The position numbers and the translations under genes were made by a program. Below, in pieces: positions 1 to 44,542 of a stretch of DNA of 44,542 nt. The stretch is from Helicobacteraceae bacterium (lineage in GTDB: Bacteria > Campylobacterota > Campylobacteria > Campylobacterales > Sulfurimonadaceae). The stretch is taken from positions 1 through 44,542 of the forward strand of contig JAMOSG010000020.1 of assembly GCA_027063225.1 (NCBI GenBank), in the 5' to 3' direction. Each line of letters opens with the position of its first letter. Within the stretch, counting starts at the first letter, position 1. The notes below the pieces were generated by a model. That model did no database searches. It was not told the DNA's origin and saw nothing but the letters and a program-made list of their open reading frames with translations.

Positions 1-36
1 TGGAGCTTGGTCTGTAGAGAGTCCTTGAAACATCAT
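1..36 (-). CDS. 5' end of an unknown gene, cut by the window edge
   Basis: An open frame begins with two consecutive ATG codons at 36 and 33 and runs off the left edge after 12 codons (MMFQGLSTDQAP). It starts 7 bases after the stop codon of the hemerythrin gene on the same strand, which is the spacing of a co-transcribed gene. No strong Shine-Dalgarno sequence is visible. Twelve residues are too few to assign a family. The call rests on the open frame and the operon-like spacing only. Confidence 0.4.
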   Translation of the reverse strand, partial: MMFQGLSTDQAP

Positions 37-43
37 GGCTAAT

Positions 44-484
44 CTACTCTACTATTAAAGAGTCCATCATCTCAACAATACGATCAGACTCAGCCATAAG
101 GTGTTGTTGAGCCATAGGGTAAAGCATTTGCTCCTCTTTCATATTGTGTTGTTGTAGTAAAATCATAAGCGTTTCAGTAAGTCCAAAAAACTTATTTTTA
201 TCATCCGCATCTATCACTTCTAAAATTTGTTGCATCAATGCTCTCATTTGTGTATGTTCTTGACGCATAACAGCTGTTGGACCTTGAGTCATCCCTGTTT
301 TTTGCTCAAACTCTGCAAACATTACACGCTCTTCCATTTGGAAGTGATGCTCAGTCTCTTTTACAAATTCTTGTGCTAACTCTTGTGCATCTGCTAATGA
401 ATTGCTCGCTGCATCTTCCATTGCTGCAAAAAGTTGGTCACACTTAACATGGTCGTTTGAAAGGTACTCTTTTATTGTGCTCAT
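44..484 (-). CDS. Hemerythrin HHE domain protein (146 aa)
   Basis: A small cytoplasmic protein of the hemerythrin cation-binding family, which binds O2 or buffers iron and NO through a di-iron centre inside a four-helix bundle. The expected ligand pattern is visible: H12, an HHxxxE segment at H46-H47-E51, H77, and HxxxE at H113-E117. The frame stays open 21 codons further upstream, but the ATG at 484 is chosen because a GAGGGAA ribosome binding site lies just before it and the following residues (STIKEYLSNDH) begin the first helix of the fold. In microaerophilic Campylobacterota such proteins are usually linked to oxygen or iron-sulphur protection; that role is inferred here. The neighbouring permease upstream is on the same strand with a gap of about 75 bp, so the gene may have its own promoter. 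Confidence 0.9.
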   Translation of the reverse strand: MSTIKEYLSNDHVKCDQLFAAMEDAASNSLADAQELAQEFVKETEHHFQMEERVMFAEFEQKTGMTQGPTAVMRQEHTQMRALMQQILEVIDADDKNKFFGLTETLMILLQQHNMKEEQMLYPMAQQHLMAESDRIVEMMDSLIVE

Positions 485-558
485 TTTTTTTGTTCCCTCA
501 GTAAAATAATTTGCCATTATGGTAGCATATTTATGTTTAATGCACATAAAACAAAAAA

Positions 559-1839
559 CTAATATTCTCTCTTAAAAAGATGCCCACGAACACTCTGCCC
601 GTAAATAAATTCAAATAAAAATGAAAATATCATAAACAGCACAAAAATAGCTATAGCTTTTGGATTTGATTGGTATGTTTGAAACAACAAAACACCAAGA
701 GCTAAAACTGTTGCAACAACAGCACTTAAAACTACTACTACATTTGCACCAATTTTTTTTCGAAGTTTTAATGCACTTAAATTTACTATAAAAAATATAA
801 GCAAAAATCCAGCACTTGCAATAATTGCTATCTCATCTAAATTGATACTATTTGCTAATAGAAGGCTTGCCAAAACTGTAAAAGTAACACCCATTATTGG
901 GATCTCTCCCCTTTCATATTCAAAAATAGTAGGTAACTCACCATCTTTTGCAATAATATATCCCAAACGTGCATTACCAAAAATCGTTGCATTAATTGCA
1001 GAGAATGTAGAAAGGAGTGCTGCAGCCGCTACGAGTGTAAATCCAATCTGCCCAAGTGCCGGTTTTGCAGCAAGAGCAAGGGCGTAATCTTGTGCATTTA
1101 AGAGTGCTTTTTCATCTACCGTGCCAACTGTTACCATTGCAATTAAAATATACAAAACAATAACAATTCCAACACTTAAATAATAAGCTCTTGGAAGATT
1201 TTTTTCTGGATCTTTAATACTTTGAGAAGCATTGGCAATAAGTTCAAACCCCTCATACGCTACAAAAATAATCATCCCAGCAGATAAAATAGAAAGGTTT
1301 GTTCCATAATTTTGTGGATTGAAATGGGAAAAATCTACATAAAATCCCCCACTAACAATAACTACAATAAGTAATGTTACCTTAATTGCTACAATAATAG
1401 ACTCCGACTTTCCAACAAAAGAGGCACTTACAATATTGATAATAGCTGGTAAAATGATTGCTAAAGAGATAAGAGCATGTTGTAAAAGTGGTGTTTTTGT
1501 CTCAAAAAAAGTTAAACCATAAGAAGCAAAAGCAACACTATATAATGAAATAGTCACAATATAACTAAGCCACAACATAAAGTTTATAGACCCCGATAAG
1601 ATATTAAATCCAAAGGCATTATCTACAAAACAAACTGTTCCTCCCCTACTTTGAAACTTTACAGAAAGTTTTGCATAAGAATATGCTGTTAAAAGAGCTA
1701 TAACTCCTGCGATGAAAAAAGCAATAGGTGTTGCTCCATGTGCTAAAGAAACTGCTTCACCTAAAACAGCAAAAATACCACCACCTACCATTCCGCCAAT
1801 TCCAATAGAAACAGCAGCAAATAATCCAATTGTTCTCAA
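559..1839 (-). CDS. APC superfamily amino acid permease (426 aa)
   Basis: An inner-membrane secondary transporter of the amino acid-polyamine-organocation superfamily. The N-terminus carries the first helix with the broken glycine motif (IGIGGMVGGGIFAVLGEA), followed by about eleven more hydrophobic segments spread over the whole length. The size is typical for the family. The substrate cannot be read from the sequence. The best start is a TTG codon at 1839 preceded by a G-rich GGGTGG stretch; there is no in-frame ATG upstream. It is transcribed divergently from ctpA, and a TATAAT-like -10 lies 32 bases before the start on the minus strand. Confidence 0.85.
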   Translation of the reverse strand: MRTIGLFAAVSIGIGGMVGGGIFAVLGEAVSLAHGATPIAFFIAGVIALLTAYSYAKLSVKFQSRGGTVCFVDNAFGFNILSGSINFMLWLSYIVTISLYSVAFASYGLTFFETKTPLLQHALISLAIILPAIINIVSASFVGKSESIIVAIKVTLLIVVIVSGGFYVDFSHFNPQNYGTNLSILSAGMIIFVAYEGFELIANASQSIKDPEKNLPRAYYLSVGIVIVLYILIAMVTVGTVDEKALLNAQDYALALAAKPALGQIGFTLVAAAALLSTFSAINATIFGNARLGYIIAKDGELPTIFEYERGEIPIMGVTFTVLASLLLANSINLDEIAIIASAGFLLIFFIVNLSALKLRKKIGANVVVVLSAVVATVLALGVLLFQTYQSNPKAIAIFVLFMIFSFLFEFIYGQSVRGHLFKREY

Positions 1840-1870
1840 AACAACACCACCCTATCTTAAATTTCTTTTC

Positions 1871-1910
1871 ATTATATTTAATAGTTGATTAACAGCATAT
1901 AAACTATAAT
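1871..1910. promoter_or_regulatory. Divergent promoter region between the permease gene and ctpA
   Basis: The 100-bp gap between two divergent genes contains a TATAAT on the plus strand at 1905-1910, 30 bases before the ctpA ATG, and a TATAAT on the minus strand at 1876-1871, 32 bases before the permease start. The surroundings are very AT-rich. Neither has a convincing -35 hexamer, which is common for sigma-70 promoters of Campylobacterota. The plus-strand promoter would drive the ctpA-purC-purS-purQ-plsC-crcB operon. Assignment is by motif and position only. Confidence 0.5.
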
Positions 1911-1939
1911 AACAAAAAAATAAAATAGCTGGACTTTTT

Positions 1940-3256
1940 ATGAAAAACAAAAAATATATGACATTAGGATTTGCTTCTGTATCGTTAGCATTTTCTTTAC
2001 TTTTCTCTTCATCTTTAGTAGCTAAAGAGGATGTTGCAGATGAGAAAAAAGAGCAACTAACTCGCCTTGAAGCACTTGCAAAATTTACAAAAGTTATTAG
2101 TATTGTTGAGCAATACAATGTAGATCAAATATCAATTGAAGATTTAATAGATAAAGCACTTGAAGGGATGATGAGCAATTTAGATGCTCACTCAAACTAC
2201 CTTACTGCAAAAGATTATAAACGTCTTCAAGTTCAAACAAATGGTGAATTTGGTGGTCTTGGAATCACAGTTGGTATGCGTGATGGTGCTTTAACTGTTA
2301 TTGCACCTATTGAAGGAACACCTGCAGATAAAGCTGGACTAAAAGCTAAAGATATCATCTTAAAAATCAATGATGAATCTACTATTGGTATGAGTATAGA
2401 TGATGCAGTTTCAAAAATGCGTGGAAAAGTGGGAACACCAATTGATATTACAATTGTGCGTGAAGGGGAACCTAAACCTATAAAGGTACATATTGTTCGT
2501 GGTGTTATTACTATTCAATCTGTTTACGCAAAACATATTGGTGATGATATGCTCTACATTCGCGTAACAAGTTTTGATAAAAAAGTTGTTCAAGATGTAA
2601 AAAAAGCTATTTTAGAAAATGCAAAAAATACAAAAGGGATTATTTTAGATCTACGTAATAACCCTGGTGGACTTTTAGACCAAGCAGTTGGACTTGTTGA
2701 TTTATTTGTAAATAAAGGTGAAATTGTTTCACAAAAAGGTCGTTTAAAAGAGGACCAAAAAGTGTATGAAGCTTCAAGCTCTAAAACAATCACAAAAGTA
2801 CCAATGGTTGTTGTTGTAAATGGTGGAAGTGCAAGTGCAAGTGAAATTGTAAGTGGAGCACTTCAAGATCACAAACGTGCAGTACTTGTTGGTGAGAAAA
2901 CTTTTGGTAAGGGAAGTGTGCAAGTTGTACTTCCAATTACAGAAAAAGAAGCACTTAAACTTACTATTGCACGTTACTATTTACCAAGTGGAAGAACAAT
3001 TCAAGCTATTGGAGTAACACCAGATATTAATGTACTTCCAGGGGAGTTAAAAACACATAAAAATGAGTTTGCTATTAAAGAAGCTGACCTTAAAAAGCAC
3101 CTAAAAGAGGAACTTGCAAAAGTTGATGGTAAAAAAGAGGTGAAAAAAGAGAAGAAAAAGGATATAATTACATCACAAATGTTAGAAAAAGATATCCAGC
3201 TTAAATCAGCAGTCGATATTTTAAAAGCACTAATCATTACAAAAGGAACGAAATAG
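1940..3256 (+). CDS. ctpA: C-terminal processing protease, S41 family (CtpA, 438 aa)
   Basis: A serine protease acting in the periplasm on the C-termini of envelope proteins. A signal or anchor sequence covers residues 7-28, a PDZ domain about 95-180 (GGLGITVG), and the tail-specific protease domain about 185-370. The catalytic Ser lies in GGSASASE (295-302) and the Lys is K324 in TFGKGSVQ. The DLRNNPGG motif at 237-244 is also present. The C-terminus (about 385-415) is a Lys/Glu-rich, probably helical tail. It is the first gene of a plus-strand operon; its TAG stop is directly followed by the purC ATG. Linkage to purine genes is probably just operon organisation. Confidence 0.95.
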   Translation: MKNKKYMTLGFASVSLAFSLLFSSSLVAKEDVADEKKEQLTRLEALAKFTKVISIVEQYNVDQISIEDLIDKALEGMMSNLDAHSNYLTAKDYKRLQVQTNGEFGGLGITVGMRDGALTVIAPIEGTPADKAGLKAKDIILKINDESTIGMSIDDAVSKMRGKVGTPIDITIVREGEPKPIKVHIVRGVITIQSVYAKHIGDDMLYIRVTSFDKKVVQDVKKAILENAKNTKGIILDLRNNPGGLLDQAVGLVDLFVNKGEIVSQKGRLKEDQKVYEASSSKTITKVPMVVVVNGGSASASEIVSGALQDHKRAVLVGEKTFGKGSVQVVLPITEKEALKLTIARYYLPSGRTIQAIGVTPDINVLPGELKTHKNEFAIKEADLKKHLKEELAKVDGKKEVKKEKKKDIITSQMLEKDIQLKSAVDILKALIITKGTK

Positions 3257-3970
3257 ATGGAAAAACGTGAACTACTCTATGAGGGAAAAGCAAAAAAAAT
3301 CTTTACAACAGATGATGAAAATCTTCTTATCTCTGAATTTAAAGATGACTTAACAGCATTTAATGGTGAGAAAAAATCTAGCGAAGCTGGAAAAGGTGCA
3401 CTTAACAATAAAATTTCAACAGAACTTTTTAAACTTTTAGCAGACAATGGTATCCCTACTCACTTTGTAGAGATGTTAGATGATAACCATATGCTTCATA
3501 AAAAAGCAGATGTTATTTTAATTGAAGTTATTGTAAGAAATATTGCAACAGGTTCACTTTCACGTAACTTAGGAATTGAAGATGGAAAAGTGCTTCCATT
3601 TACTTTAGTTGAGTTTGACTACAAAAATGATGAACTAGGAGATCCTAAACTTAATGATCAACACGCACTTATCTTAGGTTTAGTAGATTTTCAAGATGAA
3701 CTCGATAAACTTCGCAGAATGGCAAGACAAATTAACGATATTTTAAAACCATACTTTGCACAAAAAGGTTTAAATCTTGTAGATTTTAAACTTGAATTTG
3801 GTAAAGATAGCGATGGAAACATTATCTTAATCGATGAAATTTCACCAGATAACTGCCGTTTTTGGGATATGGAAAGTGGTGAAAAACTAGATAAAGATAG
3901 ATTCCGTCAAGGTTTAGGTGGACTTAAAGTTGCTTATGAAGAAGTTTTAAACAGAATTTTAGATAAATAA
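3257..3970 (+). CDS. purC: SAICAR synthetase (PurC, 237 aa)
   Basis: Catalyses the ATP-dependent joining of CAIR and aspartate in de novo purine synthesis, in the cytoplasm. The N-terminal [11 protein letters not shown] and the later signature segments VEVIVRN-like ([12 protein letters not shown]) and [14 protein letters not shown] are all present, and the length is that of bacterial PurC. The ATG follows the ctpA stop with no gap; GGAACG upstream can serve as ribosome binding site. purS and purQ follow within 13 bases, so three purine genes form one transcription unit. purL, the partner of PurS and PurQ, is not in the window. Confidence 0.97.
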
Positions 3971-3982
3971 TTAGGAAAAAGT

Positions 3983-4222
3983 ATGAAAGCTATTGTAAAT
4001 GTATTTTTAAAAGCTGGTGTTTTAGATTCTCAAGGGAAAGCGGTGCATCATGCACTTGACTCTTTACACTTTGAGGGTGTTGAAGATGTAAGAATTGGGA
4101 AACAAATTGTTCTTCAACTTTCTCATACAGACAAAGAAAAAGCTATGGCTGAAGTAGAGAAAATGTGTGAAGAGATTCTAGCAAATACTGTTATTGAAGA
4201 CTACAATATAGAGTTAGTATAA
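3983..4222 (+). CDS. purS: FGAM synthetase subunit PurS (79 aa)
   Basis: The small dimeric subunit of the three-part phosphoribosylformylglycinamidine synthetase, which bridges PurL and the glutaminase PurQ. The sequence shows the family pattern: N-terminal KAIVNVFLKAGVLDSQGKAV, then LGFEGV-like LHFEGVEDVRIGKQI, and a C-terminal IEDYNIEL. The length of about 80 residues is typical. AGGAAAAAGT precedes the ATG. The stop codon overlaps the purQ ATG by one base, so the two subunits are translationally coupled. Confidence 0.96.
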   Translation: MKAIVNVFLKAGVLDSQGKAVHHALDSLHFEGVEDVRIGKQIVLQLSHTDKEKAMAEVEKMCEEILANTVIEDYNIELV

Positions 4223-4893
4223 TGAAAGTTGCAGTTTTACAATTTCCAGGAACTAACTGTGAACTTGACACTGTTTATGCTTTTGAAAAGCTAGGTGCTC
4301 AAACACAAATTGTATGGCATAAAGAGGAATCTTTACCAGAAGATACTGACCTTTTAGTAGTAGCTGGAGGTTTTTCTTATGGAGATTACTTAAGAAGTGG
4401 TGCTATTGCTAAATTTTCTCCTGTTATGAAAGCGGTAAAAGAGTACGCTGCAAATGGTGGAAAAGTACTTGGTATTTGTAATGGTTTTCAAGTTTTAACA
4501 GAAGCTGGACTGCTTCCTGGTGCTTTAAAAAGAAATGAAGGGTTACACTTCATCTCTAAACACCACCACCTTAAAGTTGAAAACAATGACAATATCTTTT
4601 TAGAAAAACTTAATAAGGGTGATGTTGTAAATATCCCTATTGCTCACCATGATGGAAACTACTACATCGATGATGCAGGGTTCAAAGAGCTTGAAGCAAA
4701 TAACCAAATTCTTCTACGTTACACTGATGAAAATGGAAATATCTCGAACCCTAATGGTTCTGTAGGTTCTATTGCTGGTGTTTGTAACAAAGAAAAAAAT
4801 GTATTTGGTCTTATGCCTCACCCTGAGCGTGCTATGGAAGAGGTTCTTGGTAGTGCAGATGGTGTTGCAATGCTTGAAGGTTTCCTTGCGTAA
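4222..4893 (+). CDS. purQ: FGAM synthetase glutaminase subunit PurQ (223 aa)
   Basis: A class I glutamine amidotransferase that supplies ammonia to PurL for conversion of FGAR to FGAM. The nucleophile is C86 in GICNGFQ and the other triad members are H200 and E202 in MPHPERAMEE. The N-terminal VLQFPGTNCE is characteristic of PurQ. The small-size PurQ together with PurS is the Gram-positive/Campylobacterota-type complex rather than the large single-chain PurL of enterics. The next gene begins immediately after the TAA. Confidence 0.97.
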   Translation: MKVAVLQFPGTNCELDTVYAFEKLGAQTQIVWHKEESLPEDTDLLVVAGGFSYGDYLRSGAIAKFSPVMKAVKEYAANGGKVLGICNGFQVLTEAGLLPGALKRNEGLHFISKHHHLKVENNDNIFLEKLNKGDVVNIPIAHHDGNYYIDDAGFKELEANNQILLRYTDENGNISNPNGSVGSIAGVCNKEKNVFGLMPHPERAMEEVLGSADGVAMLEGFLA

Positions 4894-6018
4894 ATGAAGT
4901 TTCTTCTCCTTAGTCTCATTCTTGTGGCATCTTTGTTTGCTCAAAAGGTTCTTTACCTTAACTACAAAGATGTACCACAAAGAGTGGTTAAAGGGGAGAT
5001 CTTTTCAATCACTTTAAAAACTCTATCTGTTGTTAAAGAGTATGACAAAGTTCATTACAGTTTTGCAAATCAAAAAGGTTTAAAACTACTCAATGAGGAC
5101 CCTCAAAGAGATTTTGATGGAAAATACCTTTATGATAAATTTTACTTTTTAACAACAGCTAGTAAAGCTAGAACACCCGATATTACAGCTTATATAGAAA
5201 ACAATAACTCTCTTGAAAACATAGATGTTAGTGAAGATTCCCCTGTTTTTCAGTTTAATATATTTCAAAAACAAACAGAACAAGCACCACAATATGAAAA
5301 AACTACAATAGCAGGGAAAAGGCTTAATGTTATCACATTAAACCCTATACACAACTTTTCAAATATTGTTGCAAAGAGTTTTGAAATAATAGACTATAGA
5401 ACCACATCTTTTGATCAAAAACATAACATTATAGTTTTTATCGCAAAAGCGAATAATGCTAATTTAAAAGTTATGCACTTTGAAAATGTGTACAAACAAG
5501 GTATAGAGTCTATAACAGATTCCTATTTAGATTCCAAAATCACTTACTTTCTTATTGTAGATAAAAAAATTGAAAACTTCTCTTTCTCTTATTTTAACCT
5601 TTTAAAAAATAAGTTTGAGAGTATAAATATTCCAATTGTTGTAGATGATGATAGTGTTGTAACACAAAGCGACCTAAAACCAAAAGATCAATCGCGAAAT
5701 AAACTCAAAGCTACTATTGCTCTTACTATTGCTATTGCTATTACGGTATTTGCACTTTATAGACGTAAAATAATCTATATTATCTTATTTGTAGTTCCTC
5801 TTTCTTATTTTATTTGGCTTAATATCCCTTCTGAAGAGATTTGCATCAAAAAAGGTACAAAAATTCATCTACTACCTGTAAAAAATGGTACAATATTTGA
5901 AACAACAAACAATCGCTACTTTCTTTTAAAAGAGGGAAAAGTAAGGGATTTTACAAAAGTAAGACTCTATAATGATATGATAGGATGGGTAAAAGATGAA
6001 GATATTTGCAAAAATTAA
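4894..6018 (+). CDS. Exported, membrane-anchored protein with C-terminal SH3-like domain (374 aa)
   Basis: Function unknown. A signal peptide covers residues 1-16 (cleavage after SLFA is plausible). Residues 20-265 form a beta-rich periplasmic region resembling BatD/oxygen-tolerance-type proteins in composition, though I cannot assign it firmly. Two hydrophobic helices follow at about 271-288 and 292-310. The C-terminus, about 317-372, reads like an SH3b domain (GTKIHLLPVKNGTIFE, then VRLYNDMIGWVKDEDIC). It directly abuts purQ and overlaps plsC by 23 bases, so it is an integral part of the operon. A role in the cell envelope is inferred from the topology only. Confidence 0.75.
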   Translation: MKFLLLSLILVASLFAQKVLYLNYKDVPQRVVKGEIFSITLKTLSVVKEYDKVHYSFANQKGLKLLNEDPQRDFDGKYLYDKFYFLTTASKARTPDITAYIENNNSLENIDVSEDSPVFQFNIFQKQTEQAPQYEKTTIAGKRLNVITLNPIHNFSNIVAKSFEIIDYRTTSFDQKHNIIVFIAKANNANLKVMHFENVYKQGIESITDSYLDSKITYFLIVDKKIENFSFSYFNLLKNKFESINIPIVVDDDSVVTQSDLKPKDQSRNKLKATIALTIAIAITVFALYRRKIIYIILFVVPLSYFIWLNIPSEEICIKKGTKIHLLPVKNGTIFETTNNRYFLLKEGKVRDFTKVRLYNDMIGWVKDEDICKN

Positions 6019-6688
6019 CTGGTTTATTGCTACTACAATTATTTTTATAGCACTTACTCTCTCTATTATTTTATACCCTATTTTACCTCGCCCTTATGCA
6101 CGTAAAATTCCTGCGTGGATTATCCGTCTTACAACATTTTTCTCAACAGATATAAAAGGAGAAGAGGACCCTGCAACGCAAATGTTCTTAATTAATCACC
6201 AAAGTGATTTAGATATTGGAGTTATGGAAACAATTACATCAAAAGATTTAGCATGGGTAGCAAAAAAGGCTCTTTTTGATGTACCTTTTTTTGGCTTAGC
6301 TATGAGCTTACCAGAAGATATTGAGATAGAACGTGAAAGTAAAACCTCTTTAGTAAAACTTCTAAAAGCAGCAAAAGATCGCCTCAAGAAGGGAAGAACA
6401 ATAGCAATTTTTCCAGAAGGTACACGTTCACGCGGAGGTAAAATGCTTCCTTTTAAAATGGGTGCAAAGGTTATAGCAGATAAATACCAACTTCGTGTTC
6501 AGCCTGTTGTTTTAGTTGAAACTGCAAGTTGTTACGATATAAAACGTTTTTATTATAAACCAAAAACAATTAAAGTTGTATTTTTAGACTCTTTTATCGC
6601 CTCTAAGGAAGATAAAGAGTGGCTTAGCAACACTCGCAAAAAAATGCAAGAGGTTTATGATAAAGAACTACAAGAGGAACAAAACTAA
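5996..6688 (+). CDS. plsC: 1-acyl-sn-glycerol-3-phosphate acyltransferase (PlsC family, 230 aa)
   Basis: Transfers an acyl chain to lysophosphatidic acid, giving phosphatidic acid for phospholipid synthesis at the inner membrane. An N-terminal membrane helix spans about residues 8-30. The catalytic HX4D motif is H68-D73 (NHQSDLD) and the substrate-binding motif FPEGTRS is at 138-144. The start overlaps the preceding gene by 23 bases, in another frame, which implies translational coupling. The stop codon shares one base with the crcB ATG. Confidence 0.93.
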   Translation: MKIFAKINWFIATTIIFIALTLSIILYPILPRPYARKIPAWIIRLTTFFSTDIKGEEDPATQMFLINHQSDLDIGVMETITSKDLAWVAKKALFDVPFFGLAMSLPEDIEIERESKTSLVKLLKAAKDRLKKGRTIAIFPEGTRSRGGKMLPFKMGAKVIADKYQLRVQPVVLVETASCYDIKRFYYKPKTIKVVFLDSFIASKEDKEWLSNTRKKMQEVYDKELQEEQN

Positions 6689-7074
6689 TGAGTTGGCAAA
6701 CACTTTTAGCAATTGGTAGTGGTGGTTTTTTAGGTGCAATTTCACGTGCATATATCAATGGAGTAATATCTCATAGAGTTCCTCACGATTTACCTTTTGG
6801 AACACTTGGTGTAAATCTTCTTGGAAGTTTTATAATGGGTGTTTTAATCGCTTATTTTAGCTACTCTACCTTGTTTAGTGTACATATGAAATCTTTTTTA
6901 ACGACTGGATTTTTAGGTGCTTTAACAACTTATTCAACTTTTGCAATGGAAAGTTTTTTACTTCTTCAAGGGGGAAGCTTTACACTTGCTATAACAAATA
7001 TGCTACTTAACCTTATAGGAACTGTTTTTATGGCTGGAAGTGGTTACTTTATTGTGCAATCTATTATGAAATAA
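6688..7074 (+). CDS. crcB: Fluoride ion channel CrcB/FluC (128 aa)
   Basis: A four-helix dual-topology membrane protein that exports fluoride. Characteristic segments are GGFLGAISRAYI, FGTLGVNLLGSFIMG and TTGFLGALTTYSTFAME, which carry the Na+ and fluoride-pore residues. The length is standard. It is the last gene of the plus-strand operon and is coupled to plsC by the overlapping stop and start. There is no room for a fluoride riboswitch in front of it. Its 3' end overlaps the convergent pseF gene by 11 bases, so no separate terminator exists between them. Confidence 0.95.
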   Translation: MSWQTLLAIGSGGFLGAISRAYINGVISHRVPHDLPFGTLGVNLLGSFIMGVLIAYFSYSTLFSVHMKSFLTTGFLGALTTYSTFAMESFLLLQGGSFTLAITNMLLNLIGTVFMAGSGYFIVQSIMK

Positions 7075-7750
7075 ATTTTCTCTTTTTTAAAACCTCATAC
7101 ATCACCTCAGCCATTTCCCAATCCTCTAGGGTATCAATATCTTGCACTAAATATCTTGGTAAAATAATAGGGATACTTTGTGATGAAAATGTAATTTTTG
7201 GTGCTGCTTTTTTTAAATCTCTCCAATAAAACTGCCCTGCATCTTGGTAGGCTTCTTCCAAATCTTGACTACGTGAAAAAAAATATTCTGGAAAAAACAT
7301 CTCACATCTACCATTTTTTATTGCAAAAGTTCTTTGAATTGGAAATGGCATAGAGGTTGCACTAAAAGCAATAACTGCATCACTATTTTGAAGTTTTTCA
7401 AACCCTTTTTGAAGATATTTTGAATCTAAAAATGGTGCAGTTGCATAGATAGTACATAAATAATCAAATGGCTCATCTATCACCTCTAAAGCGTGTTGAA
7501 TAACATCTTGTGTTGGTGTAAAATCATCTGCTAACTCTTTGGGGCGTTGAATGATTGTTGCTCCATACTCTAATGCAATATTTGCTATTGCATCATCATC
7601 AGTACTTACAACTATTTTTTCAAAAAGTTGAGATTTTTTTGCACTCTCTATACTATATGCAATTAAAGGTTTCCCATAAAAAAGTTTAATATTTTTTTTT
7701 GGTATCCTTTTGCTTCCTCCACGTGCAGGAATAATCGCTATATTACCCAT
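7064..7750 (-). CDS. pseF: Pseudaminic acid cytidylyltransferase (PseF, 228 aa)
   Basis: Activates pseudaminic acid to CMP-pseudaminic acid, the donor for flagellin or surface-polysaccharide glycosylation. The N-terminal IIPARGGSKRIPKKNIK is the CMP-sialate synthetase signature, and YQDAGQFYWRD near residue 185 matches the PseF branch. It overlaps pseC by 8 bases and ends the pseB-pseC-pseF block. The remaining pathway genes (pseH, pseG, pseI) are not visible; they may lie elsewhere. A neuraminate or legionaminate enzyme is the alternative, but the two neighbours make PseF much more likely. Confidence 0.92.
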   Translation of the reverse strand: MGNIAIIPARGGSKRIPKKNIKLFYGKPLIAYSIESAKKSQLFEKIVVSTDDDAIANIALEYGATIIQRPKELADDFTPTQDVIQHALEVIDEPFDYLCTIYATAPFLDSKYLQKGFEKLQNSDAVIAFSATSMPFPIQRTFAIKNGRCEMFFPEYFFSRSQDLEEAYQDAGQFYWRDLKKAAPKITFSSQSIPIILPRYLVQDIDTLEDWEMAEVMYEVLKKRKFIS

Positions 7751-8869
7751 CTAAAAGCTCCAATAGATTTGCAATGACATACTCTTGCTCTTTTTGAGTT
7801 AAAAGTGGATAGATTGGAAGGGAGAAACACTCTTTGTAGTATCTATCCATATTTGGCATAACTTCATTGCCATACCCTAAGTTTTTATAAAAAGGTTGCT
7901 TATTTATTGGCATATAGTGTAGTTGTAAACCAATGTTTTTTTCTTTCATTTGAATAAATAACTCCTCTTTAGTGATAGAAGTAGATAAAAAATCGACCAA
8001 TACAACATAAAGATGGTAAGAGGAATTATTATGAAAACTATACAGTGGTTTTACAATGCTATTTTTAAAACTCGCATCATAATTTTGTGCTATTTCTTGA
8101 CGCTTTTTTACAAAAGAGGGAAGTTTTTTAAGTTGCGAAATACCCAAAGCACACTGTAAATCTGTTATGCGGTAGTTAAATCCAAGCTCCTTCATCTCAT
8201 ATTCCCATGGTTTCATATCTGCTGTTTTTACCATACCATGGTTTCTTAGCACTAAAAGTTTTTCATAAACCTCTTGAGAGTTTGTTGTAATTGCCCCACC
8301 CTCTGCAGTTGTTAGATGTTTAACAGGGTGAAAAGAGAAAATAGAAACATCACTATTTACACAACTTCCAGCTTTTATACCATTATATTCAGCACCAATA
8401 GCGTGTGCAGTATCTTCTAAAATTGTAATATTATACTTTTGTTTAAGGTATGCTAACTTCTCTTGGTTTAGCATATTGCCACTAAAAGCAACTCCATAGA
8501 GTGCTTTTATAGAACTATCTTTTTGTAAATACTCCTCACACAAATCTAAATCAATATTGCCATCTTGTGCAATATCTACAAATATTGGCTTAGCTTTAGC
8601 ATATACAATAGCATTAGATGTTGCTAAAAAACTATTTGGTGTTGTTAAGACTTTATCGTTTGGTTGCAAAAGAGCTAAAGAGGCTAAATGAAGTGCTGCT
8701 GTACCATTAGAAACAACTACACAATACTTTGCACCACAAAACTCACACAAAGCTTCCTCAAACTCTTTAACCTTTGGGCCTGTTGTTAAAAAGTCTGATT
8801 CTAAAACCTCAACAACGCTAGCAATATCCTCTTGCGTAATATGTTGTTTTCCATAAGGGATAAACTCCA

Positions 8870-8870
<1 letters not shown>
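7743..8870 (-). CDS. pseC: UDP-4-amino-4,6-dideoxy-AltNAc transaminase (PseC, 375 aa)
   Basis: A PLP-dependent aminotransferase of the DegT/DnrJ family, the second step in pseudaminic acid synthesis. The PLP lysine is K184 in FSFHPVKHLTTAEGG, and the phosphate-binding VSNGTAALHLA is at 53-63. The frame extends upstream to 8918, but the ATG at 8870 is preferred: it follows an AAGGG site, overlaps the pseB stop codon by one base (TAATG), and gives the usual N-terminus MEFIPYGKQHI. Function is well supported by the pseB and pseF neighbours. Confidence 0.94.
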
Positions 8871-10441
<1,571 letters not shown>

Positions 10442-10445
<4 letters not shown>

Positions 10446-10714
10446 CTATAAACCTCATCATGTGTTCCAATGTTCATTAAAACTATCTCATCATCAATAA
10501 TTTTTAAATAAAGAACTATCCTATACTCATACGTTAAAGAACAAGCGTAATATTGACTCAATTCCCCTTTGAGTTTATGCGTTTTTAAAGATGGCTCAAA
10601 AGGATCTTTTTGAAGTTGTTTTAAAACAGTTCCATATTTTAATAATAAATCTCTATGTTTTTTAAAAAACTTTTTTTCAACTTTTGAGTAATAAACAGTT
10701 TTACTTAATTTCAT
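10442..10714 (-). CDS. RelE/ParE superfamily toxin, YafQ-like (90 aa)
   Basis: A small basic protein with the RelE/ParE fold pattern: N-terminal helices rich in Lys (VEKKFFKKHRDLLLKYG), then HKLKGELSQYYACSLTYEYRIVLYL and the terminal IGTHDEVYR. YafQ/RelE members cleave ribosome-bound mRNA; the exact target is inferred from the family. It overlaps the gene upstream by 14 bases, and that gene encodes a small acidic protein, the usual antitoxin-toxin order. Its stop overlaps the ATPase start. The pair sits within otherwise housekeeping genes. Confidence 0.85.
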
Positions 10715-10913
10715 CTTGTAACTTAGTTATATACTCATCTACATCATCTATGGCAATAATATTATTTTGTTCTAAATCCTCTTGAGATTTTTGCATATCT
10801 ACCATAAACTTACTTTTATCATAACTTATTTTGACATCATTTTTAAAACTTTCTAACATATCAAGTAGTTTTTGAGCTACATTATCTTTTACATCAATAG
10901 TTATAATCATCAC
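10701..10913 (-). CDS. Probable antitoxin of the RelE-like pair (70 aa)
   Basis: A small acidic protein directly upstream of, and overlapping, the RelE-like toxin gene. The N-terminal IITIDVKDNVAQKLLDMLES could form a short strand and a helix for dimerisation or DNA binding, and the C-terminal part (EDLEQNN, DDVDEYITKLQDEI) is the likely toxin-wrapping segment. AGGAG lies about 6 bases before the first of two adjacent ATG codons. I do not recognise a named antitoxin family; the call rests on size, charge and position. Confidence 0.7.
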   Translation of the reverse strand: MMIITIDVKDNVAQKLLDMLESFKNDVKISYDKSKFMVDMQKSQEDLEQNNIIAIDDVDEYITKLQDEIK

Positions 10914-10933
10914 TTAGCTCCTACAAAAGTTTT

Positions 10934-11623
10934 TTACTTTAGCTTATTATACTCTTTTTCTAAATCTGCATAAAGCTCATCTGGTGTGTAGTTAGGGTTA
11001 TTTTGCCACAACTGCATCATTACCACATTATCCTCTTTGCCATTCCATACTTTTATGTATGTTCCAGCTTTGTAGCCGTTATCTTGACGAAATTGGTTTA
11101 AAATATTTTTCCCAACATAGAGTTTATAAAGGGAGTCTAAATCAAGTGCACCCATAACTATAAGTTTATAAAACTGCTCAAAAAGTTGTGTTAAATCAAA
11201 ATTATCTCTTTGTAAAACCAAAAACATAACATACTCAACTTGTTGCATCACCTCTTGTGAAGGAGCAAAAGAGAGTTCATTCTTTTGTACTTGAGCAAAA
11301 AGTTTATTTTGTGCCATATCTTTTGCAATTTGCTCTAAAGAGTTCTCCCCTTTTTGAGCATACTGTTCAATAGCCAAAGAAAGCACAAAGTGCATAATAT
11401 CTACAATCTCAATTTGCACATTATCCCAATCTACCTTTGCATCAATGCTTTTCCAATGTTTCCACGCAAAGCTATCTATAATCTCTGCACACTCCATATA
11501 GATACAACGTTTCCAGTTAATTGCTTTACCATTTTTTGTAACTTTTTTAACCGCCCACTCTTCACCGTTTGTTGCATCGTTGAGTTGCTTTTGTAACTCT
11601 AACATCAATAATAATTTTTCCAA
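10934..11623 (-). CDS. dut: Dimeric all-alpha dUTPase (229 aa)
   Basis: Hydrolyses dUTP to dUMP and pyrophosphate, keeping uracil out of DNA. It belongs to the dimeric MazG-like all-alpha family also found in Campylobacter, not the trimeric Dut of enterics. The metal-binding pairs E44xxE47 (YMECAEIID) and E72xxD75 (IEIVDIM) are visible, together with the SFAWKHWKSID segment. The frame can begin at a TTG at 11623 preceded by AGAAG; an ATG at 11605 is an alternative and aligns with the usual MLxLQxxLND start. It is downstream of nuoN with 41 bases between them. Confidence 0.9.
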   Translation of the reverse strand: MEKLLLMLELQKQLNDATNGEEWAVKKVTKNGKAINWKRCIYMECAEIIDSFAWKHWKSIDAKVDWDNVQIEIVDIMHFVLSLAIEQYAQKGENSLEQIAKDMAQNKLFAQVQKNELSFAPSQEVMQQVEYVMFLVLQRDNFDLTQLFEQFYKLIVMGALDLDSLYKLYVGKNILNQFRQDNGYKAGTYIKVWNGKEDNVVMMQLWQNNPNYTPDELYADLEKEYNKLK

Positions 11624-11664
11624 TTTATCTTCTCTTTTTTGTTTTTATTGTAACTAAACTCAAC

Positions 11665-12972
11665 TTAGAACTCAAATACAACCCCAGCAAATACTCCAAA
11701 AAAGAGTGTTCCAGCCAAAAAGATAGCTTGAGCAAAATAAACTTTCAAAGAGATAGGGTTTATCTTATTCTCTTTTGTTGCATCTTCAAAATAGAAATAC
11801 CTTACAATCGAAGCATAATACCCAACTGACAAAGCAGAGTTAAGTAAAACAAAAAGTGCAACAAATACTAAATTAACATCTACTAAAGCATAAACCATAA
11901 CAGCTTTTGCTAAAAATCCAGCTAAAAGGGGAATCCCAGCAAGCGAAAAGAGTTGCACGCTAAAAAATAGAGCACTCAATTTATCTTTTTTTCCTAAAGC
12001 TTTTAAATCTTCTAAATAAAGCTCCCCTTTAGAATCTGAGAGTTTATCTACAAGTAAAAAAAGTGCTGTTTGCATAAAGATATATGCAATTGCCATATAT
12101 AAAAGTGCATTTTGTGCATAGGCACTTTTTACACTTACAAAAGCTAAAAGCATATACCCCGCATGAGCTATAGAGGAGTAGCTTAAAATTTTTGTTATCT
12201 CTTTAGAAAAGAGTGCTAAAAAGTTTCCAAGGGTGATAGTAACTAATGCCAAAACAAGTAAAATTGGTTCAGAAAAAGTTGTGTTTTTTTCAAGAAAAGG
12301 GGCAAAGGTTTTAAACGTTGCTACAAATACAACTGTTTTTGCAATTCCCGATAAAATAGCACTGTTTGCAGGGGAAATCTCTGCGTAACTATCTGCTGCC
12401 CAAGTGTGCATAGGTACAATTGTTAGTTTGTAAAAAACACCAAATAAAATAAGCCAAATACCCACACTTCCAAAACCTTTTACTTCAAGAGAAACAGCTT
12501 CCAATAAAGAGTGTCCCTCTAAAAGGTACAAAGCAACACCAAGCACAATAATAGCAGTTGCAACAGATCCAGATATAAACATCTTAATAGCCCCTTGAGC
12601 TTCTTTTTTTGTTCGTATAAAACTCACCAAAATAAAAGAAACAATACTTAAACTCTCAAAGGCAATCACAAAACTCACTAAAGTGTTACTCTCTAAAACC
12701 AATAGAGCCGTTGCAACTAAAAAGAGTGTTTGCGTAATTGCAATTGTTTGTTCTAAATGCAATAGTGTTGCTATGGTAACAACAAATAAAACAAGCTCAA
12801 AAAGGATAAACGAAGATGGTGTTTCAAACCCAACTAAAGGTGTTGCAGTGTGCATTAAAGAAACTCCAAAAGCAGCTATGACAACAACAATGCTCAATGG
12901 TTGTAAAATTTTTACATTACGCACACCAAAAGAGAGAAGTGCCATCCCAAACAAAAATACAAATGGACTCAC
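11665..12972 (-). CDS. nuoN: Complex I membrane subunit NuoN (435 aa)
   Basis: An antiporter-like proton-pumping subunit in the membrane arm of NADH:quinone oxidoreductase-type complex I. About fourteen hydrophobic helices are visible. The conserved VPMHTWAADSYAEISPANSA-like segment, with the family's H and Pro positions, lies near the middle, followed by KILSYSSIAHAGYML. The start is a GTG overlapping the nuoM stop. It is the last gene of the nuo operon, and its order after nuoL and nuoM is canonical. Confidence 0.93.
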   Translation of the reverse strand: MSPFVFLFGMALLSFGVRNVKILQPLSIVVVIAAFGVSLMHTATPLVGFETPSSFILFELVLFVVTIATLLHLEQTIAITQTLFLVATALLVLESNTLVSFVIAFESLSIVSFILVSFIRTKKEAQGAIKMFISGSVATAIIVLGVALYLLEGHSLLEAVSLEVKGFGSVGIWLILFGVFYKLTIVPMHTWAADSYAEISPANSAILSGIAKTVVFVATFKTFAPFLEKNTTFSEPILLVLALVTITLGNFLALFSKEITKILSYSSIAHAGYMLLAFVSVKSAYAQNALLYMAIAYIFMQTALFLLVDKLSDSKGELYLEDLKALGKKDKLSALFFSVQLFSLAGIPLLAGFLAKAVMVYALVDVNLVFVALFVLLNSALSVGYYASIVRYFYFEDATKENKINPISLKVYFAQAIFLAGTLFFGVFAGVVFEF

Positions 12973-14402
12973 ATCGCACCCCCTAAATTATATGCAGAAA
13001 AAACTTCATTAATCGCATCAAAAAGTGCTTGAGGATAAACACCAAAAGCAACGATAGCAATGCCAAAAACAGCCAATGCAAAAAATTCAACCCAAGAGAT
13101 ACTAAAATTACTCTCTTGCACTTTTTGACTCATAGGACCATAAATAACACGACGTAAAGTCCAAATAATATAGCCACTCCCTATCATCGCTCCAAAAGCG
13201 ATAAAAGCTACCCAAGCACCATAAGTATCTAAAGCACTTAAAAAGATTGTTATCTCCCCAACAAATCCCATCGTTGCAGGAAGCCCTAATGCACCAAGAC
13301 CAGCTAAAACAAATAAAGCAGAGATATAAGGTGCTTTTTGCATAATCCCTCCTAAATCTTGCATTTGCCAACTTTGTGTTTTATAGTGAAAAAAACCAGC
13401 TATTAGAAATAAAGGTGCAATAATAAACGCATGACCTATCATCTCAAAAAGTGCTGCACTTAACCCCTCATAACTTAGCGTTGCCATACCAATAGCTACC
13501 AATCCCATATGGGAGATAGAACTATATGCAACCATCTTTTTGAGGTGTGTTTCATACAGTGCCATCACCCCAGCATAAAGTAAACTCAAAATTCCAGCTC
13601 CAAGTAAAACAAAAGCATACTTATGGGCTTCTTGTGGAAGCATTAAAATCACAAAACGTATCATCGCATACGCTCCCATTTTAAGTAAAACTCCCGCTAA
13701 AAGTACCGAAATTGGAGCGGAAGCTTCTACATGTGCATCTGGTAGCCATGTATGAAATGGAAAAAGTGGCATCTTCACAGCAAACCCAACAAAAAGTAAC
13801 CACCAAATAAGTGTTGGTGTTACTAGCATACTCTCTTGTATTTGTGTCATATCAAATGTTGCAGTTTGTTTAAAAATGAGGAAAAAAGCAAGGAGTATAA
13901 ACATTGAAGCAACATGGGTGTAAAGGAAAAACTTTAATGCCGCATAAACTCTGCCATCACCTCCCCAAATACCAACTAAAAAGTACATAGGAATAAGTGT
14001 TAACTCCCAAAAGATAAAAAACCACATAAGGTTTGTACTCATAAAAACACCAAAAATAGCTCCACTAAAAAACAAAAGCAAAGAGAAATATGCAGATTCT
14101 TTTTGCATACTCCAACTAGAAAGTGTCACCAAAATAAGTAACAAAGATGTCAAAAGCAACATAACACTACTGAGTCTATCTATCTCTAGCGTTAAAATAA
14201 AACCAAACTCTTTTACCTCTAAAAACTTCCCTAACATCAAATAACCATTTTGAGGAAGTTGTAGATATAAAAAAAGTGTTTCAACAAAAAGAAAAACAAA
14301 ATACCCCAAAACAATATACTTCGCCAAAGGGCTTTTTTTTGTAAAAAGATACAAAAAACCTGAAAAAACCAGTGGGGCAAAAATAAGTGCTACATAACTC
14401 AT
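12969..14402 (-). CDS. nuoM: Complex I membrane subunit NuoM (477 aa)
   Basis: An antiporter-like subunit of the membrane arm. Family segments include FFIFWELTLIPMYFLVGIWG with the buried Glu, and FPFHTWLPDAHVEA followed by APISVLLAGVLLKMGAY. KKMVAYSSISHMGLV carries the half-channel Lys. The length is close to typical NuoM. It overlaps both nuoL and nuoN by 4 bases, so translation of the three antiporter-like subunits is coupled. Confidence 0.95.
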   Translation of the reverse strand: MSYVALIFAPLVFSGFLYLFTKKSPLAKYIVLGYFVFLFVETLFLYLQLPQNGYLMLGKFLEVKEFGFILTLEIDRLSSVMLLLTSLLLILVTLSSWSMQKESAYFSLLLFFSGAIFGVFMSTNLMWFFIFWELTLIPMYFLVGIWGGDGRVYAALKFFLYTHVASMFILLAFFLIFKQTATFDMTQIQESMLVTPTLIWWLLFVGFAVKMPLFPFHTWLPDAHVEASAPISVLLAGVLLKMGAYAMIRFVILMLPQEAHKYAFVLLGAGILSLLYAGVMALYETHLKKMVAYSSISHMGLVAIGMATLSYEGLSAALFEMIGHAFIIAPLFLIAGFFHYKTQSWQMQDLGGIMQKAPYISALFVLAGLGALGLPATMGFVGEITIFLSALDTYGAWVAFIAFGAMIGSGYIIWTLRRVIYGPMSQKVQESNFSISWVEFFALAVFGIAIVAFGVYPQALFDAINEVFSAYNLGGAM

Positions 14403-16249
14403 ATAAAATTCCTTACCAACATAACAAACACAAGCACAACAACTCCAAGAACCATACCACCTACTTGGTTACTCACTTGCGAACTTTTACTTAAACCAAA
14501 AAGGAGAAAAACTTTGTAACTTAGCCAAACAACACCATTTACCGCTTTATCTATAATATTTTTCTCAATAAACGCAACAAAAGAGGTAACAACACCTAAA
14601 ATAATAGTCTGCACAAACCACTCTATCATCCTCTCTACATAATACCCATGAAATAAAATCTGATGAATTGTTTTCATAAGTGGTTGAGCAGAAACTTTTT
14701 GCAATAGATCTAATCTTTTGTAGTAAAAAAACCAAACAAGAAATGCAAAAAAAACAATAACACCCATCATAAAAGGAAACAACCACCCAATATGTTCTTC
14801 ACTACCCTTTGTAGAAGTTATAAAAGAGATTAGCTCCTCTTGGAAAAAGCCTAAAGCTAAAGTAAGTACTGCCATAACTCCTAAAGGTAAAGCTATCCAA
14901 AACAAGCTTGGTGTTTTTATGGAGTTGTGAAGTTTTTCATCTTTTTGTGGTGATACAAATAGCAACACCCACAACCTTCCACCATACGCAATAGAAAGCA
15001 CACCAGCAATAAGCGTTAAACTACTAATAAGCCCAAATGTTTGAGGGTTTGTAAGTGTTGAGAGAATCACGGCATCTTTAGAGTAAAAACCACTAAAAGG
15101 TGGTAAACCACTTAAAGAGAGGATTCCCATCCCCATAAAAAGTGCTACTAAAAAGAGTTTTTTACCTAAAGCACCTAATTTCCACATATCTTTTGTGTGA
15201 TGTGCTACTAAAATAACCGCTCCAGCACTTAAAAACAAAAGTGCTTTAAAAATAGCATGATTAACAAGATGTGTCATCCCAGCAGCTAAAGAACCAGCAC
15301 CCAAACCAATAAACGCTAAAGAGAGATGCGACATAGTTGAGTATGCTAACACTTTTTTCATCTCACTTTGCACAAGTGCAGAGGTTGCTCCCACAAAAGC
15401 ACTCAGAGCTGCAACTGCTGCAACAACAATCAACGCTTGTGAAGCTACATAAAAATCAAACATTCTAGCTACAATATAAATTCCACTATTTACCATTGTT
15501 GCACCATGAATAAGTGCAGAAACAGTTGTTGGCCCCTCCATAGCTCTCATAAGCCAAGGAAAAAGTGGAAATTGTCCCGATTTTCCAATAGCCGCTATAA
15601 AAATAAAAATAGCAATAACATACATCAATGTAGAATCTATTTGGTTTGTCGCTGCTAAATGGTTTAGCGTTGCAATATCGAGTGTTTTTGTAAAATAAAA
15701 GAGCAACCCAATCGCAGCAAATAAAAATATATCTCCAAATTTTGTATATAAAAATGCAGCTACTCCAGCATCGGCTGGAGCTTTGTTGTAGTGCCAAAAA
15801 GATATAAGCAAATAACTTGCAAGTCCCATAAACTCCCAACCAACAAAAAGTCCTAAAAGCTCTTTGGCACTTACAAGCAAGATCATCCCACCAATAAAAA
15901 AGAGCATCTTTGCATAGTAACGTGCTTGATCTTTCTCCTCTTTCATATAATCGTGTGAGAAATGAATATCTAACAACCCTAAACCTGTAGCAATTAAAAG
16001 CATTATTAAAGAGAGTTTATCTATGTAAATTCCAAAAGGTAAAGCATTTTCACCAAAGCGAAACCACTCATAATCTATAACAAAAGGTTGCTCATATACA
16101 CTAAAGAGATACACCACATCTACAAATAATACAATGCTAAAAATATAAGCTAAAAAAAATGGTATTTTTTTATTGAGTTTCCCAACTACAAATGTAACAA
16201 TCGCCCCAATAAAAGGTAAAAGAAGCAAAGCAAGAACAAAACTACTCAT
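14399..16249 (-). CDS. nuoL: Complex I membrane subunit NuoL (616 aa)
   Basis: The distal antiporter-like subunit with the long lateral helix. Diagnostic segments are LLGLFVGWEFMGLASYLLI, GKSGQFPLFPWLMRAMEGPTTVSALIHGATMVNSG (read in two parts), and KKVLAYSTMSHLSLAFIG. The C-terminal third carries the extra helices and hydrophilic linker of NuoL. It overlaps nuoK by 8 bases and nuoM by 4. The length is at the normal value for bacterial NuoL. Confidence 0.95.
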   Translation of the reverse strand: MSSFVLALLLLPFIGAIVTFVVGKLNKKIPFFLAYIFSIVLFVDVVYLFSVYEQPFVIDYEWFRFGENALPFGIYIDKLSLIMLLIATGLGLLDIHFSHDYMKEEKDQARYYAKMLFFIGGMILLVSAKELLGLFVGWEFMGLASYLLISFWHYNKAPADAGVAAFLYTKFGDIFLFAAIGLLFYFTKTLDIATLNHLAATNQIDSTLMYVIAIFIFIAAIGKSGQFPLFPWLMRAMEGPTTVSALIHGATMVNSGIYIVARMFDFYVASQALIVVAAVAALSAFVGATSALVQSEMKKVLAYSTMSHLSLAFIGLGAGSLAAGMTHLVNHAIFKALLFLSAGAVILVAHHTKDMWKLGALGKKLFLVALFMGMGILSLSGLPPFSGFYSKDAVILSTLTNPQTFGLISSLTLIAGVLSIAYGGRLWVLLFVSPQKDEKLHNSIKTPSLFWIALPLGVMAVLTLALGFFQEELISFITSTKGSEEHIGWLFPFMMGVIVFFAFLVWFFYYKRLDLLQKVSAQPLMKTIHQILFHGYYVERMIEWFVQTIILGVVTSFVAFIEKNIIDKAVNGVVWLSYKVFLLFGLSKSSQVSNQVGGMVLGVVVLVFVMLVRNFI

Positions 16250-16547
16250 CTAAAGCCCCTTTTTGCGCGAAGTTATCTGGAGTGACTACGTTTGTCATTT
16301 TATTAGCTACACCAAAGAGTAAAATACCAACAGCAGCCTCAAGTGTAGCAATAATCATAACCATATATGCAAAAGGGAGATTATCTGGCAGGTTTAAATA
16401 CTTTGCACTTGATGCTAAAAGTAAAATAACACTATTTATGAGAATCTCCAACGAAAAAAAGATACGCAAAAAATCTTTATTTGAAACAAGTCCAAAAAGC
16501 CCTATGCTAAAAAGAGCAAAAGAGAAAACTACATCTATCTCAAACAT
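16242..16547 (-). CDS. nuoK: Complex I membrane subunit NuoK (101 aa)
   Basis: A three-helix subunit in the membrane arm. The second helix carries SLEILINSVILLL and the third has MIIATLEAAVGILLF, each with the buried Glu needed for proton translocation. The ATG at 16547 follows a strong GGGGGGAAATAAG sequence; a longer start at 16568 is possible but would overlap nuoJ and adds non-homologous residues. nuoL starts before it ends. Confidence 0.94.
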   Translation of the reverse strand: MFEIDVVFSFALFSIGLFGLVSNKDFLRIFFSLEILINSVILLLASSAKYLNLPDNLPFAYMVMIIATLEAAVGILLFGVANKMTNVVTPDNFAQKGALDE

Positions 16548-16548
16548 C

Positions 16549-17013
16549 TTATTTCCCCCCTTTGGCAAGAACTTTTACCATCTTAATAGTGCCATACAAC
16601 AAACTCGATGCAACCAAAGCAAAGAGAATAACAAAGTCACTATATTTTTGTACAAATAACTCTTTTTGCTCCACATTTGAGAGTGAACCTACATCTAAAG
16701 TGGCACTGTTTGCAAAAAATAAACTCACACTTCCAACAAAAAATAAAAATACAAAAAAAGCACTCCATGGGTTGAGTTTACTTTGTGGAAACTCTACTCC
16801 AATAAGGGTAATTCCAAAAAGCATAAGTACAGAGATTCCCCCTGCATAAACAAAGATTTGGAACAAACCTAAAAGCTTCTCATCTAAAGCAATGTAGTAC
16901 AAACCAAGCACTAATAACATTAATGCAAAAGAGATAAGCGCTGCTATACTTTTTTTCAGTGTTAAAGATGCAATAGCCAAAATTAACACCAACGTTAAAA
17001 AAACAATATTCAC
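16549..17013 (-). CDS. nuoJ: Complex I membrane subunit NuoJ (154 aa)
   Basis: A five-helix membrane subunit. The third-helix segment FQIFVYAGGISVLMLFGI with the conserved Tyr and Gly residues is diagnostic. The start is taken as the GTG at 17013, which overlaps the nuoI stop codon in the sequence GTGA and is preceded by GGGGGAAG. The open frame extends further upstream, but those residues are a shadow of nuoI. It precedes nuoK by one base. Confidence 0.93.
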   Translation of the reverse strand: MNIVFLTLVLILAIASLTLKKSIAALISFALMLLVLGLYYIALDEKLLGLFQIFVYAGGISVLMLFGITLIGVEFPQSKLNPWSAFFVFLFFVGSVSLFFANSATLDVGSLSNVEQKELFVQKYSDFVILFALVASSLLYGTIKMVKVLAKGGK

Positions 17014-17522
17014 GATTCTTCCCCCTCTTGTGCTTTTGCTGCAGCAGCCTCTGCTGCTTTTTTCTTTGCTGCAAGCTCTTTTTTTACACGCGCAGCTTCC
17101 TCCTCCTCTAAACGGGCATCTATATAACTTTGTGGAATATCTACGTGAACCCAAAAATCTTCTTGATCTTTGTGCCATCCTCCACTTATCATATCGTATC
17201 GCCCTCCACTTAGAACAATCGATTTATGTGGTTTTGTAGGGCAAACATCTTCACATAATCCACAAAAAATACAAATACTTAAATTAACTTCTGGGACAAT
17301 ATTTTGCTTTTTAAATGGAAGATGTTTCATTGTAATTGCACCTGTTGGACAGATTTTATTACAAGAGTCACACCCTATACAAGTTTCATAATCTATTGAA
17401 TGTTTTCCTCTATAGCGTGAAGAGGTATGCATTTTTGTAAAACGAACATCCTCTTGAGCTGGAGACTTTACAAAAAGTGCACGTGAAACTCTTAAAACTT
17501 TTTTTAGTATCTCTAAAATCAT
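17010..17522 (-). CDS. nuoI: Complex I iron-sulphur subunit NuoI with a charged C-terminal tail (170 aa)
   Basis: Carries the two 4Fe-4S clusters N6a and N6b on the way to the quinone. The ligands are C48-C51-C54-C58 (CIGCDSCNKICP) and C84-C87-C90-C94 (CIFCGLCEDVCP). The start at 17522 overlaps the nuoH stop (ATGA); the upstream part of the frame is a shadow of nuoH. Residues about 137-170 form a Glu/Lys/Ala-rich, probably helical tail that is not part of the core fold. With no NuoE/F/G gene in the cluster, this tail and the exposed N6a side could be where another electron donor docks; that is inference. Confidence 0.95.
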   Translation of the reverse strand: MILEILKKVLRVSRALFVKSPAQEDVRFTKMHTSSRYRGKHSIDYETCIGCDSCNKICPTGAITMKHLPFKKQNIVPEVNLSICIFCGLCEDVCPTKPHKSIVLSGGRYDMISGGWHKDQEDFWVHVDIPQSYIDARLEEEEAARVKKELAAKKKAAEAAAAKAQEGEES

Positions 17523-18469
17523 TGTGCTGCTCCAAAAAAGAGTATTTTTGCAGCCATAATCCACGCAAGATTTAAAAGTGTTAGTGGCACTAAATAACTC
17601 CAAGAAAATTGTAACATCTGCTTCATTGTAATACGTGGTGTACTAGCACGAATAACCATCATAACAACAGCAATTGCTAACATTTTTAAAAAGAGGCATA
17701 AAAAATTATCAAAAAACAATCCTCTATAACCACCTAAAAATAAAGTAGCAGCTCCAGCAAACACCGCCATAAACTCTGAAAACTCTGCAATTTTTAAAAG
17801 AAAATAGTTTGTTCCACTATACTCTGTGTAAAAACCATATACTATCTCTTGTTCTGCATCTGGAATATTAAAAGGTGGTTGTTCTAGAAGTCCCAAAAGA
17901 GCTATAAAATAGAGGAAAAAACCTGGAATCAAAACAACAAAACTAAGCCAAGAACTTGATTCTACAATACTATTTAAATTTAATGTCCCAAATAAAATAG
18001 CTGGAGAGAGTGCTGCTAGAAAAAAACTTGTTTCCATTGATATCATCTGTGTTAAAACACGAATTCCCCCTAAAAAGGAGTATTTGTTATTAGAACCAAA
18101 ACCAGTTAAAAAAAGTAAAAAAGGCTCAATACCAATTAACACAACAAGCACCAATAAAGCATAATTGCTAGAAAGAACTGTACTACCTGAGTTCCATGGA
18201 ATTAACGCTGTTGGCACAATGGCAATACTCGCAGCTAAAAGTGGCATAAGAGAAAAAAGATATGGGTTTACACCTTGAGGGGTGATACTCTCTTTTGTAA
18301 GGAGTTTACTTAAATCAAAAAGTGTTTGGTAGCTCCCTGCTGGACCATTAAAACTAGGACCAACTCTTTTATGAAGGGCTGCCATAAACTTTCTAAAAAA
18401 CCAAAAAAGTACAACAGTCCACACAAGAATATATAAAATTCCTGGAAAAATAAAAATTTCAAATAACAT
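17519..18469 (-). CDS. nuoH: Complex I membrane subunit NuoH (316 aa)
   Basis: The heel subunit that forms the quinone chamber with NuoB and NuoD. Signature regions are KRVGPSFNGPAGSYQTLFD near the N-terminus and EQPPFNIPDAEQEIVYGFYTEYSG in the cytoplasmic loop that holds the quinone-linked acidic residues. About eight membrane helices are present. The gene lies 9 bases after nuoCD and overlaps nuoI. Length is typical. Confidence 0.95.
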   Translation of the reverse strand: MLFEIFIFPGILYILVWTVVLFWFFRKFMAALHKRVGPSFNGPAGSYQTLFDLSKLLTKESITPQGVNPYLFSLMPLLAASIAIVPTALIPWNSGSTVLSSNYALLVLVVLIGIEPFLLFLTGFGSNNKYSFLGGIRVLTQMISMETSFFLAALSPAILFGTLNLNSIVESSSWLSFVVLIPGFFLYFIALLGLLEQPPFNIPDAEQEIVYGFYTEYSGTNYFLLKIAEFSEFMAVFAGAATLFLGGYRGLFFDNFLCLFLKMLAIAVVMMVIRASTPRITMKQMLQFSWSYLVPLTLLNLAWIMAAKILFFGAAQ

Positions 18470-18478
18470 CTCTTTGTC

Positions 18479-20122
18479 CTATCTGTCTAAATCGCCTTGG
18501 CAGATATATAAACTACCAAAAACAAGTGGAATATCTGAAAGAGTTTCCCCTTTTAAAAGATGTTCAACCATCATTGTATGGTTAAAGCTTGGTGCTTTCA
18601 TCTTTAAACGGTAAGGAGATTTTGCTTTCTCTTGTGTTACTAGGTGCATTAAAACCTCTCCCCTTGCCCACTCAACACGTGCTATAGCCTCCCCTTTTGG
18701 AAGCTTTTTAGGCATTTTTACCATATAATCTTTTGTTGGGTTAAACTCCCCCTCTTCAATCTTTTGTTCAATATGTTTTTTTGCCTGTTTAATAATAGAA
18801 ACAGACTGCTCAATCTCCTCAAAAAGTTGAAAAAGTCTATCTTTTGCACTACCACCTTTTTGTGTTACATACTCTAGCTCTATTTGATCATACGCAGCAT
18901 AAGGCTCATCTATGCGGATATCTGTTTTTACTCCACTTGCACGTGCAACAACTCCACATAAAGCATACTCCTGCACCTCATCTTGCGTTAAAATTCCAAG
19001 TTTTGCAGCACGCATTTTCATAGTTGGATTATTAATAAAAATATTTTTAATATCCTCTTTTGTTGCATCAAACTTATCTAGTGCTTTTTGAAGCTCCTCT
19101 AACATTTCAGGTGCCAAACCATAACGCACACCACCAGCTTCTACAGAGGCAGTTGCTATTCTTGCTCCACTATAACTCTCTAAAAAGTCTAAAAAGAGTT
19201 CACGCATATCCATATTCCACATAGCAACAGTATGAAGCCCCATAGCGTTGTAAAAACCACCCATTCCCATCATATGGGAGGAGATTCTTCCAACTTCACC
19301 AAGTAAAACACGCATCCATTTTGCAAACTCTGTTATCTCTATCTCTGCAATCTCCTCTACAGCTTGAGCATAACACACCATTGAATTGATATTGTCCATA
19401 AAACAAAGTCGCTCAACAGCGACAATAGCCCCCACAAAATCTTTTTGCGTAACAAGGTGTTCAAGGGCGCGCCAAACAAATCCAATATCTGGATCAATCC
19501 CTAAAATATCTTCTCCATCACAATGCACTTTTAAGCGAATTGGTCCACTAGCTGGGTGTGTTGGACCCCAATTTAAAATCATCTCTGAAGAGTTTGGATC
19601 GAGCTTGTTTTCACTTAGATGCTCCTCCTCTTGAAATGACTCTACAATTAAGTTCATATTTTCTACACTATTTTTTTCATGCTCTTGCCAATCAAAATCT
19701 TTCCTAAAAGGAAATTTATTGTAATAATCTTGAGAAAGGATAATTGGTCTCAAATCTGGATGGTTTAAAAACTTGACACCAAACATAGAGTAAGCTTCTC
19801 TTTCATGCCATAAAGCACCTTTGAAGAGGTTACTTAAAGACTCAATTTTACAATGCTTTAATTCACGTGGAATATCACATTTAAGCCAACAATTTCTTTT
19901 TGTTACTAAATCTTCAAAAAAATAGTTCATCTCAATTTTATTTTCATCTATAAAATCTGTTGGAGAGATTGTAGAGATAGTTCTTAAACCATTTTTTTGC
20001 AACATTTGAGCAACATCGAGCAAGTTGGAACTAAAAGAGAGCTTTACTTTTAACCATGAAGTTTTATACTCTGTTATATACTCTGTATCAAACAAAGAAA
20101 AAATATTTTTTAAATCATCCAT
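18479..20122 (-). CDS. nuoCD: Fused complex I subunit NuoCD (547 aa)
   Basis: Residues about 1-160 correspond to NuoC ([27 protein letters not shown] with the family signature [11 protein letters not shown]) and about 175-547 to the 49-kDa subunit NuoD. The NuoD part has [15 protein letters not shown], the quinone-site [16 protein letters not shown], and the C-terminal [13 protein letters not shown]. NuoC and NuoD are separate in Campylobacter, so the fusion sets this operon apart. NuoC's short linker (about 150-178) is acidic. It shares one base with the nuoB stop. Confidence 0.95.
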
Positions 20123-20595
20123 TAAAATTTCATCTCCTTATATAGTCCACCCTCACTCGCTGCACTTGGGATGCCATCTTTTATTTTTTGTTTAATCTGC
20201 TCTAATCCACTAATGATAGCTTCTGGAGTTGGAGGGCAACCTGCTACAAAAACATCTGCTGGTAAAATCTCTGTTGGATTTTTCACAACCGCTAAAGAGT
20301 CATTATAAGGTCCACCATCAAAAGAGCAAGCACCAAGTGCTAAAACATATTTTGGCTCTGGCATCTGTTGATATGTTCGTAAAAGAGCAGGCAATACTTT
20401 TTTAGTAATAAGCCCCGTTATTACCAAAACATCAGCTTGACGTGGACTTGGTGTTGGTAAGTATCCATAACGTTCCCAATCGTAACGAGGTCCCATCGCA
20501 GCAGCCATTTCCAAAGAGCAACACCCTGTACAAAAATGAGCCATCCATACACTTTCACTTTTTGAATGAGCAAAAAAATCAAATATTTTTAACAT
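20122..20595 (-). CDS. nuoB: Complex I iron-sulphur subunit NuoB (157 aa)
   Basis: Holds the terminal cluster N2 that reduces quinone. The unusual tandem-cysteine ligand set is intact: C25-C26 (FCTGCCSLE), C90 (LGACSFDGG) and C120 (VAGCPPTPE). The length matches the family core. It overlaps nuoA by 17 bases. The N-terminal [20 protein letters not shown] fits the NuoB-like proteins of NADH-module-free complexes as well as ordinary NuoB. Confidence 0.95.
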
Positions 20596-20917
20596 ATCTA
20601 TACTCCCTCATAGCAATAGAGATTGCCAATGCCATAATAGTTGCAAAAACTATGGCAATAATCTGCGTATGCAAAGTTGTAGCGTACACAAATAGTGTAA
20701 AAAACAACCCTGTCATATCTGCAACAATAAACATAATAGCAAACATAAAAAATCCAAAATTTGCTTTTCTTGGTTGTGAACTACTTGGTGGTAAACCACA
20801 CTCAAAGTGTTCATTTTTCATCTTGTTTGGTTTATAGGGTGCTATTAAAATCCCCACAAAGTAAAGAACAAAAATACCAAATGCAATCCCAAGTGTGTAG
20901 ATAATAAGTGTTTCTAT
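20579..20917 (-). CDS. nuoA: Complex I membrane subunit NuoA with a non-canonical start (112 aa)
   Basis: A three-helix subunit recognised by PYKPNKMKNEHFECGLPP and the two following helices (FMFAIMFIVADMTGLFF and AIVFATIMALAISIA). The first possible ATG/GTG/TTG start in this frame is a GTG at 20857, which would remove most of helix 1. In-frame codons upstream encode an excellent first helix (ETLIIYTLGIAFGIF and on), and an ATA at 20917 lies 6 bases after AAAGGGG. I therefore place the start at ATA 20917, overlapping the bioD stop codon. Either a rare start codon is used or the base is a recent mutation or an error. Confidence 0.8.
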   Translation of the reverse strand: METLIIYTLGIAFGIFVLYFVGILIAPYKPNKMKNEHFECGLPPSSSQPRKANFGFFMFAIMFIVADMTGLFFTLFVYATTLHTQIIAIVFATIMALAISIAMREYRYVKNI

Positions 20918-21555
20918 AACAGTCCCCTTTGTGCAATTTTTTCTAAATCGTTTTGCAGTGTTAAAACCTCAAAACCAACAGCATCAAAGTATGGTTTTGA
21001 AACAATGTCAAATGAAGAATCCTTCTCTTTACAGTTAAAAATAACACTGTGAGAGATTCCCCTTTGCATCAGTGCGTTATGACTCAAAAGTGTATCGTTG
21101 ATACACCCCAAAGAGCAATGTGTTACTAAAAAAGCTGTAACATCTAACTCTGCAATTAAATCTAACATCATATACTCTTTATTTATTGGTACATACAACC
21201 CACCAGCACCCTCTATTAGCAAAATATCACATAACTGTTCCATCTTTTTTATATGATTTTTAATAAATTCTATATCTATCTCTTGAAAGTTTGAAGCGAT
21301 AAATGGAGCAGCTGGAAGTAAAAATGTGATAGGGGTAATATCTTTATGTGTTATATTTAAAAAATCTTTATTGTAGTGTTGCACCTCTTTTAAAAGAGCA
21401 GATGCATCAACCCCAACATCCTCTGCCCCTGTTTCTATAGGTTTCACAACACCTACTTTATATCCAAGTTGTGCATAAGTTTGTATAAGTTTTTTTGTTG
21501 TATAAGTTTTACCAATATCTGTGTTTGTTGCTGTGATAAAAATCTTTTTTGCCAC
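20914..21555 (-). CDS. bioD: Dethiobiotin synthetase (BioD, 213 aa)
   Basis: Closes the ureido ring of biotin from diaminopelargonate, CO2 and ATP in the cytoplasm. The P-loop is in FITATNTDIGKTYTTK (residues 6-21), VVKPIETGAE follows, and LLIEGAGGLYVPIN is the BioD-specific segment. It starts with GTG behind AAAGGA. The gene overlaps the proposed nuoA start, so biotin and complex I genes are contiguous, probably by chance of operon assembly. Confidence 0.94.
   Translation of the reverse strand: MAKKIFITATNTDIGKTYTTKKLIQTYAQLGYKVGVVKPIETGAEDVGVDASALLKEVQHYNKDFLNITHKDITPITFLLPAAPFIASNFQEIDIEFIKNHIKKMEQLCDILLIEGAGGLYVPINKEYMMLDLIAELDVTAFLVTHCSLGCINDTLLSHNALMQRGISHSVIFNCKEKDSSFDIVSKPYFDAVGFEVLTLQNDLEKIAQRGLL
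20924..20930 (-). promoter_or_regulatory. Ribosome binding site that points to the ATA start of nuoA
   Basis: AAAGGGG on the minus strand, inside the last codons of bioD, lies 6 bases before the in-frame ATA at 20917. No ATG, GTG or TTG in the nuoA frame is at a suitable distance; the frame is closed by a TGA further upstream. This site is the main evidence for the proposed start. Confidence 0.55.
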
Positions 21556-21603
21556 TTTATAATCCTTTTGAACAAGAATTTTACCGTAACTTTTAGCAAC
21601 TAT

Positions 21604-22848
21604 CTATTTTTTTGTTAAAACTTTCGCTTTTATTTGTGTATTTGCATCTTGAAGTTCAAAAGTATCTTCCACTTCTAAATTTTGAAGCTCTATAACTTTA
21701 TTATTTTTAGAAAGCTGTGCATACCCTTTTTTTGTTTTTAGTTTTGGGTTATTGCTTAAGAGCATATTTTGTGTATGTTTTAGTTGTTGCTCTTTTGTAT
21801 TTAAGAGTGTTGATATTGCATAAGGGAGTCTGTTATTTAAAAGCTCTAACTCTTGTGCCTTGTTAAGTAAAATCTGCTCCATTTGACTAACAAAAACCTC
21901 TTGAAGATGTTTTGTTTGTTGTAGTTGTAACTCTAGGCGTCGCTCAATAGAGTTTTGCTCATAAAGATTTTTTAAATGCAGAAGTTGTTGCTCTTTTTTA
22001 TGTAAAACTTGTGCTAAGAGTTGCTCATACTGATTAGCAATGCTATCTAAATACTGCAACAATTCATTTTTATCTGGCAAAATCATCTGCATCGCTGCAG
22101 TTGGTGTTGGAGCGCGTAAATCTGCTACAAAGTCACTTATGAGAGTGTCTATCTCGTGTCCAACCGCTGAGACAATTGGTGTTTTTGCTTTAAAAATTGC
22201 ATCTGCTACAATCTCCTCATTAAAAGCCCATAAATCTTCAATGCTTCCACCACCTCTTCCAACTACAAGTGCATCATACTCTTTTGTATCTGCTATTGCA
22301 ATTGCATTTGCAATACTTAGTGGTGCATTTTGCCCTTGCACTAAAACATCATAAATATCTATTTCCACTAAAGGGTATCGACTCTGTGCAATGCGAAGCA
22401 TATCTTGCACAGCCGCTCCTGTTGCAGAGGTAATAAGTGCAATACGCGTAGGAAATTTTGGAAGTTGTTTTTTTAGTGAAGCCTCAAAATACCCTTTTTG
22501 AGAGAGTTTATTTTTGAGCTGTTCAAAAGCAAGTGCCAAAGCCCCTTGACCAGAAGGCTCTATGGAGAAACAATTTATTTGGTAACTTCCACGTGGTTTA
22601 TAGAGTGTTATAGCACCATCTACTATAACTTTTAACCCCTCTTCAAGTCTAAAACGCAGTTTTGAAGCATTACCTCTAAACATAACACAACTAATTGCAG
22701 AGGTACTATCTTTGAGTGTAAAGTAGATATGACCAGAGTTATGAAACGTAATTCGGGAGAGTTCCCCCTCTACTAAAACCCTCTCAAAACTTGCTTCTAA
22801 AAGAGTTTTTATCTGCTCATTTAATGCCCCTACACTAATGCTTTGCAC
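21604..22848 (-). CDS. xseA: Exodeoxyribonuclease VII large subunit (XseA, 414 aa)
   Basis: The catalytic subunit of a single-strand-specific exonuclease. An N-terminal OB-fold covers residues 1-100 (VEGELSRITFHNSGHIYFTLKD), then the catalytic domain with LITSATGAAVQDMLRIA, VGRGGGSIEDLWAFN and SAVGHEIDTLISDFVADLRAPTPTAA (read in parts), followed by a long coiled coil of about residues 255-365. The start is GTG at 22848, six bases after the menG stop. xseB is not adjacent. Confidence 0.95.
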   Translation of the reverse strand: MQSISVGALNEQIKTLLEASFERVLVEGELSRITFHNSGHIYFTLKDSTSAISCVMFRGNASKLRFRLEEGLKVIVDGAITLYKPRGSYQINCFSIEPSGQGALALAFEQLKNKLSQKGYFEASLKKQLPKFPTRIALITSATGAAVQDMLRIAQSRYPLVEIDIYDVLVQGQNAPLSIANAIAIADTKEYDALVVGRGGGSIEDLWAFNEEIVADAIFKAKTPIVSAVGHEIDTLISDFVADLRAPTPTAAMQMILPDKNELLQYLDSIANQYEQLLAQVLHKKEQQLLHLKNLYEQNSIERRLELQLQQTKHLQEVFVSQMEQILLNKAQELELLNNRLPYAISTLLNTKEQQLKHTQNMLLSNNPKLKTKKGYAQLSKNNKVIELQNLEVEDTFELQDANTQIKAKVLTKK

Positions 22849-22854
22849 AAAAAC

Positions 22855-23574
22855 CTACTTTTTTCTAGCTATCATAAGAGTTGAGATATCCATTGAGAAA
22901 CTTTGCGTATAGAGTATCTCAAATCCTGCTGTTTCTAACTCTTTTTGCATACCTTGAATTGTTACAAAGTTCTCAATAGAATCTGGCAAATATGTATATG
23001 CCTCTAAATTTTTAGAGATTAACCCACCCACATAAGGTAAAATTTTGTGCATGTAGATATCTCTTATTTTTTTAAGAAGTGTTTTGTTTTCATCTTTCAT
23101 AAACTCTAAAATAACAACAAGACCATTTTGTTTTAAAACTCTGTTAAATTCATAAAATGCTTCTTGACGCTCTACAACATTACGAATCCCATACGTGATA
23201 CTTAGAATATCTGCTACCTCTTTTTCAAGTGGTATTTCTGTTGCCTTTGCTATGTGGTACTCAAAATCTGGAAACTTCTTTTTAGCAACATCTACCATTC
23301 CAACAGATGGATCAACCCCAATGAGTTTATCAATACTCACACCAGCTTTTTGTGCTTGTTTTTGCCAAAAGCCCATCATATCGCCCGTTCCACAAGCAAC
23401 ATCTACAATTTTTTCAATATTTTTTTTGTTATAAAACTCAAAAGCTAAATCACACGCTTTTTTACGCCAACTAATATCGACACCCATACTCATAACACGG
23501 TTTGCAGTATCGTATGTTGGGGCAATATCATCAAACATCGATACAATTTTTTCTTGTTTTTGCTCTTGCTGCAT
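22855..23574 (-). CDS. ubiE: Demethylmenaquinone/ubiquinone methyltransferase (MenG/UbiE, 239 aa)
   Basis: A class I SAM-dependent C-methyltransferase completing quinone synthesis. The SAM-binding motif is VDVACGTGDMM (57-67), with GVDPSVGMV following. The signature FDDIAPTYDTANRVMSMGVD at residues 14-33 is specific for UbiE/MenG. Campylobacterota use menaquinones, so the demethylmenaquinone activity is the likelier one. AAAGGAAT lies 8 bases upstream of the ATG, and a TACAAT -10 about 55 bases upstream. Confidence 0.94.
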   Translation of the reverse strand: MQQEQKQEKIVSMFDDIAPTYDTANRVMSMGVDISWRKKACDLAFEFYNKKNIEKIVDVACGTGDMMGFWQKQAQKAGVSIDKLIGVDPSVGMVDVAKKKFPDFEYHIAKATEIPLEKEVADILSITYGIRNVVERQEAFYEFNRVLKQNGLVVILEFMKDENKTLLKKIRDIYMHKILPYVGGLISKNLEAYTYLPDSIENFVTIQGMQKELETAGFEILYTQSFSMDISTLMIARKK

Positions 23575-23628
23575 AGTTTTTTATTCCTTTATTTTTTTTC
23601 TTGTTTTGTGGGTGTTTTTAGTGGGTTT

Positions 23629-23634
23629 ATTGTA
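23629..23634 (-). promoter_or_regulatory. Candidate -10 box for the ubiE-xseA-bioD unit
   Basis: TACAAT on the minus strand about 55 bases before the ubiE ATG, in the 116-bp gap after ribD. No clear -35 is seen. The gap also holds a short inverted repeat, so this is a likely operon boundary. Confidence 0.3.
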
Positions 23635-23644
23635 GCGAAGATAT

Positions 23645-23684
23645 GATGAAGAGTTATTTAAGAGGTATTTATTAAATCTTCATC
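23645..23684 (-). terminator. Weak hairpin after ribD, possible terminator
   Basis: GATGAAGA and its exact complement TCTTCATC are separated by 24 bases just downstream of the ribD stop. The loop is long and no T-run follows, so this is not a standard intrinsic terminator. It is listed because it lies at a transcription-unit boundary. Confidence 0.25.
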
Positions 23685-23690
23685 TATTAT

Positions 23691-24695
23691 CTATCTCTCC
23701 AACCAAAGAAGCAAATCCTCTTTTTGTTCACTATGCACAATGCTAAAGTACTCTTTTTTATTGGTTGCAAACCCTAAAGTTCCCCCAAAAGTTGGTGCTA
23801 CATATGCTAGATAATAATCTACAATATCTTTTGTTGCTTCAAACATTTTTGCACCACCCTCTATCATTACATTTTTATACTCTTTTACTTTTTCTAAGTT
23901 ATTTGCAATAAAAACTTTTCTATCTTTTACATTAAAAAGAGGTATAGTTCTATCAAACTCTTTTTGGTTTGAAAGTATTAAAATATCAGGTGCTTTTCCA
24001 TTAACAAGCCTTGCATCAAGTGTTGGTCTATCTACCCTTACAGTGTTGCCACCAATAACAAGTAAATCACATCTATCTCTTAGTGCATGAACATGTTTGC
24101 GTGAAGCCTTAGAGCTTACTATGCCATTATCTACACTACCATCAAGGCGTTGTGCCCATTTAAAAAATACAAAGTTTTTCTCTTGCCACAACAAAAATGG
24201 TTTTAAAAGAGCTAAAGCTTCTTTTTCTAAAATATGCTCATAAACATTTGCACCATTTTGGCGTAAAAGGTTATTGCCATTTGCTGCTATTTTGTTAGAG
24301 TCATTACACCCAACATAAACATTTTTAACTCCTAAAGAGGCTATAAGGTTTGCACATGAAGGGGTTTTTCCAACATGAGAACATGGCTCTAGTGTAGAGT
24401 AGATTGTAACATCTTTAAAAATATTGTTATGGTTTTGTAAAAGGTAGTTGTGAATTTCGCTAGATTCTTTTAGAGCTAAAATTGCATCATTATTTGTAAG
24501 TTTTGCATACGCTTTTTGCAAAGCATTTACTTCTGCGTGAGGTTTTCCTGCTTTTTGGTGTGCTTCTACAGCTAAAATTTCACCATTTTTTCCAACAACA
24601 CAAGCACCAACAGCAGGATTTGGGTATGTTAAGCCTTGGTACTTCCAAGCCTCACGCAAGGCAAGACTCATATAGAAGTTATTATCTATTACCAT
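23691..24695 (-). CDS. ribD: Riboflavin deaminase/reductase (RibD, 334 aa)
   Basis: A bifunctional enzyme of riboflavin synthesis. The N-terminal cytidine-deaminase-like domain holds the zinc motif H-A-E (GKPHAEVNAL) and PCxxxxxxPxC (LEPCSHVGKTPSC). The C-terminal reductase domain begins about residue 175 (FFKWAQRLDGSVD) and includes LVIGGNTVRVDRPTLDAR. The reductase domain is somewhat short at the end. The start overlaps rimP by 7 bases; a second ATG 24 bases downstream is possible. No FMN riboswitch is present because the gene is inside an operon. Confidence 0.93.
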   Translation of the reverse strand: MVIDNNFYMSLALREAWKYQGLTYPNPAVGACVVGKNGEILAVEAHQKAGKPHAEVNALQKAYAKLTNNDAILALKESSEIHNYLLQNHNNIFKDVTIYSTLEPCSHVGKTPSCANLIASLGVKNVYVGCNDSNKIAANGNNLLRQNGANVYEHILEKEALALLKPFLLWQEKNFVFFKWAQRLDGSVDNGIVSSKASRKHVHALRDRCDLLVIGGNTVRVDRPTLDARLVNGKAPDILILSNQKEFDRTIPLFNVKDRKVFIANNLEKVKEYKNVMIEGGAKMFEATKDIVDYYLAYVAPTFGGTLGFATNKKEYFSIVHSEQKEDLLLWLER

Positions 24696-25138
24696 TCAAA
24701 GTAAGTTTTTGCTTTTGAGATATCGTTAAAATCGAACTCCTCTTTGCCATCTTCTGTTTCAACCACAATTGTTGAATCATTTACATCAAGAAGTTTTCCA
24801 TTTATTTTCCCTTTAGAGATACTGTTTATTTTTACATTTTCCCCTAAAGAGTTTTTATAATGCTCAAGTTTTGTAAGTTTTCTCTCAATTCCTGGTGAAC
24901 CAACTTCAAGTCTATACTCACCACTTACAGGTGGTGTTACATCTAAAATTGGAGAGATAAGGTGTGTAAGTTCCACAAAAGTATCTAAACCAATACCTTT
25001 ACGCTTACCATCTTCAAACTCATTAGAGATAACACTTACACGGTAAATTGTTTGTCCACTTTCGCTAACAATTGAAGCATCATATAAAAGATACCCCATA
25101 GATTCAACAACAGCTGCTACATCTTTCTCAAGACTCAT
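24689..25138 (-). CDS. rimP: Ribosome maturation factor RimP (149 aa)
   Basis: Needed for 30S subunit maturation. The two-domain pattern is seen: an N-terminal alpha/beta domain ending in VSGEYRLEVGSPGIERKLTK, which is the family signature (about 82-101), and a C-terminal SH3-like domain with GKINGKLLDVND. It overlaps rbfA by 11 bases and ribD by 7. rimP-rbfA-infB are ordered as in other Campylobacterota. Confidence 0.94.
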   Translation of the reverse strand: MSLEKDVAAVVESMGYLLYDASIVSESGQTIYRVSVISNEFEDGKRKGIGLDTFVELTHLISPILDVTPPVSGEYRLEVGSPGIERKLTKLEHYKNSLGENVKINSISKGKINGKLLDVNDSTIVVETEDGKEEFDFNDISKAKTYFEW

Positions 25139-25496
25139 GATTTTCCTTCTCTTTTGCTATACGCTTAAAAAGTTCCTCTATATTTTGAGCTTGTGCAAAA
25201 TGCTCATCAAACTCAAATGTAAGTTTTGGTGAACGGTACCACCCTTGATCTTTCATACAATATGTTTCAATAAGAGGTCTTGCTTTACGTAGAAGTTTTA
25301 AAAACATATTTTTTTCTGCTTCACTATAGTAATGAGGGTCTATATAAACCTTCGCATCACTACGCCCACGTGAGAGTTTAATATCAACAACATCAATCTC
25401 GTGTAGACGTTTATCGTTGAGTGAACCTAGAGCTTCTGGAATAAGCTCTAGTAAAATAGACTCGGTACGTTTTAGTTTAATCTCTGCTTCTGTCAT
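25128..25496 (-). CDS. rbfA: Ribosome-binding factor A (RbfA, 122 aa)
   Basis: A KH-like small protein that acts on the 16S rRNA 5' end during late 30S assembly and cold adaptation. It shows the order expected: an N-terminal helix with RTESILLELIPEALG, VDIKLSRGRSDAKVYIDP, and the C-terminal segment SPKLTFEFDEHFAQAQNIEELF. It lies 3 bases after infB and overlaps rimP, so it is co-translated. Confidence 0.92.
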   Translation of the reverse strand: MTEAEIKLKRTESILLELIPEALGSLNDKRLHEIDVVDIKLSRGRSDAKVYIDPHYYSEAEKNMFLKLLRKARPLIETYCMKDQGWYRSPKLTFEFDEHFAQAQNIEELFKRIAKEKENHES

Positions 25497-25499
25497 AAC

Positions 25500-28118
25500 T
25501 TATAAAGATACTTTTTGTTCCACTTTTTTGAATGTTTCAATAACATCGCCAACAACAACATCATCGTAACCGCTAATTACAACACCACACTCATAACCGT
25601 TACCAACCTCTTCAACATCATCTTTGAAACGTTTAAGAGATACAAGTTCACCCTCATAAGTTACAACACCATCACGGATAACACGAACCATTCCACCACG
25701 TACTAGCTTGCCATCAACAACAACACATCCTGCAACCATACCTTTTGGAATTTTAAATACATCTCTAACTTCTGCTTGACCTGTATTTTCCTCAGTATAT
25801 TTTGGTGCCATCATACCAGTTAACATTCCAGTAATATCATCGATAAGTTGGTAGATAATAGAGTAAGTTTTAATCTCTACACCTTTTTGTTTTGCAGCTG
25901 CTTTTACTGCACCAGTTGGACGAACATTAAATCCAAGAAGAACACAGTTTTCAGAGTTTGCAACAAGTTCTACATCACTCTCTGTAATACCACCAACACC
26001 ACTACTGATAATATTTACTTTAACTTCATCATTTCTAAGCTCAGAAAGTGTACCTTTAATCGCTTCAAGTGTACCATGAACATCTGTTTTAAGTACAATT
26101 TTAAGAGTTTTAAGTTTACCCTCTGCAATCATCGCTGTCATATCTTCAAGTGAAGATTTTGTTGAGCGAGAAAGCTCTTTAAGTCTGTCATATTCATGAC
26201 GTTTCTTAGCGTATTCACGAGCCTCTTTTTCATTTTTCATAGCAACCATAATCTCACCAGAAGCTGGAACTTCGTTAAGTCCAACTACAACTGCTGTATG
26301 ACTTGGCCCAATGTTTTTAATCTGTTTACCTTGCTCATTAATAAGCGCTTTAACACGACCATAAGCTGAACCACAAACAACAGTATCTCCAACTTTTAAA
26401 GTACCGTTTTGAACAATTACAGTAGCAACCGCACCACGACCTTTTTCAAGTGAAGACTCAACAACAGCAGCTTTTGCTGGTGCTTTAGGATTAGCTTTAA
26501 GCTCCATAACCTCTGCAGTTAAAAGGATATTTTCTAAAAGATCATCTATTCCCATACCTGTTTTTGCAGAAACAGCAATAAACTCAACATCTCCACCCCA
26601 ATCAACTGGGTTAATACCTTGCTCAGCCATTTGCCCTTTTACAAGGTCAGGGTTTGCAGTTTCTTTATCCATTTTATTGAGTGCTACAATAATTGGTTTA
26701 CCAGATTCTTTAGCAAGTTTAATAACCTCTAATGTTTGTGGTTTTACACCATCATCTGCTGCAACAACAATAACAATAATATCTGTTACATCAGTACCAC
26801 GTTGACGCATATGAGAGAATGCTGCGTGACCTGGAGTATCAATAAAAGTGATCTCTTTTCCATGTTGAGAGATAGTATAAGCACCAATATGTTGTGTAAT
26901 ACCACCAGCTTCGCCAGAAGCTACTTTTGCTTCACGAATAGAATCTAAAAGAGAAGTTTTACCATGGTCAACATGCCCCATAATTGTAATTACAGGTGGA
27001 CGCTCAACTGCATCTGGGTCTTCCTCTTTTTCTGCCTCTTTAAGGTAGTTAAATTCATCTTTAGGATCAATAATAGTTACTTCAACACCAAACTCTTCAG
27101 ATAAAATTTCAATCTCATCGCTGCTTAAGAAATCATTTTTTGTTACCATCATACCAAGTTCAAAAAGAACTTTAATAATATCTGACATTGGACGTTTGAG
27201 TTTTTCTGCAAACTCATATACACGAATATCTTCAGGAATCTCAACGTGAGTTACAACCTCTTCAACCTGCTTTTGTTTTGTATATTTTTTCTTATCATCT
27301 TTACGAACTTTTCTTTGTCCAGATGATTGTTTTTTATTTCCGTTTCTACCAACTGGTTTTTGTTGACGTGGTTTTCTTGGTTCCTCTTCTGCAACAGACT
27401 TAGACTCAAGAGGGTTAATATCTAAAAGAACAACTTGGTCATCCATATCCATAGATACTTCACTTAAAGAACCACCAAAAATATCCATTTTTACACCCTG
27501 AGATTGTTTCTTAGGTGCTGGAGCAGATTTAGTTTTTGTTTTTTTCTTTTTCGCTAACTCTTCTAAAACATCTGCACTCATTTTCCCATAAGAAGAAACT
27601 GTTGCTTGTTTTTTAAAGCTATCTTGAGTAATCTCTGCCTCTTTTGGCTTTTTCTTTTTAACAATTTTTAAACCACCACTTTTACGTGCAGCTGGAGTTA
27701 CAATTTTTAAATTTGTTTTTTTCTTTTCTGGCTCTTTTGCTTTTGGAGCCTCTTTTTTCTCATCTTCTTTTGGAGTTTCCTCTTTAGTTTCAGAAGTAGG
27801 AGTTTCTTTTTTCTCTTCCTCTTTTTTTGGAGCTTCTTGCTTTGGTTCCTCTTTAGAAGTTTCTTCTTTTTCTTGTGCAGCTCCCTCTTTTGGAGCCTCT
27901 TTTTTTGCAGATTTTTTTACAATTTTTTTCGGTGCTTCTTCTGCTTGTGCTGGTTTACCATTAATAATAAAATCTGATAATTTCTCTGCCTGCTCCATTG
28001 TAACAGTACTTTGTGCAGATTTCACTTCAATACCAAACTCTGAAGCTTTTTTTATAACATCTTTAGAAGTTATTCCTAACTCTTTTGCAATTTCGTGTAC
28101 TCTAACTTTTTCTGCCAT
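25500..28118 (-). CDS. infB: Translation initiation factor IF-2 (InfB, 872 aa)
   Basis: The GTPase that brings fMet-tRNA to the 30S subunit. Residues 1-55 form the IF2N domain ([21 protein letters not shown]), residues about 55-290 a low-complexity Lys/Glu/Pro/Ala linker, a second IF2N domain follows, and the G domain starts near residue 375 with GHVDHGKTS (G1), DTPGHAAFS (G3) and NKMD (G4). The C-terminal domains are complete. The length is typical for Campylobacterota. It overlaps the ylxR gene upstream by 17 bases. Confidence 0.97.
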
Positions 28119-28365
28119 CAGCGATGATCTCCTTTAATTGATTCATAAATTTATCTTTATCTCCACCTCTGCATTGACGCATAAGTGACTTTATAACTCT
28201 TTTTTGATCATAAATACAATCGTTACACAGATAAAAACTTCTACCTTTTCCATTAAAAACTTCCAAGTTTTGCTCTTTACATTGAAGTCGCAACAGATTT
28301 TTTTGTGCATCTTTTACTCTACAAGAGACACACATTCTAGTTGGTAGATGAATTCTTTTTGTCAT
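28102..28365 (-). CDS. ylxR: YlxR-family RNA-binding protein (87 aa)
   Basis: A small DUF448 protein found upstream of infB in many bacteria. The family signature [18 protein letters not shown] is at residues 10-27, followed by [23 protein letters not shown]. YlxR is thought to bind RNA and, in Bacillus, to influence transcription of the rnpB region; the role here is inferred. It overlaps infB by 17 bases. Confidence 0.9.
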
Positions 28366-28396
28366 TATATCTAAATCTTACTTTATTTAATAGGGC

Positions 28397-29278
28397 CTAA
28401 CGCTCTATTGTTAGCCCATTATTATCAAAATCTAAAATTTTCACATTAAAATCTGGAAATTTTTGCTTTAATCTGTTTGCAATCATAGGTGCATCATTAT
28501 CGTAAGCCATTGAAAAAAATGTAGAACCACTTCCAGAGAGGGTACTCATAAGTGCACCACTTTCATAAGCAATTTTTTGCACACTAAAAAGTTCAGGAAG
28601 TGTTTTCATTCTCGCTTTTTGATGAAATCTATCTTGAGAAGCAAGGCGTAACATCTCCCAATCTTCATTAAAAAATGCAGCAACAGTTAAAGAAGCGTGA
28701 GAAAGATTAAAAACAGCATTCTCTTTAGAGTAAGATTTTGGTAAAACTGTTCTACTTTTTGCTGTATTCATCTGTTTGTTTGGAATAACAACTATCGCTT
28801 TTATGTAGTTTGGCAGATGTTTTTTTTGTGAAAAAACTTTATTTTTCTCAACTGCAGCAGCATTAAAACCACCCATAACAGCAGGTGTAATATTATCTGG
28901 ATGCGGCTCATAGTAAAGTGCATGGTTTAAAATACGACGTTTTGAAACTTTTATTCCAGCTGCTTCGTGTGCACTAGCAATTGCACTTACAATTACAGCA
29001 GAAGAGCTACCAAGTCCACGTGACATTGGAATATTGTTGTAAAATGTAAATTTAAAATTTTGTTTTCTTTTTGTTAAACGACTAAAGTGTTCATTAAAAA
29101 TACTAATAAAAAGATTGTTCCCTTTTAAACGAGGATTATCTTCACCCTCACCTTTAATGCTCACACCAAAAAAACGTGAATGGTGAAATTCAACAGTGTT
29201 TTGTAGATCAAGTGCTAAACCTAAAGAGTCAAATCCAGGACCTAGATTTGCACTTGTTGCAGGTACATGTATTGTCAA
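28397..29278 (-). CDS. thrB: Homoserine kinase (ThrB, 293 aa)
   Basis: A GHMP-family kinase that phosphorylates homoserine for threonine synthesis. The GHMP motifs are visible: [19 protein letters not shown] near the N-terminus, [20 protein letters not shown] (ATP-binding loop), and the C-terminal [15 protein letters not shown]. Its position between a TsaB-like gene and ylxR-infB matches Helicobacter and Campylobacter gene order as I recall it. Confidence 0.94.
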
Positions 29279-29286
29279 ATGCTTTC

Positions 29287-29751
29287 CTATCCAACTGCCC
29301 CTATTTTATAAAGAGGTGTTGTATTTGTACTAAACTCATCATAGTTTAGTTGCTGTGGTAGTTCAAAACCACTTGGTGCAACATCTTCTAGTTTTTGAGT
29401 CTCTATATCTTCGCCTATTTTAACAAAAAATAGCTTTCCAATCGCTTTTATAGGCTGATTTTTGTTAAATTTAAAAGCATCTGTTGCATAAAGTGGTATA
29501 TTTTTTAAAATACTTAAAGATTTTAAAAAAATATATGTCACTTTTATAGCCATAAAACTTCCTGGACCATTTGCAAAAAAGAGCGATTTTACATCATACT
29601 CTTTCATAATCTCCTCAAATAAAAGGGGTAAAATCTCAGAACTTTTTTCATCCGATTTTATTGTTTTAATAAGCTTTTGCTCCTTATAGACTCCAATATA
29701 AATAGGAGAGCTTAATGCAATAACAAGTAACTCCACTTCCTCTTTAGGCAT
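29287..29751 (-). CDS. Short TsaB-like protein (154 aa)
   Basis: Resembles TsaB, the non-catalytic partner of TsaD in making the t6A tRNA modification. The family segment GPGSFTGLR appears here as GPGSFMAIK (about residues 60-68), with [14 protein letters not shown] at the N-terminus in place of LAIDTS. It lacks roughly 60-70 C-terminal residues present in enteric TsaB. The ATG at 29751 overlaps the lpxC end; a longer form beginning at 29784 would overlap lpxC further and is less likely. The placement between lpxC and thrB is conserved in related genera. Confidence 0.75.
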
Positions 29752-30628
29752 ACGCTTTTTCCATCTCTTTTGCTTTTGCACCAACTAATTCAACCACTTC
29801 ATAATTTTCTGGGTCTTTTAGAAGTTCTAGTGTTAGCTTATGGTTTAAATCATGACTCCCTGCAAACGCTTCATAGTTTCCAATAAAATTCATTCCAACT
29901 AAAGACATATCTCCAATTGCATCTAAAATTTTATGGCGTACAAACTCATCGCTATAGCGAAGCCCTTCAGGATTTAAGATTTTTTTATCATCTAACACTA
30001 CTGCATTTTCTAGTGAACCACCAAGAGCTAACCCTTTTGAGCGAAGGTATTGCACTTCATGTAAAAATCCAAATGTACGTGCACGTGAAATCTCTTGTTT
30101 GTAGCTTTCTTTAGTAAATTTTAAAACAAACTCTTGCTTGTTAATCACAGGGTGTGGGAATTTAATAGTAAAATCGTATTGTAAATCTTTTGCAGGGGAG
30201 AGTTTTACATACTTCTCTCCCTCTCTTACTTCTATCTCTTTTTTAATAAGCATCACTTTTTTAGGAGTATCGAGCTGTTTAATTCCCGCCTCATCAAGTA
30301 TCATACAAAAACTTGCACTACTTCCATCCATAACAGGTACTTCATCTGCATCAACAATAATTTTTAAATTATCTATCCCATACGCATAAACAGCAGAGAG
30401 AAGATGCTCAATGGTAGAGATAACATACCCATCTTTTCCTATCACTGTTGCCATTTTTGTATCTACAACATTTTCAGGTTTTAATGGAATAGAAAGATTC
30501 ACATCACGTCTGTGAAAAACAATACCACTATTTGCTTCAAGTGGCTCAAGTCTTAAGTTTACTGGAGAACCTTTATGTAGTCCAATTCCTACAAGTTCAA
30601 CAGCTTTATTTATAGTTGTTTGATACAT
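29744..30628 (-). CDS. lpxC: UDP-3-O-acyl-N-acetylglucosamine deacetylase (LpxC, 294 aa)
   Basis: The committed zinc-dependent step of lipid A synthesis. The first zinc ligand and adjacent catalytic Glu are in STIEHLLSA (E74, H75), and the second metal/catalytic region is in [13 protein letters not shown] and FAGSHDLNH near the C-terminus. N-terminal [16 protein letters not shown] is standard. The presence of lipid A confirms a Gram-negative envelope. It is 15 bases from the M23 peptidase gene. Confidence 0.96.
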
Positions 30629-30643
30629 CTTCTCTCACTTTTA

Positions 30644-32005
30644 CTAGTTTCTATTAATAATACGCTTAGCTTTTTTAATAATATCTGTAATATTTGTTTT
30701 AATCCAATGTTTATCCATCCACTCTTGTGGACGAACTTCTACACCTTGCACAAGTACACCAAAGTGCAAGTGATCTCCCATAGCATAACCACTTTTACCT
30801 GTATTTGCAATAGTTTGTCTAGGTCTTGTTGTATCTCCTGCATTAACATTTAAACGTGAACAGTGTCCATAGATTGTGTAAAGTCCTAAACCGTGTGAAA
30901 TCATAGGCATATTTCCATAAAGGCCATTAAAATCTGCATACACAACCTCTCCACCATTTTGTGGACGAATAGGAGCGTGAGAATAACTTGCTAAATCTAA
31001 CCCTAAATGGTACGCTTCACTTACTTGCTCTCCTTTATAAAAATAGATTCTATGATCTCCAAAGTATGCTACAACTTTTGCATTTTTTAGAGGGTACATT
31101 CTACGGATTTTAAAATCGCTTATCATCTCATCTGAAACTTTTGAAGATAGCTTATGAATAAGCTCTTCATTCTTTGCACGCACATCTTCATTAATAAGTT
31201 TAAACTGCTCAATAGAATCTTCAACACCTTGAGTTTCTACAAAATCCTCTGCTAGATTTGCAATTTTTCCTTTTAAAAATCTATCTTTTAACTTAATTTT
31301 TGAAACTCTATATTGTCTATTTTTTAAATAAAGCGGTACATATGTTTTTGTTAAATTTCCAGCAAAGTCTTTTGCATAAACTGTTGCTCTAAAACTATTT
31401 TTAGTTACAGGCCATGCTAAAAGTGTAATATAATACCCCTCTTTATAAAAAGGTTGTACTTTAAACTTTTTCCCATTTGCTTCTACATAAAGTTCATCTA
31501 AATTATCATCAAGTGCCTGAAAAATAACAACTGCACTTCCACCTTTTGCAATTTTGTATGAGTTTTTAATAATACTTACTTGAGGACGTTTTTTATCTAT
31601 AGTAAGTTTTACACTTTTTTGTGCAACATTTCCTTTTAAAAAATCCCATTTACTTGCATCTCTAGCTTGAACAATAATAGTCACTTCACTCTCACGCATA
31701 GCATAGGCACTACGTGGTGGTTTTACTTTTAATGTTAAACCTTTTTCTGGTGCTAAAAAATGCTCCTGTGCTAATTCTATTTGATTAGAACTAGACTTTA
31801 AAACAATTCTATAATCTTTAATACCACTTGCATCATCTATAGATATTTCAAGGGGTGTTTTTAAGTTCCAATACCCATTTGTATTTATCTTAATCTCAGG
31901 AGCTACACGTTCAAACATCGAAGATGTTGAAACAAATACACCTATACCAACAAGTAGTACTACCAGTACTATTCCAAAAGGAAACGAATTTTTTCTTCTA
32001 GCCAT
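30644..32005 (-). CDS. Membrane-anchored M23 metallopeptidase (453 aa)
   Basis: A LytM-type peptidoglycan endopeptidase. A single membrane anchor lies at residues 9-27. Residues about 35-235 look like two Ig-like beta domains, and the peptidase domain is about 305-425. Zinc ligands are H333 and D337 (HLGLDLAS) and H414 (HLHFG), and H381 (YGHCSRL) is the catalytic His, so the enzyme should be active. An equivalent gene lies next to lpxC in Campylobacter as I recall. It probably trims peptide cross-links and affects cell shape. Confidence 0.9.
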   Translation of the reverse strand: MARRKNSFPFGIVLVVLLVGIGVFVSTSSMFERVAPEIKINTNGYWNLKTPLEISIDDASGIKDYRIVLKSSSNQIELAQEHFLAPEKGLTLKVKPPRSAYAMRESEVTIIVQARDASKWDFLKGNVAQKSVKLTIDKKRPQVSIIKNSYKIAKGGSAVVIFQALDDNLDELYVEANGKKFKVQPFYKEGYYITLLAWPVTKNSFRATVYAKDFAGNLTKTYVPLYLKNRQYRVSKIKLKDRFLKGKIANLAEDFVETQGVEDSIEQFKLINEDVRAKNEELIHKLSSKVSDEMISDFKIRRMYPLKNAKVVAYFGDHRIYFYKGEQVSEAYHLGLDLASYSHAPIRPQNGGEVVYADFNGLYGNMPMISHGLGLYTIYGHCSRLNVNAGDTTRPRQTIANTGKSGYAMGDHLHFGVLVQGVEVRPQEWMDKHWIKTNITDIIKKAKRIINRN

Positions 32006-32650
32006 TTAGTTATATTCCTTTATAATTTTTATCTTTTTTACATAGGGCAAGGCATATGCCTCTTGTGCAATCTCATGTGCCATCCACACAGTTGCACCAG
32101 TTTGCGTTAATAACTCATCATTAATCACAAACTCCGCTATAGTTGCATCTTTTTTTAAAACCATTGAGTCTAACATTTTTGCTTTTAAACGAAGATAAGA
32201 GAGAGGTTTATGCAAAAGTAGGTAATCTTTACAAGTTTTATACTCAGCACCAAACTCTATACTCTTAGAAAGTAAAGCAAATGTTATGCCATCAACTTCA
32301 TCACTTAAAAAGTTTTTACTCTTATAAACAAGCTCCCCACAAAGTGCTGTTGCCATCTTCTTGTTTATCTTTATATTTAAAGATTCTAAATATTCAAATA
32401 ACTCTTTTGCACTAAAATCTACTACTATCTTGAAATCTGCAGAAGGTGTCGGTGTTGTTTTTATTTTATCTATCCAAGGTAAAAAAGTAAATTTATAATC
32501 TACTTTCTCACCATAAAAAAGTGAAACTTTTTTATGTAAGGTTAAAAGATAACTATACAATAAAGAAGCACTAAATAAAAACTCCTCTTGCTGCACTACA
32601 ATTTCAATATGTTTATTCTCTTCTACTTTTACAAATAAGTTTTTATCCAT
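32006..32650 (-). CDS. Uncharacterised protein, weak resemblance to DHH phosphoesterases (214 aa)
   Basis: No clear family. The middle segment KKMATALCGELVYKSKNF recalls the ALxxGIxxDTGxF region of NrnA/RecJ-like DHH phosphoesterases, and the C-terminal ELLTQTGATVWMAHEIAQEA recalls their DHHA1 domain, but the metal-binding DHH motif itself is absent. If related, it is an inactive relative. It ends directly at the start of the M23 gene and lies 13 bases after flhB, so it is co-transcribed with both. No signal peptide or membrane helix is seen. Confidence 0.65.
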   Translation of the reverse strand: MDKNLFVKVEENKHIEIVVQQEEFLFSASLLYSYLLTLHKKVSLFYGEKVDYKFTFLPWIDKIKTTPTPSADFKIVVDFSAKELFEYLESLNIKINKKMATALCGELVYKSKNFLSDEVDGITFALLSKSIEFGAEYKTCKDYLLLHKPLSYLRLKAKMLDSMVLKKDATIAEFVINDELLTQTGATVWMAHEIAQEAYALPYVKKIKIIKEYN

Positions 32651-32663
32651 TCAAACTCCATCT

Positions 32664-33719
32664 CTACATTTTTTTATTCATTCTGTAAACATATGCTAAA
32701 ACATCAGCAACTGCTTTAAAAAGAGAATCTGGTATCTCTTTGTCTAAATCAACCTCTGCATATAAAGAGCGTGCAAGAGGTTTGTTCTCCACTACAGGAA
32801 CATCATTTTCTCTTGCTATTGCTTTTATTTTTTGTGCTACCATATCTACCCCTTTTGCAACAACAACGGGAGCTCTTGCATTAGAAGCATCATACTTTAG
32901 GGCAACTGCATAATGGGTAGGATTTGTTACTATAACATCTGCATTAGGCACTTCAGCCATCATACGTTTACGTGAAGCTTCCATTTGAAGTTGCCTAATT
33001 TTAGACTTAATGAGTGGATCTCCATCCATATTTTTCATCTCGTCTTTTACCTCTTGCTTACTCATCTTTAAATTATCAAAATATTGTTTACGCACAATAA
33101 TAATGTCAATAATCGCATAAAAGAAAATAATAAGAAGCATAACTCCCATAATAATAAGCATTTTCTCCTTAAGCCAATCAAGCTGATCACCTAAACTAAA
33201 AAGTGCAACAGTTGGAAGTTCTGTAATAAAATAGAAAAAAAGTAAAAAACCAACTCCTAAAGTGGTAAAAGATTTAAAAGTAATCTTTACCCCTTCGATC
33301 AGTTTTTTCATAGAAAAAAGATTTCCTAAACCTTTAATAGGATCTATCTTTTTAAAATCTGGAATAAGAGGTTTTGTAGTAAATATAAATCCAAATTGTG
33401 AAACCGCTGCAACAATTCCAGCAATCGCAACAGATACAGCTAAAGGCATAACAATAAGTAAAAACTCTTTTACTGTCACAAGTGCTATATCGACCATTAA
33501 GCGAGTATCTAACTCACTTCCCATCATAGAAAAATAGTAAAGAAAAAGTTTTACAGTATGCTCTTTCATAAATGGAAAAAGCATTAAAAAAGTTAAAATT
33601 GCTACAAAAAGGGTAATAACCCCAGAAACATCTTGTGATTTTGGAACATTACCATCTTTTCTGGCATCTTCAATCTTCTTGGGGGTCGGTTCTTCTGTTT
33701 TTTCAGCATCATCTGCCAT
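32664..33719 (-). CDS. flhB: Flagellar export apparatus protein FlhB (351 aa)
   Basis: An inner-membrane component of the flagellar type III secretion gate that switches substrate specificity. Four membrane helices lie in residues 30-210. The cytoplasmic autocleavage motif NPTH is at 266-269 (VIVTNPTHYAVAL). The N-terminus ADDAEKTEEPTPKKIEDARKDG is characteristic. With the pse genes further along the window it indicates a motile, probably flagellin-glycosylating bacterium. Confidence 0.96.
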   Translation of the reverse strand: MADDAEKTEEPTPKKIEDARKDGNVPKSQDVSGVITLFVAILTFLMLFPFMKEHTVKLFLYYFSMMGSELDTRLMVDIALVTVKEFLLIVMPLAVSVAIAGIVAAVSQFGFIFTTKPLIPDFKKIDPIKGLGNLFSMKKLIEGVKITFKSFTTLGVGFLLFFYFITELPTVALFSLGDQLDWLKEKMLIIMGVMLLIIFFYAIIDIIIVRKQYFDNLKMSKQEVKDEMKNMDGDPLIKSKIRQLQMEASRKRMMAEVPNADVIVTNPTHYAVALKYDASNARAPVVVAKGVDMVAQKIKAIARENDVPVVENKPLARSLYAEVDLDKEIPDSLFKAVADVLAYVYRMNKKM

Positions 33720-33735
33720 AAACTATATCCCTTTT

Positions 33736-34551
33736 TCAATCCACCTTCATAGATAAATCTATCCAACGTGACTGATGAATCATCGCTCCACTACTAATTG
33801 CATCAACTCCACTTTGTGCATAAGACTCTATTGTTTCAAGCGAAATATTTCCACTTGCTTCAAGTAAAATATGGGGATGGTGTTCATCTCTATAAGCTAC
33901 TATTTTTTTTATCTCATCTGGTGTCATATTGTCACACATAACGATATCTGCATTTGCTTCAAATGCCATTTTTGCAATATCAAAAGTTTCAGCTTCCACT
34001 TCAATTTTTGTTGTAAAAGGGATAACCTCTCTTGCTTTTGCAATATACTCTTTTAAATTTGCAATAGTTTTTAAGTGAGTATCTTTTATCATTAAACTAT
34101 CATCAAGACCCATTCTATGATTAAGTGCACCACCACAACGTGAAGCATACTTTTCAAATAAACGTAAATTTGGTCTTGTTTTTCTAGTATCTAAAAGCTT
34201 TACACCATAAGGCTTAATGATTTTTGCATAACTATTTGTAAGTGTTGCAATAGAACTTGCATGAAGCACAAGATTTAAAATAGTTCTCTCACAACGAAGC
34301 AATGTATGAGAGTCCCCTTTAAATGTTGCAATAACCTCACCTTTTACAAAACTCTCTTTATCAGTTTTAAGCCAATTCACTTCAAAATTTTCTAATTTTG
34401 CAAGCTCATCTACATATAAAACTCCAGCAACAACACCATCACTTTTTGCAATAATTTTTGCCGTTGTATCTTTTTTTGGCTCAACTAATGCAAATAAATC
34501 TCCACGCCCTACATCTTCAGCAAGTGCATTTTTTACAAACTCTTTAATCAT
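33736..34551 (-). CDS. nadC: Quinolinate phosphoribosyltransferase (NadC, 271 aa)
   Basis: Converts quinolinate and PRPP to nicotinate mononucleotide in de novo NAD synthesis. The family segments ALAEDVGRGDLF, LLDTRKTRPNLR and NHRMGLDDSLMIKDTH are intact, and EASGNISLETIESYAQSGVD forms the C-terminal phosphate site. The ATG at 34551 overlaps the nadA stop as ATGA; the upstream extension to 34587 is a shadow. Coupled to nadA, its direct pathway predecessor. Confidence 0.96.
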   Translation of the reverse strand: MIKEFVKNALAEDVGRGDLFALVEPKKDTTAKIIAKSDGVVAGVLYVDELAKLENFEVNWLKTDKESFVKGEVIATFKGDSHTLLRCERTILNLVLHASSIATLTNSYAKIIKPYGVKLLDTRKTRPNLRLFEKYASRCGGALNHRMGLDDSLMIKDTHLKTIANLKEYIAKAREVIPFTTKIEVEAETFDIAKMAFEANADIVMCDNMTPDEIKKIVAYRDEHHPHILLEASGNISLETIESYAQSGVDAISSGAMIHQSRWIDLSMKVD

Positions 34552-35558
34552 AATGCCATCATTCTCTCTAGTGCAATTTTTGCCCATTTTTGCGTTGTTT
34601 CATCTACAAAAATCTCATTTATCGGGCTACCATCTTCAATAGCTTTAAGTGTTGCATACACATCTTGAAGCGTTGTTTCATTCATTGTTGGACACTCTGG
34701 TTTTGTAGAACTTAGAACATACGTATTATTTGGACGTAAACGGTTCACCATATTAAACTCAGTTCCAACAACCACTTTTTGTTCTGCTGGGAGCTCTTTT
34801 ATATATTTAATAAGTTGTGATGTTGAACCAACAAAATCGCTTGCTTGACAAACAGCTGGATCACACTCTGGGTGTGTTGCAACCAAAATACCAGGGTATT
34901 TATTTCTAAAAAATTCAATATCTTCTACACTAAAGAGTTGATGAACAGAACAAAAACCATCATAACAGATAATATCAGCTGCAGCAATATCACGGCCATC
35001 TCCAATAACTGCAGATTTTAAACCCATCTCATTAGCAATATTTTGTCCAAGGCATCTATCTGGTACAAAAAGGATTTTTTTACCCTCTTTAAGAGCTGTT
35101 GTAATGATTGTTTTAGCATTAGAACTTGTACAAACCATTCCACCCATCTCACCAACTTTTGCTTTTACAACCACATCTGAATTAATGTAAGTAATTGGTA
35201 AAATATTTTCATTTGAAATACCTGCACTATTAAGCGCTTTTACTGCTTCATCAAACTGTGTACCGTTTATCATACTAGCCATTGCACACTCTGCAACTTT
35301 TGGCATAACAACACGTTTATGTGGGCTTAAAACTTTAACACTCTGCCCCATAAAACCAACACCACAAAAAAGTACAAACTCTGCATCATCATCACGTGTC
35401 TTTTTCGCGAGTTCTAAAGAGTCTCCAGTAATATCACCAACTTCAAAAACCTCATCTCTTTGATAAAAATGTGCAACAATTGTTACACTTAACTTCTCTT
35501 TGAGTCTTTGTATCTCTTTTTTTAGTTCTTCATTGCTTAGTTGCACAATCCTACCCAC
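34548..35558 (-). CDS. nadA: Quinolinate synthase (NadA, 336 aa)
   Basis: A 4Fe-4S enzyme that condenses iminoaspartate with dihydroxyacetone phosphate to give quinolinate. The segments VAHFYQRDEV, CGVGFMGQSVKVLSP and VCTSSNAK are typical, and ATHPECDPAVCQASDFVGST lies in the central domain. The start is uncertain: GTG at 35558 and GTG at 35546 are both possible, with AGG-containing sequence before each. A TATAAT lies 22 bases before the longer start. It begins the nadA-nadC-flhB transcription run. Confidence 0.95.
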   Translation of the reverse strand: MGRIVQLSNEELKKEIQRLKEKLSVTIVAHFYQRDEVFEVGDITGDSLELAKKTRDDDAEFVLFCGVGFMGQSVKVLSPHKRVVMPKVAECAMASMINGTQFDEAVKALNSAGISNENILPITYINSDVVVKAKVGEMGGMVCTSSNAKTIITTALKEGKKILFVPDRCLGQNIANEMGLKSAVIGDGRDIAAADIICYDGFCSVHQLFSVEDIEFFRNKYPGILVATHPECDPAVCQASDFVGSTSQLIKYIKELPAEQKVVVGTEFNMVNRLRPNNTYVLSSTKPECPTMNETTLQDVYATLKAIEDGSPINEIFVDETTQKWAKIALERMMAL

Positions 35559-35579
35559 CTATTTTTAAAAAGTTACATA

Positions 35580-35585
35580 ATTATA
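35580..35585 (-). promoter_or_regulatory. Candidate -10 box for nadA
   Basis: TATAAT on the minus strand in the very AT-rich 77-bp gap between the AI-2E transporter gene and nadA. It is 22 bases before the first possible nadA start. A clear -35 is not visible, as usual in Campylobacterota. Confidence 0.45.
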
Positions 35586-35635
35586 ACAAATTTATATTTT
35601 CTTACCTAATATTAATATAGATAAAATATTATTTT

Positions 35636-36673
35636 TTACACTAAAGCATCACTTCTTGCTTCAAAAAGTTTTAAAACTGTAAAGAAAAATGCAGTAATTG
35701 CAGGACCTAGAATCATCCCCCAAAAACCAAATGTTGTAAGACCAGCAATAATAGAGAAGAAAATAACAAGCTCATTTAAGCGAGTGTCATCATCTTCTAA
35801 AAGTCTTGCGTTAATCTCTTTTATAATCAACGGCTTGATAAAAGTATCTGCTACTATTGAGATAACAACAATAGAATAAGCTGCTATAAAAATAGCATTT
35901 GACGTATCACCAATAGAGAATTCATACACCATAAATGGAAACCACATTAAAAATCCACCAACAACAGGTAACAAAGAAGCAAATCCATACATAATGCCAA
36001 ACAGTAAGCCATTGTAACCCATAAAAGAAACCGCTATTCCAAAGAGTGCTCCTTGAAACATTGCATTAACAATAATGCTATAAAAAACAACACTCATAAC
36101 AGAGGAGAGCTCTTGTGCTAAAATATCTGCTTCATTTACAGAGATATGCACAACACGTTTTAAAAACGCCACAATACTACTTCCATAATATTGCGCAAAA
36201 AAGTAAAACACCACAACTAAAAAAGCATTTTTTACAAATACTGCACTGTATGAGCCTATTTTTGCAGCAAATGCAAAAAGGGTTTTTGTTAAAGAGTTAA
36301 TATCTATATTATCTACAAACTCCCCTACGTAGGGTTTTATAAAGAGTAGATACTCTGGTGCATTATGGACAATATTTTGAATAAACACTTCAACTTTTTT
36401 AAACTCTTGTGGGTCTATGCTGTTGAGCTGCAGAGTAAAACTTGTTAAAAAGTACCCAAGTGGTGCAAAAAACATCATCGCTAAAAGCATACTAGAGATG
36501 ATAGTAGCAAGTGTTTTGCTATTAAATAGCACTTCTAAATAACGCTGCACACTTGCAGTAGAGATAGCAAGTAAAAGTGCAATAGTAATAGAGAGTAAGT
36601 AAGGTTCATAAAGTCTATACAACCAATAAAGCGACGTAGCAAAAAGTACTGCTACAAACATTTGTGGCTTCAA
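35636..36673 (-). CDS. AI-2E family transporter (345 aa)
   Basis: A membrane protein of the AI-2 exporter-like (UPF0118) superfamily with about eight helices, two near the N-terminus (3-45), a long extracytoplasmic stretch at about 80-125, and the conserved C-terminal block [20 protein letters not shown]. Members export diverse solutes, including Na+/H+ exchange in some; the name does not establish AI-2 transport. It overlaps ruvB by 4 bases and closes the panB-ruvB unit. Confidence 0.88.
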
Positions 36674-37686
36674 AAGAGTGTTCCCTCCTGTTGTGGTGGT
36701 TGAATGTTTAGAACATCAAATGTTTTATGTGTTGCAACTCTACCTTTTGCGGTTCGCTCTAAATACCCATTTGCTATAAGGTAAGGCTCAAGAACATCCT
36801 CTACTGTTCCCTCATCTTCACTCAGTGTTGCAGCGATATTACTAAGCCCCATTGGTTTACCATTTGCAGTTGCTAAAAGCTCTAAAAGCTTAATATCCAT
36901 CTCATCAAACCCATGTGTATTAATTCCTAGCTCATCTAAAGCATACTTTGTAGTTTTTAAAGAGATTGTATCTTCATCTGCTACATCTGCAAAATCTCTT
37001 ACACGCCGAAGAAGTCTTAGTGCTATACGAGGCGTTGCACGGCTGCGTTTTGCTATCTCTAATGCAGCTTTATGCTCCACCTCTTTACCAAGTTTTGTTG
37101 CCGCTTGCTCTATAATTTTTGCAAGCTCCTCAGGTTTATAAAACTGCATACGAAAGTTCATTCCAAATCTATCACGTAAAGGGTTAGAAAGCATCCCTGC
37201 ACGTGTTGTTGCACCTATGAGTGTAAAGCGAGGCAAATCTATTTTTACTGTTTGCGCAGCTGGTCCACTTCCTATAATAATGTCGATGCGGTAATCTTCC
37301 ATAGAGGAGTAAAGTATCTCTTCAACTGCAGGTGAGAGGCGGTGAATTTCATCTATAAATAAAATATCACCCTCCTCTAGGTTTGTTAAAATTGCCGCTA
37401 AATCACCACTTTTTTCTATCATGGGGGCCGCTGTTACTTTTATGTTTGCATTCATTTCATTAGCAATAATAAGAGCCAAAGTTGTTTTTCCAAGCCCTGG
37501 AGGTCCAAAAAACAAGATATGATCTAACGCTTCATCTCTTTTTTTTGAAGCTTCTATAAAAACAGAGAGATTTTTTTTAATCTGCTCTTGCCCTATATAC
37601 CCACTCCATGCACTTGGGCGGAGTGTGCTTTCGCTGTTTTGCTCACTAAAATCGAATGTTTCTATCTCAACTAAACGTTCACTCAT
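36670..37686 (-). CDS. ruvB: Holliday junction helicase motor RuvB (338 aa)
   Basis: The AAA+ hexameric motor that drives branch migration with RuvA. Walker [10 protein letters not shown] is at residues 61-69, Walker [12 protein letters not shown] follows at about 102, and the sensor [17 protein letters not shown] and C-terminal winged helix (RTAKGRVAT) are present. The first base overlaps the panB stop. Note that integron recombination of attC sites leaves a junction that needs host replication, not RuvAB, for resolution. Confidence 0.97.
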
Positions 37687-38477
37687 TAGTATGTATGTTC
37701 CTCTTTTGGAAACTCTCTTTTTTCAACTTCATTTTTGTAGTTTGCAACTGCTTCTTTTACAAGTGTTGCACCATCGAGATATTTTTTTACAAATTTTGGA
37801 GTAAATGCTTCAAAAAAGCCTAGCATATCGGAAAACACAAGCACTTGCCCATCTACCTCAGCTCCAGCACCAATGCCAATAACTGGAACAGAAACACTTT
37901 GTGCTACCTCTTTGGCTACATCTGCTTTTACACCCTCTATAACCATACAAAAAGCACCCGCTTCTTCGATTGCTTTTGCATCTTTTAAGAGGCGTTTTTT
38001 CTCTTTTTCATCTTTACCTTTTACTTTGTAACCACCCTCTCCACGAACAGATTGTGGTAAAAGCCCAATATGCCCACAAACAGCTATACCATTTGATGTA
38101 AGATATTTTACAACATCTGCTTTCTCTTTGCCACCCTCTATTTTTACACAATCTGCTTTTGTTTGTTGAAACACTTTTGTAGCATTTTTTAAAGCATCTT
38201 TTTTGTTTGTGTATGTTCCAAAAGGCATATCACACACCACAAAACTGTTTTGTGCTCCACGACACACTGCATTTGTGTGGTAAATCATCTGATCAAGCGT
38301 TGCACTGAGGGTATCTTCTTTGCCTGCAAAGCTCATGTTGAGGCTATCGCCTACTAAAATCATATCTGCACTCTCATCAAAAAGTGATGCAAAAAGTGCA
38401 TCATAAGCTGTTATCATCACCAAAGGTTTTACACCTTTACTCTTTTGTATGGAAGTTATACTCATCTTTTTTTTCAT
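37686..38477 (-). CDS. panB: 3-methyl-2-oxobutanoate hydroxymethyltransferase (PanB, 263 aa)
   Basis: The first committed step of pantothenate synthesis, using methylenetetrahydrofolate. Signature segments are [38 protein letters not shown], and [24 protein letters not shown] (each read in part), containing the metal and ketopantoate ligands. It is the first gene of the panB-ruvB-AI-2E unit and lies 81 bp downstream of the integron integrase on the same strand, so the integron has its inner edge here. Confidence 0.95.
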
Positions 38478-38515
38478 AGTGGTACTCTTTTTTATTTTTC
38501 TAGTTCTATTTTAAC

Positions 38516-38552
38516 AAAAAAAATCTAATACTCAGCCAAAAGGTTTACTGAG
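38516..38552 (-). terminator. Probable intrinsic terminator of the integrase gene
   Basis: On the minus strand, just after the integrase stop, CTCAG and CTGAG bracket a loop that also holds a CC-TTTT-GG pairing (38531-38552). Seven bases later there is a run of eight T. The stem is short, so termination may be partial and some read-through into panB is possible. Confidence 0.45.
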
Positions 38553-38558
38553 GGGTTG

Positions 38559-39527
38559 TTAAAAGTCTAAAGGGCTTTGGAGTTTTGGTTTGTTCATCTC
38601 ACTTACAACATGAGTGTATATCATAGTCGTTTCAACAGACTTATGACCCAAAAGTTCTTGAATACTCCGTAAATCTACTCCTGCTTGAAGTAGATGTGTA
38701 GCATACGAATGGCGAAATATATGGGAGGTTATACGTTTGTTTATATTTGCTTTTTGGGCTGCTACTTTTATATTTCTACCAAGAGTTTTAGGGTGAATAT
38801 GATGACGACGAATTACATTGGTTCTTGGGTCTTGTGAAAGATTTTTCATCGGAAAAAGATATTGCCATTTAAAATCAAATTTACTGTTTGGATATTTTTT
38901 TTCATAAGCAAATGGAATATATACACTTCCATAACCATCTTTTAAATCAACTATATGTTGCTCTTTTACTTTTTTGACTTGCACTAAAAGCTCCTCTTTT
39001 AACTTAAACGGTAGAGGTAAAGTTCTGTCTTTTAAAGATTTAGAATCCCAAATATAAATCTTATCAAATCCAAAATCTATATCTTTGATACGAATATTTA
39101 AAACCTCACTCATGCGAAGTCCACAACCATACATTAAAGAAACAATAAGCTTATAAATACCTCCAAGGTACGATAAAACTTTTTGAACTTCCTCTTTAGT
39201 TAAAACAACAGGTATATGTTTACGCTCTTGAGCTCTAAGTGCTTGAATGTTCCATTTAGTTGTATCAATACCTAAAACTTCTTTGTACAAAAATAGTATT
39301 GCTGCAAATGCTTGATTTTGTGTTGTAGGACTTACTTTTTTCTCTGTGGCTAAATGGGTTAAAAAAGCTTCTATCTCATTTTTTTGCATCTCAATAGGAT
39401 GTTTCTTGTTGTGAAAAAGTATATAATGCTTTATCCAATGAGTATATGTTTGCTCTGTTGAATAACTATAATGTTTAAAACGTATCTTATCACGAACAAT
39501 ATCAAGTAATTTTTTACGCTTTTGCAT
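38559..39527 (-). CDS. intI: Integron integrase (IntI family tyrosine recombinase, 322 aa)
   Basis: A site-specific recombinase that inserts and excises gene cassettes at attI and attC. The catalytic residues R138 ([10 protein letters not shown]), H269 and R272 ([13 protein letters not shown]), H295 (LLGHKSV) and Y304 (TMIYTHV) are intact. What marks it as IntI and not XerC/D or a phage integrase is the extra patch between the second and third boxes, residues about 198-245 ([14 protein letters not shown], then KWQYLFP and [15 protein letters not shown]). The frame is open to 39557, but the ATG at 39527 has a perfect AAGGAG 7 bases upstream, and the longer start lies inside the predicted -10 of its promoter. 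It points away from the cassette array, as in most integrons. Confidence 0.95.
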
Positions 39528-39534
39528 CACAAAA

Positions 39535-39540
39535 CTCCTT
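39535..39540 (-). promoter_or_regulatory. Ribosome binding site fixing the intI start
   Basis: AAGGAG on the minus strand, 7 bases before the ATG at 39527. It decides between this start and the longer open frame that begins at 39557. Confidence 0.8.
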
Positions 39541-39546
39541 AAATTT

Positions 39547-39570
39547 TTAAGGGACATTATGTCCTTTTAA
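39547..39570. repeat. Palindrome 1 (overlaps the intI -10 box)
   Basis: Two outward half-sites, GGGACAT and ATGTCC, meet with a single T between them and are flanked on both sides by TTAA. The half-site fits the pattern RTGTCYTTTTAAT that recurs in palindromes 2 and 3. Position over PintI suggests an operator. Confidence 0.6.
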
Positions 39571-39585
39571 GTGATTTTTTAACAA
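39556..39585 (-). promoter_or_regulatory. Candidate intI promoter (PintI)
   Basis: On the minus strand, TTGTTA (39585-39580) and CATAAT (39561-39556) are separated by 18 bases. The -10 box forms the centre of palindrome 1, so anything binding the palindrome would block transcription. Transcription would begin near 39549, giving a leader of about 22 bases before the ATG at 39527. Confidence 0.55.
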
Positions 39586-39594
39586 TTAAGTCAC

Positions 39595-39638
39595 AAAGTG
39601 TCTTTTTAATGCTCTAATAGTAATTAAAAAGACACTTT
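39595..39638. repeat. Palindrome 2: 16-bp perfect inverted repeat
   Basis: AAAGTGTCTTTTTAAT (39595-39610) and its exact complement ATTAAAAAGACACTTT (39623-39638) are separated by 12 bases. Each arm contains a GTGTC-TTTTTAAT half-site, but here the half-sites point inward, opposite to palindromes 1 and 3. It could also extrude as a hairpin. Confidence 0.65.
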
Positions 39639-39708
39639 AACTTTAAGAAATTTAGCATAAAAAATAGCATTATTTTAAAAATATGGCAAATTGATATATT
39701 TTTTAATA

Positions 39709-39737
39709 ATTAAAGGACATTCTAGTGTTCTTTTAAT
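39709..39737. repeat. Palindrome 3 upstream of Pc
   Basis: ATTAAAGGACAT (39709-39720) and GTGTTCTTTTAAT (39725-39737) are outward half-sites of the same type as in palindrome 1, separated by 4 bases. It ends 25 bases before the Pc -10 box, so it covers the usual -35 position region and may control cassette expression. Confidence 0.55.
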
Positions 39738-39739
39738 AT

Positions 39740-39791
39740 CGATGTTTTGTAGTGTTTGTGATATAATGTTCCTTGAATAAATAGTTATAAC
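39740..39791 (+). other. attI: attI recombination site (approximate)
   Basis: The first cassette joins at GTTATAA (39784-39790), giving a crossover between G39784 and T39785, in agreement with the G/TT rule of all other junctions in the array. The left limit is a guess; attI sites generally span about 60 bases on the integrase side. The site lies directly downstream of Pc. Confidence 0.55.
39759..39767 (+). promoter_or_regulatory. Candidate cassette promoter Pc (extended -10)
   Basis: TGATATAAT contains TATAAT at 39762-39767 with the TG of an extended -10, which can replace a -35 box; none is evident. Transcription would begin near 39774, just before the attI crossover, and read into cassette 1. 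This is the position expected of Pc in an integron. Confidence 0.6.
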
Positions 39792-39806
39792 CAGAAGGAA
39801 GTTTTT

Positions 39807-40160
39807 ATGAGATATACAAAAGAACAAGTTGACAGTACAGCAAAATTAATGGTTGAAGCATTGTATAGACAGAAAACTATAGATGAAGCTATGGAGCAAG
39901 TTTACAGTAAAGAAGTAAAAATTTATGAGCACTTTAAACAATATGTTGGAAACTTAAAAAAACAACTGGATGGTGGAACTCCTCATTTGGCTACACCATG
40001 TAATTGGGCAGAAGCACTATATAAGTATCTTAAAAGTGATGATAAATTGAAATTTTTAGATGCAATGGATAGACAAGTAGCCTATGATGCAAACTATGGT
40101 ACACCTAGTCATAAACTAAAAAAATGGATTAAAGAGCAAAGAAGTTATAACAAATCGTAG
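39807..40160 (+). CDS. Cassette 1: unknown protein (117 aa)
   Basis: A soluble, highly charged protein of unknown function with no signal peptide or membrane helix. The N-terminal MRYTKEQVDSTAKLMVEAL and C-terminal KLKKWIKEQRSYNKS regions look helical. AGAAGGAAG lies just before the ATG and belongs to the cassette. The TAG stop is inside the attC site that follows. As the first cassette it is closest to Pc and should be the best expressed. I do not recognise the family. Confidence 0.75.
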   Translation: MRYTKEQVDSTAKLMVEALYRQKTIDEAMEQVYSKEVKIYEHFKQYVGNLKKQLDGGTPHLATPCNWAEALYKYLKSDDKLKFLDAMDRQVAYDANYGTPSHKLKKWIKEQRSYNKS

Positions 40161-40280
40161 CAACAAAAATATGTTACCCTAGCCGAAAAAAGCCTCTAAA
40201 ACTAGTGATATTTAGCTACCATTATAGAAGTTAAAAGAGTACAAGAACAGGTAACATATTTTTGTACTCGACCGTTGTAC
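40145..40280 (+). other. attC1 of cassette 1 (about 136 bp, long AT-rich family)
   Basis: Left core TTATAAC (40145-40151), right core GTTGTAC (40274-40280). A 16-bp perfect stem lies between, ACAAAAATATGTTACC at 40163-40178 and its complement at 40250-40265, with a large central loop region. The same sequence, with small changes, recurs as attC4. The crossover falls after G40274. Confidence 0.85.
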
Positions 40281-40327
40281 TCTAAATAAGCTTTTCTAAA
40301 TCGGTGATAATTTAAGAAGGAAAAAAA

Positions 40328-41476
40328 ATGCCAGGTAAAACACAAAGAAAATATGTTGGTGAACTTATGAGATTTAATAAATCGCTAAAAGTACCATTAT
40401 ATAAAGTTAAGTCTGTGCTTCCATTAAATTATACTAAATATGACATTTTAAATTTATTTAAAGAATTATTTCCTTATGAATGGAATATTATAAAAGAACG
40501 CTATAAAATATATAAAGAAAAAGATGATTTTTTAAAAAAAGTAGGTAAAAAAATTAGATATAAGCCAACTTTGCCAGAATATTATTTATTTGAACTTCAA
40601 AAAGTAAAACATATACTGTCTCAAAGGCAAAAAAAATTACATGCAATAAATTTTAATGAAACAAATAGATTAGAGAAACTAGGTAAACTTGGTGAAGAAA
40701 CAAGAATACGAATGACTAAAATAAATGAAAAAATTGATTTAGCTAAAGAGTATATTCAAGATGTTGAACCCTCATATATAGATATATTTATACATGCTTA
40801 TCATAAAGATGGAATTTCACAAGATGGAAAAATGGAGATAGTTAAAGAATTGCAAAAATATGATTCTAGTAAAACTTTAGAGTTTTTTCAAAAATTAAAT
40901 GATAGTGAAAAAAATAGTCAAATTAGAATTGTTGCTTTTAAGCACCTTCAATCAATAGGAAAATATGTTAAATTACGAAAATCTTTTAAAGGTAAAAGAA
41001 AGACATATATGACAGAAAAAACTAATTTCGACATGAAACCTTTAGATTTATTTGAAAAAATAGAAAGTAATTTAGTTCAAAATAAAAAATCTTATGATAT
41101 TTTCATTTCACATAGTTTTAAAGATAATATATTAGTTAAGAAAATTATAAAAAAACTTAATAAATATAATTTAAATATATATTGTGACTGGATTAGTGAT
41201 AATGATTTTTTGAAAAGAACATATGCAGGTGACTATACAAAAGCTATTCTAAAAAGAAGAATAGAACAATCAAAAAAAGTACTATTTATTAAAACAAATC
41301 ATACTAATGATAAATCAAATAATTTCTATTCAGAATGGGTTAAGATGGAAATTTTACATGCTAAATCTATAAATAAGCCTATAGAACATATAGATTTTAC
41401 AAATAGTGATCAGAGAGAATTTCCATTGTATATATATAATGAAGAAATCAAGGAATTAGTTAATGGAAATAGATAG
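40328..41476 (+). CDS. Cassette 2: TIR-domain protein (382 aa)
   Basis: The C-terminal TIR domain spans about residues 255-355: SYDIFISHSFKDN is box 1, and the helix SEWVKMEILHAK carries the expected catalytic Glu (E341) of NAD-cleaving TIR proteins. Residues 1-250 are an unrecognised, mainly helical and strongly basic region with a probable coiled coil at about 85-145. No membrane helix is seen. AAGGAAAAAA precedes the ATG. The end overlaps the next gene by 14 bases. The three genes in this cassette form a tight operon, suggesting one system; anti-phage defence by NAD cleavage or signalling is the inference. Codon usage is very AT-rich. Confidence 0.85.
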   Translation: MPGKTQRKYVGELMRFNKSLKVPLYKVKSVLPLNYTKYDILNLFKELFPYEWNIIKERYKIYKEKDDFLKKVGKKIRYKPTLPEYYLFELQKVKHILSQRQKKLHAINFNETNRLEKLGKLGEETRIRMTKINEKIDLAKEYIQDVEPSYIDIFIHAYHKDGISQDGKMEIVKELQKYDSSKTLEFFQKLNDSEKNSQIRIVAFKHLQSIGKYVKLRKSFKGKRKTYMTEKTNFDMKPLDLFEKIESNLVQNKKSYDIFISHSFKDNILVKKIIKKLNKYNLNIYCDWISDNDFLKRTYAGDYTKAILKRRIEQSKKVLFIKTNHTNDKSNNFYSEWVKMEILHAKSINKPIEHIDFTNSDQREFPLYIYNEEIKELVNGNR

Positions 41477-41927
41477 AGAAAAAATATTAATTGAAGAAAT
41501 AAAAGTAGTTCAAGATATTATTAAAAGAATGGCAAGTAACTCTTTTAGTGTGAAAACATGGACTATTACACTTATAGTAGCTACATTGTTGTTTAAAGGG
41601 GCTAATAACCATATTTTCATTGCCTTTATACCTCTATTCGCTTTTTGGTTTTTAGACTCTTATTATTTACAACAAGAACGACTATTCAGGCAAGTACATA
41701 ATTGGATAGCAATATATAGACAAGATAATGATGATAAGCTTTTTAACATGAATCCCATGCAGTTTAAAGATAAAGTACAAACAGTTTTAAGAATAATGTT
41801 TTCAATAAGTACTTTACCTTTTTATGGAAGCATCTTTATTATGTTAATAAGTTATATCTTTATTGTATATTTTAAATATTTAGTCTTATTAAAAGATTGT
41901 TTATTAATTTATGTAGGAGTTAAGTAA
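41463..41927 (+). CDS. Cassette 2: small multi-pass membrane protein (154 aa)
   Basis: Hydrophobic helices are at about residues 31-46, 50-66 and 110-140, the last perhaps two helices. The motif FWFLDSYYLQQERLFR after the second helix, with an amphipathic N-terminal helix (1-25), resembles a family of small membrane proteins often found beside TIR genes; I recall them as RipA-like or SLATT-like, but I am not sure. In a TIR system it could be the membrane-damaging effector. It overlaps the TIR gene by 14 bases and the following gene by one (TAATG), so its synthesis is coupled to both. Confidence 0.75.
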   Translation: MEIDREKILIEEIKVVQDIIKRMASNSFSVKTWTITLIVATLLFKGANNHIFIAFIPLFAFWFLDSYYLQQERLFRQVHNWIAIYRQDNDDKLFNMNPMQFKDKVQTVLRIMFSISTLPFYGSIFIMLISYIFIVYFKYLVLLKDCLLIYVGVK

Positions 41928-42502
41928 TGGCAAAAAAAGTATTTTTCAGCTTTCATTATCAAGATGTTATAGACTTTAGAGCAAATGTTGTGAGAAATCA
42001 TGGGAATTTTAAATTAAATAAAGATGAAGCAGGTTTTTATGACTCTTCCATATGGGAAGAAGCTAAAAAAACAAGTGATTTAGCATTAAAAAGATTGATT
42101 AATAAAGGAATTCAAAATACATCAAATACTTGTGTTTTAGTTGGAACACATACATTTAAAAGAAGATGGGTTGATTATGAGATAATGAAAAGTTTTGAAA
42201 AAGGTAATTATATATTTGCCGTACATATTAATGGAATAAAATGTAAAAATCAAAAAACTAAGCCAAAAGGTAATAATCCTTTGTATTATCTAGGATACTC
42301 TTTTGATAAAACAGGAAAAAAATTATTATTACATAACTATATAGAAAATAAATGGATTCACTTTAAGGATTTAGATGGTTGGTCTGTTAAAGAAGTGCCT
42401 GAAAAAGATAGAAATAAAATTTTTAGACTTTCAACATTGTATCCAATTTATGATTGGATAGATGATAATGGATTTAGTGAGTTTAAAACTTGGGTTAAGT
42501 AA
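41927..42502 (+). CDS. Cassette 2: ThsB-like TIR protein (191 aa)
   Basis: A member of the TIR-like DUF1863/MTH538 family that includes ThsB, the sensor and NAD-derived signal producer in Thoeris. Visible features are the N-terminal KKVFFSFHYQDVIDFRAN (residues 3-20), SIWEEAKKTSDLALKRLI, TCVLVGTHTFKRRW and the following WVDYEI with the candidate catalytic E85. The length is like ThsB. No ThsA gene with SIR2 or Macro domain is present; the neighbour membrane protein might be the effector. It is translated from an ATG overlapping the stop of that gene. The 3' end is 3 bases from attC2. Confidence 0.88.
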   Translation: MAKKVFFSFHYQDVIDFRANVVRNHGNFKLNKDEAGFYDSSIWEEAKKTSDLALKRLINKGIQNTSNTCVLVGTHTFKRRWVDYEIMKSFEKGNYIFAVHINGIKCKNQKTKPKGNNPLYYLGYSFDKTGKKLLLHNYIENKWIHFKDLDGWSVKEVPEKDRNKIFRLSTLYPIYDWIDDNGFSEFKTWVK

Positions 42503-42505
42503 AGG

Positions 42506-42573
42506 GTACAACAAAACAGAGTATCCAATAAATTACCTAGCGGAAATTTATCGGCTATCTTCGACCGTTGCCT
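42506..42573 (+). other. attC2 of cassette 2 (68 bp, short family)
   Basis: Left core GTACAAC (42506-42512), the exact complement of the right core of attC1, as expected if both came with the same cassette. Right core GTTGCCT (42567-42573) belongs to the next cassette. The imperfect stem is 42521-42534 with 42545-42558, with eight-base spacers on each side. The same arms recur in attC6. Confidence 0.88.
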
Positions 42574-42722
42574 CGGACGCTTCGCTTACCGAGGCAACGG
42601 GGGCGCGGGCTGAACACCCGCTAGTTCCCCGGCGCAGCAGCGCCAGGCAACAAGCGGGAGGAGTGAGCAACAACATCTGAAACCAAACTTTCAAATGTCG
42701 TCGTCACTCACCCGCGCCCCCG
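42568..42722 (+). mobile_element. Cassette 3: 155-bp GC-rich attC-only cassette, copy 1
   Basis: A 63% GC unit in a very AT-rich region. It starts right after the crossover G at 42567 and ends at G42722 before TTATAT. Only 24 bases precede the attC core, so there is no room for a gene. The first bases form a 10-bp hairpin GTTGCCTCGG/CCGAGGCAAC around a 12-base loop, and the rest is a long attC. Identical in length and sequence to copy 2 at 43843-43997 by direct reading. Confidence 0.88.
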
Positions 42723-42728
42723 TTATAT
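42592..42728 (+). other. attC3, GC-rich, branched (137 bp)
   Basis: Left core AGGCAAC (42592-42598) is the exact complement of the right core GTTGCCT at 42567. Right core GTTATAT is 42722-42728. The outer stem pairs AACGGGGGCGCGGG (42596-42609) with CCCGCGCCCCCGTT (42711-42724), 14 bp without mismatch. Inside are two hairpin arms: 42617-42626 with 42649-42658 (ending in GGCGC-AGCA-GCGCC), and 42661-42676 with 42695-42709. The multi-arm shape is unusual for attC. Confidence 0.8.
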
Positions 42729-42820
42729 CCAAGCCACTTTAAAAGAGAAGTCTAAAAAAGAGTTTGAATAGGCCTATTTATAAAAGTAAATTAGGTAAAT
42801 TTAATTTTTGGAGGTCTCAA

Positions 42821-43336
42821 ATGAAGAGACTTATTTTTAGTGTAATATTAATTTTTATGATTATTACTATTTCTGGATGTGCTTCACATCAACATGCAGT
42901 AAATTTACAAAAATCTTTTGTACCTAAGGAAGATACAAAGGTAAAAGTTGCCGAAATAAGCAATAAGACAGGTTTTAATTATGAAATTAATATCGAACAA
43001 TTACTCAAAAGTGCTTTTGTAAAACAACTAAAAACTAATAATTTATTAGCTGATGAAAATTCTAAAAATATTATTATTTTAAATGTTGATATTATGAAAT
43101 ATTCAGAAGGTAGTGCTTTTAAAAGATGGCTTATGCCTGGTTGGGGTAAAACGGAGTTGACTATAACAGCAAAACTATATAGCAATAATCAAGAAATTGG
43201 AACTTTAAAAGCGACAAGAGAAATTATAGCTGGTGGTGGTTATACAATAGGTGCATGGGAATATGTATTTAATGATTTAGCTGAAGATGTTATTGAAGAT
43301 TTTAAAAAAGAATTTCAAAAACAACATAAGTTATAA
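42821..43336 (+). CDS. Cassette 4: DUF4410-like lipoprotein (171 aa)
   Basis: An exported protein with a lipoprotein signal peptide: residues 1-19 hydrophobic and lipobox ISGC at 17-20, so acylation at C20. The remaining part, with VDIMKYSEGSAFKRW, GKTELTITAKLYSNNQEIG and IAGGGYTIGAWEY, resembles DUF4410 lipoproteins. Function unknown; it should be membrane-anchored on the periplasmic side or in the outer membrane. GGAGG 6 bases before the ATG is an excellent ribosome binding site and decides against an earlier ATG at 42764. A second gene follows in the same cassette. Confidence 0.82.
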   Translation: MKRLIFSVILIFMIITISGCASHQHAVNLQKSFVPKEDTKVKVAEISNKTGFNYEINIEQLLKSAFVKQLKTNNLLADENSKNIIILNVDIMKYSEGSAFKRWLMPGWGKTELTITAKLYSNNQEIGTLKATREIIAGGGYTIGAWEYVFNDLAEDVIEDFKKEFQKQHKL

Positions 43337-43365
43337 ATAATATTTATATATAAAGGAAAAATAAA

Positions 43366-43710
43366 ATGAAGTATTTTTTTAAAGGAATATTATTATTGTT
43401 TATATCAATTTCTACTAATGCAGATTGTATATCTGCATTAGAAAATAGTATAGGTTGGACAATTATAGATAGTAAAATTATTGATGGATATATAAAAGAA
43501 AATGGTAAAAAAGAAGATTCTTTTGAAGGATGTAATTATAATAGGGTTATCTATTTTAGAGATGGAACAACAGTCACTTGTAATTCGTATGGATATCAAT
43601 ATGCTTATGCCCCTACGGCAATTATACTAGGTAAATCAATTTTATATAAAGGTAAAAAAATTACTTTATTTAAAATGATTGTTGAAGATGAGGAATACAA
43701 TATACAATAA
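43366..43710 (+). CDS. Cassette 4: small exported protein (114 aa)
   Basis: A signal peptide is likely (residues 1-19, cleavage after TNA). The mature part has four Cys residues, including CISAL and EGCNYNRVIYFRDGTTVTC, suggesting disulphides in the periplasm. No family is recognised. It is 29 bases downstream of the lipoprotein gene, with AAAGGAAAA before the ATG, so they form a two-gene cassette. Confidence 0.7.
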   Translation: MKYFFKGILLLFISISTNADCISALENSIGWTIIDSKIIDGYIKENGKKEDSFEGCNYNRVIYFRDGTTVTCNSYGYQYAYAPTAIILGKSILYKGKKITLFKMIVEDEEYNIQ

Positions 43711-43713
43711 AAG

Positions 43714-43848
43714 ATATAACAAATCGTAGCACAAAAATATGTTACCACAGCCGAAAAAAGTTTTGAAAACTAGAGATATTTAGCTATCATTGTAAAACAC
43801 AAAAAAGTACAAGAACTGGTAACATATTTTTGTACTCAACCGTTGCCT
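43714..43848 (+). other. attC4 of cassette 4 (135 bp, long AT-rich family)
   Basis: Left core ATATAAC (43714-43720), right core GTTGCCT (43842-43848). It is a close relative of attC1: the same AAATCGTAGC after the left core, the stem ACAAAAATATGTTACC with its complement, and similar inner sequence. It differs by the loss of one A after GTAGC and by substitutions in the loop. Crossover after G43842. Confidence 0.83.
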
Positions 43849-43997
43849 CGGACGCTTCGCTTACCGAGGCAACGGGGGCGCGGGCTGAACACCCGCTAGT
43901 TCCCCGGCGCAGCAGCGCCAGGCAACAAGCGGGAGGAGTGAGCAACAACATCTGAAACCAAACTTTCAAATGTCGTCGTCACTCACCCGCGCCCCCG
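43843..43997 (+). mobile_element. Cassette 5: 155-bp GC-rich attC-only cassette, copy 2
   Basis: Identical to copy 1 over all 155 bases by direct reading, offset by exactly 1275. It follows a different attC (long family) and is followed by a different cassette, so the repeat is limited to the cassette itself. This supports independent insertion of the same unit by integrase, or a duplication within the array. Confidence 0.88.
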
Positions 43998-44003
43998 TTA
44001 TCA
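43867..44003 (+). other. attC5, GC-rich, branched (137 bp)
   Basis: Left core AGGCAAC (43867-43873), right core GTTATCA (43997-44003). Same sequence and branched structure as attC3 except for the last few bases, which belong to the next cassette. Confidence 0.8.
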
Positions 44004-44022
44004 TACGCAAGGAATACATATT

Positions 44023-44364
44023 ATGGAAGCAGAAGAAAAAGCAAAGTTTTTTAGTGAAAAATTTCTAGATAATAGTAAAGTTACTTTTGTAAAAGAAGAT
44101 TTTGAGGATAGAAGATTAAATCCAAGAGGTTGGCAATATAAAAGATATGGTAATTCAACAAAAGGTGAAGAAAAGTTAAAATTTTGTCGTGAGAATATGA
44201 AACTATTAGAGGACAATGGAAAGTGTGCTAGAAATGATAGTGATCTTCGATATTATGAAGATTTAATATTTATTGATGAAAATAATGTAGTAGAAGTTAC
44301 TACAAGTCCAAGTAGAAGTGGAAATACTTGTTCTTACTCATTCTTCACAGTAACAAAAGTATGA
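44023..44364 (+). CDS. Cassette 6: unknown protein (113 aa)
   Basis: A small soluble protein rich in charged residues. The first 20 residues are acidic/helical (MEAEEKAKFFSEKFLDNSKV), the middle has NPRGWQYKRYG, and the end VVEVTTSPSRSGNTCSYSFF looks beta-rich. No signal peptide and no known family. AAGGAA lies 10 bases before the ATG. The TGA stop overlaps the attC left core. Confidence 0.7.
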   Translation: MEAEEKAKFFSEKFLDNSKVTFVKEDFEDRRLNPRGWQYKRYGNSTKGEEKLKFCRENMKLLEDNGKCARNDSDLRYYEDLIFIDENNVVEVTTSPSRSGNTCSYSFFTVTKV

Positions 44365-44429
44365 TAACAAAACAGAGTAGCCAATAAGTACCCTAGCGGG
44401 AACTTATTGGCTATCTTCAATCGTTAGCA
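44362..44429 (+). other. attC6 of cassette 6 (68 bp, short family)
   Basis: Left core TGATAAC (44362-44368), exact complement of the right core GTTATCA of attC5. Right core GTTAGCA (44423-44429). A 12-bp stem TAGCCAATAAGT with its complement and a CCC-TAGC-GGG tip are visible. It is a near-copy of attC2. Confidence 0.87.
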
Positions 44430-44451
44430 CACAGATATAAAAAGGAATAGA

Positions 44452-44542
44452 ATGAGTTTATATGTTTTTAGAATTGCAAAAGGACATGATGGTGGAGAGC
44501 CTACAAATGAATGTCCAATAGATATGAAAGATTTAGAACCTG
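44452..44542 (+). CDS. Cassette 7: N-terminal fragment of an unknown protein, cut by window edge
   Basis: An open frame starts with ATG at 44452 preceded by AAAGGAATAGA and runs off the right edge after 30 codons (MSLYVFRIAKGHDGGEPTNE at its start). It begins 28 bases after the crossover at 44423, a usual cassette spacing. No family is assigned. Confidence 0.6.
   Translation, partial: MSLYVFRIAKGHDGGEPTNECPIDMKDLEP

Follow-up and report, generated by a model that had tools for sequence, protein, structure and literature searches.

The origin of respiratory complex I from hydrogenase-like enzymes has been argued as a stepwise loss of four [NiFe] cysteines, of which the sulfane-sulfur reductase MBS of the archaeon Pyrococcus furiosus (6u8y) is the only structurally known halfway form; the acceptor at its MbsL subunit is polysulfide, not quinone (PMC7684303). 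Complex I gene sets without the N module have also been known since 2009, when a nuo set without E, F and G, and with nuoK also missing, was reported in Nautilia and read there as an incomplete complex I (Campbell et al., 2009; PMC2628731); the portions of that account available to us discuss no D or B active-site residues. An 11-subunit Desulfitobacterium enzyme, also without the N module, produces menaquinol according to the excerpted text, in which PFOR is its candidate donor (PMC11238625). In the open-licence literature, with subscription journals outside the scope of the search, we found no description of the D and B residue pattern reported here for Campylobacterota, and the accessible parts of two further articles (PMC10045233, PMC12998232) contain nothing on this type of complex.

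The operon described here lies in a Sulfurimonas-genus MAG with a completeness of 77%, within a 44,542-nucleotide stretch of DNA (the window). It runs nuoA-B-CD-H-I-J-K-L-M-N on the minus strand, from nuoA (about 20917) to nuoN (11665), and all ten genes were found in the order given by a preliminary description of the locus:

20579..20917, minus strand: nuoA; PF00507 at 48.5 bits, frame opening at ATA (20917)
20122..20595, minus strand: nuoB, proximal Fe-S cluster subunit; PF01058
18479..20122, minus strand: fused nuoCD, 547 aa; PF00329 and PF00346 in a single ORF
17519..18469, minus strand: nuoH, membrane anchor; PF00146 at 268 bits
17010..17522, minus strand: nuoI, two [4Fe-4S] motifs and a charged C-terminal tail; NCBIfam and Pfam matches
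16549..17013, minus strand: nuoJ, GTG start; PF00499
16242..16547, minus strand: nuoK; PF00420
14399..16249, minus strand: nuoL, antiporter-like subunit; PF00361, and TIGR01974 at 402.5 bits against a cut-off of 407.5
12969..14402, minus strand: nuoM, antiporter-like subunit; TIGR01972 at 408.6 bits, above cut-off
11665..12972, minus strand: nuoN, antiporter-like subunit; TIGR01770 at 206 bits

The nuoA frame, whose ATA at 20917 overlaps the bioD stop, has no ATG, GTG or TTG at the expected position, the first one lying only at 20857. Every subunit scored above its curated Pfam cut-off (PF00507, PF01058, PF00346 + PF00329, PF00146, Fer4, PF00499, PF00420 and PF00361 three times), and several NCBIfam models matched below their own cut-offs because the family is divergent. 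The complex is thereby predicted to contain all core subunits of complex I (A, B, C, D and H-N) with conserved pump residues: E139, K223 and K298 of NuoL in 30/30, 29/30 and 29/30 relatives, E133, K210 and K288 of NuoM in 26/26, 25/26 and 26/26, and E106 and K182 of NuoN in 25/25 each. The ECG motif in the TMH1-2 loop of NuoA is kept (34/34), as is the NuoH chamber loop ExPFxxPDxExE, whose residues are conserved in 33-35 of 35 sequences. All eight cysteines of NuoI are present in 32-33 of 33, the single miss being a gap, and the long charged tail noted earlier for this subunit extends about 75 residues past the last Cys motif, is rich in Ala, Lys and Glu, and is shared by relatives.

The absence of the NADH module was likewise borne out: no nuoE, nuoF or nuoG occurs within the operon, and PF01512 (the NuoF core) has no match anywhere in the 77%-complete genome. 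A search of the same genome for a second nuo cluster found one on contig C8 (G000:C8), a separate and complete epsilon-type complex I with its own full set of B, C, D and H-N, two NuoG-like proteins (740 and 831 aa) and a 679-aa protein resembling a NuoF fragment and GltD. PF00361 occurs at just six places in the genome, three per cluster. Because the C8 cluster encodes a complete complex of its own, it is not an apparent spare NADH module for the window complex, which is a second complex beside the epsilon-type complex I.

The main departure from complex I concerns the residues at which the acceptor is expected to bind, in NuoD and at the NuoB proximal cluster:

19541..19558, minus strand: NuoD HPASGP (residues 189-194), where complex I has the quinone His (Nqo4 H38); the stretch is shorter by one residue and lacks that His
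19436..19438, minus strand: NuoD F229, the site of the quinone Tyr (Nqo4 Y87)
19403..19405, minus strand: NuoD C240, at the position of MbsL C85, the Cys that opens the L1 CxxC NiFe motif; invariant in a 34-row alignment
18500..18502, minus strand: NuoD C541, at the position of MbsL C385, the Cys that opens the L2 CxxC NiFe motif; invariant in the same 34-row alignment
20518..20532, minus strand: NuoB CTGCC motif (C22, C25, C26), joining the CxxC spacing of MBS and hydrogenases with the tandem CC of complex I

Among the complex I D domains compared, H38 is present in 44/44 distinct sequences and Y87 in 42/44; in the window-complex family neither residue occurs in any of the 44 distinct full-length D subunits (0/44), each of which still has two of the four [NiFe] cysteines. 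Across the six diagnostic columns the family reads S F C D C D and MbsL T W C E C D, while complex I reads H Y [DN] x [VI] E and hydrogenases x x C C C C. With two rather than four NiFe cysteines, the family lacks the full set of a group 4 [NiFe] hydrogenase. The loss of both quinone-headgroup residues, taken with the MBS-type cysteines, puts quinone as the acceptor in question, and the view of the locus as an ordinary quinone-reactive complex I core was not supported; judged by these residues, the predicted acceptor site differs from that of complex I and resembles that of MBS. What is new here is this combination, a D subunit without the quinone His and Tyr and with an MbsL-type cysteine pattern, in all of these relatives.

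Similarity searches beyond the active site gave mixed signals. The C-terminal 148 residues of D had MbsL as their best PDB match (E 1.3e-14). Over the whole chain, the CD profile scored 241 bits against Aquifex NuoCD2, its best match, and 182 bits against MbsL, which gives no argument for MBS. Identification by fold was rejected: the AF2 model of NuoCD (pLDDT 79.4, pTM 0.82, active-site stretches under 50-60 pLDDT) matched complex I 49-kDa/NuoD chains tied at Z 32-34, and MbsL was absent from its best 50 structural matches, so the fold does not discriminate.

In NuoB the family motif is C[TS]GCC, as against G[LT][AS]CC in complex I and CNGC in hydrogenases, and combines an MBS-like motif with the complex I tandem cysteines. 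C22, C25 and C26 occur in 39/39 relatives, and C90 and C120 in 38/39 with one gap. The best PDB match of the family profile was MbsJ (6u8y_J, E 6.5e-44, 152.7 bits), with mammalian PSST just below at 149 bits, and the alignment of CTGC with MbsJ is gap-free. The extra adjacent Cys could act as a fourth ligand of the proximal cluster.

In trees of D and of B+D, which left out Fpo and most phyla and held a single MBS sequence, all sampled complex I formed a clade excluding the window-complex family (support 97/92 and 100/99, respectively), so that the family stands apart as a separate clade beyond the sampled complex I. AU tests rejected a grouping with either the epsilon type or the other fused type of Campylobacterota (p 0.004). 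With one MBS sequence and long branches meeting, a clade with MBS was neither recovered nor rejected (p 0.213 for D, 0.275 for B+D). The separate origin from Campylobacter-type nuo proposed in the preliminary description is thus upheld, but the C-D fusion that had suggested it is no mark of the family: other Campylobacterota carry a different fused NuoCD, 540-567 aa long and of normal complex I type.

The complex is found in 13 of the 135 genomes of the Sulfurimonas genus. A link with strict anaerobiosis was rejected for Sulfurimonas, in which COX1 occurs in 131 of 135 genomes, all 13 carriers included. In the phylum sample, every Nautiliaceae genome with a strong match carries a window-type CD. 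The N-module-free Nuo of Nautilia profundicola and Caminibacter mediatlanticus, as far as the accessible account goes, very probably belongs to the same family (Campbell et al., 2009; PMC2628731). Carriers with single-contig genomes in the sample include G062, G096, G106 and G319. Nautiliaceae depend on this complex: G062 has five D-family places, and the four typed are a window-type CD and three CCCC hydrogenases.

Gene neighbourhoods in relatives add three possible partners. In two relatives nifJ, for pyruvate:ferredoxin oxidoreductase (TIGR02176, 1810 and 1791 bits), lies between nuoJ and nuoK; in one, frdC-frdA, encoding a menaquinol:fumarate reductase, follows nuoN by 49 bp on the same strand; and in six loci a gene for a CoA-disulfide-reductase-like (CoADR-like) flavoprotein (best PDB match 5l1n, 164.7 bits) lies less than 50 bp from the operon. 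Within the genus the latter gene occurs in 9/13 carriers versus 8/122 non-carriers (Fisher p 4.4e-7, treating as independent genomes that are not). Both nifJ and the CoADR-like gene suit electron input at low potential. The conserved neighbours in Nautiliales, an AAA ATPase upstream and a DUF7494/TPR protein downstream, give no redox clue.

Our preferred reading, to which we assign a tentative probability of about 0.45, is that the window complex is a complex I-like enzyme of vent Campylobacterota that takes electrons from ferredoxin, pumps protons and has a non-canonical acceptor site, with menaquinone slightly ahead as the acceptor. It builds on the subunit set, predicted clusters, pump residues, active-site residues and separate clade as they appear in the sequences, and on linkage to nifJ and the CoADR-like gene in relatives; from these we infer the ferredoxin donor, the acceptor, pumping and direction. 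Low-potential ferredoxin, made or needed by pyruvate:ferredoxin oxidoreductase, would give electrons to the two [4Fe-4S] clusters of NuoI, from which they would reach the NuoB proximal cluster and then an acceptor within the B/D/H chamber. This reaction would drive L, M and N, the three antiporter-like subunits, or be driven by them. In the forward direction the enzyme would build pmf from ferredoxin; in reverse, it would spend quinol and pmf to provide the reverse TCA cycle with ferredoxin. The ferredoxin carrier, suggested earlier, is made likelier by nifJ inside the operon of two relatives. Family-wide conservation of cluster cysteines and pump residues, the subunit scores above the Pfam cut-offs, the NuoM score above the complex I cut-off and the frdC-frdA linkage support this reading, as do the dependence of Nautiliaceae on the complex and the precedent of the Desulfitobacterium enzyme. 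The retained NuoH chamber loop and tandem cysteines at N2 fit the menaquinone reading, as both are expected of a complex I-type quinone reductase. Against menaquinone stand the loss of H38 and Y87, the MbsL pattern of D and the linked CoADR-like gene, of the kind that accompanies MBS and MBX in sulfur reduction; we nonetheless slightly favour menaquinone, bound non-canonically, over polysulfide.

A possible but less probable explanation is that an MBS-like sulfane-sulfur reductase has been built onto a complex I chassis; it would pass electrons from reduced ferredoxin to polysulfide at the proximal cluster in a hydrophobic chamber and pump with three antiporter-like subunits rather than a Mrp-type arm. 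The D columns, the best matches of NuoB and the C-terminal D segment, and the proximity and co-occurrence of the CoADR-like gene all point this way, as does the joint up-regulation by sulfur of nsr and mbx in Thermotoga maritima, according to the portion of the source at hand (PMC9431562). However, MBS catalysis needs an iron without a Cys ligand, and NuoB C25 and C26 allow four; the MbsL variant C85A/C385A is as active as wild type (PMC7684303), so the kept cysteines may be relics; frdCA follows the operon in one genome; and the CoADR-like gene was present at 44% identity or more in 0/11 Nautiliales-side genomes (one had it at 35%), with no close copy found in the window's own incomplete genome. 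More doubtful still is a living intermediate between MBS and complex I, in which a three-pump complex I arm with an MBS-type module would reduce polysulfide with ferredoxin in sulfur-rich vents and have a CoA-persulfide/disulfide reductase as its partner, in the way that MBS works with NSR in Thermococcales.

It is improbable that the complex works in reverse, with quinol or sulfide-derived electrons and pmf reducing ferredoxin for the pyruvate and 2-oxoglutarate synthases of the reverse TCA cycle. The carriers belong to autotrophic vent lineages, nifJ lies inside two operons, and a strictly anaerobic lifestyle is not commoner with the complex; yet the sequence sets no direction, and carriers are a minority in the genus, where autotrophs manage without it. 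Reverse electron transport, to NAD(P)H, was proposed for the Nautilia complex in the part of the 2009 account at hand (PMC2628731). Very improbable indeed is an ordinary complex I core borrowing the NuoF- and NuoG-like proteins of the C8 cluster, which do exist in the same genome but beside a complete set of their own that keeps the H38 and Y87 lost here, and Nautilia very probably has the same complex, with no nuoE, F or G reported in the consulted portion of PMC2628731.

In this family a halfway active site is combined with a complete complex I membrane arm, and its hosts are mesophilic-to-thermophilic bacteria. The family allows one to ask directly which came first, the pump or the quinone site, prompts the question of what such an enzyme does without the quinone residues, and changes how the sole complex I-like enzyme of Nautilia is read.

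Set against known systems, the window complex shares the phylum and the subunit order B-C-D-H-N with the epsilon-type complex I of Campylobacter, Sulfurospirillum and its own contig C8, in which, by contrast, C and D are separate, NuoG-like subunits occur, and H38/Y87 and GLACC are normal; in Sulfurimonas and Sulfurovum the two occur side by side. With the F420H2 dehydrogenase Fpo/Fqo, a key comparator, it shares the absence of NuoEFG, and on NuoD the NCBIfam FpoD model scores 251 bits, close to the NuoD model at 260. FpoD may also be without the His and retain the first Cys. The compared NuoEFG-free system with suspected low-potential input (PFOR, ferredoxin) has C and D as separate genes. 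MBS is alike in its ferredoxin-type input subunit with two [4Fe-4S], in CTGC at the proximal cluster, to which NuoB here adds the adjacent tandem Cys, and in a D subunit without H38 and Y87 that keeps the first Cys of L1 and L2 and has acids for the second. It differs in its separate C and D and in its Mrp-type membrane arm with a Na+/H+ antiporter module, in place of which the window operon, with no Mrp B/C/E-type subunits, has NuoA, J and K and the three antiporter-like subunits L, M and N.

The operon without nuoE, nuoF and nuoG encodes the second complex of this genome, not its sole one. The window is one entire contig (C20) of an assembly of 1.42 Mb in 39 contigs, estimated at 77% completeness. 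Six places in this genome match Proton_antipo_M, three in the window and three on contig C8, which carries a full epsilon-type (Campylobacter-type) complex I with A, B, unfused C and D, and H to N. The C8 cluster also encodes two NuoG of 740 and 831 aa that differ from each other, and no true NuoF (PF01512) was found in the 77% complete genome. Adjoining the two NuoG, a 679-aa protein (locus L037, 9201-11240), in which a NuoF iron-sulfur fragment is joined to a GltD-like NAD(P)/FAD domain, stands in place of NuoE/F. The window itself holds the following operon:

About 20917 to 11665, minus strand: nuoA-B-CD-H-I-J-K-L-M-N, every subunit above its own Pfam cut-off

Here nuoC and nuoD form a single ORF of 547 aa, and the neighbors are housekeeping genes, bioD and xseA upstream and a dUTPase gene downstream. 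The apparent nuoA start is ATA (20914-20917, overlapping the bioD stop codon as ATAG) where relatives have ATG, which points either to translational coupling through a rare start codon or to an erroneous base in the MAG. Elsewhere in the window, a 382-aa protein (40328-41476) has a weak, below-cut-off match to TIR_2 (E 1e-4).

The nearest named relatives of the fused NuoCD are from Sulfurimonas and Helicobacteraceae MAGs (76-78% identity), followed by Sulfurovum, Nitratifractor and Nautiliaceae (58-61%). In an evenly drawn sample of 397 genomes of the phylum, 15 matched the family profile above 960 bits and none scored from there down to 277 bits, a gap that marks a sharply bounded family. A Sulfurimonas crateris MAG (L049) shares its gene with G043, a genome of the window's own genus, which identifies that genus as Sulfurimonas as drawn by the GTDB. 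Within it, 13 of 135 genomes are carriers, two of these matches being truncated at contig ends. All 41 loci from a contig scan, which queried family-specific peptides and is blind to more distant kin, are titled Campylobacterota. The most divergent Sulfurimonadaceae copy (L064/L136) has H and I at 64% identity, and in it GPAHPNSGPIS replaces [11 protein letters not shown], with the six diagnostic residues described below unchanged.

Phylogenies place the NuoCD family as a deeply branching clade that falls outside the complex I sequences sampled, in keeping with the separate origin proposed in the preliminary description. In a D-subunit tree (52 rows, LG+C20, diagnostic columns taken out), the family comes out as a single clade (100/100), excluded from a group of complex I with MbsL, the D subunit of the Pyrococcus furiosus sulfane sulfur reductase MBS (99/97), and separate from hydrogenases (100/99). 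A B+D tree (42 rows) unites all complex I to the exclusion of the family (100/99), groups MBS with complex I at weak support (89/74), and splits the family into Nautiliales and Sulfurimonas/Sulfurovum sides (97/89 and 97/98). AU tests rejected grouping the family with the epsilon type (0.0042) or the fused type (0.0038); with long branches and one MBS sequence, they rejected neither family plus MBS (p 0.213 and 0.275) nor family plus complex I without MBS (p 0.18 and 0.357).

The active site was read from 121 aligned D-family rows at the columns of Nqo4 H38 and Y87, the quinone-headgroup residues of complex I, and the four [NiFe] cysteines. The pattern is S F C D C D in all 53 full-length family rows (44 distinct) and S F C D in five rows that are truncated; in MbsL it is T W C E C D. 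Among complex I rows (PDB chains, epsilon type, other Campylobacterota fused type, Halobellus and Klebsiella), His occurs in 44/44 distinct rows and Tyr in 42/44 (the exceptions being N in NdhH and W in Klebsiella), and all 14 hydrogenase rows have all four Cys. In a second alignment the family's His column is a gap from a one-residue deletion, so the family lacks the His under either alignment. Two genomes carrying the family (G059 and G026) also carry a 455-aa D-family protein (L126 1689-3056 and L128 1820-3187, respectively) with 0/6 diagnostic residues and a very long branch, which is part of an energy-converting-hydrogenase-related complex.

The L/M/N Glu/Lys residues, the NuoH chamber loop, the NuoA ECG and eight NuoI Cys are conserved family-wide, and the sequence thus predicts proton pumping and electron transfer from NuoI to NuoB. 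Input is likely from ferredoxin, not NADH. In two loci (L082 of G026, and L056), genes for pyruvate:ferredoxin oxidoreductase and a dihydroorotate-dehydrogenase-like protein lie between nuoJ and nuoK. We slightly favor a lipid acceptor, menaquinone, at a probability of roughly 45%, based on the complex I arm, the tandem Cys, the NuoH loop, a neighboring fumarate reductase (C and A immediately after nuoN and co-oriented with it in G018; L083, and L041 2-2466), and a Desulfitobacterium example (PMC11238625). Methanogen FpoD may likewise lack the His, in which case losing H38 would be no argument against a lipid.

Sulfane sulfur is a less probable acceptor; pointing to it are an active-site pattern like that of MBS, the CTGC motif and linkage to a flavoprotein. 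This flavoprotein, related to CoA-disulfide reductase and bearing a CAIPY motif, is encoded within 50 bp of the nuo genes in six loci (L048, L058, L059, L082, L083, and L135 of the single-contig genome G319). Across 41 genomes with named loci, it occurs at 44% identity or more in 23/30 on the Sulfurimonas/Sulfurovum side and 0/11 on the Nautiliales side, where one match reaches 35%. Within the genus, 9/13 carriers have it versus 8/122 non-carriers (E 1e-100 or better, which leaves two weak hits, 1e-29 and 1e-34, uncounted; Fisher p 4.4e-7, counting genomes as independent); no match was found in the window's own 77% complete genome. In Thermotoga maritima, an enzyme of the same kind, NSR, is co-induced by sulfur with the MBS homologue MBX (PMC9431562). 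Nautiliaceae operons (L045 and others) always have an AAA ATPase in the flank, and mostly a DUF7494/TPR protein.

Campbell et al., 2009 (PMC2628731) describe for Nautilia profundicola and Caminibacter a nuo set that lacks E, F, G and reportedly K, and propose a reverse role for it. Contrary to that report, a nuoK-like ORF is present in the complete Nautiliaceae operons examined (L045 and others). We found no published description of the D/B residue pattern in open-licence literature. The D-subunit pattern has a parallel in MBS, where H38 and Y87 are missing and two of the NiFe cysteines, C85 and C385, are retained (PMC7684303); their places are occupied by C240 and C541 in the window's NuoD. 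In NuoB, nearly all of 39 relatives have HFC[TS]GCCSLE (HLC in one), with C22, C25 and C26 in 39/39, whereas complex I has G[LT][AS]CC, hydrogenases have CNGC, and the MBS B subunit MbsJ has FCTGCGG. By this comparison, NuoB combines the MBS cysteine with the tandem pair of complex I.

Follow-up and report, generated by a model that had tools for sequence, protein, structure and literature searches.

A gene-free, attC-only cassette with a self-complementary body recurs in integron arrays of Campylobacterales

Integron cassettes are usually viewed as gene carriers. Gene-less cassettes are also known, some with promoters (PMC11014356) and some with small RNAs (reviewed in PMC8876359). Those of Vibrio, Treponema and metagenomes (PMC11014356, PMC8876359) resemble the unit described here in that they are gene-free, end in a 3′ attC, lie in arrays and are bounded at G/TT, where the slash marks the crossover. 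Their bodies, however, are credited with promoters or small RNAs, whereas the body of our unit is made of arms complementary to its attC and to its own end, and its sequence family is spread across an order and has identical copies within genomes. The VCR of V. cholerae, a large attC (PMC2727003), likewise has a favoured bottom-strand fold, AAC/GTT ends and a branched terminal structure; in contrast, the unit has a second arm complementary to its R-L spacer and carries R″ twice, and its site makes up a gene-free cassette by itself. MITEs and other helper-dependent hitchhikers (PMC10969869, PMC11389934) are also short, palindromic, multi-copy and in need of a helper enzyme. Here, the presumed helper is the integron integrase, and the unit differs from MITEs in lacking terminal inverted repeats and target duplication and in that complete units are confined to attI/attC junctions. 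In the open literature, within limited coverage, we did not come across attC-only cassettes that have self-complementary bodies and span an order, and the titles and abstracts of papers on integrons together with Campylobacterota, Epsilonproteobacteria or Sulfurimonas do not mention such units.

The window (the whole stretch analysed, 44,542 nucleotides of contig JAMOSG010000020.1 from a Helicobacteraceae bacterium) contains an integron whose cassette array lies on the + strand and reaches the window end, past 44423. Its parts are as follows.

38559–39557, − strand: integron integrase gene intI (TIGR02249, E 3e-123)
39738–39786, + strand: attI with TATAAT, crossover G39784/T39785
39785–40274, + strand: first cassette, with a gene at 39807–40160 and a long attC; its own R′ and R″ are both GTTATAAC
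40275–42567, + strand: second cassette; TIR/Thoeris-like genes, then a 60-nt attC that abuts copy 1
42568–42722, + strand: gene-free cassette, copy 1; 155 bp, G/TT to G/TT
42723–43842, + strand: cassette between the copies, with a DUF4410 gene, a small ORF and a long attC
43843–43997, + strand: gene-free cassette, copy 2, identical to copy 1; 155 bp, G/TT to G/TT
43998–44423, + strand: cassette after copy 2, with a 113-aa ORF and a 60-nt attC

The original prediction singled out 42568–42722 and 43843–43997 as identical, GC-rich, gene-free cassettes bounded at integrase crossover points, and this description holds. The two are 100% identical over 155 bp, both are flanked G/TT...G/TT, and their GC content is 63.2%, whereas the window as a whole has 33.2%. 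No protein is encoded, the longest closed reading frame within the unit being about 31 aa. The flanks do differ, as claimed: beyond the unit, the match is limited to short attC-type ends, and a repeat search of the window stretches it to 166 nt at 99%. The assembly has a third identical 155-bp copy, on contig C35. That contig (L001, 573–953) also has a 98% copy of the intI–attI intergenic region of the window, without intI. The Thoeris-like genes of the cassette before copy 1 (40328–42502) match ThsB/TIR (PADLOC E 9e-122), PDC-M50A (9e-78) and PDC-M50B/ThsB (5e-55). The gene of the cassette after copy 2 was not found in any other sampled genome, hence there is no empty-site comparison for it.

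It had been suggested that the unit contains little more than an attC. The attC is indeed its main content, but about half of the unit consists of arms that are not attC, and these can pair with the attC as well as with the cassette's own 5′ end. In copy 1, the elements are arranged as follows.

42567–42598, + strand: 5′ hairpin of the own R′ end GTTGCCTCGG and the outer R″ CCGAGGCAAC; predicted fold, with compensatory changes in helix 4
42596–42609, + strand: outer arm AACGGGGGCGCGGG, pairing with 42711–42724 (the R′-side spacer of the attC); predicted fold, helix 1, 99.8% paired
42617–42658, + strand: stem 2, in which the left arm pairs with the inner R″ plus spacer; helix 3 pairing
42645–42724, + strand: inner attC-like site, with R″ AGGCAAC, spacer, long L″/L′ stem and R′ GTT; predicted fold and attC detector
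42711–42724, + strand: 3′ arm CCCGCGCCCCCGTT, crossover G42722/T42723; predicted fold

The 3′ 78 nt, from the inner R″ to the crossover, are laid out like the ordinary attCs of the array (AAC, 8-nt spacer, GGAG..., stem, ...CTCA, spacer, GTT), with the long L″/L′ stem (stem 3) at 42661–42709. The unit has the AAC...GTT boxes, the L″/L′ stem and the favoured bottom-strand fold of a canonical attC, and an attC detector tuned on neighbouring sites (sensitivity 24/41 known sites) calls its 3′ end at 42722 and 43997. The 5′ 77 nt form arms that can pair with both spacers of the attC and with the R′ end of the cassette itself. The latter (GTTGCCT, top strand) pairs with the outer R″ (AGGCAAC, 42592–42598) in a hairpin that copy 2 has at 43842–43873, while the right arm of stem 2 is the inner R″ (42645–42651) plus its spacer. 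Because these arms match both attC spacers and the own R′, the whole unit is predicted to fold into a hairpin and a three-way junction. In the predicted folds, the central spacer is paired in the most stable outer form and partly paired in the inner one, and the long stem has a single bulge, a candidate for the extrahelical bases (a conserved G and T) of the R″-L″ arm.

The strand conserved as a fold is the bottom strand, like attC. Among 38 distinct members, the bottom-strand DNA fold is the more stable in all 38, by 10.7 kcal/mol on average. Consensus bottom-strand pairs include 165 G.T cells versus 5 A.C; when the structure is derived from the top strand, the top still shows 3 G.T versus 31 A.C. 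Sense-strand pairing is spoilt by A.C mismatches in 22 columns, where the bottom strand keeps G.T, and the ordinary attCs adjoining units show the same strand lean (27 versus 4). Overall, 97.9% of cells are paired and 27 pairs have double changes, a level reached in 0/500 shuffles, a count that is not a probability, the sequences being related. When partners are slid by 1–3 columns, only 40–45% of cells pair. For the unit itself, the bottom-strand fold has z = −9.1, with 0/200 shuffles equally good; with this fold and with relatives across the genus, the unit is not a chance feature. The strand bias agrees with a substrate like that of attC, the bottom strand in single-stranded form. A structured RNA had also been proposed; for the sense strand, the pairing evidence points away from this idea and favours the bottom strand, and because of the A.C mismatches we reject sense-strand RNA as the selected fold.

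Beyond the window, the unit is a discrete entity whose ends are G/TT crossover points and which lies behind attI or diverse attCs. It spans G/TT to G/TT in 58–61 distinct contexts, oriented like the array. Since the GTT ends are part of the extraction rule, the informative evidence is the drop in information outside the unit: the right flank holds 1.3 bits at the third base and less than 0.65 bit from the fourth base after the cut, and left flanks are either attC ends (NNCG) or a single attI type (TTGAATAAATAG). About eight comparisons set a downstream cassette that follows a unit beside the same cassette, or a homologue, that has none before it; the junction is at the same G/TT, and in the unit-free case the cassette is joined to an ordinary attC or to attI. 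The cleanest of these, within genome G067, is identical at 186/186 positions; the rest are between genomes, at 72–96% identity. Of the 4 variable bases of the inner R″, at least 3 agree with the unit's own R′ in 95/101 contexts and with the R′ of the downstream neighbour in just 17/101, which is the expected look of a circularising cassette. A match to the outer R″ was a search criterion and is not counted as cassette evidence. Every complete unit observed lay at a cassette junction. No parent transposon was found, nor were terminal inverted repeats with target duplication; the unit ends share at most GTT.

The unit lies directly at attI in 17/58 contexts, the others being behind diverse attCs. 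At least 28/101 readable Sulfurimonas attI sites begin with a unit of this class, a raw count with no interior-array baseline. It comes from an attI-motif search from which one false positive was removed by eye, and it misses a few further sites known to carry units. Sulfurimonas genomes have several attI-like sites (about 107 sites in 72/135 genomes, reversed control 0; also at L014 and L029), and 71/104 of these have no intI in the 700 bp upstream, some contigs ending early.

BLAST relatives of the unit occur in 29/100 genomes of the genus, and the named matches are mostly Sulfurimonas, including S. indica strain NW8N, whose copy lies at attI. With a covariance model of the bottom strand, the family is found in 44/228 genomes of its bacterial family (6/18 genera) and in 25/397 genomes sampled over the phylum Campylobacterota (11/68 genera); these 25 belong to five families of one order, Campylobacterales. 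Judged by these sequence relatives, the unit's family is native to Campylobacterales. Units also turn up in bins named Gracilibacteria and Peptostreptococcaceae (JAMOQG, JAQVDN and JALUWO contigs; L040, L041, L046, L058, L067). These are probably mis-binned from Sulfurimonas, because one sequence is identical to a Sulfurimonas copy and the attI is of Sulfurimonas type. The foreign origin put forward in the original prediction did not survive: every member found comes from AT-rich Campylobacterota or from contigs binned close to them, which speaks against a GC-rich foreign source. An IMG/VR pattern scan and BLAST of plasmid and phage records gave no match, and the GC lies in the paired arms. 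Rfam has no family matching the unit. The prediction that the units are nomadic fared better, since they occur independently in many contexts; copies are identical or nearly so inside genomes and differ between genomes.

How the units relate to the integrase is less simple. In the genus, IntI scores over the cut-off in 17/29 unit-bearing genomes versus 21/71 others (p 0.007) or, with fragments included, in 23/29 versus 31/71 (p 0.001), p values that treat genomes as independent; beyond the genus, IntI is present in most unit-bearing genomes. However, two complete genomes, G067 with 13 unit matches and G062 with 2, have no IntI above Xer-level scores, and the same is true of several near-complete unit-bearing genomes. 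This implies that copies outlast the enzyme or that another enzyme serves them, and movement "through integrase alone", as originally predicted, is an inference.

Scanning the sampled loci for the pattern of an own-end hairpin plus an outer arm returned 119 contexts, versus 3 control matches. The main family is mostly 148–157 bp. A second family of 183–184 bp (GTTGTACGTTCC..., outer arm AACGGCGAAGCTGAGC) and a third of 174–176 bp (GTTATCGGCTCG..., outer arm AACGGCAGTGCTGAGC) are unrelated to it in sequence and share its anatomy and bottom-strand bias. One chimera (L015) has a 5′ hairpin from one family and a body from another. Deletion derivatives of 39–110 bp retain both ends, and among the small forms are minis of 58–67 bp, one of which (61 bp) has two identical copies in genome G206, one of them at attI. 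At L118, identical 61-bp mini units (781–844 and 1725–1788) stand either side of one gene cassette, whose homologue in G067 likewise has a unit before it. The 5′ hairpin is retained in 148/154 cores, which speaks against the view that gene cassettes commonly use the core as their attC; at L052, the core apparently serves one gene cassette as attC. At L122 (2585–2738), a toxin-antitoxin-like gene pair, named by eye, is fused to the 3′ part of a unit, which forms its attC-like end. At L051 (1349–2374), a gene assigned by eye as IS110-type transposase-like abuts a unit lacking the 5′ hairpin; it is possibly an insertion sequence that targets attC.

We think it likely that the unit is a non-autonomous, attC-only mobile cassette, moved by IntI as folded bottom-strand DNA. 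The bottom strand, when single-stranded, would fold; IntI would cut at the 3′ R′ box; and the unit would leave as a 155-nt circle or join attI or another attC. Replication of the untouched top strand would leave a copy behind, and because only one strand is recombined, we propose that units multiply. The 5′ arms are predicted to yield a far more stable three-way-junction fold, whose role, by these models, is probably one of two: helping the site to fold faster, or competing with the inner attC as a lock. Pairing of the central spacer costs VCR 27-fold in recombination (PMC2727003), which by analogy makes a lock plausible: since the outer fold pairs that spacer, IntI may recombine the most stable form poorly. 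Self-spreading is the most likely reason for the unit's persistence, and a benefit to the host is possible. A bolder reading, against which we lean somewhat, is that of a whole class of integron parasites: "self-locking" attC-only cassettes in at least three families (mostly 148–157, 174–176 and 183–184 bp), with one anatomy, spread by IntI and preferring attI across Campylobacterales, and with an alternative fold that would switch recombination on and off.

It is also possible, if unlikely, that these are cassettes useful to the host, which when placed at attI would sit at the 5′ end of array transcripts and act as a structured leader, mRNA stabiliser, insulator or antisense RNA. The first place held at 28/101 attI sites speaks for this, as does the TATAAT about 20 nt before the attI junction, which would place transcript starts close to the unit. 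For the sense RNA, a very stable fold is predicted (−89 kcal/mol), and there is precedent in the promoter activity of Vibrio and Treponema gene-less cassettes and in a Xanthomonas cassette sRNA (PMC11014356, PMC8876359). Yet the same 22 columns in which the bottom strand keeps G.T have A.C mismatches in the sense strand, the Rfam search found nothing, promoter-like matches are at chance level with no excess over shuffles, and the majority of copies lie away from attI. An antisense RNA would be compatible with the strand bias.

Far less probable, in our judgement, is a MITE-like element put into attI/attC junctions not by IntI but by a transposase such as the single-strand IS200/IS605 enzymes. 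In its favour, the unit is small, palindromic, multi-copy and gene-free and persists in several copies in genomes without IntI, and insertion at G/TT without longer duplication would look the same. But the orientation is always that of cassettes, a functional-looking attC is confined to the 3′ end, the agreement of the inner R″ with the unit's own 5′ end is a cassette trait, complete units keep to cassette junctions, and the single IS110-like gene at one locus is the only linked transposase. We give the least credence of all to passive debris, whether decayed gene cassettes or a standard attC of the lineage multiplied by homologous recombination. The 39–110 bp derivatives and the gene cassette at L052 that appears to use the core as attC would fit; the near-universal 5′ hairpin (148/154 cores), the covarying pairs with their compensatory changes and the one anatomy in three sequence families do not, and a design kept across five bacterial families is not expected of debris.

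If the reading as an IntI-moved, attC-only cassette is true, integrons have hitchhikers of their own, a widespread family containing recombination-site DNA only. The full, mini (58–67 bp) and chimeric forms offer a natural series of attC folds for testing what IntI needs. For the genus, such hitchhikers would, if true, explain why a sizeable share of attI sites have no gene in first place.
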